Assembly (NCBI GenBank): GCA_017409475.1
Contig: JAFQSP010000003.1
Span: 1 to 64,000, forward strand
DNA: 64,000 bases
Reading direction: 5' to 3'
Source of the DNA: Clostridia bacterium
GTDB taxonomy: Bacteria; Bacillota; Clostridia; Oscillospirales; Acutalibacteraceae
Position 1 is the first letter of the stretch, and each line of letters opens with the position of its first letter. Positions 1-64,000 of this stretch are shown piece after piece. The position numbers were made by a program, and so were the translations under genes. The notes beneath the pieces are model-generated. The model had not been told where the DNA came from and searched no databases. It saw nothing but the letters and a program-made list of their open reading frames with translations.

Positions 1-136
1 CCCACGGGACCCATTTATGGGTAGTAAGTAACAATTGCTCGGCTGGCAGGCCAATCAAAAGCGCACTTGTGCGCCGCCAGTAGTATTAGGGCTATGCCCG
101 AAAATGAAATACCCCCCGTTATACGGGGGGATTTTT
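1..136 (+). ncRNA. 3' end of an unidentified structured RNA
   Basis: No plausible reading frame occupies this stretch. It contains consecutive inverted repeats: CCCATTTATGGG at 10-21, an outer CTGGC/GCCAG pair (43-47 with 76-80) enclosing the perfect hairpin GCGCACTTGTGCGC at 61-74, GGGCTATGCCC at 89-99, and then a strong intrinsic terminator. This density of short stems ending in a terminator is typical of the 3' part of a large structured RNA whose 5' part lies outside the window. The class was not identified; raiA-type or another large Firmicutes RNA is possible. A long untranslated tail of an upstream gene is the alternative. Confidence 0.5.
112..136 (+). terminator. Intrinsic terminator of the left-edge RNA
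   Basis: A stem of six C and six G residues closes a TTATAC loop and is followed by ATTTTTATTA. It ends the structured RNA at the left edge. Confidence 0.85.
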
Positions 137-148
137 ATTATATAAATA

Positions 149-177
149 TTGTTTTTTTAAGAAAAGTGTGATAAAAT
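149..177 (+). promoter_or_regulatory. Candidate sigma-A promoter for the PAP2 gene
   Basis: TTGTTT at 149-154 and TAAAAT at 172-177 are separated by 17 bp and lie just upstream of the PAP2 phosphatase gene. The -35 box is imperfect. Confidence 0.45.
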
Positions 178-212
178 AAATAATTATATAGCAAAATTTA
201 AGAGGTTTTGTA

Positions 213-854
213 ATGAAAATTAGAATCAAAGAATGTAAGCATGGTTTATTTTTTTTATTGTTTATTTTAATTGAAGTTCTATATTTTTTAACCCAACTTC
301 GTGATATTGATTATAATTTGGTTCATGTTTCTCTTGATGACATGATACCGTTTTTGCCTATTTTTGTAATACCCTATGTGGCTTGGTATGTATATGTACC
401 GGGCGGAATGTTATACAACTTTTTTGTTGATAAAAATGCCTTTCGTAAACAGATTTTAACGGTGGTTTCCGGAATGGCAATTTCGATAATTGTTTTCTGC
501 ATTTATCCTACCACTATCGATTTCAGACCTTCTGCTGAAGGGGATGGCTTCTTTCTCTGGATATGCCGATTGTTGTTTTCGAACGATAAGCCGGTGAATG
601 TATTGCCGAGCATGCATTGTTTCGAGGCGGTAATAATTCACCTTACCGCATTTAAAAACGAAAAATTGCGACGTTATATTCCGCTACGTATTAGCTCGGC
701 TGTTTTATCGTTGCTTATCTGCCTTTCTACTGTTTTTATAAAGCAGCATTCGGTGGTTGACCTTGTTAGCGGAGTAGCTCTTGCATATCTACTTTATTTT
801 ATTGTATATATTCTTCCCGAAACGGTAAAAAAGAAAAAGAGAGCTAATATATAA
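213..854 (+). CDS. PAP2-family membrane phosphatase
   Basis: Integral membrane protein of 213 residues with about six hydrophobic segments. It carries the PAP2 (type 2 phosphatidic acid phosphatase) signature: the C2 block LPSMHCF with the catalytic His near residue 135, and the C3 block KQHSVVDLVSG with a His and Asp near 180. The PSMH form, rather than PSGH, resembles the inositolphosphorylceramide synthase/sphingomyelin synthase-like subgroup. Such enzymes act on lipid phosphates at the membrane (phosphatidic acid, phosphatidylglycerol phosphate or undecaprenyl pyrophosphate); the substrate cannot be told from sequence. An AAGAGG-like ribosome site precedes the ATG. It appears monocistronic. 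Confidence 0.8.
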   Translation: MKIRIKECKHGLFFLLFILIEVLYFLTQLRDIDYNLVHVSLDDMIPFLPIFVIPYVAWYVYVPGGMLYNFFVDKNAFRKQILTVVSGMAISIIVFCIYPTTIDFRPSAEGDGFFLWICRLLFSNDKPVNVLPSMHCFEAVIIHLTAFKNEKLRRYIPLRISSAVLSLLICLSTVFIKQHSVVDLVSGVALAYLLYFIVYILPETVKKKKRANI

Positions 855-898
855 CGGTTAATAAAAAAGCACACGCCTATAGGGCGTACTCTTAAGGA

Positions 899-1036
899 CA
901 AAAAAGGCCCCCTTGTGTAAAGGGGGCTGGATTTTTGCGAAGCAAAAAGACTGGGGGATTGTTTGATTTTAGGATATTAAAATCCCTCCGTCAAAACTCC
1001 GTTATGCCACCTCCCTTTACAAGGGAGGCTTTTTTA
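899..1036. repeat. Palindromic intergenic repeat element (MITE-like)
   Basis: The left arm (about 901-961) and right arm (about 981-1036) are imperfect inverted copies. Each end holds a small hairpin (GCCCCCTTGTGTAAAGGGGGC at the left, CCTCCCTTTACAAGGGAGG at the right) followed by a GGAGGGATT/GGGGGATT-like core. This arrangement resembles short palindromic repeats that I recall from intergenic regions of gut Clostridia. The right arm runs into the vanZ-like gene and supplies its last codons and stop. No second copy was found in this window. Confidence 0.7.
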
Positions 1037-1506
1037 TTTTTTCTATTTATTATTTTTGAGACTAATAGATAGATTGTGGCGAATATTGCAGCACCGCACG
1101 TATCAATTAAAACATCACCGAGACGACAGGCGCGCCCCAAAGAAAACAGCTGATGAATTTCGTCGGTTGCGGCATAAAGCAGTGAAATCAAAACAGCTAA
1201 AATTGCACGATTAATCGGCAGGAAATCATTAAAAAGAAGGGCAATAATGATTAAGGCTGACAGGATGAAGAATTCGGCTAAATGGGCAATTTTTCTTACA
1301 ATGAGTTCAGCGGTGTGAATAATTTCCGCTTGTTCGTCAGGTGATAGCGAATCAAATCCGGGATATATTTCGGCAATTATTTTTGATGTTGTACTGCTGC
1401 TGATTTGACCTGAAACATCAGCATTTTGAGCCGAAAAGAAGAATATCGTTGACATCCATAGAAGGACCATCAGCCAGGCTAATAACTGAAACAATCTTTT
1501 TATCAT
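991..1506 (-). CDS. VanZ-like family membrane protein
   Basis: This 171-residue protein has four predicted membrane segments. It carries the VanZ-like signature: an RKIAHLAEFFILSAL block around residue 75 and the conserved TDEIHQLFSLGR block around 115, followed by GDVLIDTCGAAIF. VanZ relatives are linked to low-level teicoplanin resistance and envelope functions, but most members have no known role. The last 13 residues or so (KASLVKGGGITEF) are encoded by the right arm of the palindromic repeat at 899-1036, so the native C-terminus was probably replaced when the element inserted. The ATG follows a GGAG-type ribosome site. Confidence 0.8.
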   Translation of the reverse strand: MIKRLFQLLAWLMVLLWMSTIFFFSAQNADVSGQISSSTTSKIIAEIYPGFDSLSPDEQAEIIHTAELIVRKIAHLAEFFILSALIIIALLFNDFLPINRAILAVLISLLYAATDEIHQLFSLGRACRLGDVLIDTCGAAIFATIYLLVSKIINRKNKKASLVKGGGITEF

Positions 1507-1535
1507 TTTCGCATCTCCAAGAGAAGTTTTATATT

Positions 1536-1564
1536 ATTTTACTATAGCCTTTCTGATATATCAA
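1536..1564 (-). promoter_or_regulatory. Sigma-A promoter of the vanZ-like gene
   Basis: On the minus strand TTGATA (1559-1564) and TAAAAT (1536-1541) are separated by 17 bp, about 30 bp upstream of the start codon. Confidence 0.65.
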
Positions 1565-1568
1565 CAGT

Positions 1569-1610
1569 AAAAAAAGAAACCGACGATATTTCACGTCGAT
1601 TTCTTTTTTT
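1569..1610 (-). terminator. Terminator downstream of the class A PBP gene
   Basis: The stem has CGACG/CGTCG at its core, extended by A-rich and T-rich arms (AAAGAAA with TTTCTTT). It lies 14 bp past the PBP stop codon and gives a U-tract on the minus strand. Confidence 0.8.
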
Positions 1611-1623
1611 GTTTTATAAATAT

Positions 1624-4302
1624 TTATGCTGCATCCGCCTGACTTGCGGCAGGGGTGGACGTTGTGGTTGATTCTGCGGGTTGATTTGATGAGGCCGCTC
1701 CTGACGATGCTCCTGATGTATTACCCGATGAAGCACCTGAAGATGCTCCTGATGTAGCGCCCGATGAAGCACCTGACGAAGCTCCTGATGAAGCACCTGA
1801 AGATGCACCCGACGAATCGGTTGATGATGATTCTTCCTCGTCTCCGACTAACGAAATATGCTTTCCGACGCATACGGGAGCATAATCCTTTTTATAATAT
1901 CCAACGCGCGTTTCATCCGAACATTTTGAGCTGGAAATAAGTCCCGAGTGGATACAGTAATTTGCGGTTTTTACGTTGCTTGATTTGGGGAAGGATTTCT
2001 TTTTCAGGTCCTTATGAATATCCTTGAATATTGCCTTCCATAATCTAAGAGCCGGGTTTGTGCTGGAGGAAAGGCTGTTCATTGATTTAGGCGGGTCATA
2101 TCCAAACCAGCAAGCAGCGACGTAATAGGGGGTACCGCCAACGAAGTAACGACCCTTGTTACTGCTGGTAGTACCGGTTTTTGCGATAACCTGCCAGCCG
2201 CTAAGCCCTGCTGAACGAGCAGTACCTTTTGAACCGGTAACAACCGTACGAAGCATTTGGTTCATTATATAGGCGGTATCTTCGCTGAGCGCCTGTTCAC
2301 TTTCACCGCTGTATTGCAGAACAGGGTCTTTGTAATTATCAAGGGTTTCGCGTGAGCTGAGTACAAGCTCGTATAACGTTGGTTCATAGTATTTACCGCC
2401 GTTTCCAAAGGTTGCATAGGCTGCCGTCATATCTAATGTGGTAACGCCGTAGGTGCTTCCTCCGAGAGCCATACCCGAAACGTTTTTATCTGAATTAACA
2501 AGCGTCGACAGATGGAAACGCTGGGTTGCGAAATTATATGCATTTTCTTCGCCGTAATCGATTAAAACACGTGCAGGAACGATATTTAATGAGCGTTCAA
2601 GCGCATTTTGAATAGTGACAGGCCCGCTTGTTGAACGGTCATAGTTGTTAATCTTTTTACCGCTATAGGTTAACGCCGAGTTTTTGACAAGGGTTGACCA
2701 TGTGATAAGGTTATCTTCGAGAGCTGCGGCATAAATACCGACAGGTTTCATTGAAGAGCCGGGCTGATGAGCGGCAGTAGCGTGATTAAGCGAACGGCTT
2801 ACCGTTTTTTCTCCTCTGCCGCCGCAAATTGCAACAACGTGACCTTCGTAGTCCATTATTGTAATTGCGCCGTTAGGAAGCTCTTTTTTACCATATACCT
2901 TTGACCAGTTGGTGTCGGTGGTGAACACCTTATCAACTGTATTCTGGATACCGGTATCGAGTGTAGCGTAAATCTTATATCCGCCGGTGTATAAAACGTC
3001 GTATGCGCGTTCTTTTGTATATCCCTTTTTCTCAACCAGGTCGTCAACGAGCTGGTCGATAAGGGTATCTGTAAAGTATGAGAAGACCTCTTTTTCAGCG
3101 TCTTCATCTTTATTCGTTTCGGTGGTTTCTTCAATTTGTGCGGCGGCCTGTTCGTCAGAAATATCGTTTCCACCTGACTGAATGGCGTCGTAGCGTTTAC
3201 CTGCGATACCGGAAAGCTCAACCTCGGATGCGATAGCTGCATCTTTTTCGGCTTCTGAAATATATCCCTGGTTGTACATTTCGCTTATAACCCAGTTGCG
3301 ACGGGTTTTATGCTTTTCGGTCTTTTTGATGGGATCGTACGCCGCAGGCTCCTTTGTGATAGCAGCAAGGGATGCACATTCTTGAATATTAAGCTCCGAG
3401 CTCGGTTTTCCAAAGTAATATTCAGCTGCTGATTCTACACCGTAACAATTGTTATTGAGATAGATGTAATTGAGGTAACATTCAAGGATAACGTCCTTTG
3501 AATATGTTTCATCAATTTTTCTTGCCCTCATGATTTCGCGAATTTTTCTCATTGGACTAACATCATTATCGTTTGTAAGGTTTTTAATCAGCTGCTGGTT
3601 GATGGTTGAACCGCCTTGTCTTGAGCCAAGGAAGGGAACTACCATGTTTGCAAATGATGCGATGGTTCGCTTCCAGTCGACACCGCTATGGGTGTAAAAA
3701 CGCTGATCCTCAGCGGCTATAAAAGCGTGAGGCAGGTGTTTTGTCATGTTTTCAAGATCAACCCATTCGCGATTTTCCTTATACAGCTCCTGATATACTA
3801 CCCATTCGCTCGGATTGTTTTCATCGCGCACATATATTACGGATTTTTGGTTAACGGTGAGGTCGTTGAGGTTGAAGTCAACCGAATCGTCAACAAATCC
3901 GAACATATATATGCCGAAAGCGCCTATTACAAGAAAAGCCGCAATTATACCGATGAGGAAAATCGATAATGTGATTTTTCCAATGGTGCCAATAATGCGT
4001 CTTGCCTTGGACTTTGGCTTTTTCTCCTTTTTCTTTTTCGAGGGTTTGCCCGAATTTGCATCTGCGCTTGTTGAGCTTAGTTTGTTGCTTCTGCTCGAAG
4101 ATGAATTATATCGAGAAGATGAAGGTCGAGCGTTTCGGCTTAAATTGCCACGGACAGAACTACGTGAATCAGCGGTATAATCCGAAGAATTGCCTTCGGT
4201 TGAACGCGGACGTCTTGTTTGTCCCGAAGATGCAGTGCTGAAACCGCTTGAGTATGACTTATCATCATTAAAGCTGTTTCTGCGCTCATAATCGTTGGCC
4301 AT
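1624..4302 (-). CDS. Class A penicillin-binding protein (PBP1A-like)
   Basis: Bifunctional peptidoglycan glycosyltransferase/transpeptidase of 892 residues. It has a Ser/Arg-rich cytoplasmic N-terminus of about 100 residues with a Lys-rich juxtamembrane stretch, and one membrane anchor around residues 105-135. The GT51 domain includes the catalytic-Glu block EDQRFYTHSGVDW and GGSTINQQLIKNL, plus a long RARKID...YLNYIYLNN region. The transpeptidase domain has the three active-site motifs: SSMK in HQPGSSMKP, SLN in RSLNI and KTG in AKTGTTSSNKG. The C-terminus is a Ser/Gly/Ala repeat tail. The start is supported by AGGAGG. It is the housekeeping cell-wall synthase for elongation or division and is transcribed alone. 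Confidence 0.93.
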   Translation of the reverse strand: MANDYERRNSFNDDKSYSSGFSTASSGQTRRPRSTEGNSSDYTADSRSSVRGNLSRNARPSSSRYNSSSSRSNKLSSTSADANSGKPSKKKKEKKPKSKARRIIGTIGKITLSIFLIGIIAAFLVIGAFGIYMFGFVDDSVDFNLNDLTVNQKSVIYVRDENNPSEWVVYQELYKENREWVDLENMTKHLPHAFIAAEDQRFYTHSGVDWKRTIASFANMVVPFLGSRQGGSTINQQLIKNLTNDNDVSPMRKIREIMRARKIDETYSKDVILECYLNYIYLNNNCYGVESAAEYYFGKPSSELNIQECASLAAITKEPAAYDPIKKTEKHKTRRNWVISEMYNQGYISEAEKDAAIASEVELSGIAGKRYDAIQSGGNDISDEQAAAQIEETTETNKDEDAEKEVFSYFTDTLIDQLVDDLVEKKGYTKERAYDVLYTGGYKIYATLDTGIQNTVDKVFTTDTNWSKVYGKKELPNGAITIMDYEGHVVAICGGRGEKTVSRSLNHATAAHQPGSSMKPVGIYAAALEDNLITWSTLVKNSALTYSGKKINNYDRSTSGPVTIQNALERSLNIVPARVLIDYGEENAYNFATQRFHLSTLVNSDKNVSGMALGGSTYGVTTLDMTAAYATFGNGGKYYEPTLYELVLSSRETLDNYKDPVLQYSGESEQALSEDTAYIMNQMLRTVVTGSKGTARSAGLSGWQVIAKTGTTSSNKGRYFVGGTPYYVAACWFGYDPPKSMNSLSSSTNPALRLWKAIFKDIHKDLKKKSFPKSSNVKTANYCIHSGLISSSKCSDETRVGYYKKDYAPVCVGKHISLVGDEEESSSTDSSGASSGASSGASSGASSGATSGASSGASSGNTSGASSGAASSNQPAESTTTSTPAASQADAA
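1691..1818 (-). repeat. 12-bp tandem repeats coding SSGA tail of the PBP
   Basis: About ten imperfect 12-bp units encode SSGA/SSGN/TSGA tetrapeptides at the C-terminus of the penicillin-binding protein. Such low-complexity repeats are prone to length variation between strains. Confidence 0.8.
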
Positions 4303-4364
4303 GATATCGCCTCCTGTGTGAAAAGTTGAATGCTTATTTGTATTAATTTAATTACTGAAACTCT

Positions 4365-4373
4365 ATTATAGCA
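4365..4373 (-). promoter_or_regulatory. Extended -10 promoter candidate for the PBP gene
   Basis: The minus strand reads TGCTATAAT, an extended -10 element, 63 bp upstream of the PBP start. No good -35 box is visible at the right spacing. Confidence 0.5.
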
Positions 4374-4689
4374 CATTTTTTAAAAAATAAAGTTACAGTA
4401 TTTTAATCTTTTAGCAATTGCTTCTTGACCGAATTAGAAAAAACTGTTATTATTATGTGGCAAAATGCAATATAACATACAAATTCAACGTATATATTAA
4501 CACATATTATTTCAAATTTCCAGTAAAATTATGATTTTTATGTAATTTAATTAATTAGTCGAAATAATAACCAATTTGTTTACGCTTAATTCATATTTTC
4601 GAAAACGTTGAGAAACATATTGATATTATCATGTGGTTAAAGTACGACTAATAAGGCTTATTATTCTTTTAATGGAGGATTGACCATAA
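4374..4689. other. AT-rich intergenic region between pbp and htrA
   Basis: This region of about 315 bp separates the divergent PBP and HtrA genes. It is AT-rich and has no credible reading frame. I see no convincing -35/-10 pair for htrA and no clear inverted repeats. Confidence 0.5.
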
Positions 4690-6135
4690 ATGAACGAGCA
4701 TAATCAGGATAATTTCACCGATACCTCGACTGAAGTTAACGGAACAGGCATGAATGAATCGCAAAACTACAGTTACAAAAGCGACCAAATCATTCAGGAT
4801 TCCGACTGTAATCAGTCGAATAAAGCTAACGAGCAGCCTACTCATCAGCAGTACACCTATCAGTCTCGTCAGCCTCAATATAACCAGCCTAATAAGCAGA
4901 ATTACACTGGTTACGGCTATGGCGGATACTCTAATTCGGGATATAATTATAATCAGCCGACTGCAAGATATTCACCCCAGCCCGCTACTCAGGCGAAAAA
5001 GCAGCAACCGCGTCCGGTTTCAATCGGTACTGTAATTGTTTGTATGATTATAACAGCGATTATTACCGCTATTATTTCAGTTTCGGTTGCGGCTACGCTT
5101 AAGATTAATCCCGATAAATTTAATAATGGTACTACAACTAATGAAACAACGATTATTCAGTCAACCGTTGAAATGTCACAGGTGGAAGCGGTAGCTACCG
5201 CTGTAACGCCGAGCGTTGTTTGCATCGAAGTTACTACAAAAACGCAGAATAATTCATATTCGCCGTTTTTTGGAAATTATGGCAACGGCCAGGTTTATGA
5301 ATCGACCAGTTACGGCTCAGGCGTTATATATTCGACCGATGGATATATTATTACAAATTATCACGTAATTTCAGGGGTTTATTCCTCTAATACGGTTGGC
5401 TCAAAGGTCGAGGTTTATCTCGATAACGATAGTGAAAACGGAATAGCAGCTACAATAATCGGATACAATTCAGCTGCTGACCTTGCAGTATTAAAGATTG
5501 AAAAAACAGGGCTTCCTGCTGTTAAAATCGGCGACTCGTCAAAGCTTACAATAGGTCAGACGGTCATTGCTATCGGAAGTCCCGGCGGAATTGAATTTGC
5601 CGGTTCTGTTACCAGCGGAATTATCAGCGGCCTTGACCGAAAGCTGTCGGTTGATTCGGTCACAATGTCACTCATTCAGACCGATGCCGCAATTAATCCG
5701 GGAAATTCGGGTGGAGCACTTGTTGACGTCGAGGGGCAGCTCATTGGTGTCCCTAATGTAAAGATTTCGGCTTCGGGATATGAGGGAATGGGCTTCTGTA
5801 TTCCGGTAAATACCGTAGTTGATATTTGTACAAATATTATCGAAAACGGCATGGATGGAGATCCGTCTGATTCAGCACCTTATCTCGGCGTTGAAATTAA
5901 CACCAACTTTACGGGCGGTGCATATATCTCGGCTGTTGCCGAAGGTGGACCGGCTGAAAAAGCAGGACTCAAAAGCGGAGATATTATCATTTCGTTCGAC
6001 GGAAACAAGGTGACCGGATACGATGATTTGGTTAATGCGATAAACAGTCATAAATCAGGAGACACCGTAACGGTAGGAATTTATCGAAACGGAAAAGAAG
6101 GTAGCCTCTCTGTAACCCTTGGCTCCAACGGATAA
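4690..6135 (+). CDS. HtrA/DegP-like membrane-anchored serine protease
   Basis: S1C-family surface protease of 481 residues. The N-terminal ~105 residues are an Asn/Gln/Tyr-rich cytoplasmic segment, followed by a single membrane helix at about 112-138. The trypsin-like domain shows the full triad: His in ITNYHVISG, Asp in AADLAVLKI, and Ser in INPGNSGGALVD. A single C-terminal PDZ domain (YLGVEINTNFTGGAYISAV onward) ends in a GIYRNGK strand. Members degrade or refold damaged exported proteins and are often induced by envelope stress. GGAGG precedes the ATG. It is flanked by a terminator and appears monocistronic. Confidence 0.92.
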   Translation: MNEHNQDNFTDTSTEVNGTGMNESQNYSYKSDQIIQDSDCNQSNKANEQPTHQQYTYQSRQPQYNQPNKQNYTGYGYGGYSNSGYNYNQPTARYSPQPATQAKKQQPRPVSIGTVIVCMIITAIITAIISVSVAATLKINPDKFNNGTTTNETTIIQSTVEMSQVEAVATAVTPSVVCIEVTTKTQNNSYSPFFGNYGNGQVYESTSYGSGVIYSTDGYIITNYHVISGVYSSNTVGSKVEVYLDNDSENGIAATIIGYNSAADLAVLKIEKTGLPAVKIGDSSKLTIGQTVIAIGSPGGIEFAGSVTSGIISGLDRKLSVDSVTMSLIQTDAAINPGNSGGALVDVEGQLIGVPNVKISASGYEGMGFCIPVNTVVDICTNIIENGMDGDPSDSAPYLGVEINTNFTGGAYISAVAEGGPAEKAGLKSGDIIISFDGNKVTGYDDLVNAINSHKSGDTVTVGIYRNGKEGSLSVTLGSNG

Positions 6136-6146
6136 ACGAATAAAAA

Positions 6147-6194
6147 ACAATACGCACCCCAAAAGTTAGATTCTTTTGAGGTGCGTATTATTTG
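6147..6194 (+). terminator. Terminator of the htrA-like gene
   Basis: A long stem (AATACGCACC pairing with GGTGCGTATT, extended by AAAAG/CTTTT) lies 12 bp after the stop codon. Its arms are A-rich and T-rich. Confidence 0.85.
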
Positions 6195-6201
6195 TATCAA
6201 G

Positions 6202-6228
6202 AAAACCACGCGAATGTCGCGTGGTTTT
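6202..6228 (-). terminator. Terminator of the PqqD-like gene
   Basis: AAAACCACGCG and CGCGTGGTTTT form a perfect stem around an AATGT loop, 17 bp past the stop of the minus-strand gene. Confidence 0.8.
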
Positions 6229-6245
6229 ACTAACAGGAACAATTA

Positions 6246-6509
6246 TTATTCAAATAAATTAGCATTTTTAATATCGTTGATAAAATCGTCAACGCCGATT
6301 GTAGCGGTTTCTTCGTCAACTTCGTATTCTTCTAATACTTTTTTAATAAGCTCGTCTCTCTCGGCGCCTTCTTCGAGCAATTTCCAGAGAAAAGCCCCTG
6401 TGCCGTTGAGCATGATTACGCCGTTAAATGCATTTTCGTCAGCGCCTGTGCTAACAACCATGTGTTCACCTGCAACCTCACGAAGCTGATAAATAGACTT
6501 AATTTTCAT
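6246..6509 (-). CDS. PqqD-family small protein
   Basis: This 87-residue protein matches the PqqD fold. It has an N-terminal LREVAGEHMVVS strand pair, the hallmark LNGTGAFLWKLLEEG segment around residues 34-48, and a C-terminal three-helix part ending DDFINDI. PqqD-like proteins bind leader peptides of ribosomally made, post-translationally modified peptides and hand them to radical SAM enzymes. No such enzyme or precursor is seen nearby, so the partner must lie elsewhere or the protein has a different role. AGGAGA precedes the ATG. Confidence 0.8.
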   Translation of the reverse strand: MKIKSIYQLREVAGEHMVVSTGADENAFNGVIMLNGTGAFLWKLLEEGAERDELIKKVLEEYEVDEETATIGVDDFINDIKNANLFE

Positions 6510-6541
6510 AATCTGTTCTCCTTGATTTTGATCTTTATTTT

Positions 6542-6570
6542 ATTCTAATGTTATTATTTTGGTTTGTCAA
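6542..6570 (-). promoter_or_regulatory. Sigma-A promoter of the PqqD-like gene
   Basis: On the minus strand TTGACA (6565-6570) and TAGAAT (6542-6547) are 17 bp apart, about 35 bp upstream of the start. Confidence 0.7.
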
Positions 6571-6579
6571 GTGATGTTC

Positions 6580-6608
6580 ACAAAATATGAGTTAAAACAT
6601 ATATTGTA
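6580..6608 (+). promoter_or_regulatory. Possible mother-cell sigma (SigE/SigK-like) promoter of cotJ
   Basis: An AC dinucleotide, a 16-bp spacer and CATATATTGTA resemble late mother-cell promoter patterns with one or two mismatches. The site lies 60 bp upstream of cotJA. There is no good sigma-A pair here, as expected for a coat operon, but the match is weak. Confidence 0.3.
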
Positions 6609-6667
6609 GTGAGGTTTGTCTACAATTAGTCAAACCTTTCTCAATAAGCTTTGAAAAGAGGCTGAAT

Positions 6668-6883
6668 ATGTTGAATAACAGTTATACTAACGCCTTTGAT
6701 TGCGAAATGTTACCGGCAACCGAAGGAGCTCAACCTATAAAAAATGCTGTTCTGGCAATGGCTTATGTTCCGCTTCAGGAACTGAATACAGTTTATACCG
6801 AAGAGGATGCACTTTGTCAGGGAACGCTTTTCCCCGACCTTGATAAGCCGTTTCACAGAGGATTTGGAGGTGCAAAAAGATGA
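6668..6883 (+). CDS. cotJA: Spore coat-associated protein CotJA
   Basis: This 71-residue protein shows the CotJA pattern: LAMAYVPLQELNTVY, then ALCQGTLFPDLDKPF near the C-terminus. CotJA is a small component of the inner spore coat made in the mother cell, and is needed for CotJC incorporation in Bacillus. It is the first gene of a tightly coupled operon; its stop overlaps the cotJB start by ATGA. The start follows AAAGAGG. It marks the organism as a spore former. Confidence 0.9.
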   Translation: MLNNSYTNAFDCEMLPATEGAQPIKNAVLAMAYVPLQELNTVYTEEDALCQGTLFPDLDKPFHRGFGGAKR

Positions 6884-7158
6884 ATGATAAGGATATGCTT
6901 ATGCGCCGACTTTCGAGCGCACAGTTTGCTGCATGGGAAATGCACATTTATCTTGATACCCATCCTAATGACCGAGCAGCCTTGATGTCTATGCGCAAAT
7001 ACGAGGAAAAGGCTAGTGCATTGAGGGCTGAATATGAAAAGCGCTTCGGCCCTATAAGACCAATGGATATGTATGGTGACACACGATTTGAATGGGTAAA
7101 GGACCCGTGGCCGTGGGACGTTGAGTGCCCGCTTACGTTAGGGGAGGTAGATGACTAA
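6880..7158 (+). CDS. cotJB: Spore coat protein CotJB
   Basis: This 92-residue protein starts with the typical MLMRRLSSAQFAAWEMHIYLDTHPND block of CotJB. The C-terminus contains a Trp/Pro-rich FEWVKDPWPWDVE motif. The gene overlaps cotJA by 4 bp and shares one base with cotJC (TAATG), so all three are translationally coupled. Its function is in spore coat assembly with CotJA and CotJC. Confidence 0.9.
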   Translation: MNDKDMLMRRLSSAQFAAWEMHIYLDTHPNDRAALMSMRKYEEKASALRAEYEKRFGPIRPMDMYGDTRFEWVKDPWPWDVECPLTLGEVDD

Positions 7159-7766
7159 TGTGGATGTATGAGAAAAAGCTACAGTATCCCGTAAAGATTG
7201 CGCGACCTAATCCGGCTTTGGCAAAACTTATCTCCAGTCAATATGGCGGTCCGGATGGCGAACTCGGAGCCTCTCTCCGCTATCTCAGTCAGCGATTTTC
7301 GATGCCGATGCCCGAGCTGAAAGCGATTTTGACAGACATTGCTACCGAGGAACTCGGCCATTTAGAAATGGTTGGAGCAATAGTTCATCAGCTCACCCGT
7401 AACCTTACCGAAGAGGAAATTAAAAAGGGCGGTTTTGACGCCTATTTCGTTGACCATACGACAGGGATTTATCCGAGCTCGGCTTCGGGAGTGCCTTTCA
7501 CGGCGGCTTATGTTCAGTCAAAGGGCGATCCGATTACCGACCTGCACGAAGATTTAGCAGCCGAACAAAAGGCTCGCACAACCTATGATAATATTCTTCG
7601 ATTTGCCGATGACCCCGATGTTCGCGACCCGATAAAATTCCTCCGTCAGCGTGAGGTTGTCCATTACCAACGCTTTGGTGAAGCTTTAAGACGTTTGCAG
7701 GATAAACTAAACGACCGTAATTTCTACGCGTTTAACCCGAGTTTTGATAAAGGTCCTGTAAAATAA
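7158..7766 (+). CDS. cotJC: Spore coat manganese-catalase-like protein CotJC
   Basis: This 202-residue ferritin-like four-helix protein belongs to the manganese catalase family. Metal-ligand motifs visible are QYGGPDGELGASLRYLSQRF, DIATEELGHLEMVGA (Glu and His ligands) and DLAAEQKARTTYDN with RQREVVHYQRFGEAL further on. It is thought to protect spores from peroxide and is a common manganese catalase in gut spore formers. It closes the cotJ operon and is followed at once by a terminator. Confidence 0.93.
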   Translation: MWMYEKKLQYPVKIARPNPALAKLISSQYGGPDGELGASLRYLSQRFSMPMPELKAILTDIATEELGHLEMVGAIVHQLTRNLTEEEIKKGGFDAYFVDHTTGIYPSSASGVPFTAAYVQSKGDPITDLHEDLAAEQKARTTYDNILRFADDPDVRDPIKFLRQREVVHYQRFGEALRRLQDKLNDRNFYAFNPSFDKGPVK

Positions 7767-7772
7767 AAAAAC

Positions 7773-7802
7773 AAAGAGCAGATGGCTGTTCATCTGCTCT
7801 TT
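7773..7802 (+). terminator. Terminator of the cotJ operon
   Basis: AAAGAGCAGATG and CATCTGCTCTTT form a perfect 12-bp stem around GCTGTT, directly after the cotJC stop. Confidence 0.9.
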
Positions 7803-7848
7803 ATCTATTTGAGAAGTTTAAAGTGTTAAGCTTCGCTTATTGTGTTTA

Positions 7849-7998
7849 TTATTTTTTCTCCAATAACTTGCTTGCCTCTTCTGCTGAAATTTCCTTCATA
7901 ACTTCGCCGCAGCATTTTATACCGCAGTTTTCGCAGGTGCAGTCGATTAATACTTTGACCATTGCACCGCATTTTTCGCAAATTACGATTTTATCCAT
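7849..7998 (-). CDS. 49-residue desulforedoxin-like cysteine-rich protein
   Basis: Small protein of 49 residues with seven cysteines. The pattern ICEKCGAMVKVL followed by KCCGEVMKE matches the desulforedoxin / desulfoferrodoxin N-terminal domain (Cys-x2-Cys then Cys-Cys), which binds iron or zinc with four Cys. An extra CTCENC segment sits between the two halves and is not usual for that fold. A near-perfect AAGGAGGTG site precedes the ATG. It lies 15 bp downstream of csoR and so should be in the same copper-responsive transcript. Possible roles are copper or iron binding, or redox buffering; none is established. Confidence 0.75.
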   Translation of the reverse strand: MDKIVICEKCGAMVKVLIDCTCENCGIKCCGEVMKEISAEEASKLLEKK

Positions 7999-8013
7999 GT
8001 TGACACCTCCTTA

Positions 8014-8307
8014 TTAATTAAATCTTTTGAATAAACTGATTAGTTCATCAATAGTATCAAAATCCCCGTTTTCTAAATCACGCGATACACATGTATACAA
8101 ATGATTTTCTAAAATATGTGAAGACAGGCTTTTGACGGAATTCTTGACAGCTGATAATTGAACTAAAACGTCATTACAGTATGCGTCGTTCTCAATCATT
8201 TTAGTTATTCCGTTTATCTGGCCGCTTATTCTATTTAGTCTATTGATTATCAGCTTTTTTTGGTCAGGGCTTCTTTTAGTTGTCTTGTTACAGCAATTGT
8301 TATCCAT
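8014..8307 (-). CDS. csoR: CsoR-family copper-sensing transcriptional repressor
   Basis: All-helical repressor of 97 residues of the CsoR/RcnR (DUF156) family. The Cu(I) ligands Cys-His-Cys are present in the expected places: AYCNDVLVQL, then ILENHLYTC. Helix 1 contains the conserved RLNRISGQINGI. Apo-CsoR binds operator DNA and lets go when Cu(I) binds. The ATG at 8307 was chosen because GGAGG lies 7 bp before it; a longer frame would run through the operator. The promoter carries a classic G-tract CsoR operator, so the gene is autoregulated. It is co-transcribed with a desulforedoxin-like protein rather than copZ/copA. Confidence 0.92.
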   Translation of the reverse strand: MDNNCCNKTTKRSPDQKKLIINRLNRISGQINGITKMIENDAYCNDVLVQLSAVKNSVKSLSSHILENHLYTCVSRDLENGDFDTIDELISLFKRFN

Positions 8308-8327
8308 ATCAAACCTCCTGAAAATAG

Positions 8328-8370
8328 AATATACCCCACGGGGGTATATTGTCAATAGGGGGGTATATTG
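8328..8370 (-). promoter_or_regulatory. csoR promoter with embedded CsoR operator
   Basis: On the minus strand TTGACA (8350-8355) and TATATT (8328-8333) are 16 bp apart. The spacer and flanks form the near-palindrome ATATACCCCACGGGGGTATAT (8329-8349), which matches known CsoR operators (TACCCC-n-GGGGTA). A second G-tract half, GGGGGGTATATTGAC, sits just upstream at about 8358-8372 and may be an additional half site. Repressor bound here would block RNA polymerase. Confidence 0.88.
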
Positions 8371-8392
8371 ACGTTTTTAAATATAAAATAAA

Positions 8393-8430
8393 AAAACGGC
8401 TCGTTTCTATCACGAATTGAGCCGCTTTTT
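8393..8430 (-). terminator. Terminator of the GT4 glycosyltransferase gene
   Basis: CGGCTC and GAGCCG pair across a 15-nt loop and are flanked by A and T runs. The hairpin lies 6 bp past the stop of the minus-strand gene. Confidence 0.75.
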
Positions 8431-8435
8431 GTTAC

Positions 8436-9626
8436 TTATTTAGTTTTTAATTGGTTTTTTCGCCATTTTGGCTCATTAAGAATCTCTTCGTATCGTTTGA
8501 ATGCCGTTTCAACTGCCTTGTCCCAAGGGTAATAAACCGTTTCGGCAGCATTCTTTCCCGTTTGTGTAAGTTTTTCGGGGTCGCTTATGGCTTCAATAAT
8601 GGTTTCAGCGCAAGATTCTGCATTTTCTTCGCATAAATAGCCGTTTTCATTTTCGGTAATTGTTTCGGCGGCGCAGCTGTCCCTTACCAAAAGGCTGGCG
8701 CAGTCGCAGGCGGCAGCTTCCAAAACGACGAGACCGCAGGTATCGTATGTCGAAGGGAAGAGGAGAAGATTAGCTCGGCTGTAAAATGCACGTAGCTTCT
8801 CTCTGTCGCATATTTCGCCGATGAACACCGTTTCTTTCTTTAAATCGCATTGTTCAGCGTATTTTTCAATGGCACCTCTGTCACGTCCGTCACCGACAAA
8901 AAACATACGGAATTTATGCCCGTTTTCTTTAACAATCTTTAACGAATCGAGTATAATTTTTATGTTTTTGTACCACATCATTCGGCCGACAAACAGAAAG
9001 ATGGTTTCATCAGGTTGTAAGCGAAAAACGCGGTCAATTTCACTAATTGCTTCAGCGTCGGCCTTGCCTTTTTTAAAGTCGGTACCGTTACGCATAACTC
9101 GGTATTTTCCCTTGTATCCGAATTCGCGAAGGTCGTCAGCTGCTTTTTCCGAAACAACCCAAACTTCGTCCATATGGTTTATGTTGCTGAGAACAAATTT
9201 GCGGGCGATTCGCTGAATTTGCTTGAATTTAACCCTTGTTTTTATGTCTGTATTGAATTTGGTGTGATATGTGAAAACCTTTGGAATACGGCATCTTTTT
9301 ACTGCACAAAGCACTCTTGCCATTGCGCCTGAGGCGAAGGGACAATGAACGTGAAGAATGTCTAAATTTTCGTCTCTGATTTCGCTAATTATTTTTGGCG
9401 AAAACGGATTTCCTGCGCGGTAACCAATCATTTTATCGCTTGGCACCGAGTGATATCTGAAAACCTTGTAATCATAATTATCTATAACATGCGGATATTT
9501 CGGAACGATAACAACCGCTTCGCCTAATTTTCCGTGAATATTATCGGCATATGCCTTTGTAGCGGCGGCAACGCCGTCGATTGTAGGCGGAAATGAATCG
9601 TTTAGTAAACCTACTTTAATTTTCAA
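8436..9626 (-). CDS. GT4 family glycosyltransferase (glycolipid type)
   Basis: GT-B fold retaining glycosyltransferase of about 396 residues. The N-terminal domain begins KVGLLNDSFPPTIDGVAAAT, the acceptor-side pattern of diacylglycerol glucosyl/mannosyltransferases. The C-terminal domain has FLFVGRMMWYKN and the donor-binding FPSTYDTCGLVVLEAAACD. It probably makes a glycosyldiacylglycerol anchor or membrane glycolipid, but the sugar is unknown. I chose the TTG at 9626 because the upstream CGGAG lies 8 bp before it, whereas the GTG three codons earlier overlaps that site. Confidence 0.8.
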   Translation of the reverse strand: MKIKVGLLNDSFPPTIDGVAAATKAYADNIHGKLGEAVVIVPKYPHVIDNYDYKVFRYHSVPSDKMIGYRAGNPFSPKIISEIRDENLDILHVHCPFASGAMARVLCAVKRCRIPKVFTYHTKFNTDIKTRVKFKQIQRIARKFVLSNINHMDEVWVVSEKAADDLREFGYKGKYRVMRNGTDFKKGKADAEAISEIDRVFRLQPDETIFLFVGRMMWYKNIKIILDSLKIVKENGHKFRMFFVGDGRDRGAIEKYAEQCDLKKETVFIGEICDREKLRAFYSRANLLLFPSTYDTCGLVVLEAAACDCASLLVRDSCAAETITENENGYLCEENAESCAETIIEAISDPEKLTQTGKNAAETVYYPWDKAVETAFKRYEEILNEPKWRKNQLKTK

Positions 9627-9660
9627 ATTTAACACTCCGTTATGTGTGGAATTGATTTAA

Positions 9661-9689
9661 ATTATATATATCTTTATGCTTTTTGTCAA
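9661..9689 (-). promoter_or_regulatory. Sigma-A promoter of the GT4 gene
   Basis: Consensus TTGACA (9684-9689) and TATAAT (9661-9666) on the minus strand with a 17-bp spacer. Confidence 0.85.
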
Positions 9690-9725
9690 ATATTCGGAAA
9701 ATATTAATAAATAGAGGAAAAATGT

Positions 9726-9754
9726 TTTACTTTTTGATTTATGTGTAGTATAAT
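9726..9754 (+). promoter_or_regulatory. Promoter of the hprK-dnaE gene cluster
   Basis: TTTACT at 9726-9731 and TATAAT at 9749-9754 are 17 bp apart and 63 bp upstream of hprK. Confidence 0.7.
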
Positions 9755-9816
9755 AAACACGTAACTATGTTTTGTTTTGGTTATAGGAATGAATAAAGTT
9801 GAGGTGTTATAACAAA

Positions 9817-10776
9817 ATGGCTCAAAATTTTTCTGTTTCTCTTAAACGAGTTATAAAGGAATTTTCGCTTGAAGAGGTTTTTGTACCTGAAAATATTAAT
9901 GAAATAAGCGTTTCTTCCGCCGATTTGAACCGACCCGGTTTACAGCTCAGCGGATTTTATGATTATTTTGATCATGAACGCATACAAATTATTGGAAAGA
10001 ATGAAGACAGCTTTTTAGAAACCTTTATCGATCGTCAAACGCGAATCGAGCGTCTTCTTAGTCATAAGCCACCCGCAGTAGTTATTACCCGCGGCCTTGA
10101 CGTTGAAGGGCATACGATAGATTTGGCTAAAAAATATAGTGTGCCTATTTTACGAACGAGTGAAGGTACGTCAAGCTTTATGGCGGCGCTCATTGCATTT
10201 CTTAATATTGAGCTTGCTCCACGAATTACTCGTCACGGTGTTTTGGTCGAGGTTTATGGCGAGGGAATGCTTATTATCGGCGAAAGCGGAGTAGGAAAAA
10301 GCGAAACGGCCATCGAGCTTATAAAACGAGGACATCGACTTATTGCCGATGATGCCGTTGAGATAAGACGGGTTTCGAATAAAACTCTTGTTGGAACGCC
10401 TCCCGAAAACATTCGTCACTTTATCGAGCTTCGCGGAATAGGAATTATAAATGCGCGACGTATCTTCGGTATGGGTGCCGTAAAGCCGTCGGAAAAGATT
10501 GACATGGTTATAAATCTTGAGGTATGGAATCAGGAAAAGGTATATGACCGAATGGGACTCGAAAGCGAAGAAACCGAGATTCTCGGAATAAAGGTGCCTC
10601 AGGTGACGGTACCTGTTCGACCGGGCCGAAATCTTGCCATTATTTTAGAGGTTGCGGCAATGAATAACCGTCAGAAAAAGATGGGTTTCAATGCGGCAAA
10701 GGAGCTTCTGAAGAAGCTCGGAATGGACGACGGAATGGATGACACACCCGTTCAGGACGACATATTTAACTATTAA
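9817..10776 (+). CDS. hprK: HPr kinase/phosphorylase
   Basis: This 319-residue protein phosphorylates and dephosphorylates Ser46 of HPr, setting carbon catabolite repression through CcpA. Visible features are the P-loop GESGVGKSE at about residues 153-161, the family signature ELRGIGIINARRIFGMGAV, and a C-terminal AKELLKKLG helix. The ATG at 9817 follows GAGGTG. It heads a conserved Clostridia cluster with glucokinase, murB, rapZ, whiA and dnaE, linking sugar status to wall synthesis and growth. Confidence 0.95.
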   Translation: MAQNFSVSLKRVIKEFSLEEVFVPENINEISVSSADLNRPGLQLSGFYDYFDHERIQIIGKNEDSFLETFIDRQTRIERLLSHKPPAVVITRGLDVEGHTIDLAKKYSVPILRTSEGTSSFMAALIAFLNIELAPRITRHGVLVEVYGEGMLIIGESGVGKSETAIELIKRGHRLIADDAVEIRRVSNKTLVGTPPENIRHFIELRGIGIINARRIFGMGAVKPSEKIDMVINLEVWNQEKVYDRMGLESEETEILGIKVPQVTVPVRPGRNLAIILEVAAMNNRQKKMGFNAAKELLKKLGMDDGMDDTPVQDDIFNY

Positions 10777-10799
10777 AAAAACATTTGGAGGAATAAAAA

Positions 10800-11753
10800 A
10801 TGTATTATATCGGAATTGACCTCGGAGGAACAAATATTGTTGCAGGCGTTGTTGACAAGGATTACAACATCGTCGCAAAAGCAAGGGTAAAGACCAATCT
10901 TCCGAGAGAAACAGAAAAAATTGTTGACGACATGGCTTATGTGGCTAAAAAGTCGGTTGAAGAAGCCGGTCTTACAATGGCTGATATCGAATGGGTTGGC
11001 GTAGGTTCACCCGGTCTTGTTAATAAATACACCGGAATTGTTGAATATTCTTGCAATCTCGGCTTTAATAAGGTTCATCTTGCCGAAATGATGAAGGAAC
11101 GTCTCGGTGTTGAATGTTACATCGAAAACGATGCTAACGCTGCTGCATACGGCGAGATGCTCGCAGGTGCAGGCAAAGGAACAAACAGCTTCGTCGCAAT
11201 CACTCTCGGAACAGGAGTAGGCGGCGGCGTTATCATGGACGGAAAGATGCTTAACGGACTTAACTGTGCCGGCGGTGAGCTTGGTCACATTGTAATCAGC
11301 GTTGACGGCGAGCCTTGCGGTTGCGGTCGAAATGGCTGCTGGGAGGCTTATGCATCAGCTACCGCCTGCATTCGCCAGACAAAGCGCGCCATGTTGGAGA
11401 ATAAGGATTCGAAAATGTGGGAGCTTGTAAACGGAAACATTGATGAAGTTAGCGGCAGAACAGCTTGGGACGCTATGAGAATTGGCGACAAGGCAGGCAG
11501 CGAGGTTGTTGACCGTTATATCTACTATATCGCTTGCGGCGTAGCTAATATTATCAATATCATTCGACCGGAAGTATTATGTATCGGTGGCGGAATTTGT
11601 AATGAAAAGGAATATCTTATGAAGCCGCTTCGCGAATATGTTGAAAAAGAAACATACGGAAATAACGAAGCCGATTATACAAAGGTTGTCGTTGCCGAGC
11701 TTGGCGGCGATGCAGGACTTATCGGCGCAGCATTACTCGGTAATCTTAAATAA
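10800..11753 (+). CDS. glcK: ROK-family glucokinase
   Basis: Cytoplasmic glucose kinase of 317 residues. It has the phosphate-binding DLGGTNIVAGVVD near the N-terminus, the sugar-binding ENDANAAAYGE, the ATP-site LGTGVGGGVI, and the ROK zinc motif CGCGRNGCWEAYAS around residues 172-185 with a preceding GELGHI. It starts 23 bp after hprK behind GGAGG, so the two are co-transcribed. It supplies glucose 6-phosphate to glycolysis; pfkA lies downstream in the same neighbourhood. Confidence 0.92.
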   Translation: MYYIGIDLGGTNIVAGVVDKDYNIVAKARVKTNLPRETEKIVDDMAYVAKKSVEEAGLTMADIEWVGVGSPGLVNKYTGIVEYSCNLGFNKVHLAEMMKERLGVECYIENDANAAAYGEMLAGAGKGTNSFVAITLGTGVGGGVIMDGKMLNGLNCAGGELGHIVISVDGEPCGCGRNGCWEAYASATACIRQTKRAMLENKDSKMWELVNGNIDEVSGRTAWDAMRIGDKAGSEVVDRYIYYIACGVANIINIIRPEVLCIGGGICNEKEYLMKPLREYVEKETYGNNEADYTKVVVAELGGDAGLIGAALLGNLK

Positions 11754-11774
11754 ACTGAAAAGGAAATTTCTGTT

Positions 11775-12692
11775 TTGAATATTGATTATACCAATATTAT
11801 CGAAACAGCCGAAAAATACGGCTGTCAGTATAAATTAAATGAGCCGATGAGCCATCATACAACCTTTCGAATCGGCGGCCCTGCCGACCTTTTTGTAACT
11901 CCTGTTACCGTCGAAGGATTGCAAAAAATCGTTTCGGAGTGTAAAAAAAGCGGAATTTACTGCTTTATTCTCGGCAACGGCTCAAATCTTCTCGTTTCGG
12001 ATAAGGGGATTCGTGGCGTTGTTGTTACAACTGTGGGCTGTCTTAACGAAATCGAGATGAAAAATGCATATGAAATAAAGACATTCGCAGGTGTCAGATT
12101 ATCACGTCTTAGCGACCTCGCTTACGAAAATTCGCTTACCGGAGCCGAATTCGCTTGGGGAATTCCGGGAACGGTCGGTGGAGCGGTTTATATGAATGCG
12201 GGCGCTTATGATGGCGAGATGAAGAATATACTCACCGAAATCGAGTATATGACACCCGATGGCGAAATTCATACAATGTCAGCCGACGACGCAGAGCTCA
12301 GCTACCGTCATAGTATCTTTAGCACGAATGATAACGTTATCATCAGCGCAACCGTGCGGCTGACTCCGGGAGACAAGGGCGAAATTCGTGCCAAAATGGA
12401 CGATTTTATGACGCGGCGAAAGGATAAGCAGCCTCTCGATTATCCCTCGGCGGGAAGCACCTTTAAGCGCCCTGTCGGAGGTTTTGCGGCGGCACTTATT
12501 GACGAATGCGGACTTAAAGGATACCGAATCGGCGGCGCCGAGGTTAGTAAAAAGCACGCAGGATTTGTTATCAACGTTGGTGGCGCAACCTGCTTTGACG
12601 TAATTCGTCTTGTCGAGCATATTCAAAAAGAGGTTTTTTTGTCAAAGAGTATAAAACTCGAACCTGAAATAAGGGTTATCGGCGAAAAGTGA
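11775..12692 (+). CDS. murB: UDP-N-acetylenolpyruvoylglucosamine reductase MurB
   Basis: FAD-dependent reductase of 305 residues that makes UDP-MurNAc. Motifs: TTFRIGGPADLFV, LGNGSNLLVSD and WGIPGTVGGAVYMNAGAY in the FAD domain; YRHSIF; the catalytic Ser in AGSTFKRP; and a C-terminal GAEVSKKHAGFVIN. The layout is the short (type II) form typical of Firmicutes. The start is a TTG preceded by AAAGGAAA. Position between glcK and rapZ is the usual Clostridia order. Confidence 0.94.
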   Translation: MNIDYTNIIETAEKYGCQYKLNEPMSHHTTFRIGGPADLFVTPVTVEGLQKIVSECKKSGIYCFILGNGSNLLVSDKGIRGVVVTTVGCLNEIEMKNAYEIKTFAGVRLSRLSDLAYENSLTGAEFAWGIPGTVGGAVYMNAGAYDGEMKNILTEIEYMTPDGEIHTMSADDAELSYRHSIFSTNDNVIISATVRLTPGDKGEIRAKMDDFMTRRKDKQPLDYPSAGSTFKRPVGGFAAALIDECGLKGYRIGGAEVSKKHAGFVINVGGATCFDVIRLVEHIQKEVFLSKSIKLEPEIRVIGEK

Positions 12693-12733
12693 TTTTATAA
12701 ATTAGTTGAAGTTTTTCAAAGGATGAAAGGTTT

Positions 12734-13591
12734 ATGAATTTGGTTGTAATTACCGGAATGTCCGGTTCAGGAAAATCACAGGTTATTGACGCAATGGAGG
12801 ATATTGGCTTCTATTGTGTTGATAACGTACCGGCATTTTTATTACCTACCTTTGTAAATTTGCTTATGGAATCTCAAAATAAGCATGACCAAATTGCGAT
12901 TGTCACCGATATACGTGGCGGCGAAATGTATGACGACCTTGTCAGTGCTGTTTCTACCCTTCGTGACGAGTTTAACAGCTTCGATTTCCTTTATCTTGAG
13001 GCTGAGGATAAGGTGCTCGAGCGCCGATTTAAAGAAACTCGACGTAAGCACCCGTTAATCGAATCGGCAGGTGGAGTTTTACCCGAGGCAATTCGACGTG
13101 AAAGGCAAATGGTAGGCAAGCTTCGCGATATTGCCGACTATGTTGTTGATACGAGCGACCTTTCGGCAACCGAGCTTCGTGAACGCGTAAAGACCATATT
13201 TTTAGATAATAAAAAGGACGGAATGTCCATTCTCTGTATGTCCTATGGTGCAAAGCATGGCGGACTCAGCTATGCCGACCTTATCTTTGACGTAAAATGT
13301 CTGCCGAACCCCTTTTATGTGCCGGAATTAAAGGATAAAACAGGTCTTGATAAAGAGGTTCGCGACTATGTTTTATCAACCGACGAAGCAAAGGAATTGC
13401 GAAAAAAGCTATTTGACATGGTCGATTTTCTTATTCCGCTTTATATAAAAGAAGGGAAGAGCCAGCTTATAATAGCCTTTGGCTGTACCGGCGGTCAGCA
13501 TCGTTCGGTCACCTTTGCGTTAGAGATGCAACAGCACCTTATCCAAAACGGATATAACGCGGGAATAAATCACCGTGATATAAAAAAATAA
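12734..13591 (+). CDS. rapZ: RapZ (YvcJ) P-loop nucleotide-binding protein
   Basis: This 285-residue protein has the N-terminal Walker A GMSGSGKSQ and the C-terminal domain ending FGCTGGQHRSV, both diagnostic for RapZ/YvcJ. In E. coli RapZ guides RNase E to GlmZ RNA and controls glucosamine 6-phosphate supply; in Firmicutes YvcJ is a nucleotide-binding protein with a less clear role linked to envelope and competence. It normally sits next to yvcK and whiA. Here whiA follows directly and yvcK is missing. Confidence 0.93.
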   Translation: MNLVVITGMSGSGKSQVIDAMEDIGFYCVDNVPAFLLPTFVNLLMESQNKHDQIAIVTDIRGGEMYDDLVSAVSTLRDEFNSFDFLYLEAEDKVLERRFKETRRKHPLIESAGGVLPEAIRRERQMVGKLRDIADYVVDTSDLSATELRERVKTIFLDNKKDGMSILCMSYGAKHGGLSYADLIFDVKCLPNPFYVPELKDKTGLDKEVRDYVLSTDEAKELRKKLFDMVDFLIPLYIKEGKSQLIIAFGCTGGQHRSVTFALEMQQHLIQNGYNAGINHRDIKK

Positions 13592-13598
13592 AAGATAG

Positions 13599-13631
13599 AT
13601 GCCCTTAATTCGTTTCGGTTAAGGGCATTTT
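13599..13631 (+). terminator. Hairpin between rapZ and whiA
   Basis: ATGCCCTTAA and TTAAGGGCAT pair perfectly, followed by TTTTAAA. It could terminate part of the transcript or act as a processing or stability element inside the cluster. Confidence 0.65.
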
Positions 13632-13660
13632 AAATAACTTATAAACGGAGGTGTAAAAAA

Positions 13661-14530
13661 ATGTCTTTTTCATCTGATGTAAAATCGGAATTGTGTAAAA
13701 TGCGTCACACTAAATCATGCTGTCTTACGGCTGAATGTGCGGGAATGTTGCTTTTTGCGCGGCATTTAAGCGAAGAAAAGATAAGTTTTTACACCGATTA
13801 CAGTGACGTTGCCGAGCATTTGTGCTTTTTATTAAAAAAACGCATGAAGGCGAATTTTGAACATATTGTCACTGATGGCGGTATAAACAAGGTCACTTTG
13901 CCCGATTTGAATGACAGAAAACTTATTGTTTCAAAGCTTAAAATAGGGGACAAGCCATCGGATAATTTGATTCAGAATGATTGTTGCGTATCGGCTTTTT
14001 TGCGGGGAGTTTTTCTTTCCTGCGGCTTTTTAACCGACCCTAATAAAGAATATCGGCTTGAATTTTTATGCCCGTCAAAAATGATGGCACAGTATCTTTT
14101 TGGCTTTTTATCGGGAATAATTGAAAATCCGAAAATGGTAGAGCGCGACGGCGCACATTATGTTTATTATAAGAACAGTGTGGCGGTTGAGGATATGCTT
14201 ACCCTTGTCGGCGCAGTGAATGCGTCGCTTGCCGTTATGGAAATAAAGGTTGAAAAGGATATGCGCAATAAAATCAACCGAGTAAGCAATTTTGAGAATG
14301 CGAATTTTGTAAAAACCGTTCATGCTTCGGGAGACCAAACTGCCGCAATCAATAGAATTATTGAAAAAGGGTTGCTCGACACTCTAACCGACCCACTTAA
14401 AGCGGCGGCGATTTTGCGCCGAGACAATCCTGACGCATCGCTCAGTCAGCTTTGCGAAATTTCGGGTTGCAGCAGGTCGGGACTTAATCATCGACTGAAA
14501 CGGCTTATCGAGATAGCCGATAATATTTAA
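13661..14530 (+). CDS. whiA: DNA-binding protein WhiA
   Basis: This 289-residue protein has an N-terminal pair of LAGLIDADG-like domains degenerate for nuclease activity (FLRGVFLSCGFLTDPNKEY is the recognisable block around 110-130) and a C-terminal helix-turn-helix region (LSQLCEISGCSRSGLNHRLKRL). WhiA affects division and chromosome segregation in Bacillus and sporulation in Streptomyces. GGAGGTG precedes the ATG. The next gene, dnaE, begins 28 bp later. Confidence 0.93.
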   Translation: MSFSSDVKSELCKMRHTKSCCLTAECAGMLLFARHLSEEKISFYTDYSDVAEHLCFLLKKRMKANFEHIVTDGGINKVTLPDLNDRKLIVSKLKIGDKPSDNLIQNDCCVSAFLRGVFLSCGFLTDPNKEYRLEFLCPSKMMAQYLFGFLSGIIENPKMVERDGAHYVYYKNSVAVEDMLTLVGAVNASLAVMEIKVEKDMRNKINRVSNFENANFVKTVHASGDQTAAINRIIEKGLLDTLTDPLKAAAILRRDNPDASLSQLCEISGCSRSGLNHRLKRLIEIADNI

Positions 14531-14558
14531 GAATTTATGCGAAAGAGGGATTTTCAGC

Positions 14559-17500
14559 ATGAGCTTCGTTCATCTTCATGTTCATACCGAATATAGCTTG
14601 CTTGATGGCGCTTGCCGTATAGGCAAGCTTGCTCATGCCGCAAAGGAGCTTGGTCAAACCGCTCTTGCCATCACCGACCATGGTGTAATGTATGGCGCCA
14701 TCGAATTTTACGAAGCCTGCAAGGCCGAGGGAATAAAGCCGATTATCGGCTGTGAGGTGTATGTTGCAGCTCGAAAGCATACCGATAAGGTGCACGAGTT
14801 TGACTCCGAAAATGCCCATTTAATTCTTTTGTGTAAAAATAGAACAGGGTACCAGAATTTAATAAAACTGGTATCAAAATCATTTGTTGACGGCTTTTAT
14901 AATAAGCCGCGAATCGACCATGATTTATTAGAAGAATATCATGAGGGACTGATAGCACTGTCTGCCTGCCTTGCGGGAGAAATTCCGAGAGCTCTTTCGG
15001 CAGGGGATTATCAAAGGGCGGTTGATACGGCGAAATGGTACGAATCGGTTTTTGGTAAGGATAATTTTTTTATTGAAATTCAAAATCACGGAATCGACGA
15101 GCAAATTCGTGTTTTACCCCAGCTTGTTCGTCTTTCGGAGGAAACGGGGATACCCCTCGTCGCAACCAATGACGTTCATTATATTGAAAGGTCGGACAGC
15201 ATGGTGCAAAAGGTGCTTGTCTGCATTCAAACCAACCATACCGTTGACGAGGATAACCCGTTAGGCTATCAAACCGACAATTTTTACTTGAAGAGTGAGG
15301 AGGAAATGACCGAACTGTTTTCGGCATACCCTCAGGCGATTGAAAACACTCGACTTATTGCCGACCGCTGTAACGTTGATTTTACCTTTGGCGAAACTAA
15401 GCTGCCCCTTTTCGACATTGGCGAGGTCGACCATTTTGAATATTTTAGAAAAATGTGCTATGACGGACTTTACCGCCTTTATGGTAGGAACGTTAGCAGC
15501 TCTATAATTGACCGACTTGAATATGAACTGTCGGTAATTAACAGTATGGGTTATATCGATTATTATCTTATTGTTCAGGATTTTGTCCGCTACGCAAAGG
15601 AGAGAGGAATTCCTGTTGGACCTGGCAGAGGCTCGGGTGCAGGAAGTCTTTGCGCCTATTGCGTAGGAATAACGGGAATCGACCCGATAAAGCACGAGCT
15701 TATTTTCGAGCGTTTCTTAAATCCCGAAAGGGTATCAATGCCCGACTTTGACATCGATTTTTGCTATGTTCGTCGTCAGGAGGTTATCGACTACGTAGTA
15801 AGAAAATACGGCGCCGACCACGTTGCCCAAATTGTTACCTTTGGTACATTAAAGGCAAGGGCGGCAATTCGTGATGTTGCACGAACGCTTGCAATTCCGT
15901 ATGCTACCGCCGACCGAGTAGCAAAAATGATTCCTTTTGAGCTTAACGCTACTATTGAAAAGGCGCTGAGCGATTCCGAAGAGCTGAACGAACTTTATAA
16001 AAATGAGCCGACCATCCGCAATCTTATCGACATGTCGAAAAAGATTGAGGGTATGCCTCGTCATGCATCACGTCATGCTGCAGGTGTGGTAATTACACGC
16101 GACCCTGTTGACGAATACGTACCACTTGCGACCAATGACGATGCCGTTGTAACTCAGTTTACGATGACAACGCTCGAACGGCTCGGCCTGCTTAAAATGG
16201 ACTTTCTGGGGCTTCGTAACCTTACCGTAATCGACGATACGGTAAAGATGATAAAACGACGTGAGCCCGATTTTGATATAAACAAAATTCCGATGAATGA
16301 TAAAAAGACATTTGCTCTTTTCTCCGACGGTCAAACTAATGGAGTGTTTCAGCTTGAATCGGCGGGAATGAAGCGGGTGCTTTCTCAGCTCAAACCTACC
16401 GACATCGAGGATATTATTGCGGTTCTTTCTTTATATCGACCGGGACCAATGGAATCAATTCCTAAGTATATATCTAATCGTCATTCGGGTAAAATTACTT
16501 ACGCTGCACCCCAGCTTGAACCGATATTAAAGGTTACTTACGGTTGCCTCGTTTATCAGGAGCAGGTAATGCAGGTGTTCCGTGAGCTTGCGGGCTATTC
16601 CTTTGGTCGAGCTGATATTGTTCGTCGCGCAATGTCAAAGAAAAAGCATGATGTAATGGAGAGGGAACGCCAGGCGTTCATTTACGGTGACGCCGACTGT
16701 GACGGAGCAGTAAAACGCGGCGTTAGTGAAAAGGCGGCTAACGAAATTTTTGACAGTATGTCGTCCTTCGCTTCCTATGCGTTTAATAAATCTCATGCGG
16801 CCGCCTATGCCTATGTCGCATATCAAACAGCATATCTTAAAACCCATTACGGCAGGGAATATATGGCGTCGCTTTTGTCGGGATTCCTCGATTCCGCATC
16901 AAAGGTGTCCCAGAATATAGCCGAATGTCACCGAATGGGTATACCTGTTTTGCCGCCCCATGTGAATGAATCGCAAAAGGGCTTTTCGGTATATAACAAG
17001 GCTATTCGATTCGGCTTGCTTGCTGTAAAAAATCTTGGTAGCGGAGTAATCGACCGAATGCTCATCGAAAGGGAAATGAAGGGCGAGTTTAAGAGCCTTT
17101 ACGATTTCTGCGAGCGCCTTTTTGACAGAGATTTAAATAGGCGTGCGGTCGAAAGTTTAATCAAATGCGGCGCATTTGACGGACTTGGTGCTAACCGCCA
17201 TCAAATGATGGACTCGGTTGACGATATTTTCGAGCAGCTTTCATCACGTCAGCGAAATAATGTAGAGGGTCAGATTGGCTTTTTCGGCATGACCGACAGC
17301 TCGTTTGACTATGCCGATTACGTTTTTCCGAATGTCGCCGAATATCCTGAAAAGACGCTTCTCAATATGGAACGTGACGTAACGGGACTTTATCTTTCGG
17401 GTCATCCGATGTCCGATTACGAGGATAGAGCGGTCGAAATCGGCGCAGCCAATATTTGTGATATTCTTGACGATGACGAGAATAATGAATATGTGGACGA

Positions 17501-18047
17501 ATCGAGGGTACGCCTGCTTGTTCAAATCACGTCAATAAAGCAAAAGGCGACCAAATCGGGTCAGCAAATGGCATTTTTGACAGTTGAGGACGTATACGGC
17601 AGTATCAGCGCCATGTTATTTCCTAAAAAGCTTGCCGAATACGCTCGGTTTATAAAACCCGATGAAGTTATAGTAATCGACGGAAAAATTTCGATTCGAG
17701 AGGACCGCGACCCCGATATTATAGTCGAAAGCGTTTATCCGCCGGGTTCGGTACCTCCTAAGCCTGCAGATAATATAAGGCGAAATTCCTCTTATTCACA
17801 AAATGCTGACAAAAACGTGAATAACGGCGACCTTTATATCCGTATTCCATCCTTTGATAGTGAGGAATATAAAAGAGCGGTTTCGGTTATGAACGAGTTT
17901 AAAGGTAATACACGGCTCATTATTGTTTGTGCCGATACCAAAAAGCGACTTGCCGCACCTAAAAATATGTGGGTGAATGCGAATGGAGTCCTTATTGACA
18001 GATTGTGCGAAATTCTTGGCGAAGATAACGTCGCAATTAAAAAATAA
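14559..18047 (+). CDS. dnaE: DNA polymerase III alpha subunit DnaE
   Basis: Replicative C-family polymerase of 1162 residues. The N-terminal PHP domain begins FVHLHVHTEYSLLDGA. The palm shows GPGRGSGAGSLCAYC and the catalytic MPDFDIDFCYVRR near residue 395, then a helix-hairpin-helix region and a C-terminal OB domain (LVQITSIKQKATKSGQQMAFLTVED). Clostridia also carry PolC as main replicase; DnaE extends primers. The gene follows whiA with a GAGGGA-like ribosome site. It closes the cluster; pfkA has its own promoter. Confidence 0.95.
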   Translation: MSFVHLHVHTEYSLLDGACRIGKLAHAAKELGQTALAITDHGVMYGAIEFYEACKAEGIKPIIGCEVYVAARKHTDKVHEFDSENAHLILLCKNRTGYQNLIKLVSKSFVDGFYNKPRIDHDLLEEYHEGLIALSACLAGEIPRALSAGDYQRAVDTAKWYESVFGKDNFFIEIQNHGIDEQIRVLPQLVRLSEETGIPLVATNDVHYIERSDSMVQKVLVCIQTNHTVDEDNPLGYQTDNFYLKSEEEMTELFSAYPQAIENTRLIADRCNVDFTFGETKLPLFDIGEVDHFEYFRKMCYDGLYRLYGRNVSSSIIDRLEYELSVINSMGYIDYYLIVQDFVRYAKERGIPVGPGRGSGAGSLCAYCVGITGIDPIKHELIFERFLNPERVSMPDFDIDFCYVRRQEVIDYVVRKYGADHVAQIVTFGTLKARAAIRDVARTLAIPYATADRVAKMIPFELNATIEKALSDSEELNELYKNEPTIRNLIDMSKKIEGMPRHASRHAAGVVITRDPVDEYVPLATNDDAVVTQFTMTTLERLGLLKMDFLGLRNLTVIDDTVKMIKRREPDFDINKIPMNDKKTFALFSDGQTNGVFQLESAGMKRVLSQLKPTDIEDIIAVLSLYRPGPMESIPKYISNRHSGKITYAAPQLEPILKVTYGCLVYQEQVMQVFRELAGYSFGRADIVRRAMSKKKHDVMERERQAFIYGDADCDGAVKRGVSEKAANEIFDSMSSFASYAFNKSHAAAYAYVAYQTAYLKTHYGREYMASLLSGFLDSASKVSQNIAECHRMGIPVLPPHVNESQKGFSVYNKAIRFGLLAVKNLGSGVIDRMLIEREMKGEFKSLYDFCERLFDRDLNRRAVESLIKCGAFDGLGANRHQMMDSVDDIFEQLSSRQRNNVEGQIGFFGMTDSSFDYADYVFPNVAEYPEKTLLNMERDVTGLYLSGHPMSDYEDRAVEIGAANICDILDDDENNEYVDESRVRLLVQITSIKQKATKSGQQMAFLTVEDVYGSISAMLFPKKLAEYARFIKPDEVIVIDGKISIREDRDPDIIVESVYPPGSVPPKPADNIRRNSSYSQNADKNVNNGDLYIRIPSFDSEEYKRAVSVMNEFKGNTRLIIVCADTKKRLAAPKNMWVNANGVLIDRLCEILGEDNVAIKK

Positions 18048-18100
18048 TGCAATTTTTGTTACAAAAAAATACAAAAATGGCGCAATAAGTCAAAAAAGGC

Positions 18101-18129
18101 TTGACACTAATCTTTTGTGAAACTATTAT
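18101..18129 (+). promoter_or_regulatory. Sigma-A promoter of pfkA
   Basis: TTGACA and TATTAT separated by exactly 17 bp, 55 bp upstream of the pfkA start. Confidence 0.88.
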
Positions 18130-18184
18130 ATATAGTGATTGTATTTTTATTTATTTAAAGATGTTTTGATTAAGGTGATTTTTA

Positions 18185-19153
18185 ATGGCAGTAAAAACGA
18201 TAGGAGTTTTAACAAGTGGCGGTGACGCACCGGGAATGAATGCGGCTATTCGAGCCGTTGTGCGTACAGCTCTTGCAGAAGGACTTAAAGTAAAGGGAAT
18301 AATGCGCGGCTATGCCGGCCTCATCGACGAGGAAATTATTGACCTCGATTTGCGCTCAGTGTCTGATATAATTCATCGTGGCGGTACAATTCTTTATACC
18401 GCTCGTTGCCCCGAATTTAAAACCGAGGAAGGAATGCAGACCGCAATAGCAAACGCTCGTAAGCACGGTATCGATGGTATTGTTGTTATCGGCGGTGACG
18501 GCTCGTTTAGAGGCGCTCGCGACCTGTCTGAGAGAGGATTGCCTTGTGTTGGCGTTCCCGGAACGATTGATAACGATATTTCATCTACCGAATACACAAT
18601 CGGCTTTGACACAGCTATGAATACCGCTATGGAAATGGTTGACCGTCTCCGCGATACCGCTCAGTCACATGAGCGCTGCACAATCGTTGAGGTAATGGGA
18701 CGTCACGCAGGATACATTGCTCTTCATACCGGAATTGCTGTTGGCGCAACTGCTGTTTTGGTTCCTGAAGTGCCTTTCGACCTCGAAAAAGACGTTATTA
18801 ATAAAATTGTTAATACTAAAAAATCGGGCAAAAAGCACTTTATCGTTGTTGTAGCCGAGGGCGTTGGCCGCGTTAACGAAATTGCAAAGACGATTGAGGA
18901 AAAATGCGGAATTGAAAGCCGCGCAACCATTCTTGGTCACGTTCAGCGTGGCGGTTCACCTACCGTTCGCGATAGAGTTATGGCAAGCAACATGGGTTAC
19001 GAAGCCGTTCAGCTCTTAAAGCAAGGAATCGGTAACCGAGTAATCTGCTATAACGGCGGAAAAATGGGTAACAAGGATATTTTCGAAGCCCTGAACGAAA
19101 AGAAGAGCTACGAATTCGATTTGCACAAGGTTGCACACGATATTTCAATATAA
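18185..19153 (+). CDS. pfkA: ATP-dependent 6-phosphofructokinase
   Basis: Glycolytic enzyme of 322 residues converting fructose 6-phosphate to the 1,6-bisphosphate. Motifs are VLTSGGDAPGMNAAIRAVVR (nucleotide binding), GGDGSFRGA, PGTIDNDISSTEYTIGFDTA with the catalytic Asp, and VMGRHAGYIALHTG. Gly in GGDGS and Gly in PGTIDND mark an ATP user; pyrophosphate-dependent enzymes carry Asp and Lys at these places. The dnaE-pfkA order is common in Clostridia. Confidence 0.95.
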   Translation: MAVKTIGVLTSGGDAPGMNAAIRAVVRTALAEGLKVKGIMRGYAGLIDEEIIDLDLRSVSDIIHRGGTILYTARCPEFKTEEGMQTAIANARKHGIDGIVVIGGDGSFRGARDLSERGLPCVGVPGTIDNDISSTEYTIGFDTAMNTAMEMVDRLRDTAQSHERCTIVEVMGRHAGYIALHTGIAVGATAVLVPEVPFDLEKDVINKIVNTKKSGKKHFIVVVAEGVGRVNEIAKTIEEKCGIESRATILGHVQRGGSPTVRDRVMASNMGYEAVQLLKQGIGNRVICYNGGKMGNKDIFEALNEKKSYEFDLHKVAHDISI

Positions 19154-19160
19154 TTTCAAT

Positions 19161-19189
19161 GGGCGCATAATGTTTATTTATGCGCCCCT
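19161..19189 (+). terminator. Terminator of pfkA
   Basis: GGGCGCATAA and TTATGCGCCC form a 10-bp stem followed by CTTTGCTT. The U-tract is short. Confidence 0.75.
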
Positions 19190-19234
19190 TTGCTTATTGC
19201 ATTATAATGTTTTTAAAAGAGGTGTAGCATAAAA

Positions 19235-19714
19235 ATGAAACGAGACGGATATATTTCTTGGGACGAATATTTTATGGGCATAGCTGTCCTTTCTGCATAT
19301 AGAAGTAAGGACCCAAACACTCAGGTTGGCGCTTGTATTGTCAGTGAGGAAAATAGGATAATGACCGTCGGATATAACGGAATGCCAAAGGGATGCTCAG
19401 ATGACGACTACCCGTGGGAAAGAGCGGGAAACGTCCTTGATACTAAGTATGCCTTCGTTTGCCATGCCGAGCTTAATGCTATACTTAATTATAACGGCGG
19501 CTCAATGAAGGGTAGCCGTTGTTACGTAACCCTTTTTCCTTGTAACGAATGTGCAAAGGCTCTTATTCAAAAGGGAATATCCGAAATTATTTATATGAGC
19601 GATAAGTATGCTGATTCCGATTCAACAAAAGCGGCCAAGAAAATGCTCGATTCAGCAGGGGTAAAATACCGCCTTTACGAAATGCAGAATAGAGAAATTT
19701 CATTTGAGTTGTAA
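19235..19714 (+). CDS. dCMP deaminase family protein (ComEB-like)
   Basis: Zinc-dependent cytidine/deoxycytidylate deaminase of 159 residues. It has the zinc site His-Ala-Glu in [10 protein letters not shown] and PCNECAK, plus the early [13 protein letters not shown] and [16 protein letters not shown] loops of the dCMP deaminase group. It turns dCMP into dUMP for thymidylate synthesis. The family is called ComEB in Bacillus, but there is no competence gene nearby. AGAGGTG precedes the ATG. Confidence 0.9.
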
Positions 19715-19742
19715 TTCTTTAGCTGTTTAAGGAGAAATTAAT

Positions 19743-20879
19743 ATGATAGTGAATAAAGCACCAATGGGATGGAATACCTGGAACACCTTTGGCCCGAATA
19801 TTAACGAAAAAATTATAAAGGAAGCCGCCGATGCAATGGTCGAAAAAGGGCTTCTTGACGCAGGATATGAATATCTCGTAATCGATGATTGCTGGGCGCT
19901 GAAGCAGCGCGACCCTGTGACAAGACGGCTTGTAGCCGACCCCGAAAAATTCCCTAACGGAATGAAGGCGGTTGCCGATTATGTTCATTCAAAGGGGCTC
20001 AAATTCGGCATGTATTCCTGCGCGGGTGTTCGTACCTGTGGCGATTATCCGGGTAGCTTTGACCACGAATTTATTGATGCTGAAACCTTTGCCGAATTTG
20101 GTATCGACTTCTTAAAGTACGATTATTGCTATCGTTCATCGGTTACTGCGGGACCTATTCTTTATCACCGAATGGCAAATGCGCTTAGAGCAACCGGTCG
20201 TGATATAGTATTCTCGGCTTGTAACTGGGGAAAGGATGACGTATATAGCTGGATTCGTTCAACGGGAGCACATCTTTATCGTTCAACCGGCGATATTTTC
20301 GATAATTTCCCGCGTATGAAGGAAATTGCGTCCAGTCAGTTTGACAAGCAGTGCTATAATACTCCCGGATGCTATAACGATATGGATATGCTCACAGTAG
20401 GAATGTTCGGAAAGGGTCACGTCGGCACCGAGGGATGTACCGCCGAGGACTATAAAATTCAGTTTGGTCTTTGGTGTATGCTTGGCTCTCCGCTTATGCT
20501 TGGTTGCGATATTCGAGATATCGATGACGAATCATTAAAGCTTGTCAAAAATGAGCATTTAATAGCAATAAATCAGGATATTGAGGGACGTCAAACATTT
20601 CAAATTACGTCAAAGAGTTGGGCTTGCTACGATGTCGCAACATTTGTCAGAAAGCTCGAAAACGGTGATTTTGCGCTTGGTGTGTTTAATTTTGCCGATA
20701 GAGTCGCTACAGTTGTTGTTCTCTTCGACGAAATCGGGTATCCTGCCAACTGCGGTCTTAAATTCGAGCTTACCGATTGCTTTACGGGAGAAAAGAGCGT
20801 TTGCGATGCTGATTCGTTGAGTTTGTATGTCGAATCCCGAGGAACAAAAATTTATCGAGTAAAGCCGGTCAAAAGATAA
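19743..20879 (+). CDS. Alpha-galactosidase, GH27 family
   Basis: Intracellular (no signal peptide) glycoside hydrolase of 378 residues. The start PMGWNTWNTFG and VIDDCW are the GH27 opening pattern. The nucleophile Asp sits in FLKYDYC and the acid/base Asp in CYNDMDMLTVG; GSPLMLGCDIR follows, then a small beta-sandwich domain. It removes terminal alpha-galactose from raffinose-family sugars or galactomannan fragments after uptake. The stop overlaps the next start (TAATG), so the two genes are coupled. Confidence 0.93.
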   Translation: MIVNKAPMGWNTWNTFGPNINEKIIKEAADAMVEKGLLDAGYEYLVIDDCWALKQRDPVTRRLVADPEKFPNGMKAVADYVHSKGLKFGMYSCAGVRTCGDYPGSFDHEFIDAETFAEFGIDFLKYDYCYRSSVTAGPILYHRMANALRATGRDIVFSACNWGKDDVYSWIRSTGAHLYRSTGDIFDNFPRMKEIASSQFDKQCYNTPGCYNDMDMLTVGMFGKGHVGTEGCTAEDYKIQFGLWCMLGSPLMLGCDIRDIDDESLKLVKNEHLIAINQDIEGRQTFQITSKSWACYDVATFVRKLENGDFALGVFNFADRVATVVVLFDEIGYPANCGLKFELTDCFTGEKSVCDADSLSLYVESRGTKIYRVKPVKR

Positions 20880-21073
20880 TGTCAAAATGCTATAAATGTA
20901 ACCGAGAACTCATTTCTGATGAAACCGCCCTTTATAAAAAAACGGTTGACCGAATGGCGGATGAGTTTCTGTGCATCGATTGTCTGGCCGAAAGATTTGA
21001 AACAACGCGAGAAGAACTTGAGAAAATGATTGAGCGACTTCGCGAATCGGGTTGCACATTGTTTACAAAATAA
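20879..21073 (+). CDS. Small zinc-ribbon protein, function unknown
   Basis: This 64-residue protein has a CYKC pair at residues 4-7 and a CIDC pair near residue 32, enough for one zinc ribbon, followed by a charged helix (REELEKMIERLRESG). It is translated from the tail of the alpha-galactosidase gene by a one-base overlap. I do not recognise a named family. Related small Cys proteins are common in Clostridia and unstudied. Confidence 0.7.
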   Translation: MSKCYKCNRELISDETALYKKTVDRMADEFLCIDCLAERFETTREELEKMIERLRESGCTLFTK

Positions 21074-21078
21074 TATTA

Positions 21079-21112
21079 AAAAAGCCTGTTCACTCGGTGA
21101 ACAGGCTTTTTT
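21079..21112. terminator. Bidirectional terminator between convergent genes
   Basis: AAAAAAGCCTGTTCAC and GTGAACAGGCTTTTTT form a perfect stem. It serves the alpha-galactosidase pair on the plus strand and the histidine phosphatase on the minus strand. Confidence 0.9.
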
Positions 21113-21118
21113 GTTCGC

Positions 21119-21760
21119 TTATTCTATTTCTTCTTCCTTTTCAAATGGGACCAGTCCCGCAACCTCAAACATTCCGCCTCTCATCCAAATTGACGGATTT
21201 ATAATTGCGCAGTAGCCCTTTCCGTTGAGGCATTCCCAGTCGGTCAGTTTTCTCTGCGGCAGTCCGTAGGTAGCCAAAATGGTCGAAATAACCCCTCCGT
21301 GAGCGCATACAACAGCGGTGGTCTTTCCCTCAGTCATCATGTGCTTTACAATGCTGTTAAAGGTAGTTCCTACTCGTGTAATAAATTCACGTGAACTTTC
21401 GCCATTAGGTACTGTCGCATCAATATCATTGTGCTGCGTCCATTTTATATAATCCTCGTTATCCTTTAATTCGCTGTGAGTTTTGCCCTCAAAATCGCCG
21501 AAATTATATTCAATTAGCCCGGGAACGATAATCGGGTCGCAGTTGGGATAGAGTACATCAAGTGTCTGTCTGCACCTATACATCGGGCTGACGTAAAAAA
21601 GCTCGGCGTCGGGATAAAAATATTTTTCCTTCATCTTTTCGAGCATTTGAAGTCCCTCGGGTATAACGGGGATATCGGTTTGACCGATATATTGTCCTTT
21701 TAGGTTTCCTTCGGTTAAGCCGTGACGAATAAAATAAATTTTATAGGTTTTCACATTCAT
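21119..21760 (-). CDS. Histidine phosphatase family protein (PGM-like)
   Basis: This 213-residue protein belongs to the histidine phosphatase (phosphoglycerate mutase-like) superfamily. The phosphorylated His lies in YFIRHGLTEGN, with YIGQTDIPV after it; the second His is in VVCAHGGVIS. Substrates of this group vary (phosphoglycerate, alpha-ribazole phosphate, sugar phosphates), and nothing here decides between them. It is transcribed alone from its own promoter. Confidence 0.85.
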   Translation of the reverse strand: MNVKTYKIYFIRHGLTEGNLKGQYIGQTDIPVIPEGLQMLEKMKEKYFYPDAELFYVSPMYRCRQTLDVLYPNCDPIIVPGLIEYNFGDFEGKTHSELKDNEDYIKWTQHNDIDATVPNGESSREFITRVGTTFNSIVKHMMTEGKTTAVVCAHGGVISTILATYGLPQRKLTDWECLNGKGYCAIINPSIWMRGGMFEVAGLVPFEKEEEIE

Positions 21761-21784
21761 TCCGCCTTTTTATTTTATAAAATT

Positions 21785-21813
21785 ATTATACATCTCAAAA
21801 AGCCATATTTCAA
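21785..21813 (-). promoter_or_regulatory. Sigma-A promoter of the histidine phosphatase gene
   Basis: Minus strand TTGAAA (21808-21813) and TATAAT (21785-21790) with 17 bp between. Confidence 0.75.
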
Positions 21814-21853
21814 TAATTTATTTAGGCGAAAACCAGCACAATTTGACAATAAA

Positions 21854-21904
21854 ACACAATATAAAAAGATTTCTCTTGTAATTAGTGGCATATATTGTTA
21901 TAAT
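21854..21904 (+). promoter_or_regulatory. nrdR promoter with two candidate NrdR boxes
   Basis: TTGTAA (21876-21881) and TATAAT (21899-21904) are 17 bp apart. Two partial matches to the NrdR box (ACACwATATATwGTGT) lie at 21854-21869 (left half ACACAATATA intact) and 21885-21900 (right half ATATATTGT intact). Their centres are 31 bp apart, the three-helical-turn spacing usual for paired NrdR boxes. The second overlaps the -10, consistent with autorepression. Each box matches only in one half. Confidence 0.55.
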
Positions 21905-21941
21905 ACATTATGTAAACAAAAAATCAGGATGGTGAAAACGA

Positions 21942-22397
21942 ATGAAATGTCCATATTGTTCATTTGAGGAAAGCAAGGTTATCGACTCTCGACCGACCGA
22001 CGAAGGCGAAAGAATAAGACGACGTCGCGAATGCCTTAATTGTCAAAAGCGCTTCACTACCTATGAAATTATTGAAAGCTTACCCATCATAGTTATCAAA
22101 AAGGATAAGAGCAGGGAACCTTTCAATCGCGAGAAGGTGCTTAACGGCCTTATGAGAGCCTGCGAAAAGCGCCCCGTTTCACTCGATACAATCGAAAAAA
22201 TTGTTGACGATATCGAAGCTACAATCAGCAATTCTCTCGACCGTGAGGTTTCGACGAGAAAAATCGGCGAGCTTATTATGGAAAAGCTCAAAAATGTTGA
22301 TGAGGTTGCCTATGTTCGCTTTGCGTCGGTTTACCGTCAGTTCAAGGATATTAATACATTTATGGAAGAGCTTAATAATCTTCTGCGGGAGAAATAA
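21942..22397 (+). CDS. nrdR: Transcriptional repressor NrdR
   Basis: Repressor of ribonucleotide reductase genes, 151 residues. It has the N-terminal zinc ribbon MKCPYC...[12 protein letters not shown] with the [21 protein letters not shown] block, then an ATP-cone domain ([24 protein letters not shown]) that senses ATP/dATP. Length and layout are standard. It overlaps the next gene by one base. Confidence 0.96.
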
Positions 22398-22915
22398 TGA
22401 CAAGAGCAAAGGTTTGTTGTTTTACGGGACATCGTCCCGAAGCACTCTTTTCAGATGGCGAAGAGCGTGAAATATACGAGAATATCTATGCCGCTGTTGA
22501 GGATGCTGTTTTTGACGGATATGCCGAGTTTTATTGCGGCGGTTGCCGTGGCGGCGATTTCCTTTTCGGCGAAGCAGTTATCGCACTTAAAGACAAATAT
22601 CCCGAAATTCGCCTTGTTTGCGTGCTCCCGTATCGTGGCCAGTCTGAATATTGGTCGAATGAGGATAGGGACAGATATGCCGATTTGCTTGATAATTCCG
22701 ATGAGGTAATTTGCCTTAACGATAGCTTTAAAAAGGGCTGTATGCACGAGAGAAACAGATATATGGTTGATAGGTCATCTCTGCTTATTTCCGCTTATAA
22801 CGGAACAAAAGGGGGGACCGAGTTTACCTTCAATTACGCAAAAAAGCAAGGACTTCGAATTGTCAATGTCCTTACTTTAATAAGCGAAGAAGATTTTCAG
22901 TTATCCTTTGAATAA
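22397..22915 (+). CDS. YpsA-like SLOG family protein (DUF1273)
   Basis: This 172-residue protein opens with CCFTGHRPEALF and has the CGGCRGGDFLFGEAVIALK block, both typical of the YpsA/DUF1273 branch of the SLOG (SMF/LOG Rossmann) superfamily. A later SLLISAYNGTKGGTEFTFNYAKKQG is the second nucleotide-binding segment. YpsA affects cell division in Bacillus and Staphylococcus; SLOG proteins are thought to bind nucleotide-derived ligands. It is translationally coupled to nrdR. Confidence 0.85.
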   Translation: MTRAKVCCFTGHRPEALFSDGEEREIYENIYAAVEDAVFDGYAEFYCGGCRGGDFLFGEAVIALKDKYPEIRLVCVLPYRGQSEYWSNEDRDRYADLLDNSDEVICLNDSFKKGCMHERNRYMVDRSSLLISAYNGTKGGTEFTFNYAKKQGLRIVNVLTLISEEDFQLSFE

Positions 22916-23168
22916 TTTCTATTTCAAGCTTTATTATAGGCGCGGTTAAATATGACCGCGCTATTTTTGTTTTATCGCTTTGGCTCGAAATTTCAAGATT
23001 TTTACCGAATAGGGTTATTTCGTTTTCGGTTACCGAAAAGGCTGGGGAGGGGTCATCATAACCAATTTTTCGTGTTGTTTCGTCGGTGTGGAGTATAATA
23101 AAAAATGTTATGAGCGGAATGAGGGTTGAAATTAAGGTGATTATAAATGCACGAAAAAAAGCCTTCAT
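22872..23168 (-). CDS. Small membrane protein coupled to gpr, unknown
   Basis: A 98-residue protein with one N-terminal membrane helix (FIITLISTLIPLITFFIIL) and a hydrophilic C-terminal part of about 70 residues. Its ATG overlaps the gpr stop (ATGA), which strongly supports this start over a longer upstream reading in the gpr region. In many Bacilli and Clostridia the gene after gpr is spoIIP, but this one is far too short and lacks the amidase domain. Its 3' end overlaps the convergent SLOG gene by 44 bp and contains that gene's terminator hairpin. A sporulation role is only a guess from position. Confidence 0.6.
   Translation of the reverse strand: MKAFFRAFIITLISTLIPLITFFIILHTDETTRKIGYDDPSPAFSVTENEITLFGKNLEISSQSDKTKIARSYLTAPIIKLEIEIIQRITENLLRLLK
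22940..22970 (+). terminator. Terminator of the nrdR-SLOG operon
   Basis: GCGCGGT and ACCGCGC pair around TAAATATG, followed by TATTTTTGTTTT. It lies inside the 3' part of the convergent small membrane-protein gene. Confidence 0.75.
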
Positions 23169-24025
23169 ATAAGTCCAAGTATTGTTTCGCGGTCGATGTT
23201 CTCTTGAAGCGCATAGTTTATTGCCATTGAAACGGTTGCTGCGCCTCTTGAAACGAGAAGGTCGATTTCCTGAGGTGTGACAATCATTTTTGCACCGCGA
23301 GGGTTTACCGTTCTTTCGCATTCGTGACCGGTCAAATCCTGGGCCAAAGTGACAGCGTCAACAACCGTCGGAATGCCAACCGAGATAACGGGAACACCTA
23401 TTGTCTTTTTGCTTATTTCTGCTCGTTTATTTCCAACCCCCGAACCCGGACAGATTCCTGTATCCGACATCTGAATTGTGCAACCGAGTCGGCTCAAACA
23501 GCGTGATGCAAGCGCATCTATCACAATTACTGCCGACGGTTTTATGAGCCGTGTAATACCCGCTATTATTTCACCTGTTTCAATTCCGGTTTGACCGAGC
23601 ACTCCCGGCGAAATTACAGCTACAGGCCGCATATCGTCGAGTCCTATTGACCGAGCAATTTCACCCTCGATGTGTCTGGTTGCGAGAATGCCCTTTGCCG
23701 CCTTTGGCCCTATTGCGTCGGGGGTAATTGAGGTGTTACCGAGTCCCGCAACAAGCACCAATCCCTTTGGCAAAAAGCTTATCAGCTCCTTGCTGACGGC
23801 GTTTATTGCGTTTTCATTCATCTCACCGCTGTCGGTGAGCGGCGGTGTTTCTACAGTAACGTATGTGCCGATAGGTTTACCGAGAGTTCTTTCGCCATTT
23901 TCGTTTTTAATTCGGATTCTCGTAATTTTTATATCATCTAAAACGGTTTCATCGCTTTCGATTCCGTCTGTTTTGTCGGGGTTGAGTTCCTTTTGTTCTA
24001 ATGCAAGGTCAGTTCTTATGGACAT
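23165..24025 (-). CDS. gpr: GPR endopeptidase (spore germination protease)
   Basis: Protease of 286 residues that degrades small acid-soluble spore proteins at germination; it is made as an inactive zymogen in the forespore. Recognisable blocks are VAGLGNTSITPDAIGPKAAKGILATRH, VISPGVLGQTGIETGEII, VIDALASRCLSRLGCTIQMSDTGICPGSGVGNKR and GVPVISVGIPTVVDAVTL. The ATG at 24025 lies 5 bp after GGAGG; a TTG four codons earlier overlaps that site. The stop overlaps the next start by ATGA. Confidence 0.94.
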   Translation of the reverse strand: MSIRTDLALEQKELNPDKTDGIESDETVLDDIKITRIRIKNENGERTLGKPIGTYVTVETPPLTDSGEMNENAINAVSKELISFLPKGLVLVAGLGNTSITPDAIGPKAAKGILATRHIEGEIARSIGLDDMRPVAVISPGVLGQTGIETGEIIAGITRLIKPSAVIVIDALASRCLSRLGCTIQMSDTGICPGSGVGNKRAEISKKTIGVPVISVGIPTVVDAVTLAQDLTGHECERTVNPRGAKMIVTPQEIDLLVSRGAATVSMAINYALQENIDRETILGLI

Positions 24026-24113
24026 TTCAGCCTCCAAAAGTGTTATTTTTACACTATATTATGTGCAGAAAGGCTGAAAATAAAAAATATTGAGTTATTA
24101 TTGTAAAAAATGC

Positions 24114-24142
24114 TTGCAATTTACAATAATAAATGGTATGAT
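24114..24142 (+). promoter_or_regulatory. Sigma-A promoter of rpsT
   Basis: TTGCAA and TATGAT with a 17-bp spacer, 48 bp upstream of the rpsT start. Confidence 0.8.
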
Positions 24143-24190
24143 AACTGTTGCTTATAAAAGATTTATGTAATTTTTGAAGGAGGTGTAAGT

Positions 24191-24451
24191 ATGCCTAATA
24201 TCAAATCCGCTAAAAAACGTGTTTTGGTTGCCGAAGTTAGAACAGCCCGTAACAAGGCTCGTAATTCTGCACTGAAAACCTCCATAAAAAAGGCTAACGC
24301 TGCTATTGAAACCAACGCTGCTGATAAAGTAGAAGTTGTAAAGGCAGCTGTAAAGAGCATTGATCAGGCTGCTGCGAAGGGAATTATTCATAAGAACTGT
24401 GCAGCTCACAAGAAGTCAGCAATGATTAAAAAGTTAAATGCCGCTGAATAA
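24191..24451 (+). CDS. rpsT: 30S ribosomal protein S20
   Basis: Basic 86-residue protein beginning MPNIKSAKKRVLVAEVRTARN, with the typical KTSIKKA and C-terminal GIIHKNCAAHKKSAMIKKL. It binds 16S rRNA in the small subunit body. AAGGAGGTG precedes the ATG. Divergent placement from gpr is frequent in Firmicutes. Confidence 0.96.
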   Translation: MPNIKSAKKRVLVAEVRTARNKARNSALKTSIKKANAAIETNAADKVEVVKAAVKSIDQAAAKGIIHKNCAAHKKSAMIKKLNAAE

Positions 24452-24460
24452 TTTAAATGA

Positions 24461-24496
24461 AAAAATGCTTTGTACGAATCAGTACAAAGCATTTTT
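24461..24496 (+). terminator. Terminator of rpsT
   Basis: AAAAATGCTTTGTAC and GTACAAAGCATTTTT form a perfect 15-bp stem around GAATCA. Confidence 0.92.
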
Positions 24497-24531
24497 TATA
24501 TCATTTATTTATTGTGCACGCAAATATAAAT

Positions 24532-24574
24532 AAAATACACTCCAAAAGTTCAGTAACTCTTGGAGTGTATTTTA
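24532..24574 (-). terminator. Terminator of the 6S RNA transcript
   Basis: AAAATACACTCCAA and TTGGAGTGTATTTT pair. On the minus strand the stem is followed by a U-rich run. It lies about 30 bp past the 6S RNA closing stem. Confidence 0.8.
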
Positions 24575-24602
24575 TAATTTAATGGTTTGTTATTTTACGA
24601 AG

Positions 24603-24798
24603 TAATCCACCCTGCCGTATATCGAATTTTGATAACCTGCTGATAAGCAGGTGGGTGTCCTCCCAATGCCTTTGCGCTTCCAACGTCCGCAACTGAAAAA
24701 AGCTGCGGGAGGCCTGCAATCCCGAACATCGGAGCCGGACTCCCTATAATAAAGGTTGTAGGGTTATAAAAGACGAATGATTCACGAACAGGGTAGAC
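24603..24798 (-). ncRNA. ssrS: 6S RNA (SsrS)
   Basis: This gene-free region of about 195 nt on the minus strand has the layout of Firmicutes 6S RNA. A closing stem is formed by CTACCCTG (5') and CAGGGTGG (3'). Inside are an unpaired central bubble, a long apical hairpin (GGCCTCCCGCAGC with GTTGCGG, and GAGTCC with GGAGGACA), and a small CCTGCTTATCAGCAGG hairpin in the 3' side of the bubble. The run GGGAGGACACCCACCTGC is one I associate with clostridial 6S RNAs. A TATAAT sits just upstream (24805-24810). 6S RNA binds the housekeeping RNA polymerase and lowers transcription in stationary phase. Confidence 0.72.
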
Positions 24799-24826
24799 AG
24801 TATAATTATATTCGCCTGATTATAAA

Positions 24827-25162
24827 TTATTCCTCGGTAATGTCGAACATGTCTTGAAGTCGGTCGATAAAAATTCCGGCAACGTCTTCGTATTCGTCAT
24901 CGTCCTCAATTTCTTCGAATTGCTCCTCATCATCCTCGACGATAACCTTTAATACAACCAGCTCACCATCGCTGTCGACCATTTTTTGCGGGTCGTCATA
25001 TTGAGGCATAAGTGCAAGGTAACGTTCGTCGTTATATTCGATTTGGTCGAGAATTTCAAACTGGTATTCGTTACCCTCGTCATCTGTCAGGGAAATAAGG
25101 TCGGGTGTATAATTTTCCTCTCCGTTTACCTCTTCATTATAAAAATTTTTTATTTCAGCCAT
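24827..25162 (-). CDS. DUF1292 domain-containing protein (YrzB-like)
   Basis: Very acidic 111-residue protein. The central ISLTDDEGNEYQFEILDQIEYNDERYLALMP is the DUF1292 signature and is followed by an Asp/Glu-rich tail (EDDEEQFEEIEDDDEYED). The family is widespread in Firmicutes, often near alaS, yrrK and yrzL, and its function is unknown. It has its own promoter and lies upstream of the 6S RNA on the same strand. Confidence 0.88.
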   Translation of the reverse strand: MAEIKNFYNEEVNGEENYTPDLISLTDDEGNEYQFEILDQIEYNDERYLALMPQYDDPQKMVDSDGELVVLKVIVEDDEEQFEEIEDDDEYEDVAGIFIDRLQDMFDITEE

Positions 25163-25205
25163 TTATATCAAATCCTTTCGGCTAATATTAGCGCATTCCC
25201 TATTT

Positions 25206-25234
25206 ATTTTAACCTGAATTAAGTAAATAGTCAA
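25206..25234 (-). promoter_or_regulatory. Sigma-A promoter of the DUF1292 gene
   Basis: Minus strand TTGACT (25229-25234) and TAAAAT (25206-25211) with 17 bp between. Confidence 0.75.
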
Positions 25235-25291
25235 TAGCTTTTTGATTTGTTTAAAATATACTAAAAAAATAATAAAAGTTGAAAAAAAGTG

Positions 25292-25320
25292 TTGACAAGT
25301 ACAAAAGGATATGTTATATT
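25292..25320 (+). promoter_or_regulatory. Strong sigma-A promoter of the four-repeat small RNA
   Basis: TTGACA and TATATT separated by 17 bp. No long reading frame follows; the transcript would be the repeat RNA ending at the hairpin at 25677-25711. Confidence 0.87.
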
Positions 25321-25420
25321 ATAGATGAACAGAAGAGAAGCTAATAAGCAACTCGAAGAAAAGAAAGGAATGATTCCGATGTACTGTGAATCACAATTTT
25401 TAGCAAAATAAACATTCCGA

Positions 25421-25652
25421 GGTGAGTCCAAAGAACTAAATAGGTGGTTGAACCACGTTACTTGAACAAATAATACTTTCGAAAAGGTGAGTCCAAAGAA
25501 AAGTTAAAACGGTTAAGACCGATGGTAATAGACCCTTTAAATATAATGAAATGGGTGAGTCCAAAGAACTAATTTAAACGGTAAAACCGATTAAAAATTA
25601 TTAATAACTTTGAAATGGGTGAGTCCAAAAAGAAAACGGGCGGTATGACCGC
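25421..25652 (+). repeat. Four direct repeats GGTGAGTCCAAAGAA plus hairpin
   Basis: The 15-nt core is identical in copies 1-3; copy 4 carries two extra A residues. Upstream flanks also agree (GAAATGG or GAAAAGG before the core in copies 2-4). Spacers share only the hairpin and are otherwise unalike. Confidence 0.9.
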
Positions 25653-25676
25653 TAATTAAAAAGTTAACATAGATTT

Positions 25677-25711
25677 AAAAAGAGCATTTGTAATAACAAA
25701 TGCTCTTTTTC
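25677..25711 (+). terminator. Terminator of the four-repeat RNA
   Basis: AAAAAGAGCATTTG and CAAATGCTCTTTTT form a perfect stem around TAATAA. Confidence 0.92.
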
Positions 25712-25807
25712 GCGCTCTCAGGATTTTTAAATCATAGTTGTTGTATCTAATTTGTCAGTTGCAAAACATTCAAATATATGACCATTTATTCATTTGGTCG
25801 CTTTTTC

Positions 25808-25836
25808 TTGACCGAATAGGATAAGTTTGGTATTAT
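25808..25836 (+). promoter_or_regulatory. Sigma-A promoter of the ArsP_2-like transporter gene
   Basis: TTGACC and TATTAT with a 17-bp spacer, 38 bp upstream of the start. Confidence 0.75.
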
Positions 25837-25874
25837 ATCTTGGTGAATAAATTTAAATCAACGGAAGTGATTTT

Positions 25875-26735
25875 ATGCTCGACGCCTTACTTGATGCGTT
25901 AATTGATTGTATAAAGATGCTGCCTATTCTTTATCTTGCCTATTTGCTTATGGAGCTTTTTGAACATCGCGCGGGGGAAAGGACCTGTCGAATCGTCTCA
26001 AAGGTCGGTCGAGCAGGTCCTATAGCCGGCTCGTTGCTCGGACTTGTTCCTCAGTGCGGTTTTTCGGGAGCGGTAGCTGGTTTTTTTGCCGCAGGGATTG
26101 TCACCCTTGGTACAGTTTTTGCCGTGTTTATAGCTACTTCTGACGAAATGCTGCCGATACTTCTTTCGTCAAAAATCGAAATGGCTACAATACTGAAAAT
26201 TCTTTCTATCAAATTTATTGGCGGCGTTATAATCGGCTTTATTGTCGATATTTTCTATCGTAAAAGGAAGCATGACCATCACCACGGAGATTGTGCGCAT
26301 AAGGATATTCACACCCTTTGCGAAAGAGAACATTGTTCATGCCATGAGCAGAACGTTTTTTTATCAGCTCTTATTCATTCATTAAAGGTCTTTTTAATGA
26401 TTTTCGGTGTTACTCTTGCGCTTAATCTTATTTTCGCATACGGTGGCGAAGAGGTGCTTAAAAATTTTGTGCTTAATAAGCCGATTTTAGCCGAAATGAC
26501 GGTTGGACTTATCGGACTTATTCCGAATTGCTCGGCATCGGTGCTTATCACCAATCTTTACGTAGGCGGTGCAATTTCGGTCGGTGCCATGATGGCCGGA
26601 CTGATGGCGAATGCAGGGGTTGGTCTTATCGTACTTTTTCGCCTTAATAAAAATCTCAGCCGGAACATTTTAATCACTGTTTTACTTTATGTATTCGGCG
26701 TTCTGGGTGGAATTGTCACAGGATTTGTATTTTAA
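25875..26735 (+). CDS. Putative manganese/arsenic efflux permease (ArsP_2 family)
   Basis: This 286-residue membrane protein has about eight helices in two similar halves. Each half carries a related pore motif: GLVPQCGFSGAVAG in the first and GLIPNCSASVLIT in the second. Between them is a cytoplasmic loop rich in metal-binding residues (KHDHHHGDC and CEREHCSCHE). The family is annotated as putative manganese transporter or arsenic efflux protein, without firm biochemistry for this branch. The His/Cys loop supports a metal substrate. It is followed 27 bp later by another membrane-protein gene. Confidence 0.75.
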   Translation: MLDALLDALIDCIKMLPILYLAYLLMELFEHRAGERTCRIVSKVGRAGPIAGSLLGLVPQCGFSGAVAGFFAAGIVTLGTVFAVFIATSDEMLPILLSSKIEMATILKILSIKFIGGVIIGFIVDIFYRKRKHDHHHGDCAHKDIHTLCEREHCSCHEQNVFLSALIHSLKVFLMIFGVTLALNLIFAYGGEEVLKNFVLNKPILAEMTVGLIGLIPNCSASVLITNLYVGGAISVGAMMAGLMANAGVGLIVLFRLNKNLSRNILITVLLYVFGVLGGIVTGFVF

Positions 26736-26762
26736 CGGTCGCTTAATCGAGATATAGAAGAG

Positions 26763-27428
26763 ATGAAAAAGAAATTTTACTGCGAAGTGTCCTATCTAAT
26801 GGGACTTGTGCTTTTGGCATTTGGAGCTTCGCTAATGACAAGGGCGGATTTCGGCCTATCAATGATAGTAGCACCTGCATTTATAATGTCAAAGTTTTTT
26901 AGTTTTATGACCTTTGGTATGGCGGAATATCTGTTTCAGGCAATTTTGCTGGTTTTGCTTGTTATATTCGTGCAAAGATTTAAGTTTACATACCTTTTAT
27001 CCTTTTTTACCGCTGTGCTTTATGGAATCATGCTTGATGGTTATCTTTATCTTCTTTCATTTTTGGGCGAAATCAATATCGTGGTTAGGATATCGTTCTA
27101 CCTCGTCGGCTTGTTCACAACCTCGCTTGGCGTAGCGTTTATGTTTCATACATATTTATCGGCCGAGGTATATGAGCTGTTTGTAAAAGAGGCGACCGAA
27201 AGATTTGGTTGGAAGTTAGGCGTTGTAAAAACAACATATGATGTTATGAGCTTTGTTTTGGCGGTTGTAATGTCGTTTGTGTTTTTCGGTTTCGGCCATT
27301 TCAAAGGAATAGGGCTGGGTACCCTTATTTGCGCTCTTGTTAACGGAAAACTAATAAGTACGTTTGGCTCCTTGCTTGAAAAAAGATACGAGTTTGTCGA
27401 CCTCTTTCCGCTACGTAAATATTTTTAA
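26763..27428 (+). CDS. YczE/YitT-like membrane protein (DUF6198 type)
   Basis: This 221-residue protein has five or six membrane helices. The N-terminal YLMGLVLLAFGASLMTRADFGLSM pattern and later GLGTLICALVNGKLI match the YczE/YyaS/YitT-like group, which has no proven function. It is probably co-transcribed with the upstream permease. The start follows GAAGAG. Confidence 0.7.
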   Translation: MKKKFYCEVSYLMGLVLLAFGASLMTRADFGLSMIVAPAFIMSKFFSFMTFGMAEYLFQAILLVLLVIFVQRFKFTYLLSFFTAVLYGIMLDGYLYLLSFLGEINIVVRISFYLVGLFTTSLGVAFMFHTYLSAEVYELFVKEATERFGWKLGVVKTTYDVMSFVLAVVMSFVFFGFGHFKGIGLGTLICALVNGKLISTFGSLLEKRYEFVDLFPLRKYF

Positions 27429-27432
27429 ACCT

Positions 27433-27495
27433 AATAAGTCATTATTATCAGTTCAATTTGTACAATAAATTAGGATAATAATGGCTTATTTTTAT
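27433..27495 (+). terminator. Terminator of the two-gene membrane protein operon
   Basis: AATAAGTCATTATTATC pairs with GGATAATAATGGCTTATT across a 23-nt loop and is followed by TTTTATT. Confidence 0.7.
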
Positions 27496-27508
27496 TATAA
27501 AAAAATGA

Positions 27509-27537
27509 TTGACTGTTATTTTGTGATGTGTTAAACT
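27509..27537 (+). promoter_or_regulatory. Promoter of the guaB-fhs transcript
   Basis: TTGACT and TAAACT with 17 bp between, placed so that transcription would start at the 5' edge of the riboswitch. Confidence 0.6.
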
Positions 27538-27546
27538 ATTATACAA

Positions 27547-27624
27547 GGTTTTCCGCTACTGACGGAATGTGATTTAACACAATGAAACGGAAAACACTAT
27601 ATATTATTGCCGACCGTCTGGGCA
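27547..27624 (+). promoter_or_regulatory. ZTP riboswitch (pfl motif) upstream of guaB
   Basis: The first helix is closed by GTTTTCCG (27548-27555) and CGGAAAAC (27588-27595), holding ACTGACGGAATGTG with a small internal hairpin. A short linker leads to the diagnostic 3' block CCGACCGTCTGGGCA at 27610-27624. These match the two-domain ZTP/ZMP riboswitch, which senses shortage of 10-formyl-tetrahydrofolate. The target genes here, IMP dehydrogenase and formate-THF ligase, fit purine and one-carbon control. The GGGCA also forms the start of the downstream terminator stem, so ligand binding would prevent termination. Confidence 0.88.
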
Positions 27625-27672
27625 GAACTACCTTTTTTTAAAAGAGAGATTGGGTAGCTCTGTCTATTTTTG
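27623..27672 (+). terminator. Riboswitch-controlled terminator upstream of guaB
   Basis: GCAGAACTACC and GGGTAGCTCTGT pair across an A/T-rich loop and are followed by CTATTTTTG. The 5' arm overlaps the last bases of the ZTP aptamer, making the two structures mutually exclusive. Confidence 0.8.
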
Positions 27673-27792
27673 TATAGACATTTACCTAATTTTTTTAAAG
27701 GAAGGTTGGTTTTATACAAAGATGGACTGTACGGCCGATAATATGGAATTTCAAATTATGATTTTATATAAAAATCAAAGGGAGAGAATATT

Positions 27793-29295
27793 ATGGCTTA
27801 TTATTTTAAGGAACAGTCACACACTTTTAACGAGTACCTTTTGGTACCCGGTTATTCATCGAGCGAATGTATACCCGATAACGTTTCGCTCAAAACTCCT
27901 CTTACCCGCTTTAAGAAGGGTGAAGAACCGTCAATTACAATGAATATTCCGCTTGTTTCCGCAATCATGCAATCGGTTTCAGGCGACCGCCTCGCAGTAG
28001 CGCTTGCTCAGGAAGGTGGCGTGTCCTTTATTTACGGCTCACAGTCGATTGAGGACGAAGCCGCTATGGTTGCACGAGTAAAGGGATATAAAGCAGGCTT
28101 TGTAAAGAGCGATTCAAATATTCGCCCTGACCAGACACTTGCCGATGTTCTCGAACTTAAGGAGCGTACAGGTCATTCAACCGTTGCTGTTACCGAGGAT
28201 GGAACAGCCGAGGGTAAGCTTGTCGGTATCGTTACAGGACGCGACTACCGTGTTAGCCGTATGAACGGCGACGAAAAGGTTGAAACCTTTATGACCCCGC
28301 TTTCAAAGCTCGTTACAGCTCCTGAAGGAACAACACTTAAAGAAGCTAACGACATCATCTGGGATAATAAGCTCAATTCACTTCCTATCGTTGATAAAAA
28401 CGGACGTCTCTGCTCATTTGTATTCCGCAAGGACTATGACCAGCACAAGAAGAATCCGAGAGAGCTTCTCGACACTAATAAGAGCTATGTTGTCGGCGCA
28501 GGAATTAACACCCGCGATTATGCCGAGCGTATTCCCGCGCTCGTTGCCGCAGGTGCTGATGTTCTATGTATAGACTCATCCGAGGGCTTTTCTGAATGGC
28601 AGAAGCGTACAATCGAATGGGTACGCGAAACCTATGGCGATAGCGTAAAGATTGGTGCAGGTAACGTAGTTGACGCCGAAGGATTCCGTTTTCTTGCCGA
28701 TTGCGGAGCCGACTTTATAAAGGTTGGTATCGGCGGCGGTTCAATTTGTATCACCCGCGAAACAAAGGGTATCGGTCGTGGCCAGGCAACCGCACTTATC
28801 GAGGTTTGCAAGGCTCGTGACGAATATTTTGAAGAAACCGGAATATATGTTCCTGTCGGCTCCGACGGAGGCATTGTTCACGATCATCATATTACTCTTG
28901 CTCTTGCTATGGGCGCCGATTTTGTAATGCTCGGCCGTTACTTTGCACGTTTTGAAGAGAGCCCGTCAGCAAAGGTTAACGTCAACGGTACTCTCATGAA
29001 GGAATACTGGGGCGAAGGCTCGAATAGAGCAAGAAACTGGCAGCGTTATGACCTCGGCGGCTCATCAAAGCTATCATTCGAGGAAGGCGTTGACTCATAC
29101 GTACCTTACGCAGGAAAACTGTCCGACAATGTTCAGCAGACACTTGCAAAGGTTCGCTCAACAATGTGCAACTGTGGTGCTTTAAGCATTCCTGAGCTTC
29201 AGGATAAGGCAAGACTTACACTCGTTTCATCGGTAAGTATTGTCGAGGGCGGAGCCCACGACGTAGTGCTCAAAACTGCTAATAAACAGGTTTAA
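27793..29295 (+). CDS. guaB: IMP dehydrogenase, Tritrichomonas-like type
   Basis: This 500-residue enzyme oxidises IMP to XMP with NAD, the committed step to GMP. The TIM barrel is interrupted by a CBS pair (about residues 100-220). The catalytic Cys is in [15 protein letters not shown]; the flap carries [16 protein letters not shown] with the Arg-Tyr dyad, and [12 protein letters not shown] precedes it. From memory the sequence is strikingly close along its whole length to the enzyme of the protist Tritrichomonas foetus (shared [31 protein letters not shown]), and unlike usual bacterial GuaB with GPGSICTTR. It sits behind a ZTP riboswitch and before fhs. AGGGAGAG precedes the ATG. Confidence 0.93.
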
Positions 29296-29364
29296 ACCTT
29301 TTTTGTAAAAAGGGTTTAACACCTTTTTATAAAAAATTTAAACAAAAAAGGGAGCAGATGAAAA

Positions 29365-31038
29365 ATGATAAAAACGGATATCGAAATAGCACAGTCAATT
29401 GAAATGCAGCCGATTGCCGAAATTGCAAAGGTTGCAGGCGTTGATGACAAGTATATCGAACAGTACGGTCGATATAAGGCAAAGGTTGATTATTCGCTTT
29501 TAAACGAGAGTAAGCGCGATAACGGAAAGCTTATTCTTGTAACTGCAATTACTCCTACACCTGCAGGCGAAGGAAAAACTACTACTACAATCGGTCTTGC
29601 CGACGGAATGAAGAGAATTGGTAAGAATGTTGTTGTTGCTCTTCGCGAGCCCTCACTTGGACCTGTTTTCGGTGTAAAGGGCGGCGCAGCAGGCGGCGGC
29701 TATGCACAGGTAGTACCGATGGAGGATATTAACCTTCACTTTACAGGTGACTTCCACGCAATCGGCGCAGCAAACAATCTTCTCGCAGCTATGCTCGATA
29801 ACCACATTTATCAGGGAAATGCTCTTAATATAGACCCGCGCAGAATTACTTGGAAGCGCTGTGTCGATATGAATGACCGTCAGCTTCGCTTTGTAACCGA
29901 CGGTCTCGGCGGAAGAGTAAACGGTGTGCCCCGTGAGGACGGCTACGATATTACCGTTGCTTCCGAAATCATGGCAGTATTCTGCCTCTCAAAGTCAATC
30001 ACCGACCTTAAGGAACGTCTTTCGCGTATCGTTGTCGGCTATACTTATGACGAAAAGCCGGTTACAGCAGGTGACCTTAACGCAGTTGGCGCTATGACCG
30101 CTCTCTTAAAGGACGCATTAAAGCCGAATCTCGTTCAGACACTCGAAGGAACTCCTGCCTTTGTTCACGGCGGACCTTTTGCTAATATTGCCCACGGATG
30201 TAACTCTGTGATCGCTACAAGAATGGCTATGAAGCTTGGCGACTACGCTGTTACAGAGGCTGGCTTCGGAGCCGACCTCGGCGCAGAAAAGTTTCTCGAC
30301 ATTAAATGCCGTATGGCAGGACTTACTCCTAGCGCAGTAGTCATCGTTGCTACCGTTCGTGCTCTTAAAATGCATGGCGGCCTCGCAAAAACCGAGCTCG
30401 GAAACGAAAATCTTGAAGCACTCGAAAACGGAATTCCTAATCTTCTCCGTCACGTTTCGAATATTAAGAATGTTTATAAACTGCCTTCTGTTGTTGCAGT
30501 TAACCGTTTCCCCACCGACACCGATGCCGAAATCGAGCTTATCATCAATAAGTGCAAGGAACTCGGCGTAAACGTTGTACTTTCTACCGTTTGGGCAGAA
30601 GGTGGCAAGGGCGGCGAAGAACTTGCAAAAGAGGTTGTACGCCTTTGCGAAGAGGAAAAGGGTGACTTTACCTTCTCATATGAGCTCGACGGAACAATCG
30701 AGGATAAAATTCTCGCCGTTACTAAAAAGGTTTACGGCGGCGTTGATATTAACGTAACCCCGCAGGCAAAGAAGGAAATCGACCGTTTAACCGCACTTGG
30801 CTTTGATAAAATGCCTATCTGCGTAGCAAAGACACAGTATTCCTTCTCTGACGATATGACAAAGCTCGGAGCTCCCGAAAACTTTACAATCACAGTTAAG
30901 AATGTAAAGGTTTCAGCAGGTGCAGGATTTGTCGTTGTACTTACAGGCGACATTATGACAATGCCTGGTCTGCCGAAGGTTCCAGCCGCAGAAAAGATTG
31001 ACGTTGACGAAAACGGAAAAATCAGCGGATTATTCTGA
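29365..31038 (+). CDS. fhs: Formate--tetrahydrofolate ligase
   Basis: This 557-residue enzyme makes 10-formyl-THF from formate, ATP and THF for purine synthesis and acetogenesis-type one-carbon flow. The P-loop is [16 protein letters not shown] near residue 60; other signatures are [23 protein letters not shown] (folate/formate site), [15 protein letters not shown] and [17 protein letters not shown] small A/T-rich hairpin separates it from guaB (69 bp gap), so it is probably in the ZTP-controlled transcript. GGGAGCAG precedes the ATG. Confidence 0.95.
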
Positions 31039-31066
31039 TTATAAAAAGGAATTAGAAATTTAGATA

Positions 31067-31095
31067 TTGACAAATAAAATGCCGCATAATATAAT
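31067..31095 (+). promoter_or_regulatory. Sigma-A promoter of the valine T-box operon
   Basis: Consensus TTGACA (31067-31072) and TATAAT (31090-31095) with a 17-bp spacer. Confidence 0.9.
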
Positions 31096-31116
31096 AAATT
31101 GTATATCAATAATAAA

Positions 31117-31396
31117 AGCTTTGACGAAGAGAGCATGGGTGAACAATTTTACAGAGAAGCGGCGTTTGGTGCGAGCCGCCGAATAATAACCCGATGCCGT
31201 AGCTTCTGAGCTGAGAGGAAGAAAGCTGTTTTTACTTGGGCGATTAGAACCTCTCCGTGACTGCCGCGTAAGAGCATATGGGTTGTTTGACCCTGAGTGG
31301 CGATTTTTTAATCGCAATTTGAGTGGTACCGCGGGTTTTGTATCAGTTACACGGCTCGTCTCAAAGTATTTTATCTTTGGGACGGGCTTTTTTACG
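31117..31396 (+). promoter_or_regulatory. T-box leader, valine (GTA) specifier
   Basis: The T-box sequence TGAGTGGTACCGCGG is at 31320-31334. Stem I base pairs AGCT/AGCT and GAAG/CTTC enclose the specifier loop, whose 5' side is AGAGA; GCATGGGT pairs with ACCCGATGC above it. The 3' side of the loop reads CGTAG, so the specifier is GTA (31199-31201), valine. The terminator is at about 31354-31395 (GCTCGTCTCAAAG with CTTTGGGACGGGC, then T run). Uncharged tRNA-Val would favour antitermination and switch on the acyl-CoA ligase, VOR and ilvE genes. Confidence 0.92.
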
Positions 31397-31418
31397 TCCC
31401 TGAATGGAGAAAGAGGAT

Positions 31419-33704
31419 ATGCATAACATTGCAGGACTTGATTTAAAAATCAAGGAAATGGCGCGCAGAATTTACGAATTGCGCGAAATCGAAAATTTAA
31501 CAACAGCACAAATGGCTGAAAAAACGGGAGTCAGTGAGCAGGAGTATATCAATTGCGAAAACGGACTTCAGGATCTCAATTTCGCCTTTATTTATCGTTG
31601 TGCCCTTGCCTTTAATGTTGACGTAACCGATATTATCGAGGGAAAGAGCCCAACTCTTAAATCATACACAGTAACCAAAAAGGGCGAAGGTCAAAAGATT
31701 GAGCAGGCGCATGGTATGATTTACTATAATCTTGCAGCAGCCTTCCGTAACCGAATTGCCGAGCCGCTTTACGTTTGCAGTAAATATAGCGAAGAAGCGC
31801 AAAATCGCGAAATCGAGCTTACAAGCCACGCCGGTCAGGAATGTGACATCATAATTGACGGTCATCTTATGGTTCAAATTGGCGAACATAAGGAGATTTT
31901 AGGCCCCGGCGACAGTATTTATTACGATAGCTCGTCACCACACGGAATGATAGCCGTTAACGGTGCCGATTGCCATTTTTACGCAATCGTTTTGAACCCG
32001 ACAGGCGAGCCTGTCCCCGAGCTTCAAAAGCAGCTACCCCTTTCAACAAAGCCGCGCGAGAGAGACCCTCAGCAGCGCGTGTATAAGAAATTTATCGAAA
32101 GGGTAGAGGACGATAACGGCACACCTATTTCAATCAGTTTCAAGAATACCGATAATTTCAACTTTGCCTTCGACGTCGTCGACGAAATCGCGAACAAAAC
32201 CCCCGATAAATTGGCAATGTTACATATTTCCCGCGACAAAACAGAACGTAGAATCACCTTTAAGGATGTAAAGAGACATTCGTCGCAGGCAGCTAATTAT
32301 TTCAAGTCGCTCGGAATTAAAAAAGGCGACCGAGTAATGCTTATTTTAAAGCGTCACTACCAGTATTGGTACGCAATAATCGGACTCAATAAGCTTGGCG
32401 CAATCGCAATTCCTGCACCCAATCAGCTTCAGGAGCATGACCTTGATTATCGCTTCAAGTCGGCGGGAGTAAAGGCGATTATCTGTACAGCCGACGGCGA
32501 CGTAGCCAATCAGGTTGATTTAGCGGCAAAGAATTGTCCGACCCTTGAACATAAAATTATCGTTAACGGAAATAAAGAGGGTTGGCGTAATTTCGATGAC
32601 GAAATGGCGCTTTTCAGCTCCCATTACGATAGAACAGAGGATGCTCCCGGCGGAGACGACCTTATGCTAATGTTCTTTACCTCGGGTACTACAGGTTATC
32701 CGAAGATTGCCGCACATAATTATAAATATGCGCTTGGTCATTTCCATACGGCTAAATATTGGCACAATGTTGACCCCGAAGGATTGCATTTCACAATCTC
32801 GGATACAGGTTGGGCAAAGTCAATGTGGGGTAAGCTTTACGGCCAGTGGCTATGCGAAGCGGCTACATTTGTTTATGACTTCGACCGCTTTGATGCGGCG
32901 GATATTTTACCGATGTTCGAAAAGTATAAGATTACTACATTCTGCGCACCGCCTACAATGTTACGTATGATGATAAAGCAGGATATTTCAAAGTACGATT
33001 TTAGCTCGGTTAAGCATATGACAACGGCGGGAGAAGCCCTCAACCCCGAGGTTTACCGCCAATTCGAAAAGGCAACCGGACTTCAAATTCTTGAAGGCTT
33101 CGGTCAAACCGAGAGCACAATGATTATCGGAAATATGACCGGTGCCGACCATAAAATCGGCTCAATGGGTAAGCCTGCTCCTATTTATGACGTTAAACTC
33201 GTTGATTCTGACGGAAATGAAGTTCCTGTCGGCGAAAACGGAGAAATCGTAGTTAATGTTTCAAACGGAGTGCCTTGCGGTCTCTTTACCGGATATTATA
33301 ATGACGAAGAAAAGACAAAAGAGGTCTGGTACGACGGTTATTACCATACGGGCGACGTTGCTTGGCGTGACGAGGACGGTTTCTATTGGTACGTTGGACG
33401 TGCCGATGACGTAATCAAGTCATCGGGCTACCGAATCGGACCCTTCGAAATTGAAAGCGTTATTATGGAGCTTCCGTACGTGCTCGAATGTGGCGTTTCA
33501 GCCGCACCCGATGAGGTACGCGGCCAGGTTGTTAAGGCAAGCATCGTACTCGTAAAGGGTACCGAGCCGAGCGACGAGCTAAAAAAAGAAATTCAGGACT
33601 ATGTCAAAAAGCATACTGCGCCGTATAAATATCCGCGTATAGTTGAATTTAAGGACGAATTGCCAAAGACAATCAGCGGAAAAATTCAGCGCAATAAGCT
33701 GTAA
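31419..33704 (+). CDS. HTH-cupin-acyl-CoA synthetase fusion protein
   Basis: Three-part protein of 761 residues. Residues ~10-70 form an XRE-type helix-turn-helix (LREIENLTTAQMAEKTGVSEQEY), ~110-185 a cupin barrel (GQECDIIIDGHLMVQIGE, LGPGDSIYYDSSSPHGM), and ~215-761 an AMP-binding ligase with MFFTSGTTGYPK near 420, EGFGQTES, YYHTGD near 641, and the catalytic Lys region SGKIQRNKL at the end. The ligase should activate a carboxylic acid to its CoA thioester. Context (Val T-box, VOR, ilvE) suggests isobutyrate or another branched short-chain acid. The ATG at 31419 follows AAAGAGG. The sensor domains may regulate the enzyme or DNA. Confidence 0.88.
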   Translation: MHNIAGLDLKIKEMARRIYELREIENLTTAQMAEKTGVSEQEYINCENGLQDLNFAFIYRCALAFNVDVTDIIEGKSPTLKSYTVTKKGEGQKIEQAHGMIYYNLAAAFRNRIAEPLYVCSKYSEEAQNREIELTSHAGQECDIIIDGHLMVQIGEHKEILGPGDSIYYDSSSPHGMIAVNGADCHFYAIVLNPTGEPVPELQKQLPLSTKPRERDPQQRVYKKFIERVEDDNGTPISISFKNTDNFNFAFDVVDEIANKTPDKLAMLHISRDKTERRITFKDVKRHSSQAANYFKSLGIKKGDRVMLILKRHYQYWYAIIGLNKLGAIAIPAPNQLQEHDLDYRFKSAGVKAIICTADGDVANQVDLAAKNCPTLEHKIIVNGNKEGWRNFDDEMALFSSHYDRTEDAPGGDDLMLMFFTSGTTGYPKIAAHNYKYALGHFHTAKYWHNVDPEGLHFTISDTGWAKSMWGKLYGQWLCEAATFVYDFDRFDAADILPMFEKYKITTFCAPPTMLRMMIKQDISKYDFSSVKHMTTAGEALNPEVYRQFEKATGLQILEGFGQTESTMIIGNMTGADHKIGSMGKPAPIYDVKLVDSDGNEVPVGENGEIVVNVSNGVPCGLFTGYYNDEEKTKEVWYDGYYHTGDVAWRDEDGFYWYVGRADDVIKSSGYRIGPFEIESVIMELPYVLECGVSAAPDEVRGQVVKASIVLVKGTEPSDELKKEIQDYVKKHTAPYKYPRIVEFKDELPKTISGKIQRNKL

Positions 33705-33714
33705 GGTGAATGGA

Positions 33715-34374
33715 ATGAATTTCAGCAGAATAACGATAATTTCGGGACATTACGGCAGCGGAAAAACGAATATTGCAGTTTCACTCGCTTATGATTTAAA
33801 AAGGATAAGGGAAAAGGTCGCAATAGCCGACATTGATATCGTAAACCCGTATTTCAGGACAAAGGATAACGAGCAACAGCTCGAAAATGCGGGTATCCGC
33901 CTCATTTGTTCGGAATATGCTAATTCGAATGTCGATATACCCGCCTTGCCGCAGGATATGTACGCTGTTACAGATGATAAAGAATTGCATTCAATTCTCG
34001 ACGTCGGCGGCGACGAAAGGGGCGCTTTGGCGCTTGGTCGAATTTCTCCCGCAATCCGCGAGGAAAACGATTATCAAATGCTATACGTCGTGAATAAATT
34101 TCGACCGCTTACAAAGGATGCCGATTCGGCAATCGAGGTAATGCGCGAAATCGAAGCGGCATGCGGACTTAAATTCACCGCGATAATAAATAATTCCAAT
34201 TTAGGCGCCGAAACAATGGCAGACGACGTAATCAGCTCGCTTAATTATGCCGCCGAAATCTCGCAAAAAACTAATTTACCCGTTTTGTTCACCTCGGTCA
34301 ACAGGTCGGTTGCCGAGCAACTAAACGGCGAAATAGATAATCTTTATGTTATGGAAATTGAAACAAAACTGTAA
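33715..34374 (+). CDS. MinD/ParA-like P-loop ATPase in the VOR operon
   Basis: This 219-residue protein has a Walker [16 protein letters not shown] at the N-terminus, [11 protein letters not shown] as switch segment, and [14 protein letters not shown] as the Walker B-type region. It resembles the CobQ/MinD/ParA group but lacks a partner such as ParB. It lies 10 bp after the fusion ligase and 14 bp before the ferredoxin subunit, all in one transcript. Roles could be metal or cluster loading of VOR (as for Mrp/NBP35-type ATPases) or regulation; neither is shown. The start at 33715 follows AAGGTGAATGGA. Confidence 0.7.
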
Positions 34375-34388
34375 AGGAGAATGAAAAA

Positions 34389-34595
34389 ATGGCTGTTTTG
34401 ACATTCAAAACCGACAAGTGTAAGGGTTGCGGTCTCTGTGTAGAGGCGTGCCCAAAGGGAGTTCTTGCGCTTGCATCGGATAAAATTAACCTAAAAGGAC
34501 ATCATCCCGTAGAGGCGGTAAATGCTGATGCTTGTATCGGCTGTGCCTTCTGCGCAACAATGTGTCCCGATTGCATTATAAAGGTCGAAAGGTGA
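34389..34595 (+). CDS. vorD: 4Fe-4S dicluster ferredoxin, VOR delta subunit
   Basis: Small ferredoxin of 68 residues with two CxxCxxCxxxCP motifs: [12 protein letters not shown] and [12 protein letters not shown]. It transfers electrons between external ferredoxin and the thiamine-pyrophosphate centre of the 2-oxoacid oxidoreductase. AAGGAGAA precedes the ATG. The order delta-alpha-beta-gamma downstream is standard for VOR/KOR operons. Confidence 0.9.
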
Positions 34596-34604
34596 GTGAA
34601 CAAG

Positions 34605-35669
34605 TTGGCAGATAAAGTACTTATGAAGGGTAACGAAGCAATCGCAGAAGCTGCAATAATCGCAGGTTGCCGTCATTATTTCGGATACCCTATTACACCT
34701 CAAACCGAGGTTGCCGCTTATATGGCAAAGAGAATGCCCAAAATCGGAGGAACCTTCCTCCAGGCAGAGAGTGAAATTGCCGCAATTAATATGGTTTACG
34801 GCGTAGCCGCCACAGGAAAGAGAGTAATGACCTCGTCATCAAGCCCGGGTATCTCTCTTAAAGGCGAAGGAATTTCATATTTAGCAGGTGCCGATTTACC
34901 CGCTCTTATCGTAAACGTTCAGCGTGGTGGTCCCGGTCTTGGTGGAATTCAGCCGTCACAGTCGGACTATTTCCAGGCAACAAAGGGTGGGGCACATGGC
35001 GACTTCCATATGATCGTTCTCGCTCCCGATTCGGTTCAGGAAATGGCCGAGCTCACAGTAAAGGGTTTTGACCTTGCTGATAAATATCGTATGACTACAA
35101 TGATTCTTGCCGACGGTACAATGGGCCAGATGATGGAACCGGTATCACTCGATTTCGAAGTAGGCGAAAAGGTAGAAAAGCCTTGGGCTGTCACCGGAAC
35201 AAAGTTGGAGAGAGAGCATAATATTGTAAACTCCCTTTTCTTAAAGCCGGAAGAACTCGAAAAGACTAACTTCGAGCGCTACGAAAAATACAGCTATATC
35301 GAGGAAAATGAAGCACTTTGCGAAGAATATATGATGGATGATGCCGAAATTTGCGTTACCGCATTCGGTATTGCCGCTCGTGTAGCAAAGAACGCTATCA
35401 ACGAAGCAAGAAATCAGGGAATAAAGGTCGGACTTCTTCGTCCGATTACCCTTTGGCCCTTCCCGAAAAAGCAGTTTGCCGCTGCCGCCGATAAGGTAAA
35501 GCAGTTTATTTCTGTTGAACTTTCAATGGGTCAGATGATTGAGGACGTTCGTCTTGCAACCGAATGCAAGGTACCGGTTACACTTTGCAACCGCGCAGGT
35601 GGTATGATACCTTCGCCCGAACAGGTACTTGAAGCAATTATCAAAGCAAATAACGGAGGTGACAAATAA
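34605..35669 (+). CDS. vorB: 2-oxoacid:ferredoxin oxidoreductase alpha subunit VorB
   Basis: Pyrimidine-binding/alpha subunit of about 354 residues. It begins [21 protein letters not shown] with [16 protein letters not shown], the VorB opening, and contains [26 protein letters not shown]. It uses or makes 2-oxoisovalerate-type acids with VorA/VorC. I prefer the TTG at 34605, 9 bp after GGTGA, because family members begin at that point; a GTG three codons earlier is possible. It shares one base with the next gene. Confidence 0.92.
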
Positions 35670-36418
35670 TGGTAGTATTCGATAAACCGCATGCACTCGC
35701 TGACGTGCCAATGCACTATTGTCCCGGCTGTACTCACGGTATCGTACACCGTCTTGTCGCCGAGGTAATTGACGAACTCGGAATCGAAGGCAGAACAATC
35801 GGTATTGCACCGGTTGGCTGTTCGGTTATGGCTTATGACTATTTTAACTGTGATATGATCGAGGCCGCTCACGGTAGAGCTCCCGCAGTTGCCACCGGTG
35901 TAAAGCGCTCCGACCCGAACAATATTGTATTTACATATCAGGGTGACGGTGACCTCGCATCAATCGGTATGGCCGAGACTGTTCATTCAGCCGCAAGAAA
36001 CGAAAATATCACCATTATCTTTATAAACAACGCAATTTACGGAATGACAGGCGGTCAGATGGCTCCTACATCTTTGCCCGGTCAGGTTACTCAGACTTCA
36101 CCTTATGGTCGTGACGTTGAGGCCTGCGGATTTCCGATTAAGGTTTGTGAAATGCTTTCACAGCTTGACGGCGCCGAATATCTCGAAAGAGTTGCCGTTA
36201 ACAATGTAAAGAATGTAAAGAACGCAAAGAAGGCTATCAAAAAAGCCTTTGAAAATCAGGTAAACGGCAAGGGCTTCTCACTTGTTGAGGTAGTTTCAAG
36301 TTGCCCGACAAACTGGGGAATGACTCCTTCACAGGCACTTAAATGGATTGATGAAAAGATGATTCCTTATTACCCGCTTGGCGTTTATAAGGACAGATCG
36401 GCTGAGAAGGAGGACTGA
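35669..36418 (+). CDS. vorA: 2-oxoacid:ferredoxin oxidoreductase beta subunit VorA (TPP)
   Basis: Thiamine-pyrophosphate subunit of 249 residues. [15 protein letters not shown] near the N-terminus, the TPP/Mg motif [20 protein letters not shown] and [17 protein letters not shown] identify it. It cleaves or forms the bond between acyl-CoA and CO2. The ATG overlaps the vorB stop (TAATG). The complex is reversible; the valine T-box in front suggests use in the carboxylating, biosynthetic direction. Confidence 0.92.
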
Positions 36419-36420
36419 AA

Positions 36421-36957
36421 ATGAGCACAACACAGTATTTATTTGCAGGATTCGGCGGTCAGGGTATCTTGTTTTCGGGTAAATTACTCGCATACAAGGG
36501 GCTTACCGACGGAAAGAATGTAAGCTGGCTTCCTTCTTATGGCCCCGAAATGCGTGGCGGTACAGCAAGCTGTAGCGTAATTATCAGCGACGATGCGGTT
36601 GGCTCACCGATTGTATCAAAGCCCGACGTTTTAATCGCAATGAATCTTCCTTCACTTGACAAATACGAGGATACCGTCGTTTCGGGCGGAATGATTTTTG
36701 TCGATTCCTCGCTTATCGAACGAAAGGTAAAGCGCGACGACGTAAAGGTGTTCTACATTCCCGCAACAAAGCTCGCTTCCGACAACGGAATAGCTAAGCT
36801 TGCCAACATTATCCTTATGGGTAAGGTGTTGGCTGAAACAAACGGATTTGACAATGAAGAAAGTGTAAACAATGCTCTCAAAAAGGTTATTTCCGCAAAG
36901 CATAGCGATATGCTCGAGGTAAACCTTAACGCTATGCGAATCGGCAGAGATTATTAA
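36421..36957 (+). CDS. vorC: 2-oxoacid:ferredoxin oxidoreductase gamma subunit VorC
   Basis: This 178-residue subunit opens with [18 protein letters not shown] and has [19 protein letters not shown], the CoA-binding gamma-subunit signatures. It begins 2 bp after vorA behind GAAGGAGG, so the complex is made stoichiometrically. With the delta, alpha and beta subunits upstream, all four VOR components are present. Confidence 0.92.
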
Positions 36958-36971
36958 GGGAGAGACGAAAA

Positions 36972-38036
36972 ATGGAAATAAAGATTCAAAAAACTGCAAC
37001 TCCGGCCGAAAAGCCCGATAGCAGTACACTTGGCTTCGGTAAGGTGTTTACCGACCATATGTTTATAATGGACTATACCGCCGGTGAAGGTTGGCACGAT
37101 GCACGAATTGTTCCGTTTGGAAAGGTCGAAATTCATCCCGCATCAACCGTTCTTCACTACGGCTCCGAAATTTTTGAGGGATTAAAGGCATACAGAAAGG
37201 CTGACGGCAGCGTTCAGATGTTCAGACCTATCGAGAATATCAGACGTATGAACCGTTCGGCCGAGCGTATGTGTTTGCCTCAAATTCCCGAGGATTTAGC
37301 TCTCGAAGTGCTTACCAAATTCATCGAATTTGAGCAGGAATGGACCCCGTCAGCCGAGGGAACATCACTTTACATCCGTCCCTTTATGTTCGGTAATGAC
37401 GAGTCACTCGGTGTTCACTCGGTAAAGAATGCTACATTTATGATTATCACTTCACCCGTTGGTAGCTATTATAAAGAGGGAATTAATCCCGTTAAAATTA
37501 TGATAGAAACTAATGACGTACGCGCTGTAAGAGGCGGTACAGGTGAAGCAAAATGCGGCGGAAACTATGCCGCAAGTAACCGCGCAGGTGACAGAGCCGA
37601 AAAGCTCGGCTATTCTCAGGTTCTTTGGCTTGACGGCGTTGAGCGCAAGTATATAGAAGAGGTTGGCGCAATGAACGTTATGTTCAAAATCGGCGGCGAA
37701 ATCGTTACACCGATGCTTGCCGGCTCAATCCTCCCCGGAATTACCAGAAAGTCGATTATCGAGCTTCTTAAATCCGAGGGATATGCTGTCAGCGAAAGAC
37801 TTATCAGTATTGATGAGCTTGCCGAAGCTCTCGAAAACGGCACACTCGAAGAGGCATGGGGTTGCGGTACAGCAGCTGTTGTTTCTCCGATTGGCGAGCT
37901 CTGCTACAAGGATAACAAGTATGTCATAAATGAAGGAAAAATCGGCGAGGTTACTCAGCACCTCTATGATACCCTTACCGGTATCCAGTGGGGTAAGGTC
38001 GAGGATACTTTCGGCTGGACATATAAAATTAATTAA
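36972..38036 (+). CDS. ilvE: Branched-chain amino acid aminotransferase
   Basis: PLP fold-type IV enzyme of 354 residues. It is of the eukaryote-like group: opening FGKVFTDHMFIMDY, HYGSEIFEGLKAYR, IRPFMFG, the PLP Lys in GEAKCGGNYAAS, EEVGAMNVMF and LPGITRKSIIELLKSEGY. It interconverts Val/Leu/Ile and their 2-oxoacids with glutamate. It is the last gene of the valine T-box operon, where it completes amino acid synthesis from the VOR product. GGGAGAG precedes the ATG. Confidence 0.95.
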   Translation: MEIKIQKTATPAEKPDSSTLGFGKVFTDHMFIMDYTAGEGWHDARIVPFGKVEIHPASTVLHYGSEIFEGLKAYRKADGSVQMFRPIENIRRMNRSAERMCLPQIPEDLALEVLTKFIEFEQEWTPSAEGTSLYIRPFMFGNDESLGVHSVKNATFMIITSPVGSYYKEGINPVKIMIETNDVRAVRGGTGEAKCGGNYAASNRAGDRAEKLGYSQVLWLDGVERKYIEEVGAMNVMFKIGGEIVTPMLAGSILPGITRKSIIELLKSEGYAVSERLISIDELAEALENGTLEEAWGCGTAAVVSPIGELCYKDNKYVINEGKIGEVTQHLYDTLTGIQWGKVEDTFGWTYKIN

Positions 38037-38045
38037 AAATTATAC

Positions 38046-38074
38046 TTGACAAACCAATCGTTTGGTGCTATTAT
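38046..38074 (+). promoter_or_regulatory. Sigma-A promoter of the leucine T-box operon
   Basis: TTGACA and TATTAT with a 17-bp spacer, 10 bp past the ilvE stop. Confidence 0.87.
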
Positions 38075-38089
38075 TATCCCATATTTTAA

Positions 38090-38371
38090 ATGCGACGAAG
38101 GAATTATTTGTCCCTTTAAAGTACATCATAGAGAGTCGGCGATTGGTGAAAGACCGATATGTACCATGGGATAAAGTCTCGTTCCTGAGCATAATCTCCG
38201 AAAAAAGTATTTTTGAGTAAGAGATTACGGCTTGCCCCGTTATCATGGCAGAGAGCTTGTTTGAGCTCAGCGAGTGACTGTGATTGTTTCACAGTAACCG
38301 GGGTGGTACCGCGGATTAAAAGTATCAATTCGTCCCTGAAACCTAAATTTTATAGGTTTCAGGGTTTTTTT
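38090..38371 (+). promoter_or_regulatory. T-box leader, leucine (CTC) specifier
   Basis: The T-box GGGGTGGTACCGCGG is at 38300-38314 and the terminator at 38334-38371 (CCCTGAAACCTA with TAGGTTTCAGGG plus T run). Stem I has GGAA/TTCC at its base, then TCCC/GGGA, GTACAT/ATGTAC and TCGG/CCGA above, with AGAGA in the distal part. The 3' side of the specifier loop ends GTCTCG before TTCCTGAGC; aligned with the glyQS-type layout the specifier is CTC (38178-38180), leucine. It controls the LeuA-like gene and the fusion ligase downstream. Confidence 0.88.
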
Positions 38372-38406
38372 ATTTGCATAAAATGCTATCGAAGGAAAGT
38401 GATGAA

Positions 38407-39804
38407 ATGAAACAGATTAAAGTAACCGACATGACACTCGAAATGGGCGCAGCAACCCTATCATTTAAGGAGAAAATTGAAATAGCCCGTCAGCTTGATA
38501 ACCTAAAGGTTGACGTTATCGATATGCCCGAGATTGTAAATGTTACAACCGATTCATTACTTATAAGAACCATTTGCGCCTTTGCAAAGAACAGCACAAT
38601 CAGCGTTTCGACAGGTAGAACGGTTGATGGAGTTGCTGTTGCCGCAGCAGCAGTAGCAGGAGCAAAAAGCACAAGATTAAAGGTGAATTTACCTGTATCA
38701 CCCGTTCAAATGGAATATTCTTGTCACAAAAAGCCTGCTAAAATGCTCGAACTTGCAAAGCGGCTTTTTACCGCTGCTACCGAAAAGTCGAATGATGTCG
38801 AATTTTTTGCAGCCGATGCGACACGTGCCGAACCTGACTTCTTGAAGGAAATTATTACCTTAGCCATTGATTCGGGAATAAAAACAATCACCCTTTGCGA
38901 CGACGAAGATGTTATGCTGCCCGACGAATTTGCTACGTTCATATCTGATGTAAAGGAAAATAATCCTGCACTTAACGATATCAATTTCGGCGTTCTCTGC
39001 CGTAATAGAAACTCGATGGCAACCGCATCAGCAATTATGGCTATTAAGGTTGGCGTTGACGAGATAAAGTGCTGTGCCGCAAGGGACGATTTGCCGAAGC
39101 TCAATGTTCTCGCTAACATAATTAATAATAGCGGCGACCGAATCGGCGTTAAATCGAACCTTAATTATAATGAACTCTACCGTATCTTGAAGCAGATTGA
39201 GTGGATTTGCGGAACAAAGATGAATAATGACATCGAAAACATTGTCACCGATTTTGCCGATTCCGACCAGCCGATGCTTGCTTCCGACGATACGCTTGAA
39301 ACTGTATCTGCCGCTGTTAAAAAGCTTGGCTACGACCTGTCGGAAGAGGACTATGTAAAGGTATATGACGAATTTAAGCGACTTGCCGAGAGAAAAAAGG
39401 TCGGATCAAAGGAGCTTGACGCTATTGTAGCAAGTACAGCCCTTCAAGTACCGCCGACATATAAGCTGGTTAGCTATGTTATCAATACCGGCAATATTGT
39501 TTCGGCTTCGGCCCAAATCACACTCGAAAAGAGTGGAGAAGAAATTTCCTCAATTAGTATGGGTGACGGCCCTGTTGACGCATCGTTTAAGGCGATTGAG
39601 CAGATTATCGGTTGTCATTTTGAGCTTGACGATTTCCAAATTCAGTCGGTTACCGAGGGCAGAGAAGCCGTCGGTTCGGCCATTGTCCGTCTCCGTCATA
39701 ACGGAAAGCTCTTTTCTGGTAACGGAATTTCCACCGATATCATCGGTTCATCAATAAGGGCATATATTAACGCAGTTAACAAGATTGTTCACGAGGAGTC
39801 TTAA
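38407..39804 (+). CDS. Degenerate LeuA homologue with leucine-sensing domain
   Basis: This 465-residue protein aligns along its length with 2-isopropylmalate synthase. The N-terminal barrel keeps the frame (LSFKEKIEIARQLDNLKVDVID), but the active-site DTTLRDGEQ reads DMTLEMGAA: catalytic Arg is Glu12, metal-ligand Asp is Met13. The metal His-x-His reads V-L197-C-R199. All three metal ligands are thus gone. The C-terminal regulatory (LeuA dimer) domain from ~350 is well kept: SMGDGPVDASFKAIEQIIG and GNGISTDIIGSSIRAYINAVN. It may be a leucine-binding regulator or have a new activity. AAGGAAAG precedes the ATG. Confidence 0.85.
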   Translation: MKQIKVTDMTLEMGAATLSFKEKIEIARQLDNLKVDVIDMPEIVNVTTDSLLIRTICAFAKNSTISVSTGRTVDGVAVAAAAVAGAKSTRLKVNLPVSPVQMEYSCHKKPAKMLELAKRLFTAATEKSNDVEFFAADATRAEPDFLKEIITLAIDSGIKTITLCDDEDVMLPDEFATFISDVKENNPALNDINFGVLCRNRNSMATASAIMAIKVGVDEIKCCAARDDLPKLNVLANIINNSGDRIGVKSNLNYNELYRILKQIEWICGTKMNNDIENIVTDFADSDQPMLASDDTLETVSAAVKKLGYDLSEEDYVKVYDEFKRLAERKKVGSKELDAIVASTALQVPPTYKLVSYVINTGNIVSASAQITLEKSGEEISSISMGDGPVDASFKAIEQIIGCHFELDDFQIQSVTEGREAVGSAIVRLRHNGKLFSGNGISTDIIGSSIRAYINAVNKIVHEES

Positions 39805-39805
39805 T

Positions 39806-42325
39806 ATGAAACTTTCTTTTTCAACAAAGGGATGGCACGGAAAAAGCTTTGACGAATTTTGCCAAATGGCAAAGGAGCTCAGGTTTTCCGGCATTGAACT
39901 TCATAATATAAATAACCGTCTTTTCACCGATAAGGAGAGCGCTTTTCAGGATTATACAGCTTCATCAACCCTACGTAAGCTGTATGAAATGAAACTCACA
40001 ATTCCTTGTATCGACAGTATTTGCGACCCGGCCGATAAGGCTGCTCACGACGAGGCAATAGCCGAAATCACCGAGTGTATCCGCATAGCAAAAAATTTGC
40101 ATATTCCGAATATTCGCATCCACGCATCCGAGCATGATACCGACGATATGGAAACGGTAGAAGCTTTTTGCGCCGAAATTTTACCTATAGCTGAAAAAGA
40201 GGGTATAACCCTTCTTTTTGAAACAAGCGGACTTTTCTGTGATACCGCAAAGCTGCGTGACTTACTCGAACGTTTTGCTTGCGACAGTGTTGCAGCTCTT
40301 TGGGATATGTATTCTCCTTATTTTATCGCCAACGAAGCACCCGAAAAGACGATAGAAAATCTCGGTGCGTATGTTAAGCACATTCATATCAAAGATGCTG
40401 TCCGTACCGCTAACGGAACCGAATTTTGCCTTATGGGTGAGGGCGAATTGCCTGTGAATGAGATGATTCTGGCTCTCCGTTCGGTCAATTACGACGGATT
40501 CATTTCACTCGAATGGACACCCGACTGGTGCAAGGAGCTTGACGATTTAGAAATCGTTCTTTCCCAGTTTGAAAACTATATGAGTCAGTTTTCCGACACG
40601 TCAAAGTCGGATAATAGCCTTTATTACAACAATGCGCATACAGGAAAATACGTTTGGAAAAAGGATTTACTCATCGATTGTACTTTTTCCGAGGTTCTCG
40701 ACCGAATGGTTGAGGAGTTTCCCGACCGACTCGCATTTAAGTATACAACCCTCGATTATACCCGAACATATTACGAATTCCGTAAGGACGTTGATACCTT
40801 TGCGCGTTCGCTCATTTCGCTCGGAGTAAAACCCGGTCACCACGTAGCCGTTTGGGCAACAAACGTACCCCAGTGGTATATTGCCTTTTGGGCGGTAACA
40901 AAAATAGGCGCAGTTTTGGTATCAATGAATACGGCGTATAAGATTCACGAGGCTGAATATTTGCTCAAACAGTCTGATACGCATACACTCATTTTGGTTG
41001 ACGGCTTCCGTGATTCAAATTACGCCGCAATTATTGCCGAGCTTTGTCCCGAGCTTGAAAATACCGAGCCCGGTCAGCCGCTCCACAGCCGCCGTTTGCC
41101 CTTCCTGCGCAACGTAATCACAGTTGGCTTTAAGCAAAAGGGATGTATAAGCTGGGAAGAAGCTATTGAGCGCGCCGAAATGGTGCCTGTTGAAGAGGTT
41201 TACCGTCGTGCAGCAGCCGTTGATAAGGATGACGTTTGTAACATGCAGTATACCTCGGGTACAACAGGTTTCCCGAAGGGCGTTATGCTTACCCATTACA
41301 ACGTTGTAAATAACGGAAAATGTATCGGCGACCGTATGGACCTTTCAACCGCCGACCGTATGATGATTCAGGTGCCCATGTTCCACTGTTTCGGAATGGT
41401 ACTTGCTATGACCGCATCAATGACCCATGGCGTTACCTTGCTCCCGTTGCCGTATTATGCACCAAAGCCTGCACTTGCCTGCATCAATGATGAGAGAATA
41501 ACCGCATTCCATGGTGTTCCTACTATGTTTATTGCAATGCTTGAGCATGAGGACTTCGCAAAGACCGATTTTTCATACATGCGTACCGGAATTATGGCCG
41601 GAAGCCCTTGTCCCATCTCGGTTATGCGCGACGTAATTGATAAGATGAATATGAAGGAAATCACCATCGTTTACGGCCAGACCGAAGCTTCACCCGGTTG
41701 TACAATGAGCTCAACCGATGATTCAATCGAGGTTCGTGTCGGAACGGTAGGAAGAGCACTTCCCGAAATAGAATGTAAAATTATCAATCCCGAAACGGGC
41801 GAGGATTGTCCCGACGAAGTTACAGGCGAGTTTGTTGCTCGTGGATACAATATCATGAAGGGGTATTATAAAATGCCGAGAGCTACTGCCGCCGCTATTG
41901 ATAAGGACGGTTGGTTGCATACAGGCGACCTTGCCTGTCGTACAGCCGAGGGAAATTATCGTATCACAGGCCGACTCAAAGATATGATTATCCGTGGCGG
42001 CGAAAATATTTATCCGAAGGAAATCGAGGAATTCATCTACACTCATCCGAAGGTAAAGGACGTTCAGGTAATCGGTGTCCCCGACGAACAATATGGCGAA
42101 GAAATTATGGCCTGTATTATCTTAAAGGACGGCGAGCAAATGACCGAAGCCGAAATGAAAGAATACATCAACGCTCATATGGCTCGTCATAAGGTTCCGC
42201 GTTATATCGATTTTGTGACCGAGTTCCCGATGAACGTCGCAGGAAAAATCTTAAAGTACAAGATGCGTGAGGACGCTATCAAAAAGCTCGGACTCCAAAA
42301 GGCAAACTCAATCGAAACAGCATAA
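39806..42325 (+). CDS. TIM-barrel isomerase-like / acyl-CoA synthetase fusion
   Basis: This 839-residue fusion is translated right after the LeuA-like gene (GAGGAG overlaps the upstream stop region). Residues ~1-265 form a xylose-isomerase-like TIM barrel that keeps the usual metal ligands (LLFETSG, ALWDMY, VKHIHIKD, ISLEWTP). Residues ~290-830 are an AMP-forming acyl-CoA synthetase with MQYTSGTTGFPKGVMLTH, VYGQTEASPG, GWLHTGD, RLKDMIIRGGENIYPKEIEE and the catalytic Lys in AGKILKYKMRE. The ligase half resembles medium/short-chain fatty acid CoA ligases. Under a leucine T-box, isovalerate is a plausible substrate. The barrel's job is unclear. Confidence 0.88.
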   Translation: MKLSFSTKGWHGKSFDEFCQMAKELRFSGIELHNINNRLFTDKESAFQDYTASSTLRKLYEMKLTIPCIDSICDPADKAAHDEAIAEITECIRIAKNLHIPNIRIHASEHDTDDMETVEAFCAEILPIAEKEGITLLFETSGLFCDTAKLRDLLERFACDSVAALWDMYSPYFIANEAPEKTIENLGAYVKHIHIKDAVRTANGTEFCLMGEGELPVNEMILALRSVNYDGFISLEWTPDWCKELDDLEIVLSQFENYMSQFSDTSKSDNSLYYNNAHTGKYVWKKDLLIDCTFSEVLDRMVEEFPDRLAFKYTTLDYTRTYYEFRKDVDTFARSLISLGVKPGHHVAVWATNVPQWYIAFWAVTKIGAVLVSMNTAYKIHEAEYLLKQSDTHTLILVDGFRDSNYAAIIAELCPELENTEPGQPLHSRRLPFLRNVITVGFKQKGCISWEEAIERAEMVPVEEVYRRAAAVDKDDVCNMQYTSGTTGFPKGVMLTHYNVVNNGKCIGDRMDLSTADRMMIQVPMFHCFGMVLAMTASMTHGVTLLPLPYYAPKPALACINDERITAFHGVPTMFIAMLEHEDFAKTDFSYMRTGIMAGSPCPISVMRDVIDKMNMKEITIVYGQTEASPGCTMSSTDDSIEVRVGTVGRALPEIECKIINPETGEDCPDEVTGEFVARGYNIMKGYYKMPRATAAAIDKDGWLHTGDLACRTAEGNYRITGRLKDMIIRGGENIYPKEIEEFIYTHPKVKDVQVIGVPDEQYGEEIMACIILKDGEQMTEAEMKEYINAHMARHKVPRYIDFVTEFPMNVAGKILKYKMREDAIKKLGLQKANSIETA

Positions 42326-42328
42326 ATA

Positions 42329-42358
42329 AAAAAAGCAGACCAATTGGTCTGCTTTTTT
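42329..42358. terminator. Bidirectional terminator between the Leu operon and glyA
   Basis: AAAAGCAGACCAATTGGTCTGCTTTT is a perfect palindrome flanked by A and T runs. Confidence 0.92.
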
Positions 42359-42374
42359 TATATTATAATTCTAA

Positions 42375-43625
42375 TTATTTATAAAGGGGATATTTTGCAC
42401 AAATTTCGGCAACGCTCTGCTTAATATATTCCTGCTTATTTTCAAAGTCGAAGATAGCAAGAGCAATAAGCTCACCGATTTTTGTGAAATCGTCAACGCC
42501 GAGACCTCTTGAAGTAGCGGCAGGAGTACCTACGCGGATACCGCTTGTGATAAAGGGACTTTCGGGGTCATTCGGGATAGCGTTTTTATTAGTTGTGATG
42601 TTAACAGCGTCAAGACGGTGTTCGAGCTCCTTACCTGTAACACCTGTACCGCGAAGGTCGAGGAGAATGAGGTGATTGTCGGTACCGCCGGAAACGATGT
42701 TAATATTATTTGCTTTTAAAGAAGCGGCAAGTGCCTGAGAATTTTCAATAATACGCTTCTGATAATCTTTAAATTCGTCGGTCAGTGCCTCGCCGAACGA
42801 AACTGCCTTTGCAGCGATAACGTGCATAAGAGGACCGCCCTGCATGCCTGGGAAAATGGCCTTGTCAATTACCTTTGCATACTTTTCTTTGCAAAGAATC
42901 ATACCGCCACGGGGACCGCGAAGCGTCTTATGTGTAGTAGTGGTAACAACGTCGGCGTACTGAACGGGATTGATGTGGAGCCCTGCGGCAACGAGGCCGG
43001 CGATGTGAGCCATGTCAACCATCATAATTGCGCCAACCTCGTCACAGATGTCGCGAATAATGTCAAAGCGAATTTCACGTGGATATGCTGAAGCGCCCGA
43101 AACGATGAGCTTCGGCTTGCACTCAACTGCAATTCTTCTCATTTCGTCATAATCAATATATCCTTCGGCGTTAACACCGTAAGGAACGAAGTTATAGTTT
43201 TTACCGGATGCGTTAACGGGTGAACCGTGTGTCAAATGTCCGCCGTGAGCAAGATTCATACCCATAACGGTGTCGCCATTTTCAACGAGAGCAAAATATA
43301 CGGCGAGGTTAGCCTGAGCTCCCGAATGCGGCTGAACGTTAGCATGCTCGGCGCCAAAGAGCTTCTTAGCTCTATCGCGTGCAATATCTTCAACAATGTC
43401 AACGCACTGACAGCCGCCGTAGTAGCGCTTTGAGGGATATCCTTCAGCATACTTGTTTGTGAGAACCGAACCCATAGCAGCCATAACAGCAGGGGAAACA
43501 AAGTTTTCCGATGCGATAAGCTCGATATTAGCCTGCTGACGTTTGAGCTCGAGATTCATAGCGTCAGCAACTTCGTTGTCATAGTTTTTGACAAAGCTGA
43601 TTGTGTCTAAATAATCCTGATACAT
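42375..43625 (-). CDS. glyA: Serine hydroxymethyltransferase
   Basis: PLP enzyme of 416 residues interconverting serine and glycine with THF. Motifs: [37 protein letters not shown] at the N-terminus (written in parts: [20 protein letters not shown]), [12 protein letters not shown], and the PLP Lys in [14 protein letters not shown]. It is the last gene of a three-gene unit after tmcAL and a mutarotase-like gene. It feeds one-carbon units to the same folate pool as fhs. Confidence 0.95.
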
Positions 43626-43640
43626 TTTTTCTTTCTCCCT

Positions 43641-44576
43641 TTATTTCAAATTATTTAAAAACTCTTTTATTGCCGCTTCATCCTTTGCGTCGGGTGTACT
43701 GCTTGCTTTATAAAGCGACCAATTTTCGATACTTTCGGCCGATTCACCCGGGGCTAAATCATAAATCTGGCTGAGGCTTTCAAGCTCGAGAATGTTTTTG
43801 TCGGTGTATGTTTCAAAGTTCACATTGTTGTCGGGATAAGCAACGGCATCCTTGTAATCAAAGCGGCAAACAAAAACGTCATCACCGAGTATATAAGCGG
43901 CAAATCCGTTTTGGTTATCTGTGCCAAGCTTAAAGGGACCGTTAGCATTTTTATCCTGACGTACGGTTATGTATTCGTTGCCGAAATAGAATCGGTCATC
44001 GGTAACGTTTGAATAGGGCCAAAGTGATATAATTCTGTTTGCGAGAAGACCGGTATCGTGGGTATTTTGCGGTATAATTTCGAGACCACCGCTGTTAAGC
44101 ACCGAAATTCCCCAGAGAGAGCATTGACGATTAACGTTGTTTGTGTTCTTAACCCTGTGAATGACCTTCATATCAGGGGCATTATCGGCCATCTGAACCT
44201 CGATTTGAAGCTGAACCTTGTTTCCTATCTGCTCATTTGGTGTGAAAATAGCGCCATTGTCGGTGATTTCGTATTTTACCTCGTCATTGTCGGGGTAATA
44301 AGTTTCGGGTGAACTTTCGGGCGTTAGCCAGAGACGGTGACCGCCATAAATATACCATGTGGCCGATTCATAATAATATTCATCGTATTTTTCGCCGCTA
44401 CGATTTGATTTTCTCTCAATATCGTTGTAAAAAATATTATCTCCGTTGCAATGAGCAAAGCGGATAATTCGGGGTCCTACGTCGATGGTAACGTATGTCT
44501 CAATAATTCCATTTGTAATCTTTACGCAACGACCGTAATTTTCGTATTTTTCGATAATCTCGTGTGTAATAGCCAT
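43641..44576 (-). CDS. Mutarotase-like beta-sandwich protein (DUF4380 type)
   Basis: This 311-residue cytoplasmic protein has the sequence pattern of aldose-1-epimerase-like beta-sandwiches: an early TYVTIDVGPRIIRF, then IYGGHRLWLTPE and a late DLAPGESAESIENWSLY. It fits DUF4380-type proteins, whose substrates are unknown. It starts 1 bp after the tmcAL stop and ends 15 bp before glyA, so it is in the same transcript. Sugar binding or epimerisation is likely from the fold but not shown. Confidence 0.6.
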   Translation of the reverse strand: MAITHEIIEKYENYGRCVKITNGIIETYVTIDVGPRIIRFAHCNGDNIFYNDIERKSNRSGEKYDEYYYESATWYIYGGHRLWLTPESSPETYYPDNDEVKYEITDNGAIFTPNEQIGNKVQLQIEVQMADNAPDMKVIHRVKNTNNVNRQCSLWGISVLNSGGLEIIPQNTHDTGLLANRIISLWPYSNVTDDRFYFGNEYITVRQDKNANGPFKLGTDNQNGFAAYILGDDVFVCRFDYKDAVAYPDNNVNFETYTDKNILELESLSQIYDLAPGESAESIENWSLYKASSTPDAKDEAAIKEFLNNLK

Positions 44577-44577
44577 T

Positions 44578-45777
44578 TTAGGTCTCCTCAGATTTTTTTA
44601 TCATGACAATAGGATCAGTCATATCCTTGCCGCAGGGCTTATTTGTCGGTGACATCAGCCAATATAAATCAGCAGCATTACCTTCTAATGAAAACATATT
44701 TACCGCCTGTTTGTCAAGAGTATTTACCTCTTTTGTTCGAGTAATAATGGGTAGAGTGGCTGTTTTTTTTATTATTTTGAGAATTTGGCGTCCTTTTTGA
44801 TTTGCTCCGAGAATTCTGATATACGGAACAGGTGCCAAAACAGTATCTCTGCTAACCCCTAAATAAGCCGAAAGAAGTATTCTCCTTATCCTCGCCATTG
44901 TATAGCGCTTTGATTTAATTTTGTTTATTATTTCGTCGAGCGAGGTTCCTTTTCTTATCGCATTAAAAATACGGTTTTCGAGTCCTTCGCTAACATCGGG
45001 AAGATTCTTTATATCCTCGACCGAAAGCCGCCTTAAATGCGAAATAATCGCGTTTTCAGCTCGTTTTAAGCTAACGGGTGCATTGTCCGAATCAATTTCG
45101 CTTTTTAGAATTTCGGCTGCAGCTGTGGGCATATATTTTGCCGCACCTTTTATATCACCCAAAAGGAGTATTTGCCTTATTTGAGACGCGCTTGCAAATC
45201 CGTCTATTGCATCGCCATCGTGAGCCGCACCTATTCTTTTTATCGCAATCGGCTTAATTTCGCTGTCACCAAGTGCCGTGACGTATTCAACAGCCAATGT
45301 GTCATTCGGGTTTTTGAGAATAGCAGCCGCTTTTTTATCAATCGATGCTACTGCCTTTTCTCTTGCGGCGGCAAAGGTGATTCCTTTGTCAAGCTGACCT
45401 TTCAGCTCGTCGCTAATATCATTTTTTATTATTTCGGCGGTGCATTTGATAAGCCCAACGTCTCCACATTCCGAGCCGAAAGCAATCGCATCAACAATTC
45501 CGCAAGCCTTAATAATCTTGACGGCACCGAATGCAAATTTTTGTGCCGAAGCGACTGCATAGGGGAGGGGTAACTCGATTACAAGGTCAACCCCGGAGGA
45601 AATGGCCATTTTTGCTCGTGAACGCTTGTCCGAAATGGCCGCGTCACCTCGCTGAACAAAGTTACCGCTCATAACCGCAATAATCCCGTCGTAGCCCATA
45701 TTTCTGACCATGGTCAGCATGTATTCGTGACCGAGGTGAAAGGGATTGTATTCAGCAATAACAGCGGCAATCTTCAC
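44578..45777 (-). CDS. tmcAL: tRNA(Met) cytidine acetate ligase
   Basis: Nucleotidyltransferase-like enzyme of 399 residues (formerly YlbM) that activates acetate with ATP to form N4-acetylcytidine at the wobble base of elongator tRNA-Met. The N-terminus IAEYNPFHLGHEYML carries the HxGH-type motif, followed by VMSGNFVQRGD and ELPLPYAVASAQKFAFGAV. I chose the GTG at 45777, 8 bp after GGAGG; a TTG five codons earlier is buried in that site. It is divergent from ackA, which also handles acetate. Confidence 0.9.
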   Translation of the reverse strand: MKIAAVIAEYNPFHLGHEYMLTMVRNMGYDGIIAVMSGNFVQRGDAAISDKRSRAKMAISSGVDLVIELPLPYAVASAQKFAFGAVKIIKACGIVDAIAFGSECGDVGLIKCTAEIIKNDISDELKGQLDKGITFAAAREKAVASIDKKAAAILKNPNDTLAVEYVTALGDSEIKPIAIKRIGAAHDGDAIDGFASASQIRQILLLGDIKGAAKYMPTAAAEILKSEIDSDNAPVSLKRAENAIISHLRRLSVEDIKNLPDVSEGLENRIFNAIRKGTSLDEIINKIKSKRYTMARIRRILLSAYLGVSRDTVLAPVPYIRILGANQKGRQILKIIKKTATLPIITRTKEVNTLDKQAVNMFSLEGNAADLYWLMSPTNKPCGKDMTDPIVMIKKSEET

Positions 45778-45802
45778 CGATTTATCCTCCAATAAATAAT
45801 AC

Positions 45803-45831
45803 TTGAAAAATTCGGCAATGTATATTAAAAT
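45803..45831 (+). promoter_or_regulatory. Sigma-A promoter of ackA
   Basis: TTGAAA and TAAAAT with 17 bp between, 88 bp upstream of the ackA start. Confidence 0.7.
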
Positions 45832-45853
45832 ACATATTATGTGAATAATATAG

Positions 45854-45882
45854 ATTTTACCTTATTTTTCGCAATACTTCAA
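45854..45882 (-). promoter_or_regulatory. Sigma-A promoter of the tmcAL-glyA operon
   Basis: Minus strand TTGAAG (45877-45882) and TAAAAT (45854-45859), 17 bp apart. It lies downstream of the divergent ackA promoter, so the two transcripts would overlap at their 5' ends. Confidence 0.7.
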
Positions 45883-45919
45883 GTGAAATCTAAAAGTTAA
45901 TATGGAGGAAATGTAAAAA

Positions 45920-47140
45920 ATGAAGATTTTGGTTGTAAATGCCGGTAGCTCATCACTCAAATATCAGCTTATCGACATGAAGGACGAAACTGTTATCGCA
46001 AAGGGTATCTGTGAGCGTATCGGTGACACCGGCGCCATCAGCCATAAGACCTTTGACGATAGAAAGTATTCAGCCGATATTCCCATGCCCAATCATACCG
46101 TTGCTTTCAACTGTGTAGTTGACGCTCTTACAAGCAAGGAATACGGAGTAATCGACTCTATGAGCGAAATTTCGGCAGTAGGTCACCGTGTCGTTCAGGG
46201 CGGCTCAATATTCGACCGTTCGGTTATCGTTGACGAAAAGGTAATAGAGGATATTTATAACCTCGCCGAGCTTGCTCCTCTTCATAACAAGGCTCACGTT
46301 CAGGGTATCCGCGCTTGTATCGAATGTCTCGGAAACGAAGTGCCCCAGGTTGTTGTATTCGATACCGCATTCCACCAGACCATGCCCGCAAAATCATATA
46401 TGTACCCGATTCCTTACGAAATGTACGAAAAGTACAAGATTCGCCGTTACGGCTTCCACGGAACATCACACCGTTTTGTTTCGGGCGTTATGACCGACAT
46501 TCTCGGAAAGGTAGAGGGAACAAAGATTGTTACCTGCCATCTCGGAAACGGCTCATCAATTTCAGCCGTTAAGGACGGTAAGGTTATCGATACCACAATG
46601 GGCTTCACTCCTCTTGCAGGTGTTGAAATGGGTACCCGTTGCGGCGACGTTGACCCCGCTGTTGTTACCTTTATTATGGAAAAAGAGGGCTTCACACCCG
46701 ACGAAATGAGCAACTTTATGAATAAAAAGTGCGGTTTCCTCGGCGTAACCTCCGGCTACTCATCTGACTCACGCGACCTCGAGGATGCTATTGCCGCCGG
46801 CCCCTCAAATCCCCATTACGAAAAGTCAAAGCTTGCCGTTGACATCTTGATTCAGGATGTTAAAAAGTACATCGGCTCATACGCTGCCGAAATGAACGGC
46901 CTTGACGCAATCGTATTCACCGCAGGCCTTGGCGAAAACAATACACACCTTCGCGAAGAGGTTTGCTCCGATATGGAATATTTCGGAATCGAAATCGACC
47001 GCGAAATTAACGAAAAGACCCTCCGTCAGTCGAATATTGTTAAAATTTCGACCGATAATTCAAAGGTTGCAGTATATGTAATCCCGACCAATGAGGAGCT
47101 CGTAATCGCACGCGATACACTTGCCCTCATCAGTAAATGA
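45920..47140 (+). CDS. ackA: Acetate kinase
   Basis: Enzyme of 406 residues making ATP and acetate from acetyl phosphate. Motifs: LVVNAGSSSLKYQLID at the start, VVFDTAFHQTMP, RRYGFHGTSHRFVS, CHLGNGSSISAV, TMGFTPLAGVEMGTRCGDVDP and FTAGLGENN. It is a key step of fermentative energy metabolism. Phosphotransacetylase (pta) is not adjacent. GGAGG precedes the ATG. Confidence 0.96.
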   Translation: MKILVVNAGSSSLKYQLIDMKDETVIAKGICERIGDTGAISHKTFDDRKYSADIPMPNHTVAFNCVVDALTSKEYGVIDSMSEISAVGHRVVQGGSIFDRSVIVDEKVIEDIYNLAELAPLHNKAHVQGIRACIECLGNEVPQVVVFDTAFHQTMPAKSYMYPIPYEMYEKYKIRRYGFHGTSHRFVSGVMTDILGKVEGTKIVTCHLGNGSSISAVKDGKVIDTTMGFTPLAGVEMGTRCGDVDPAVVTFIMEKEGFTPDEMSNFMNKKCGFLGVTSGYSSDSRDLEDAIAAGPSNPHYEKSKLAVDILIQDVKKYIGSYAAEMNGLDAIVFTAGLGENNTHLREEVCSDMEYFGIEIDREINEKTLRQSNIVKISTDNSKVAVYVIPTNEELVIARDTLALISK

Positions 47141-47160
47141 TTTAAAATACTAATTTTAAG

Positions 47161-47192
47161 CCTCCTGTACTTGCTTGTCCAGGAGGTTTTTG
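47161..47192 (+). terminator. Terminator of ackA
   Basis: CCTCCTG and CAGGAGG pair around TACTTGCTTGTC and are followed by TTTTTGTT. Confidence 0.82.
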
Positions 47193-47219
47193 TTATACTT
47201 TTATTTGGGAGGAGTGAAA

Positions 47220-47960
47220 ATGAACAGGAAAATAATTGCGACAGTGTTTATGCTTTTAGCTGTATGGTTTATGTTGCCGATTTGCAGCGGCATTTTACAT
47301 ATAGGAATGATATATCCGGCATTGATTTTGATTTTTCTTGCCGCTGTTTTGCTTATGTGGGAAAAGGTTAAGAATTTTGCTGTCGAGCATAAAATCATCT
47401 TTCGCGGACTTTGCTTCGTTTTTGTTATCGGAATGGCGGTTATTATTGTTCCGCTTGTGTTTATGGTATCATCTGTGCTGAATGCGCCGCCTGAAAATGC
47501 TACGGTCATTGTCCTCGGCTGTAAGGTGAATGGCGAAACTCCGTCAAAAATGTTATATGATCGGTCATTGTCAGCCCTTGAATATCTAAACGAAAATCCC
47601 GAAGCCGTTTGTATAGCATCTGGAGGTCAGGGAAAAGGTGAGGATATTAGCGAAGCACAGGCAATTTACAATATCTTGACCCAAAACGGTATTTCACCAG
47701 ATAGAATATATCTTGAAGATAAATCAACTACAACGGCAGAAAACATGGAATATAGCGCTGAAATAATAGCGAAAAACGGGTTGTCATCCAATGTTGCTAT
47801 AGCATCTGATAATTTTCATCAGTTTCGTGCTGGAATTTTTGCTGAAAAAAATGGACTTTCCGCCTATTCGGTTGGTTGTATGACATATCTGTTTGTTTCA
47901 CCGGGCTATTGGGCAAGGGAAGTGCTTGCTGTATATAAAGCTGTTTTGTTAGGATATTAA
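47220..47960 (+). CDS. YdcF/SanA-like DUF218 membrane protein
   Basis: This 246-residue protein has three N-terminal membrane helices and a DUF218 domain from about residue 98: VIVLGCKVNGETPSKMLYDR, ASGGQGKGEDISEAQ, LEDKSTTTAENM and ASDNFHQFRAG. Relatives (YdcF, SanA, ElyC) influence envelope permeability and lipid carrier metabolism. The ATG at 47220 follows GGGAGGAG. It is a single gene between two terminators. Confidence 0.85.
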   Translation: MNRKIIATVFMLLAVWFMLPICSGILHIGMIYPALILIFLAAVLLMWEKVKNFAVEHKIIFRGLCFVFVIGMAVIIVPLVFMVSSVLNAPPENATVIVLGCKVNGETPSKMLYDRSLSALEYLNENPEAVCIASGGQGKGEDISEAQAIYNILTQNGISPDRIYLEDKSTTTAENMEYSAEIIAKNGLSSNVAIASDNFHQFRAGIFAEKNGLSAYSVGCMTYLFVSPGYWAREVLAVYKAVLLGY

Positions 47961-47968
47961 AAAATGAA

Positions 47969-48001
47969 AAAAACGCCCTGATTAAATCAGGGCGTTTTTT
48001 T
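47969..48001. terminator. Bidirectional terminator
   Basis: AAAACGCCCTGATT and AATCAGGGCGTTTT form a tight stem followed by T residues on both strands. It separates the DUF218 gene from the convergent ECF gene. Confidence 0.92.
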
Positions 48002-48002
48002 G

Positions 48003-48509
48003 TTATATAGTATGTATATTTAACTTTTTAATTGCGCCGATTAAAAGCGTTCCTGCCACAATGCCGGTCAATCCTTGGAATACGTTTCCTAAAACACTTT
48101 GAATGGCTAACATCGGGTTAAAGAAAATCGCCTCAAATACGAAATATCCGGATATCATAATTATTTCAGCAATAACCGCGCTTGATATATACGAGATGAC
48201 GATTCGCTTTTTACTGCCTTTTGAAATCGCTTTAAACAATGCCCACGCGCACAGTGCCATACTTCCTTTTATAATAAACGTCGGGATAATGTAAATCGTG
48301 TACGAGGATAAAAAGTCAGCCAAAGCCGAGCCAATTGCGGCGGCAAGAATTCCAAACGGGCCAAGCAGCCATCCCGCGATAAGTACGAAGCAGTCACCAA
48401 AATTTACATATCCCGTCGGCGAAGGGATTCGTATTATCATGGTTGCTACGGCAATAACCGCCGAAAACATGGCGGTTAGTATTATTTTTTTAAGATTTTT
48501 TGTATTCAT
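48003..48509 (-). CDS. ECF transporter S component
   Basis: This 168-residue membrane protein has about five or six helices. LTAMFSAVIAVATMIIRIPSP and YVNFGDCFVLIAGWLLGP followed by AAAIGSALADFLSSY match substrate-binding (S) subunits of energy-coupling-factor vitamin transporters. The cargo is not clear. No riboswitch precedes it. The ATG at 48509 follows AGGTGA; a GTG upstream is inside that site. Confidence 0.85.
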   Translation of the reverse strand: MNTKNLKKIILTAMFSAVIAVATMIIRIPSPTGYVNFGDCFVLIAGWLLGPFGILAAAIGSALADFLSSYTIYIIPTFIIKGSMALCAWALFKAISKGSKKRIVISYISSAVIAEIIMISGYFVFEAIFFNPMLAIQSVLGNVFQGLTGIVAGTLLIGAIKKLNIHTI

Positions 48510-48548
48510 TTTTAATTTCACCTGCGAAAATAGCGTTTTTCGGCTAAA

Positions 48549-48577
48549 ATTTTACCATATTAAAAGTACTATGTCAA
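48549..48577 (-). promoter_or_regulatory. Sigma-A promoter of the ECF S-component gene
   Basis: Minus strand TTGACA (48572-48577) and TAAAAT (48549-48554) with 17 bp between. Confidence 0.82.
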
Positions 48578-48819
48578 ATAAGAATAAATAACATTCGAAT
48601 ATTTTTTAATAAAAAAGTCCATAATAGATTTGGTTATGGCATACATTTTATTGTGATTATAGTCTATAAGCTTTAAAATTTAACTTACAATTGCTGTAAA
48701 AACTGTAAATTTGTAGTTTTAAACACGCTCAAGTGTGCACTGCTCAAAGACAATTTAGTGTATTATGCATTATTTCGTGTACACAATTTGTTAAATTATT
48801 ACAAATGTTTTAAACAATC

Positions 48820-48873
48820 TTGAAAAAATAAAACAAATATGTTAAAATCGAAATGTGAAGAAAAAACTTCACA
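48820..48873 (+). promoter_or_regulatory. Promoter of sugar ABC operon with adjacent operator-like palindrome
   Basis: TTGAAA (48820-48825) and TAAAAT (48843-48848) are 17 bp apart. Just past the -10, TGTGAAGAAAAAACTTCACA at 48854-48873 is a perfect palindrome covering the expected transcription start, which suits a repressor site. A second short inverted repeat (CTGCA/TGCAG) lies at 48886-48903. The rest of the intergenic region (48580-48819) is AT-rich without clear features. Confidence 0.6.
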
Positions 48874-48923
48874 AAATATTATAAACTGCAATTATAAATG
48901 CAGTAGTGTCAGGAGGCTTATTT

Positions 48924-50249
48924 ATGCGTAGAATTCTATCAATGATTTTGGCAGTAATGCTTGTTGCGTTATGTTTTGCCTCATGTGGCTCAAACAGCAG
49001 CGACACTGCAGAAGCCGGCTCGGTATTTTATTTAAACTTTAAACCTGAGCAGGATGAACAGTGGCAGGCACTTGCCAAAAAGTATCAAGAAGCAACCGGA
49101 ATTAAAACAACGGTTGTAACCGCAGCAGAGGGCACATATGAATCCACTCTCACAGCCGAGATGGATAAGAGCGACCCGCCCACACTTTTCCAGGTTAACG
49201 GACCGGTTGGTCTCGCAAACTGGCAGGATTACTGCTACGACCTTTCAAAGAGTGACGTTTACAAGGAATTAAAGAGTGACGATTTCGCACTCAAGGGAGC
49301 AAATGGCGAAGTTTATGGTATTGCTTATGTTATCGAAACATACGGTATCATTTATAACAAGACCATTCTTCAGAAATATTTTGACGCAGATTGGTCAACA
49401 ATAAAGTCGATTGATAAGCTCAATAACTTTGATGCTCTTTCGACAGTAGCTTCAGAAATTCAGGCTCACAAGGCTGACATCGGTGTTGACGGTGCATTTA
49501 CTTCTGCCGGTATGGATTCATCATCCGACTGGAGATTTAAGACTCACCTTGCCAACATGGCTATCTACTACGAATATCTTGCTGACGGAATCGGCAAAAC
49601 AGATGCTATAAAGGGCACATATCTCGAAAATTATAAAAAGATTTGGGACCTCTATATCAACTATGCAACCTGCAAACCCACCGATCTTGCTTCAAAGACA
49701 AGTACTGATGCTGAAACCGAGTTCAAGAGCGGAAAGGCTGTATTCTATCAGAATGGTACTTGGGCTTATGGCTCAACTGCTTATGACGAAGCTACCGGCT
49801 TAGGACTCAAGGATGACGAATTTGGCATGCTTCCCATCTACATGGGCGTTGACGGCGAAGAGAACCTCGGCCTTTGCACCGGTTCTGAAAACTACTGGTG
49901 CGTAAACGCAAAGGCTGACGAAGCTGACATCAAGGCTACACTCGACTTCTTAAAGTGGGTTGTTACCGACGATGCAGGAACATCAGCTCTTGCTAACGAC
50001 ATGGGATTTGTAATTCCGTTCAAGAATGCAAAAGAAGCTTCAAATCCGCTCGTTAAGATTGCTAACGACTATGTAACAGCAGGCAAGACTTCTGTTTCAT
50101 GGAACTTCCCGACCATTCCTTCTGAGGATTGGAAAAACGGTGTAGGCGCTGCTCTTACTCAGTATGCTGCCGGTACTGGAAGCTGGGACGATGTTAAATT
50201 GGCATTTGTTGACGGCTGGGCAAGAGAATACAAAAAAGCAAACGGCTAA
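48924..50249 (+). CDS. Sugar ABC transporter substrate-binding lipoprotein
   Basis: This 441-residue protein has a lipoprotein signal (MRRILSMILAVMLVALCFASC, lipid on Cys21) and a family 1 extracellular solute-binding fold. Features include a VFYLNFKPEQDEQWQALAKKYQEATG opening strand-helix unit (given in parts), VVTDDAGTSALANDMGF and a Trp-rich C-terminus. It captures oligosaccharides outside the cell for the two permeases downstream. With malQ behind it, maltodextrin-type glucans are the likely cargo. The ATG at 48924 follows AGGAGG. The ATPase (MsmX/MsiK-like) is not encoded here and may be shared. Confidence 0.9.
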   Translation: MRRILSMILAVMLVALCFASCGSNSSDTAEAGSVFYLNFKPEQDEQWQALAKKYQEATGIKTTVVTAAEGTYESTLTAEMDKSDPPTLFQVNGPVGLANWQDYCYDLSKSDVYKELKSDDFALKGANGEVYGIAYVIETYGIIYNKTILQKYFDADWSTIKSIDKLNNFDALSTVASEIQAHKADIGVDGAFTSAGMDSSSDWRFKTHLANMAIYYEYLADGIGKTDAIKGTYLENYKKIWDLYINYATCKPTDLASKTSTDAETEFKSGKAVFYQNGTWAYGSTAYDEATGLGLKDDEFGMLPIYMGVDGEENLGLCTGSENYWCVNAKADEADIKATLDFLKWVVTDDAGTSALANDMGFVIPFKNAKEASNPLVKIANDYVTAGKTSVSWNFPTIPSEDWKNGVGAALTQYAAGTGSWDDVKLAFVDGWAREYKKANG

Positions 50250-50264
50250 TACTAATGTTTAGTT

Positions 50265-50292
50265 GAGGGGGCGGGCGGAAACGTCCGTCCTC
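50265..50292 (+). other. Intercistronic hairpin after the binding-protein gene
   Basis: GAGG...GGGCG pairs with CGTCC...CCTC around GAAA, forming a GC-rich stem with small mismatches. It lies between the binding protein and the first permease and has no U run. Such stems commonly protect the upstream mRNA, giving more binding protein than permease. Confidence 0.65.
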
Positions 50293-50313
50293 TTTGATAT
50301 AGGAGAATCGACT

Positions 50314-51204
50314 ATGAAAGATAGAAAAAGAATAAAAAGATTAAATCCGCTTCGAGCCTATTTCCCAGTATTTGTTTTACCGACCCTTGCTGCCTTCATA
50401 ATCGGTTTTTTATATCCGTTTATAAAGGGTATATATCTTTCGTTTTGTACATTTAGAACAACGAGTGATGCTAAATGGGTCGGTCTTGATAACTATATAA
50501 AGGCGTTTAATGACGAGGGCTTTTTCCATGCGTTCTGGTACACAGCTTTATTCACAGTTGTATCGGTGGTAGTAATTAATATTTTCGCGTTTATGGTGGC
50601 GTACGTGCTTACACGCGGAATAAGAGGGTCCAATACATTCAGAACGGTATTTTTTATGCCTAACCTTATCGGCGGAATTGTTCTCGGCTATATTTGGCAA
50701 ATGATTTTCGACGGCATTTTAAGAAATTACGGAACAAGTATTGTTCTTGATAGCCGTTTTGGTTTCTGGGGACTGATAATTCTCATGGCTTGGCAGCAAA
50801 TAGGCTATATGATGATTATTTATATTGCGGGGCTTCAAAGCGTACCGGAGGAGCTTAACGAAGCGGCAAAAATTGACGGTGCAAGTGGCTGGAAGGTGCT
50901 TAAACACATTACCATACCTACCGTTATGCCTTCAATCACAATTTGTACCTTTTTAACACTTACTAATTCATTTAAGCTATTTGACCAGAACTTAGCTCTT
51001 ACAAACGGAGCACCGATAGCCTTTACGGCTGAGGGCGCAATTAAGCAAACCGAAATGATTGCGCTGAATATTTATAACACATTTTACAGTAACGCAAATT
51101 GGCGAGGCGTAGGTCAGGCAAAGGCCGTATTATTCTTTGTTTTAGTTGCGGCAATTGCGCTTATTCAGCTTCGCTTCACAAGAAAGAGGGAGGTACAGCA
51201 ATGA
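50314..51204 (+). CDS. Sugar ABC transporter permease, MalF/MsmF-like
   Basis: Inner membrane permease of 296 residues with six helices. The EAA loop, ELNEAAKIDGASGWKVLKHITIP, contacts the ATPase. Family: binding-protein-dependent transport permease (carbohydrate uptake CUT1). The ATG at 50314 follows AGGAGA. The stop overlaps the next start by ATGA. Confidence 0.92.
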   Translation: MKDRKRIKRLNPLRAYFPVFVLPTLAAFIIGFLYPFIKGIYLSFCTFRTTSDAKWVGLDNYIKAFNDEGFFHAFWYTALFTVVSVVVINIFAFMVAYVLTRGIRGSNTFRTVFFMPNLIGGIVLGYIWQMIFDGILRNYGTSIVLDSRFGFWGLIILMAWQQIGYMMIIYIAGLQSVPEELNEAAKIDGASGWKVLKHITIPTVMPSITICTFLTLTNSFKLFDQNLALTNGAPIAFTAEGAIKQTEMIALNIYNTFYSNANWRGVGQAKAVLFFVLVAAIALIQLRFTRKREVQQ

Positions 51205-52067
51205 AATCAAAAGATTTTGCGCTTAAAAAACAGAATAAGCTGTCAAATATCATTTTGACGGTTGTTTTTTCAGTTATTTCGGTAATTTATGTGCTTCCTG
51301 TTTTTGTCGTTTTGATGAACTCGTTTAAGTTTAATGAATTCGTTAACTCAACAACCTTTGAACTTCCGAACGCAATTTCCTTTGCAGGATTTAATAATTA
51401 TATAAAGGGAATGACCTTTGGCAACTATCCGTTTTTTAATTCCGTATTTTACTCCTTTACAATAACAATTTTATCAACTATACTAATACTGTTATGCACG
51501 TCAATGTGCGCTTGGTATTTATCCCGCGTTGATAATTTTATTTGCAAGGTTGTATATTATCTTTGTGTATTTTCAATGGTAGTACCGTTCCAGATGGTAA
51601 TGTTCACCCTTTCAAAAACGGCTGATACGCTTAAATTAAATACACCTTATACTATACCGATTATCTATCTCGGCTTTGGCGCAGGACTTGCGGTGTTTAT
51701 GTTCAGCGGCTTTGTAAAATCGATGCCACTTTCGGTCGAGGAAGCGGCAAGTATCGATGGCTGCGGCCCGATAAGAACATTTTTTCAGGTAGTACTGCCT
51801 ATAATGAGACCCACAATTATCTCGGTTGGAATACTCGAAATAATGTGGATATGGAATGACTATTTGCTTCCGTACCTTGTCCTTGATAGAAAATTGTATA
51901 TGACAATTCCCATTCATATTCAGTATTTGCAGGGAAGCTATGGTGCGGTTGACCTTGGTGCAACAATGGCTCTTATCGTTTTGAGCGTAGTGCCGATTAT
52001 AATTTTCTACGCATTTTGCCAGAAGCATATTATAAAGGGCGTTATGGCGGGAGCAGTAAAGGGATAA
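51201..52067 (+). CDS. Sugar ABC transporter permease, MalG/MsmG-like
   Basis: Second CUT1 permease, 288 residues and six helices, with the EAA loop VEEAASIDGCGPIRTFFQVVLP. It pairs with the upstream permease. GGGAGG precedes the ATG. It lies 39 bp before malQ in the same operon. Confidence 0.92.
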   Translation: MKSKDFALKKQNKLSNIILTVVFSVISVIYVLPVFVVLMNSFKFNEFVNSTTFELPNAISFAGFNNYIKGMTFGNYPFFNSVFYSFTITILSTILILLCTSMCAWYLSRVDNFICKVVYYLCVFSMVVPFQMVMFTLSKTADTLKLNTPYTIPIIYLGFGAGLAVFMFSGFVKSMPLSVEEAASIDGCGPIRTFFQVVLPIMRPTIISVGILEIMWIWNDYLLPYLVLDRKLYMTIPIHIQYLQGSYGAVDLGATMALIVLSVVPIIIFYAFCQKHIIKGVMAGAVKG

Positions 52068-52106
52068 CTACAATAAGGGAAATTTAAATTTGAAGGAGAG
52101 AATAAT

Positions 52107-53633
52107 ATGAGGTCGAGCGGAATACTGATGCATATTTCGTCATTGCCGTCACGCTACGGAATCGGCACCTTTGGAAAGGAAGCTTACCGATTTGTCGATT
52201 TTTTGAAAAAGGCGGGACAATCTTATTGGCAAATATTGCCTATTTGCCCGACCTCATACGGTGATTCTCCCTATCAGTCGTTTTCCGCCTTTGCGATAAA
52301 CCCGTATTTTATCGACCTTGATATGCTTGCTGACGACGGCCTTTTAAAGCCGGAGGAATTTGAAAATATTAACTGGGGCGATGATATATCAAAGGTTGAT
52401 TACGAAATTATTTACAACAATCGCTACAAGGTGCTTAAAAAGGCATATACCCGATTTAAGAAAAAATTGCCGACTGACTATGCCGCTTTTTGTGCAGAAA
52501 ACAGCTTTTGGCTTGATGATTATGCCTTGTTTATGGCAATAAAGGACGCAAACAAGGGAATAGTTTGGAATAAATGGGAAAAAGGACTCAAGCTTCGCGA
52601 TAAGGAGAGCATTGAAAAGGCCGCAGAAAAGCACAGTAATGCAATTGGATTCTATAAAATGCAGCAGTACTTATGCTTTAAGCAGTGGCTCGCCTTGAAG
52701 GAATATGTCAATTCCTTGGGACTGAAAATTATCGGTGATATGCCAATTTATGTTTCGGCCGACAGTGCTGACGTTTGGTCTCGACCTGACCAGTTTTTAC
52801 TTGATAAAAACGGTAATCCAACCGAGGTTGCCGGTTGTCCACCCGACGCTTTTTCAGAGGACGGTCAGCTGTGGGGAAATCCGCTTTATAATTGGTCACG
52901 AATGGAAAAGGAGGACTTTTCCTGGTGGTGCAAGAGAATTTCGTTTGCTTTTAAGGTTTTTGATACCCTTCGAATTGACCATTTCCGAGGCTTTGAGGCG
53001 TATTATTGTATTCCTTATGAGGCAGAGACGGCCATCGAGGGCGTATGGAAAAAAGGACCCGGAATGAAGCTGTTTGACGCAATTAAGAAAGATTGCGGTG
53101 ATTTACCTATTATAGCCGAGGATTTGGGTTATCTTACCGAGGATGTACGAAAATTACTTAAAGATTCAGGATTTCCAGGAATGAAGGTATTACAGTTTGC
53201 CTTTGACAGCAGGGAAGAAAGCGATTATTTGCCTCATTCATATGATAAAAACTGTGTTGTTTACACGGGTACACACGATAACGATACCATAATGGGCTGG
53301 ACAAAAACAGCGGCACCGACCGATGTTGAATACGCCCGTCAGTATATGCATGTTAATGATAATGACGGGTTCAACTGGATAATGATGAAAACGGCTTGGG
53401 CAAGTCCCGCTGATACGGCAATTATGATGATGCAGGACTTTATGGGACTGTCAAGCGAGGCACGCATGAACGAGCCGTCCACACTCGGAGATAACTGGCA
53501 GTGGCGCATCGACGGTGTTTGCATAAATGATTGGCTTGCTGAAATTATCTACGAGAATACAAAGATTTATTGCCGCTTACCCCAGTCGGAAACGGAAGAT
53601 ACCGAATCCGACGAGATTATTGCCGACAAATAA
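52107..53633 (+). CDS. malQ: 4-alpha-glucanotransferase (amylomaltase)
   Basis: GH77 enzyme of 508 residues that transfers maltooligosyl units between glucans. Motifs: RSSGILMHISSLPSRYGIGTFG, WQILPICPTSYGDSPYQSFS, the nucleophile Asp in DTLRIDHFRGFEAY, the acid/base Glu in IIAEDLGYL, and the transition-state Asp in YTGTHDNDTIMGW. It processes imported maltodextrins; glgP nearby releases glucose 1-phosphate. AAGGAGAG precedes the ATG. Confidence 0.95.
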   Translation: MRSSGILMHISSLPSRYGIGTFGKEAYRFVDFLKKAGQSYWQILPICPTSYGDSPYQSFSAFAINPYFIDLDMLADDGLLKPEEFENINWGDDISKVDYEIIYNNRYKVLKKAYTRFKKKLPTDYAAFCAENSFWLDDYALFMAIKDANKGIVWNKWEKGLKLRDKESIEKAAEKHSNAIGFYKMQQYLCFKQWLALKEYVNSLGLKIIGDMPIYVSADSADVWSRPDQFLLDKNGNPTEVAGCPPDAFSEDGQLWGNPLYNWSRMEKEDFSWWCKRISFAFKVFDTLRIDHFRGFEAYYCIPYEAETAIEGVWKKGPGMKLFDAIKKDCGDLPIIAEDLGYLTEDVRKLLKDSGFPGMKVLQFAFDSREESDYLPHSYDKNCVVYTGTHDNDTIMGWTKTAAPTDVEYARQYMHVNDNDGFNWIMMKTAWASPADTAIMMMQDFMGLSSEARMNEPSTLGDNWQWRIDGVCINDWLAEIIYENTKIYCRLPQSETEDTESDEIIADK

Positions 53634-53634
53634 C

Positions 53635-53663
53635 TTGAAAAAAATTTAATAATGTGGTATCTT
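53635..53663 (+). promoter_or_regulatory. Promoter candidate of the DtxR-like regulator gene
   Basis: TTGAAA and TATCTT with 17 bp between, starting right after the malQ stop. Confidence 0.5.
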
Positions 53664-53695
53664 TTTAAAAGAAAGATAAAAAAGGAGGTCTTAAT

Positions 53696-54058
53696 ATGCA
53701 TTTACAGGAATCAGGCGAAATGTATCTTGAGACCATCTTAATTTTATCAAAAAAGATTGGGAACGTTCGCTCAATCGATATTTGCGAGCATATGGGCTTC
53801 TCAAAGCCGAGCGTTAGTCGAGCCATCAGCCTTTTAAAAAGTGGCGGCTACGTTACCGCTAATAATGACGGATATCTTTCTCTTACCGAAGAGGGATATT
53901 CAGTAGCGTATAAAATTTATGAGCGTCATAATGTTTTGACCGAGTTTCTTATTCGCCTCGGCGTGAATAAAGAAATTGCATCGGAGGATGCTTGTAAAAT
54001 GGAGCACGACATAAGCGATGAATCACTTTCGGCTATAAAGCGATTTATCGAAAAATAA
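53696..54058 (+). CDS. DtxR/MntR-family metal-dependent regulator
   Basis: This 120-residue protein has a winged helix-turn-helix (VRSIDICEHMGFSKPSVSRAISLLKSGGYV) and a helical dimerisation segment with metal-ligand candidates (YERHNVLTEFLIRLGV, then EDACKMEHDISDES). It is the short form without an SH3-like domain, as in MntR. It should sense Mn(II) or Fe(II). No operator or metal transporter is adjacent; the putative manganese exporter is at 25.9 kb. AAGGAGGTC precedes the ATG. Confidence 0.87.
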   Translation: MHLQESGEMYLETILILSKKIGNVRSIDICEHMGFSKPSVSRAISLLKSGGYVTANNDGYLSLTEEGYSVAYKIYERHNVLTEFLIRLGVNKEIASEDACKMEHDISDESLSAIKRFIEK

Positions 54059-54079
54059 ATTTACATATCGGGGGACATT

Positions 54080-54547
54080 ATGAAGAAAATAGTTGCAATT
54101 ATTTTGGCGGTGCTTTGCTTAATGGGTGCGCTATGTGCTTGTTCAAGTAGCGATACCGATTCAGCTTCCAGCCAAATCATCTTAAAGGATGAAGAGGGCA
54201 ATGTTATTGCTGACACCAATGACGGAGACAAGGTCGAAATTGATAATCAAACCGGCGAAATCACCATCACCGACAAGGATGGTAACGAAACCGTTATTGA
54301 TACTAATAAAAAGCCGACAACCGTTATTCAGGGTAGCGGCGACAATGAAACCTCATCTCAAATTAAGGGACCATTTGAATCGTCATCAAACGGTGGTAGC
54401 TCATCGACTTCGTCAAACGATGTTTCAAGCAGCAAGCCCGAAAGCAGTGAAACCGAAAGCACAAGTTCTACTGTTTCGAGCGCACCAACTTCATCTGCGA
54501 CACAGTCTGTAATTGACGGAATCGAAACGGCTGAGGATTGGCTGTAA
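54080..54547 (+). CDS. Ser-rich lipoprotein, function unknown
   Basis: This 155-residue protein has a lipoprotein signal (KKIVAIILAVLCLMGALCAC). The N-terminal half is an acidic beta-rich repeat (IILKDEEGNVIADTNDG, then ITITDKDGNETVIDTN), and the rest is a Ser/Thr-rich low-complexity spacer. It may be a surface-anchored protein of the cell envelope. I do not recognise a family. It lies 21 bp after the DtxR-like gene and is probably co-transcribed with it. Confidence 0.7.
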   Translation: MKKIVAIILAVLCLMGALCACSSSDTDSASSQIILKDEEGNVIADTNDGDKVEIDNQTGEITITDKDGNETVIDTNKKPTTVIQGSGDNETSSQIKGPFESSSNGGSSSTSSNDVSSSKPESSETESTSSTVSSAPTSSATQSVIDGIETAEDWL

Positions 54548-54558
54548 TAATGTGAATT

Positions 54559-54594
54559 AAAAAAAGCTTCTGCATTTTTGCAGAAGCTTTTTTT
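54559..54594. terminator. Bidirectional terminator
   Basis: AAAAAGCTTCTGCA and TGCAGAAGCTTTTT form a perfect stem between the lipoprotein gene and the convergent glgP. Confidence 0.92.
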
Positions 54595-54595
54595 A

Positions 54596-56959
54596 TTATA
54601 TCTCGGTAATTTTCCAAATATCGCTTGCATATTCGCTAATTGTTCTGTCGGACGAGAATTTTCCGCTTGAAGCAAGGTTAATGAACCCTTTTTTAGCGAA
54701 TGCAGCTTTGTTTTTTGTTTCGCGATTGAGCTTAATTCGTGCCTCATAGAATGTGGTGAAATCGAGCAAAAGATAGTATTTGTCCGCCTTTTCGTATTCT
54801 GAATTGGTAAGCAGTGAATCAAATATTTCCTTAAAAACGCCGCTTTTTCCGTCGTCAAACGTACCGTCAACCAACGTGTTAAGCACCCTGTTAATCTTAG
54901 CGTTGTTTTTATACAAATTTTGCGGTTCGTATTCATCCTTTATTTCGTCGAGGGTGTCCACCGTCATGCCAAAAATATAATTATTTTCCTCGCCGGCCTC
55001 GTTTACGATTTCAATGTTTGCGCCATCAAGTGTACCGAGAGTGACCGCACCGTTCATCATCATCTTCATGTTTCCTGTGCCGCTTGCCTCTGTACCTGCG
55101 GTTGAAATTTGAACCGAAACGTCAGCAGCCGCAACCAACTTTTCGGCATAGGTGACATTATAGTTTGGCAGAAAAACTATCTTCATATATTTTGAAACTT
55201 TTTTATCGTTTTCAATCATATTTGCGACTTCATTGATAAACTTGATTATACCCTTTGCTCGTCTGTACCCTGGTGCCGCCTTTGACGCAAAAATGAATGT
55301 GGTTGGCTCAAAATCGGTTATAGTGCCATCCTTAATATCGTAATAAATTGCAAGTATAACAAGCGCGTTAAGAAGCTGCCTTTTATATTCGTGAAGCCGT
55401 TTTATCTGAATATCAAAAACGGTGTTGGGGTCAATTTTTATACCGTTTTGTTCAAGTAAATATTTTGCCAACTGCTCTCTTTTTTTCTTTTTTATTTTCA
55501 TAAAGCTGTCGATAACTACGCTATCATTTTCAAAATCGTGTAATCGGCTCAGCTCGCTTGTGTCGGTTATCCATTCATCGTTTGAAAGAAGCCCTGTAAT
55601 AAGCGTTGACAGTTCATCGTTACATAAACGTAGCCATCTTCTTTGGGTGATTCCGTTTGTTTTGTTGCGAATTTTATTGGGATATATCTTGTGCCATTCA
55701 GACAGAACCTCGTTTTTCAGTATTTCGGTGTGAATTACGGCAACTCCGTTTACGGCCGACGAAGCGTATACGGCAAGATTCGCCATATTCACGGTTTTGT
55801 CTTTGATAATAGAAATGTTTTCTATTGTTTCGCTGTCGATTTTTCTATCATTAAGCTCCTTTTTCATCGCCGTATCAATCTTTTTTATAATCTGCGCAAT
55901 TTCCGGCAGGGTTTCTTCTATCAGCCCTATATCCCATTTTTCGAGAGCTTCTTGCATAACCGTGTGGTTGGTGTAGTTAAAAATATTTTTTGCCATTTCG
56001 AGAGCTTTATCGAAGGAGATGCCCTTTTCGGTAATTATGCGAATAAATTCGGGTATTGCAAGTACGGGATGGGTGTCGTTGAGCTGAATGGTTGCGTATT
56101 TTTCAATTTCATTTATGTCGCCGTGAGCGAATTCGGTACGTCTGAATATATCTTGGAGTGACGCCGAGGTGAAAAAATACTGCTGTTTAAGACGGAGCAT
56201 TTTTCCGTTTTTCTTTGTATCGTTTGGATATAATACTCGCGAAATGTTTTCTGCATTGTTTTTGTCGCTGAGAGCTTTGTCATACTCTTGCTCATTGAAT
56301 AGCATAAAGTCAAAAGGCTCGGTTGGTTCAGCTTGCCATAATCTGAGTGTGCCGATGTTATCGGTGCCATAGCCGATTATCGGCATATCGTACGCTACTG
56401 CGACTACGCTTTGGTTGCCAAAATTTACGGTAACGGCAAGGTCGTCCCGCCTTATCGACCAGGGGTCACCGCCACGTGTCCAGTCATCGATTTTTTCAAT
56501 CTGCTCACCGTTTTCAATTTCCTGTTTAAATAGCCCGTATTTATATCTTATTCCGTATCCCATCAGCGGTAAATTGAGGGTAGCCGCGCTATCAAGAAAG
56601 CATGCCGCAAGCCGACCTAAACCGCCGTTTCCGAGAGCCGCATCCTCGCTTTTTTCGAGGTCTTTGAGGGACAAGCCCTTTTCGCCGAGCATTGTATCCA
56701 TTTTATCGGTAAGTCCTAAGCAAAGCAGATTATTAAAAATCGCTCTACCAATCAAATATTCAGCTGAAAAGTAGTATGCGCACCTTGTCTTTTCTTGCTT
56801 TTCGCGGCTTGTTTTCCATCTTTCGGCTATTTGAGCCATTATTGAGCGTGATACAGCCGTGTGAAGTTGATTTGATGATGCATCATTTAGTCCCTTTCCA
56901 AAAAGCGCCTTTGATATAATTTCGGCTTCGTTAATTATAATTTTGTCGTTAATGTTCAT
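54596..56959 (-). CDS. glgP: Glycogen/maltodextrin phosphorylase
   Basis: GT35 enzyme of 787 residues that releases glucose 1-phosphate from glucans. Motifs: YFSAEYLIGRAIFNNL, EDAALGNGGLGRLAACFLDS, IGYGTDNIGTLRLW, TNHTVMQEALEKW, KRLHEYKRQLLN, and the PLP Lys in EASGTGNMKMMMNGAV. The ATG at 56959 was chosen for the GGAGGCGG 5 bp upstream; an in-frame extension of 29 residues crosses the previous terminator. Together with malQ it degrades maltodextrin or glycogen. Confidence 0.95.
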   Translation of the reverse strand: MNINDKIIINEAEIISKALFGKGLNDASSNQLHTAVSRSIMAQIAERWKTSREKQEKTRCAYYFSAEYLIGRAIFNNLLCLGLTDKMDTMLGEKGLSLKDLEKSEDAALGNGGLGRLAACFLDSAATLNLPLMGYGIRYKYGLFKQEIENGEQIEKIDDWTRGGDPWSIRRDDLAVTVNFGNQSVVAVAYDMPIIGYGTDNIGTLRLWQAEPTEPFDFMLFNEQEYDKALSDKNNAENISRVLYPNDTKKNGKMLRLKQQYFFTSASLQDIFRRTEFAHGDINEIEKYATIQLNDTHPVLAIPEFIRIITEKGISFDKALEMAKNIFNYTNHTVMQEALEKWDIGLIEETLPEIAQIIKKIDTAMKKELNDRKIDSETIENISIIKDKTVNMANLAVYASSAVNGVAVIHTEILKNEVLSEWHKIYPNKIRNKTNGITQRRWLRLCNDELSTLITGLLSNDEWITDTSELSRLHDFENDSVVIDSFMKIKKKKREQLAKYLLEQNGIKIDPNTVFDIQIKRLHEYKRQLLNALVILAIYYDIKDGTITDFEPTTFIFASKAAPGYRRAKGIIKFINEVANMIENDKKVSKYMKIVFLPNYNVTYAEKLVAAADVSVQISTAGTEASGTGNMKMMMNGAVTLGTLDGANIEIVNEAGEENNYIFGMTVDTLDEIKDEYEPQNLYKNNAKINRVLNTLVDGTFDDGKSGVFKEIFDSLLTNSEYEKADKYYLLLDFTTFYEARIKLNRETKNKAAFAKKGFINLASSGKFSSDRTISEYASDIWKITEI

Positions 56960-57012
56960 TTTCCGCCTCCGTAGATTGATATGTTCACAAAGGCATTTTT
57001 CCCAATAAAAAT

Positions 57013-57062
57013 CAAAAAATGCGAGCAAGTGCTTTTGAATTAGCATTTGTTCGCATTTTTTC
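57013..57062 (-). terminator. Terminator of the phosphoesterase gene
   Basis: AAAAAATGCGA and TCGCATTTTTT pair, with GCAAGTGC/GCATTTGT-like inner bases. It ends the minus-strand phosphoesterase transcript just upstream of glgP. Confidence 0.8.
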
Positions 57063-57529
57063 TATACATATATTATGTTTGTCATTATACCTGACGGCGT
57101 AATTTCGATAATACCGTAGCTATTTTTGCCGCCACGACCTGCCGAACCGGGATTAAGAATATAAAGCCCGTCACGGTATTCGTTGTGGGGAATATGCGTA
57201 TGTCCGTAAAGCATTATGTCGCATTTGTTTCGCTTTGCCTCGGCAATCATGCCGCCAATACCCGATTTAACGCTGAATGTATGACCATGGGTAATTATGA
57301 ACTTTTTTCCGCCCAAAAATAATATTTTTTCGTTTTCAGCATTGCAACCTAAATCGCAGTTTCCCTTTACCGAGATGCAAAGCTTATTATCGAAATAAAG
57401 CGAAAAATCCTCAAAGTCGCGCCAACCGTCACCTAAGAAGATAAAGGCGTCAGCGTTTCTGTGCGATAGTCCTATGTCTATAAGATTTCCGCATTTTCCA
57501 TGTGAGTCGGACATTACAATAATTTTCAT
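57062..57529 (-). CDS. YfcE/MJ0936-type metallophosphoesterase
   Basis: This 155-residue calcineurin-like phosphodiesterase shows the metal-ligand set MSDSHGK, FLGDG, KGNCD, THGHTFSV and YGHTHIP, and ends with a LNPGSAGRGG loop. Enzymes of this small group hydrolyse phosphodiesters in vitro; the natural substrate is uncertain. In Firmicutes it often follows rph/rdgB, but not here. It is divergent from the next three small genes. Confidence 0.87.
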   Translation of the reverse strand: MKIIVMSDSHGKCGNLIDIGLSHRNADAFIFLGDGWRDFEDFSLYFDNKLCISVKGNCDLGCNAENEKILFLGGKKFIITHGHTFSVKSGIGGMIAEAKRNKCDIMLYGHTHIPHNEYRDGLYILNPGSAGRGGKNSYGIIEITPSGIMTNIIYV

Positions 57530-57582
57530 ACTGTGTAACCTCGTGTCATATAATGTATTGAAAAAATTAAAAGGGTGATTTT

Positions 57583-57822
57583 ATGAGTAACAATCATGAT
57601 AATTTAATAAATTCAGCGGCGAAGCGTCTCGGTACAACTCCCGATGCAATTAAATCAGCTGTGCAAAGCGGATCGGCGGATAGTTTAATGTCGAGTATGC
57701 CTCCCGAAGAAGCTGAAAAATTAAAAAAATTCTTGTCAAATAAAGCAGCAACCGAAAAGCTTTTAAAATCGCCTCAGGTGCAGGAGCTTATGAATAAGCT
57801 GATGGGTAATAAAAATGAATGA
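57583..57822 (+). CDS. Small helical protein, first of a three-gene unit
   Basis: This 79-residue protein is made of predicted helices (AAKRLGTTPDAIKSAVQSGSADSL, given in two parts: AAKRLGTTPDAI and KSAVQSGSADSL; then PPEEAEKLKKFLSNKAATEKLL). There is no signal or Cys. It overlaps the next gene by 8 bp, indicating coupling. Proteins of this kind recur in Clostridia but I know no function. A TATAAT lies about 35 bp upstream. Confidence 0.65.
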   Translation: MSNNHDNLINSAAKRLGTTPDAIKSAVQSGSADSLMSSMPPEEAEKLKKFLSNKAATEKLLKSPQVQELMNKLMGNKNE

Positions 57823-58213
57823 TATTGTGTCTCAGCTTTCGTCATTTATCGAAAGTGAAGAGGGAATGAATACGGTCAAAAGCCTTGCAGAATCGCTAAT
57901 TTCGGGCGATTCGGATATTTCGTCCCTGATTTCGTCCATTGTTCCGGAGACGCCGTCATCCATTTTACCTCCGGCAAAAAAAGAGGAAAAGGTCGATGCA
58001 TCTCTTCCTATTTCTCCTGATCAGCTTTCGTCAATAATGCGAATTATGAAAGCGTTTAACAGCTCATCTGATGATTCAAGGACTCGACTGCTTTTAGCGC
58101 TTAAACCGCATTTGAGCGAAAAAAGGCGGGAGCGTGTGGATAAGGCGATTAAGATTATGAAGCTTCTTGCGATAATGCCTATGATTACCGAAAGCGGTAT
58201 TTTTAAATTATAG
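57815..58213 (+). CDS. Hypothetical helical protein
   Basis: This 132-residue protein has an N-terminal acidic helix, a Ser/Pro-rich middle (PETPSSILPPAKKEE) and a C-terminal part with TRLLLALKPHLSEKRRERVDKA that looks like a conserved helix pair in related Clostridia proteins. It has no enzyme motifs. It overlaps the upstream gene by 8 bp and precedes a gene with a repeat-rich linker; the three probably act together, possibly in sporulation. Confidence 0.65.
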   Translation: MNDIVSQLSSFIESEEGMNTVKSLAESLISGDSDISSLISSIVPETPSSILPPAKKEEKVDASLPISPDQLSSIMRIMKAFNSSSDDSRTRLLLALKPHLSEKRRERVDKAIKIMKLLAIMPMITESGIFKL

Positions 58214-58250
58214 CATATTTATTTTATTATGAAAAGAGCGGTGCATAAAA

Positions 58251-58709
58251 ATGGCCGAAAACAATAGCCGAAATTCGAGATGGTCACAAAACGGCCTTGG
58301 AAATCGAGGAAACACCGGGCGTCAAAGAGAAGAGCATAATATAAATAATCGAAACGAACCTCAGGGAAAACAACGAGACGATGGGCGAAGAACAGAGCAA
58401 CCGAGAGCCAATCATTCACGTCCAATTATGCCCGATTACGTACGACCGATTAGAAACTTTTCTTCACCCACACATCAACCTGCACCTACTCACCAATCCG
58501 AACCCACACATCAACCTGCACCTACTCACCAATCCGCACCTACACACCAACCTATCAAAAGTGGTATAGGAGGTTTTTTAGATAAACTCAATCTAAAAAA
58601 TTTTGAATTAGATGGTGATAGAGCACTGATAATTATGATGATGGCGCTTTTACAAAAGGAAGGCTTTGATGAAACGCTGATGTTAGCCTTACTTTATATT
58701 ATGTTGTGA
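58251..58709 (+). CDS. Repeat-linker protein with hydrophobic C-terminus
   Basis: This 152-residue protein has a basic, Asn/Arg-rich N-terminus, a THQPAP/THQSEP repeat linker at about residues 75-103, and a C-terminal hydrophobic ending (GDRALIIMMMALLQKEGFDETLMLALLYIML in two parts: ALIIMMMALLQKEG and DETLMLALLYIML). Clostridial proteins with this type of tail are common near spore genes; no function is known to me. It is probably co-transcribed with the two upstream genes. Confidence 0.65.
   Translation: MAENNSRNSRWSQNGLGNRGNTGRQREEHNINNRNEPQGKQRDDGRRTEQPRANHSRPIMPDYVRPIRNFSSPTHQPAPTHQSEPTHQPAPTHQSAPTHQPIKSGIGGFLDKLNLKNFELDGDRALIIMMMALLQKEGFDETLMLALLYIML
58471..58542 (+). repeat. 36-bp tandem duplication in a coding region
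   Basis: Two copies of a 36-bp unit beginning CACATCAACCTGCACC at 58471 and 58507, with partial further copies. They encode the THQPAP-type hexapeptide repeats. Confidence 0.9.
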
Positions 58710-58764
58710 TTTTTTTCATCAAAATCTGCCAATAATACTCTTATAATAGGATAAGGAGAAGGAT

Positions 58765-59766
58765 ATGGCGGATTATAAATACTTAATGGACAGAATAAAA
58801 GAGATGAGTCTACCGTCAATGCTTTATACGGCAAAAGCGGTTAGGGATAGGAGCAACAAAAGCACAGTCGCAACGGTTGCTGATATGGTTAAATGCGGAA
58901 TAAAGTATTCTGCAGGATATACCGATTATTATAATTTTACCTTTGAAACAAAAAATGCTACTGAGCGTAAAAATATAATAACTCGCGGTGTAAATAATGA
59001 CTATGTAAAGGCGCTAAATAGCGCTGAATTAATGGACTGTTTTAATGATAAGCGCCAAATGTATAGACTTTATTCTGATTTTATTTCTCGAAATTGGCTT
59101 GATTTAGAAAGGTCAAATGCACATCAGCTTCGTGCTTTTTTAGGCGGTGATAATACGGCAGTGGTTAGAGCCTCTGATTCGAAAACGGAAAAGGGTAGTT
59201 TTGTTCTCAATCTGCTCGGTATATATGATTATGAGGATTTACGTGAACGACTATTGCGGATGGGACTTAATATAGTTGAAAAATGTGTTAAGCAAAATGA
59301 AGAGATGGAGCGACTTTGTGGAAATGCACTTGGTATAATTCGGGTAGTAACCGTTGGCGAAAGTCCGGTTTTTTCCTGTCTCAATATGCGTCAAGGGAAA
59401 ACGTTTTTAACCGCTGCTGTTGACGATAAGACGGGAATTGTAATAGGTAGCGCTTTTGATAAAAATAACGGAATGTATCATCGCCACCCGGTTACAAATA
59501 AGCGGTTTGACGGGTTTCGTATTCCCTTGTGGAACGAAATTCTGTCAATGGTTTCGGCGGCATCAAGGGTGCTCACCTCGGTTAATTATTGCGGTTGGGA
59601 TATTGCCGTTTTAGCCGACCGAGCCGAACTGATTGACGCAACAAGCTTTCCTCGTCATGATTTTTACCGCGTTAGCGATAACAAGAGCTTACGTCATAGA
59701 ATCGAGAGGGAAATGTATAGCGGAATAAAAAATAATCAAAAAATTATTATAAATAAAAACAAGTAA
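58765..59766 (+). CDS. Sugar-transfer-associated ATP-grasp domain protein
   Basis: This 333-residue protein has the ATP-grasp fold pattern of the capsule/sugar-transfer associated group: the SRNWLDLERSNAHQLRAFL segment, GSFVLNLLG, CGNALGIIRVVTVGE and a C-terminal GWDIAVLADRAELIDATS with metal-binding acidic residues. Such proteins form amide or ester bonds on envelope polysaccharides or anchored sugars; the exact reaction is unknown. It lies at the head of a polymer region that continues on the other strand. AAGGAGAAGG precedes the ATG. Confidence 0.7.
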   Translation: MADYKYLMDRIKEMSLPSMLYTAKAVRDRSNKSTVATVADMVKCGIKYSAGYTDYYNFTFETKNATERKNIITRGVNNDYVKALNSAELMDCFNDKRQMYRLYSDFISRNWLDLERSNAHQLRAFLGGDNTAVVRASDSKTEKGSFVLNLLGIYDYEDLRERLLRMGLNIVEKCVKQNEEMERLCGNALGIIRVVTVGESPVFSCLNMRQGKTFLTAAVDDKTGIVIGSAFDKNNGMYHRHPVTNKRFDGFRIPLWNEILSMVSAASRVLTSVNYCGWDIAVLADRAELIDATSFPRHDFYRVSDNKSLRHRIEREMYSGIKNNQKIIINKNK

Positions 59767-59769
59767 AAA

Positions 59770-59807
59770 AAATAACCTGTTGCATTTTAATAATGCGACA
59801 GGTTATT
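59770..59807. terminator. Bidirectional terminator before the glycerophosphotransferase genes
   Basis: AATAACCTGT and ACAGGTTATT pair, with TGCATT/AATGCG inside, flanked by A and T runs. Confidence 0.85.
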
Positions 59808-59846
59808 AATAATTAACATGAGTACGTTTTTTTATTAAAAACAAGG

Positions 59847-61289
59847 TCAATGCTTTTGTTTAAATAAAATATCTACAATCTTTTCAGCAGCATTAAATCC
59901 ATAACCGCCGAAATTAAATTGTTTAAAAGGCTCAACCTTTTCAATTTCAAAATCTTTGTTATTAATTGCATTGATAAGGTCATCAAAATTTGAAACAATT
60001 TTACCCGGTACGAATGTTTCAAACGGTTCATAGAAATCACGCGAAGCTATATATTCATCAAGGTCAAAGGTATAAAACAGCATCGGTTTATTCAAAAGAG
60101 CAGACTCGTAAATTAACGAAGAATAGTCGGTGATGACTAAATCGGCCTCGTGCAATATGGTGTTAATTTCACGAATATCCGACTTGTCAACAAGGACGTC
60201 TTTTTGACTGTCTAAAATTGGTACATTATCCTTAATAAACGGGTGCATTTTAAATATAACCTGCATATTGTTTTTTCTGCATAGGTCGGCAAGCTTATCC
60301 AAATCAAGCTTATCATAAGGATAGTGTGCGCTTTCGGCTCCGTTTCCGCGAAATGTCGGCGCAAAGAGTATGGTGAATTTGTTGTTATCTTTTGACGTGG
60401 CGCAGTTAAGATTATCGCAACGGGGGACACCCGTAGCATAAACGCATTCCATCGGTATACCAAATGCTTCGGCATAATATTTTCTAACACCGTCACCGCT
60501 TACAAAGGCGTGAGTATAGCATCTGTGTGCATTCGAGTCAAAACGTAAAGAGCCTTCTTTTCCAAGCCGACTGTAACCGAATGTCTTAAATGCACCGCAA
60601 GCATGCCAAAGCTGAGCAATTTTCACCTTTTTATTATAATTAAAACGATAAATAATGGGGTGGTGATCGTCGATAATTATGGTTTCGCTTTTACCGAGTA
60701 GCCAAGCCGTCTTTAAATAATACTTAAAATCAGGTTTATTTGTAAATGAAAAGTTTATATTGAGTCTGCTTTTTAGCTCATCCTGCTTTAAAATTTCGTC
60801 TAAAATAAATTTTTCGTTGCCCGAAATATCTTTTCTTGATTGGCTGGTAAAAAGGACACGATTATCTGATTTTGATGTAATTTTTGATATAAAAAACACC
60901 GTTTTCAGTATAACATCGGCGCATTTTACAGCAAAACTCGTCTTTGTCGGCGACAGAGTGCTTGTCAAAATAATTTCGTCATTGTTACACTCAAGTGCAA
61001 TTTTATATACACCGCCATTGTCGCTAAAATCACGATTATCGGTTAACTCGGTTTCTATTTTACCGTCAAATTTAAGCAGCCATTTTCCGCTTGCGAGAGG
61101 TGCTTTTTTATATCCTGATGCTAAATCGAAGCAGGCAGTGAATCCATTTTCATCATCACTCTTGTATAGCGGCATAAAGCGCATTTCGCTCTTTTCAGAG
61201 ACAAAGTGAATATCGCCGCTATTACATTTTCCGCAAATAAAAAGAAGGGCTCGCTTAAAGTACACTGTAGTAATAGCGTTTTTACTCAT
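59847..61289 (-). CDS. CDP-glycerol glycerophosphotransferase family protein 1
   Basis: This 480-residue TagF/TagB-like (GT-B fold) enzyme contains LWHACGAFKTFGYSRLG, FAPTFRGNGAESAHYP, FKMHPFIKDN and ITDYSSLIYESALLNKPMLFYTFD. These form the CDP-glycerol binding half; the N-terminal ~150 residues are a separate beta-rich domain. It adds glycerol phosphate to a teichoic-acid-like chain at the inner membrane face. It is a close paralogue of the next gene (21 bp upstream) and third in the export cluster. AAGGAGGACC precedes the ATG. Confidence 0.9.
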   Translation of the reverse strand: MSKNAITTVYFKRALLFICGKCNSGDIHFVSEKSEMRFMPLYKSDDENGFTACFDLASGYKKAPLASGKWLLKFDGKIETELTDNRDFSDNGGVYKIALECNNDEIILTSTLSPTKTSFAVKCADVILKTVFFISKITSKSDNRVLFTSQSRKDISGNEKFILDEILKQDELKSRLNINFSFTNKPDFKYYLKTAWLLGKSETIIIDDHHPIIYRFNYNKKVKIAQLWHACGAFKTFGYSRLGKEGSLRFDSNAHRCYTHAFVSGDGVRKYYAEAFGIPMECVYATGVPRCDNLNCATSKDNNKFTILFAPTFRGNGAESAHYPYDKLDLDKLADLCRKNNMQVIFKMHPFIKDNVPILDSQKDVLVDKSDIREINTILHEADLVITDYSSLIYESALLNKPMLFYTFDLDEYIASRDFYEPFETFVPGKIVSNFDDLINAINNKDFEIEKVEPFKQFNFGGYGFNAAEKIVDILFKQKH

Positions 61290-61310
61290 AAAGCGGTCCT
61301 CCTTAATAAT

Positions 61311-62969
61311 TTATTCTTTTGTTCCTAAGATTAGCCAGTCAATAACTCGGTCTGTTGAGCCACCGTCCTGATATTCAAAGTTTTTATCTCTAAACGGTGC
61401 AACCTTTTCTTGTTCAAAATCATTTGTCCCAATCGCCTTCATTAGCTCGCCAAAGGTTTTTACGATTTTACCCGGAACAAATGTTTCAAACGGCTCATAA
61501 AAATCGCGTGACGATATATATCCTTCAAGGTCGAATGCATAAAACAGCATAGGAATATTGAGGCTGGATGCCTCATAAACAACCGACGAATAGTCGGTTA
61601 TGAGAAGGTCGGTAATAAAAAGAATATCGTTAATTTCGCGATATTCAGACGCGTCAATCATAACGTCTTTAAATTCGTCAGGAATAAAAATCGGCGTTTT
61701 GACAAATGGGTGCATTTTAAAAATTACAACGCTGTCGGTTGATTTGCAATAATCGCCGAGCGCCTGCATATTAATTTTACCAAAGGGATAGTGAGCGCTT
61801 TTGGCGCCGTTACCTCGGAAGGTTGGAGCAAAGAGAATAACATTTTTACCTCTTGCTTGCTCAAATGCCGCATACATTCTTTCTTTAACTTCAGTTTTAT
61901 ATTCGTCATTAAAGAAAATATCGGTGCGAGGTACTCCTGTTGGATAAACCTTGCTTTCGTCTATGCCAAATGCTTCGGAGTAAAATTTTGATACGTGGGT
62001 TGAGCTTGCAATTGCGTGAGTATAAAGCTTATGTGATTTTGATTTAATAATTGGGCCTCCGGGCTTTCCAAGTCGGCTGAATCCAACCGTTTTAAATGCA
62101 CCGCAAGCATGCCATACCTGAATGATTTTAACATTCTTTTTATATTTAACCAGCTGAATAGTGGGGTTAAAGTCATCGATAAGTATAATATCAGCACGAC
62201 CAAGCAAGAAAGGCATTTTGAATTTATCGAAGAATGAGCGTCTTGTTTTCAGACTTTCTTTAAACATCATATAAATGGTGTATTGCTTATCGAGCCCTCT
62301 TTCGCACATTCTGTCATAAATTAGACCAAGGTTTCCACCAATTTCAGCACGTGAATCGGATGTAAAAAGAACATTTTTACCCGAATGTGGTAAAAGGCTA
62401 GCCGAATAATAAATAATTTTAAACCACGATTTATTGAACCAGTAAACAAGCGGTTTAAATAATTTCACAAATCCTTTTATGAATTTGACAAGAGCATTCT
62501 TCTTATTCGGATGCTGATAAAAAATATCAAGAGTTAATCCGCCTTTTGAGTTTAGGGTTGGATTTGACTGATAATAATGCTTTGCGCTTTTAGTGAATTT
62601 TTTATTAAAACGCTGAATTTTTATCGACTTATCGTTACAATATACATATTCGTCTTCTATCCCATCATCACAGAAAAGGTCATCCGAAATTTTAGGCATA
62701 TATGTTACACCGGTGACATTATCATGTGCCATCAAGGTCCATTCGCCGTCATCAAGATAGCTGCAATTTACGTTTACTGTGGTGACGTTGAGACGTATGA
62801 GATAGTATCCGTCAATAAATTGAACCGATTTAAGCGGTAAGGAAACGTCTCCGTTGGTGAGAGAAAATAAAACCGAACCTTCATCAATATTCTTTATCTT
62901 ACCTGCAATATTGAGTATAACTCGTTCCCATTTTATGCTGTCAATAGTGATACACGGTGTATAGTCCAT
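61311..62969 (-). CDS. CDP-glycerol glycerophosphotransferase family protein 2
   Basis: This 552-residue paralogue of the preceding enzyme shares QVWHACGAFKTVGFSRLG, FAPTFRGNGAKSAHYP, FKMHPFVKTP and ITDYSSVVYEASSLNIPMLFYAFD. Its N-terminal part is longer (about 170 residues, beta-rich, then a short hydrophobic stretch LVYWFNKSWFKIIYYSASLL) that may bind the membrane. The two paralogues may act as primase and polymerase, as TagB and TagF do. The gene starts 15 bp after the ABC ATPase gene ends. Confidence 0.9.
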   Translation of the reverse strand: MDYTPCITIDSIKWERVILNIAGKIKNIDEGSVLFSLTNGDVSLPLKSVQFIDGYYLIRLNVTTVNVNCSYLDDGEWTLMAHDNVTGVTYMPKISDDLFCDDGIEDEYVYCNDKSIKIQRFNKKFTKSAKHYYQSNPTLNSKGGLTLDIFYQHPNKKNALVKFIKGFVKLFKPLVYWFNKSWFKIIYYSASLLPHSGKNVLFTSDSRAEIGGNLGLIYDRMCERGLDKQYTIYMMFKESLKTRRSFFDKFKMPFLLGRADIILIDDFNPTIQLVKYKKNVKIIQVWHACGAFKTVGFSRLGKPGGPIIKSKSHKLYTHAIASSTHVSKFYSEAFGIDESKVYPTGVPRTDIFFNDEYKTEVKERMYAAFEQARGKNVILFAPTFRGNGAKSAHYPFGKINMQALGDYCKSTDSVVIFKMHPFVKTPIFIPDEFKDVMIDASEYREINDILFITDLLITDYSSVVYEASSLNIPMLFYAFDLEGYISSRDFYEPFETFVPGKIVKTFGELMKAIGTNDFEQEKVAPFRDKNFEYQDGGSTDRVIDWLILGTKE

Positions 62970-62984
62970 TTTTAAATTAATCCT

Positions 62985-64000
62985 TTACTGATTGGTGAAT
63001 TTGTACGAAAGAGAAACAATGCCGCTTCCGACATAGTTTGTTTGTGTAACGGTGAATTTGCGTTTATTAGAAAAGCCGACAAAGAAGGTTGAATCATTAT
63101 CCCAAAGCTCACCCGAAAGAAGATAGGTGCCTTCAAGCAGGGGAGGTGAGTCAATTTTTATCTCGAGCGAATGTTTGCCAATCCTTCCGTCTATGAGACT
63201 GTTGGCATTTCTTTTATCGCTCATGAAAATAAGCTTTTTTTCCGCATCTCTTACAGTGAATCCGAAATTGAGCTTTTCGATTTCCTTTTTAACCTCGTAA
63301 TCAAAGCGGACGGTTATATCTTCGCCACGTTTAAATTCGGTAGTTTTTTCGTCGTCTGAATTAAACATAGCGAAGTTCTTTACCTGTAAAATATCCTTCT
63401 TTTCGGTAGGAAAGTCCTTGCTTTTTTCGGCTTGACTGGCTGTAATTCGTGCCTTTTCCTTTTTTAAAAAGTCCTCGTATTTAAGTATAACAGAGCCCAA
63501 ATCTCCGTAATCCATCAATTTTCCTTCGTTAATCCAAAGCCCCATTGTACAAAATGCTTTAACTGTAAAAAGGGAATGGCTGACGAACAAAATTGTCTTA
63601 CCTTCCTTGCGGAATTGCTTCATTTTTTCGATGCATTTAAGCTTAAAAATATCGTCGCCGACCGCAAGCACTTCATCAACAACGAGAATGTCGGGGTCAA
63701 CGTTTACTGAAACGGCAAAGCCGAGCCTCGATTTCATTCCGCTTGAATATGTTCGTACCGGACGGTTGATATAGTCGCCAATATCGGCAAAATCGGTAAT
63801 ATCGTTAATTTTTTTTTCGATTTCTGCTTTTGGTATACCCATCGAAATGGCCTTAAGATAAATATTTTCTATACCGGTAAGCTCGGGGTCAAATCCGCTT
63901 GTGAGTTCGAGCATGGCCGAAATTTTTCCGTTCGATTCTATTTCACCCGATGTTTGCTTCGCAACGCCTGTTATTATTTTTAGAAGGGTTGATTTTCCCG
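62985..64000 (-). CDS. Teichoic acid/polysaccharide ABC exporter ATPase (partial)
   Basis: The gene runs off the right edge: the visible product begins at the P-loop (GKSTLLKIITGVAKQTSGE) and so lacks its N-terminus. ABC signature TYSSGMKSRLGFAVSVNVDP, Walker B ILVVDEVLAVGD and switch His in LFVSHSLFTVKAF are present. The last ~130 residues form a Wzt-type beta-sandwich (FKRGEDITVRFDYEVKK) that usually recognises the modified chain end before export. It resembles TagH/Wzt and should work with a TagG/Wzm permease beyond the window. Confidence 0.9.
   Translation of the reverse strand, partial: GKSTLLKIITGVAKQTSGEIESNGKISAMLELTSGFDPELTGIENIYLKAISMGIPKAEIEKKINDITDFADIGDYINRPVRTYSSGMKSRLGFAVSVNVDPDILVVDEVLAVGDDIFKLKCIEKMKQFRKEGKTILFVSHSLFTVKAFCTMGLWINEGKLMDYGDLGSVILKYEDFLKKEKARITASQAEKSKDFPTEKKDILQVKNFAMFNSDDEKTTEFKRGEDITVRFDYEVKKEIEKLNFGFTVRDAEKKLIFMSDKRNANSLIDGRIGKHSLEIKIDSPPLLEGTYLLSGELWDNDSTFFVGFSNKRKFTVTQTNYVGSGIVSLSYKFTNQ

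Follow-up and report, generated by a model that had tools for sequence, protein, structure and literature searches.

We found in the window (the whole stretch of 64,000 nucleotides of Clostridia DNA that was analysed) a locus made of a promoter, a leucine T-box, a LeuA homologue without catalytic residues, and a fusion of a TIM barrel with an acyl-CoA ligase. We call the LeuA homologue LeuAd, a name coined in the present analysis. We think it rather probable that leucine is made here from isovalerate by the ligase, a 2-oxoacid:ferredoxin oxidoreductase (VOR) and the aminotransferase IlvE, and that LeuAd, once an isopropylmalate synthase, has been retained as the leucine feedback subunit of the ligase. 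We read the dead enzyme as probably an off-switch captured for a new leucine route, because its active site has been lost, its leucine-sensing half has been kept, and a different enzyme, one that probably opens leucine synthesis out of a fermentation acid, lies adjacent. LeuAd is carried by some gut bacteria; one cultured carrier is Neobittarella massiliensis (L006).

The leucine operon and the island upstream

The features of the locus and of the region preceding it are the following:

31112..31366, + strand: second T-box, specifier GUA (valine) (Rfam, 94 bits against a gathering score of 93)
31404..33704, + strand: HTH-cupin fused to an MbcS-like acyl-CoA ligase, a proposed isobutyrate ligase (NF047394 MbcS, 456.2 bits, under the cut-off of 850)
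33715..34374, + strand: P-loop ATPase (CbiA/ParA-like) of the VOR cluster (Pfam), which precedes vorB at the same place in relatives
34596..35669, + strand: vorB, 2-oxoacid:ferredoxin oxidoreductase alpha subunit (NF005507, 548.9 bits, above cut-off)
35669..36418, + strand: vorA, TPP-binding beta subunit (Pfam; NCBIfam scores under cut-offs)
36421..36957, + strand: vorC, gamma subunit (PF01558; NCBIfam scores under cut-offs)
36972..38036, + strand: ilvE, branched-chain amino acid aminotransferase (NF009897, 490.3 bits, above cut-off)
38046..38074, + strand: sigma-70-like promoter, TTGACA-17 nt-TATTAT with TG preceding the second hexamer (11 of 12 positions matched; consensus match only)
38086..38340, + strand: T-box leader, specifier CUC (leucine) (Rfam RF00230, 117.8 bits against a gathering score of 93)
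38334..38364, + strand: terminator-like hairpin, alternative to the T-box antiterminator (12 pairs followed by a T tract; present in the computed leader fold)
38407..39804, + strand: LeuAd, LeuA homologue without catalytic residues and with a conserved LeuA_dimer domain (Pfam HMGL-like and LeuA_dimer)
39403..39786, + strand: LeuA_dimer allosteric domain of LeuAd, residues 333-460 (PF08502, 1.3e-31)
39806..42325, + strand: fusion of a xylose-isomerase-like (XI) TIM barrel and an AMP-forming acyl-CoA ligase, proposed as an isovalerate-CoA ligase, the substrate being conjectural (Pfam AP_endonuc_2, AMP-binding and AMP-binding_C)
42326..42361, + strand: terminator-like hairpin 3' of the operon (consensus match)

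The leucine-specifier T-box described in the initial annotation is borne out by its Rfam score and by the specifier loop of the window leader, AAAGuCUCG, in which CUC (Leu) was read off the Rfam alignment. The computed fold of this leader has z = -5.0 against shuffles. The promoter-like site starts at 38046, the first position of the region in the initial annotation. Promoter-like sites (13 found, 8.8 expected) and terminator-like sites (5 found, 4.8 expected) are consensus matches only. An antiterminator is recognisable in 46 of the 51 LeuAd leaders read, and the Leu specifier is present in all 46 of these, although the specifier scan admits several triplets per leader, the second commonest being TCC (16), in most cases that site at an offset of 5 nt. 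Among the 11 loci of relatives that were given to the Rfam search, seven score above the gathering threshold ahead of LeuAd. T-box leaders turn genes on when charged tRNA runs short. Such control of leuA genes is already on record in portions of two earlier papers (PMC2494555, PMC2700814).

Directly upstream lies an island (31112-38036) that was absent from the initial annotation: a valine T-box, the HTH-cupin-ligase, the ATPase, vorBAC and ilvE. Its amino acid is valine here, and isoleucine too in relatives; the specifiers of the HTH-cupin leaders, as well as those of fusions lacking LeuAd, were chosen by eye among candidates.

Based on these genes, the island would make leucine (and valine) out of branched short-chain fatty acids. 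The fusion ligase would convert isovalerate to isovaleryl-CoA, VOR would form 2-ketoisocaproate from it by reductive carboxylation, and IlvE would aminate the latter to leucine. LeuAd would derive from the enzyme that used to open leucine synthesis, having given up the condensation of acetyl-CoA with ketoisovalerate. The C-terminal domain of its dimer would still bind leucine, and the signal would reach the ligase through the dead barrel, probably via the ligase's own TIM barrel; in this way leucine would close the first committed step of the new route. A second, transcriptional layer of control would be the leucine T-box, responding to uncharged leucyl-tRNA.

Active site and regulatory domain of LeuAd

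The LeuAd set comprises 69 sequences, of which 52 are unique and 47 remain after a 90% identity cut; a false match (L021), a broken frame (L014), a partial sequence (L020) and one-genome duplicates were dropped before the counts. LeuAd-positive genomes number 52 of 200 at E up to 1e-50, with one (G060) having a partial match only. The 52 unique genes and the 52 positive genomes are different, overlapping sets that happen to be of equal size. Controls were 14 LeuA and 14 CimA-like rows, from which we dropped five rows without HxHND (four with HxHDD, and L075 with neither), short or truncated rows (L059, L061-L063, L103) and near-copies (L094-L097). The LeuA label stands on at least seven of the 14 rows being above the TIGR00973 cut-off among the matches listed, as well as L093 in a separate profile check; of the CimA-like rows, two of 14 were checked and are above the TIGR00977 cut-off.

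The losses named in the initial annotation (E12, M13, L197 and R199) proved exact: in the alignment these residues of the window LeuAd occupy what we take to be the columns of the catalytic Arg, the metal-binding Asp and the two metal-binding His of LeuA. None of the 52 unique LeuAd genes keeps the Asp or either His of the HxH ligands; 38 keep none of the four residues, and 14 keep one, always the Arg. Among the LeuA rows, Arg and Asp of the TLRDG motif are both present in 11 of 14, and the other three do not reach the motif. The presence of HxH in 14/14 LeuA controls is by construction, and the His columns of the LeuA and CimA-like rows are no independent control because these rows were picked by their HxHND pattern. 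The GxGER loop is also gone, with G and E being gaps in 52/52 LeuAd and R in 51/52, and ten columns of the catalytic-His segment are gaps in all 52. The window LeuAd scores below all NCBIfam cut-offs listed for it (best 271.7 bits, cut-off 532), and does not reach that of the curated LeuA model. Two lysines are newly fixed in the barrel: K109 is invariant in 52/52, K not being among the three commonest states there in LeuA or CimA-like rows, and K221 is found in 50/52, versus E in 14/14 LeuA and Q in 14/14 CimA-like rows.

The C-terminal leucine-binding regulatory domain was also said to be conserved, and it is in fact the best conserved part of LeuAd. The PF08502 domain is present with its GxGP and TD motifs (1.3e-31), and G386, G388, A392, G440, S442, T443 and D444 are invariant in 52/52. 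Mean pairwise identity in LeuAd is 0.679 for the dimer domain and 0.407 for the barrel, the former being higher in 1081/1081 pairs. In true LeuA the order is reversed (dimer 0.434, barrel 0.592; dimer higher in 0/78 pairs), and CimA-like sequences are intermediate (0.599 and 0.608; 24/78 pairs). LeuAd is predicted to bind leucine. However, position 447 has changed from E in 13/14 LeuA to G in 47/52 LeuAd, and the ligand could therefore differ.

Judging from dN/dS over six pairs of four genomes (0.02-0.04 for the barrel, 0.04-0.09 for the linker, 0.02-0.06 for the dimer domain), LeuAd is under purifying selection. It thus combines the features of a regulatory pseudoenzyme subunit, that is, lost catalysis, purifying selection and a constant partner.

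The fusion ligase, its origin and the pathway context

Concerning the partner, the fusion starts 1 nt past the LeuAd stop codon in the window, and the coupling claimed initially holds well beyond this strain. Co-occurrence across genomes had been named as the check, rarity of the pair speaking against the idea, and the fusion is the next gene on the same strand after LeuAd in 52/52 unique genes (gap -4 to 127 nt, median 2); the XI domain was found in 52/52 LeuAd genomes. With the fusion following in 52/52 and the Leu specifier in 46 of 51 leaders, pairing and leucine control are not due to chance. The fusion also occurs without LeuAd in 24/200 genomes, which indicates that catalysis does not depend on LeuAd. 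Nor does the LeuAd-free ligase generally have a leucine role, because leuB is present in 22 of these 24 genomes and no T-box was found for 12 of the 15 LeuAd-free fusions examined (Rfam on 12/15, pattern on 15/15).

The best profile for the leucine ligase is PRK12583 (701.5 bits, under the cut-off of 832), and the protein is 26% identical to the valine-arm ligase; isovalerate is its putative substrate. MbcS, in the portion of its description available (PMC10026030), accepts isobutyrate and 2-methylbutyrate and handles isovalerate poorly, so that a separate leucine ligase makes sense.

An E-D-H-E tetrad in the XI barrel, presumably the xylose-isomerase-type metal motif, is intact in the window; with columns chosen by eye, it is kept in 23/54 LeuAd-linked fusions versus 15/15 LeuAd-free ones. 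The presumed metal site of the ligase's TIM barrel thus appears to have been lost in part of the LeuAd-bearing lineages, with five changes of tetrad state by parsimony. R57 shows the opposite pattern, being present in 52/54 LeuAd-linked and 2/15 LeuAd-free fusions. Changes of the XI barrel that follow LeuAd are not independent, because LeuAd arose once. The partial correlation of distances between LeuAd barrel and XI is 0.44, but the LeuAd barrel and the ligase also reach 0.37, and the dimer domain and the ligase 0.06; these values are unspecific, and weak evidence because linked genes share a tree. Contact of LeuAd with the ligase, an effect on it and the inhibitory direction of this effect are predictions.

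In the trees, a branch with SH-aLRT 100 separates LeuAd-linked fusions from the others, and LeuAd sequences are likewise set apart by a well-supported branch, which supports LeuAd as a conserved family of single origin. Under midpoint rooting, with no outgroup, LeuAd-free fusions fall inside LeuAd-linked ones, which would imply loss of LeuAd instead of gain. LeuAd is present in more than one family. In a sample of the phylum, 14 of 398 genomes gave matches at 1e-90, and 12 of these were set aside, as we read them as true LeuA (310-349 bits; 11 with TLRDG and HxHND, the twelfth with HxHND), leaving LeuAd in two of 398 (G000, G252).

We suggest more tentatively that, in the move from de novo to isovalerate-based leucine, a single event of capture tied the opening enzyme of the former route to that of the new one; it was stripped of catalysis and kept as a separate leucine-sensing subunit, and the ligase's TIM barrel gave up its metal site to become a docking surface.

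The proposal that leucine comes from isovalerate gains comparative support from VOR/IlvE linkage and from the loss of leuB and ilvC. By Fisher tests, which treat related genomes as independent, LeuAd genomes were contrasted with those without LeuAd for leuB (4/52 versus 108/148), ilvC (7/52 versus 103/148) and VorB at E up to 1e-100 (48/52 versus 66/148); at that threshold a VorB match is missing in four LeuAd genomes, and VorB occurs in 24/24 genomes with the fusion and no LeuAd. Among the 24 loci that extend 6 kb or more to each side, only 12 have VOR close to LeuAd. We dropped leuC as a marker in favour of leuB and ilvC since TIGR00170 found it in 0/200 family genomes, those with leuB also scoring zero. 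In the window's own genome the genes for ligase, VOR and aminotransferase are together and those of the de novo route are missing, absences that are provisional because this genome is 81% complete.

Alternative explanations and known systems

The initial annotation had left LeuAd as either a leucine sensor or an enzyme with altered chemistry. The 52/52 pairing, the inverted conservation and the leucine T-box favour the sensor, and altered chemistry finds little support because the known catalytic elements are gone. A barrel rebuilt around K109, K221, E103 and P96 that catalyses another step under leucine feedback inhibition could be kept alive by the two newly fixed lysines, which differ from LeuA and CimA-like rows, and by purifying selection on the barrel. 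However, we regard it as unlikely: metal ligands, GxGER loop and catalytic-His segment have disappeared, with the Arg kept in 14/52 only, in every pair the barrel has diverged more than the dimer domain, opposite to LeuA, the proposed pathway requires no additional step, and the fusion manages without LeuAd in 24 genomes. Nor do we think it likely that LeuAd, while binding leucine, acts on the ligase or a ligase-VOR complex as chaperone, scaffold or activator instead of as a feedback inhibitor; constant adjacency, the correlated barrel distances and the distribution of R57 would suit such a role, but a pure scaffold is not expected to hold its leucine-binding domain as the best conserved part.

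It is quite improbable that the operon is there to take up or degrade leucine, or to supply branched fatty acids, instead of to make leucine. Acyl-CoA ligases and VOR can work in several directions, MbcS of S. aureus feeds fatty acid synthesis according to the part of the study consulted (PMC10026030), and 22/24 LeuAd-free fusion genomes have leuB. Against this, T-boxes switch on at low charged tRNA and every readable leader (46/46) has a Leu specifier, IlvE and VOR share the island, and leuB and ilvC are rare in LeuAd genomes. Decay of LeuAd into a hitch-hiking relic, for which the lost catalytic residues and the one broken frame (L014) might speak, was rejected because dN/dS is about 0.02-0.09 over all parts; with LeuAd found in more than one family and its regulatory domain best conserved, this idea is largely refuted. 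We retain the feedback subunit as our preferred reading.

Among known systems, LeuAd shares with 2-isopropylmalate synthase LeuA (TIGR00973 / PF00682 and PF08502) its two-domain architecture and the LeuA_dimer motifs GDGPVDA and STDI, and can be aligned over the barrel with solved LeuA (structural relatives were sought by sequence searches of PDB chains). It differs from LeuA in lacking the catalytic elements, in its inverted conservation and in being followed by an acyl-CoA ligase in 52/52. In HisZ of ATP-phosphoribosyltransferase, a regulatory pseudoenzyme subunit, a non-catalytic enzyme homologue likewise serves as regulatory partner of a biosynthetic first enzyme; in LeuAd, however, the donor would be the old first enzyme toward the same product, and the target an unrelated enzyme opening an alternative route. 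If true, LeuAd would show plainly how an allosteric domain can survive the loss of its enzyme and find new use in trans, with the end product unchanged.

MbcS (NF047394; PMC10026030, seen in part) offers the kind of reaction proposed for the valine/isoleucine arm (31404-33704), whereas the leucine ligase belongs to another AMP-ligase branch and has an XI barrel in place of the HTH-cupin. Since the 1960s, rumen bacteria have been known to form leucine from isovalerate by carboxylation and amination (Allison and co-workers, 1962 and 1966, as cited in the portion of PMC7356843 consulted). By comparison, we propose here a concrete gene set, known from genes alone, with T-box control and a putative feedback subunit. 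Our full-text search of the papers accessible to us found no description of the LeuAd/fusion layout, and no paper naming genes of the rumen-type pathway together with their control. With its ligases under T-boxes of matching specificity, this small candidate gene set opens the pathway to direct tests in gut Clostridia. The finding also carries a warning for annotation, as a LeuA-like gene in LeuAd genomes does not mean classical leucine synthesis; a further LeuA-type gene occurs in at least three of the 52 LeuAd genomes (G056, G148, G194) among the TIGR00973 matches listed, where LeuAd itself scores.

Operon layout and pairing of LeuAd with the fusion

The interval 38046..42325 looks like a single transcription unit, in which a LeuA homologue without catalytic residues (LeuAd) precedes a xylose-isomerase-like TIM barrel (XI) fused to an AMP-forming acyl-CoA ligase, the putative isovalerate-CoA ligase:

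38046-38074: promoter-like site (consensus match)
38086-38340: T-box, specifier loop CUC (leucine) (Rfam)
38334-38364: terminator-like site (consensus match)
38407-39804: LeuAd
39806-42325: fusion
42326-42361: terminator-like site (consensus match)

The CUC loop bears out the leucine-specific T-box control proposed in the initial annotation. Among relatives, the antiterminator motif is found in 46 of the 51 LeuAd leaders long enough to read and is unrecognised in five, and all 46 carry a leucine specifier (39 CTC, 7 CTG); Rfam places a T-box above gathering score ahead of LeuAd in 7/11 relatives' loci submitted. The suspected co-occurrence of the dead LeuA with the fusion ligase also holds across genomes, the fusion being the next gene on the same strand in 52/52 unique LeuAd genes (median gap 2 nt).

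LeuAd is present in 52/200 genomes of the window's family, all of which have the XI domain. This domain occurs without LeuAd in 36 further genomes, 24 of them with an open frame of fusion length; a leucine T-box precedes 3 of the 15 LeuAd-free fusions examined, and no T-box was found for the other 12. Since the fusion always accompanies LeuAd but also exists without it, LeuAd is the dependent partner of the ligase, and not vice versa.

Elsewhere in the window, a 6S RNA (24600-24802, minus strand) and a ZTP riboswitch (27545-27630, plus strand) score above the Rfam gathering threshold; both are ordinary.

Loss of catalysis and constraint on the regulatory domain

We aligned 52 unique LeuAd with 14 LeuA and 14 CimA-like proteins. 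The reported loss of the catalytic Arg, Asp and both His ligands was confirmed: Asp and both His are kept in 0/52 LeuAd and Arg in 14/52, the His comparison being informative for the LeuAd side only, as the controls were picked by their HxHND motif. All 52 LeuAd show gaps in place of the GxGER loop's G and E and across ten columns of the catalytic-His segment. The LeuAd profile can be aligned with the solved LeuA barrels 3ewb, 3rmj and 6e1j over about residues 2-280. Against NCBIfam models, LeuAd reaches at best about half the cut-off score. Judging from these residues, LeuAd is no longer an active isopropylmalate synthase.

By dN/dS, LeuAd is not decaying: six pairs from the window and three close relatives give 0.02-0.04 for the barrel, 0.04-0.09 for the linker and 0.02-0.06 for the dimer domain. 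The C-terminal regulatory domain is indeed conserved, as initially noted, with a mean identity of 0.679 against 0.407 for the barrel and the same order in 1081/1081 pairs of 47 non-redundant LeuAd. The reverse is seen in 78/78 pairs of 13 LeuA, and the two parts are about equal in 13 CimA-like proteins (dimer domain 0.599, barrel 0.608). On these identities, constraint in LeuAd is shifted from the barrel to the dimer domain. The motifs GDGPVDA and STDI, which we take as helix starts of this domain, rank among the most conserved positions; 3f6g/3f6h was its only solved relative found by sequence search (E 5.5e-4).

Residues fixed specifically in LeuAd include K109 (52/52), K221 (50/52; E in 14/14 LeuA) and G447 (47/52; E in 13/14 LeuA), candidates for partner contact or an altered ligand response.

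A putative feedback subunit and its origin

We infer that LeuAd probably acts as the leucine feedback subunit of the putative isovalerate-CoA ligase. All 15 LeuAd-free fusions and 4/4 split genes keep the full XI tetrad E139-D167-H194-E236, but only 23/54 LeuAd-linked fusions do, and R57 is nearly fixed among the LeuAd-linked ones (52/54 versus 2/15 LeuAd-free). This pattern, which comes after just one event on the tree, is as expected if the XI barrel had given up its metal site and become a contact surface. LeuAd barrel distances correlate with those of XI (r 0.84, partial 0.44) and also of the ligase (partial 0.37), whereas dimer domain and ligase distances hardly do (partial 0.06).

In a quick tree with neighbouring but unfused XI and ligase genes as outgroup, the LeuAd-free fusions diverge first, and all 54 LeuAd-linked fusions group in a single clade (SH-aLRT 100). 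Midpoint rooting without this outgroup nests the LeuAd-free fusions among the LeuAd-linked ones, so the case for a gain of LeuAd over a loss depends on the outgroup. LeuAd sequences form one clade separate from LeuA and CimA-like rows, within which genome G194 branches first (support 94, below the tool's star) and retains LeuA, leuB and ilvC. This branching and the gene content of G194 therefore favour the order ligase, fusion, LeuAd capture and then, in most lineages, disappearance of the classical route.

Unfused XI and ligase genes lie near each other in four loci from genomes without LeuAd (L119, L120, L121 and L123, about 1.9 kb apart in the last), hence their partnership may be older than the fusion.

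Pathway genes and the upstream valine unit

VorB, of the 2-oxoacid:ferredoxin oxidoreductase VOR, is found in 48/52 LeuAd genomes versus 66/148 others, leuB in 4/52 versus 108/148 and ilvC in 7/52 versus 103/148; the p-values of these tests are overstated because related genomes are counted as independent. Neither leuB nor ilvC had a match in the window's genome (81% complete) or in two congeners (93% and 94%). Genomes with a LeuAd-free fusion have VorB in 24/24 cases. Most of them (22/24) also still have leuB, so the ligase there can at best provide a supplementary route. Rumen cultures are reported to convert isovalerate to leucine via carboxylation and amination (PMC7356843).

Sensor pseudoenzymes are a known kind of protein. 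The initial annotation knew of no described system with this layout, and this stands within a full-text literature search mostly outside subscription papers, which turned up no description of a LeuA that has lost catalysis, of a branched-acid CoA ligase controlled by a T-box, or of the LeuAd/fusion/VOR cluster.

Directly upstream of the LeuAd operon, a second unit opens with a T-box (31112-31366, valine specifier GUA), followed by genes for an HTH-cupin-AMP ligase, a P-loop ATPase, vorB, vorA, vorC and ilvE. The CbiA/ParA-like ATPase (33715-34374) precedes vorB in every cluster visible whole; it has no evident role and no NCBIfam match at 1e-40. In NCBIfam, the valine ligase comes closest, though under cut-off, to the short-chain acyl-CoA synthetase MbcS, which activates isobutyrate and 2-methylbutyrate but isovalerate poorly (PMC10026030); a separate leucine ligase fits this poor use of isovalerate.

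Among 15 unique leaders of HTH-cupin ligases, one of them from the window, five have a valine specifier (GTA), five an isoleucine specifier (ATC) and five are unreadable; locus L126 combines a valine ligase, an isoleucine ligase and a LeuAd operon with leucine specifier. Thus, valine, isoleucine and leucine can each be served by a dedicated acid-CoA ligase gene with a matching T-box.

In the window, the valine T-box and the MbcS-like HTH-cupin-AMP ligase fusion span 31112-33704, and an isoleucine T-box precedes such ligases in L016, L017, L126, L132 and L134. For these valine and isoleucine ligases, the HTH-cupin part may play the regulatory role that LeuAd would play for the leucine ligase.
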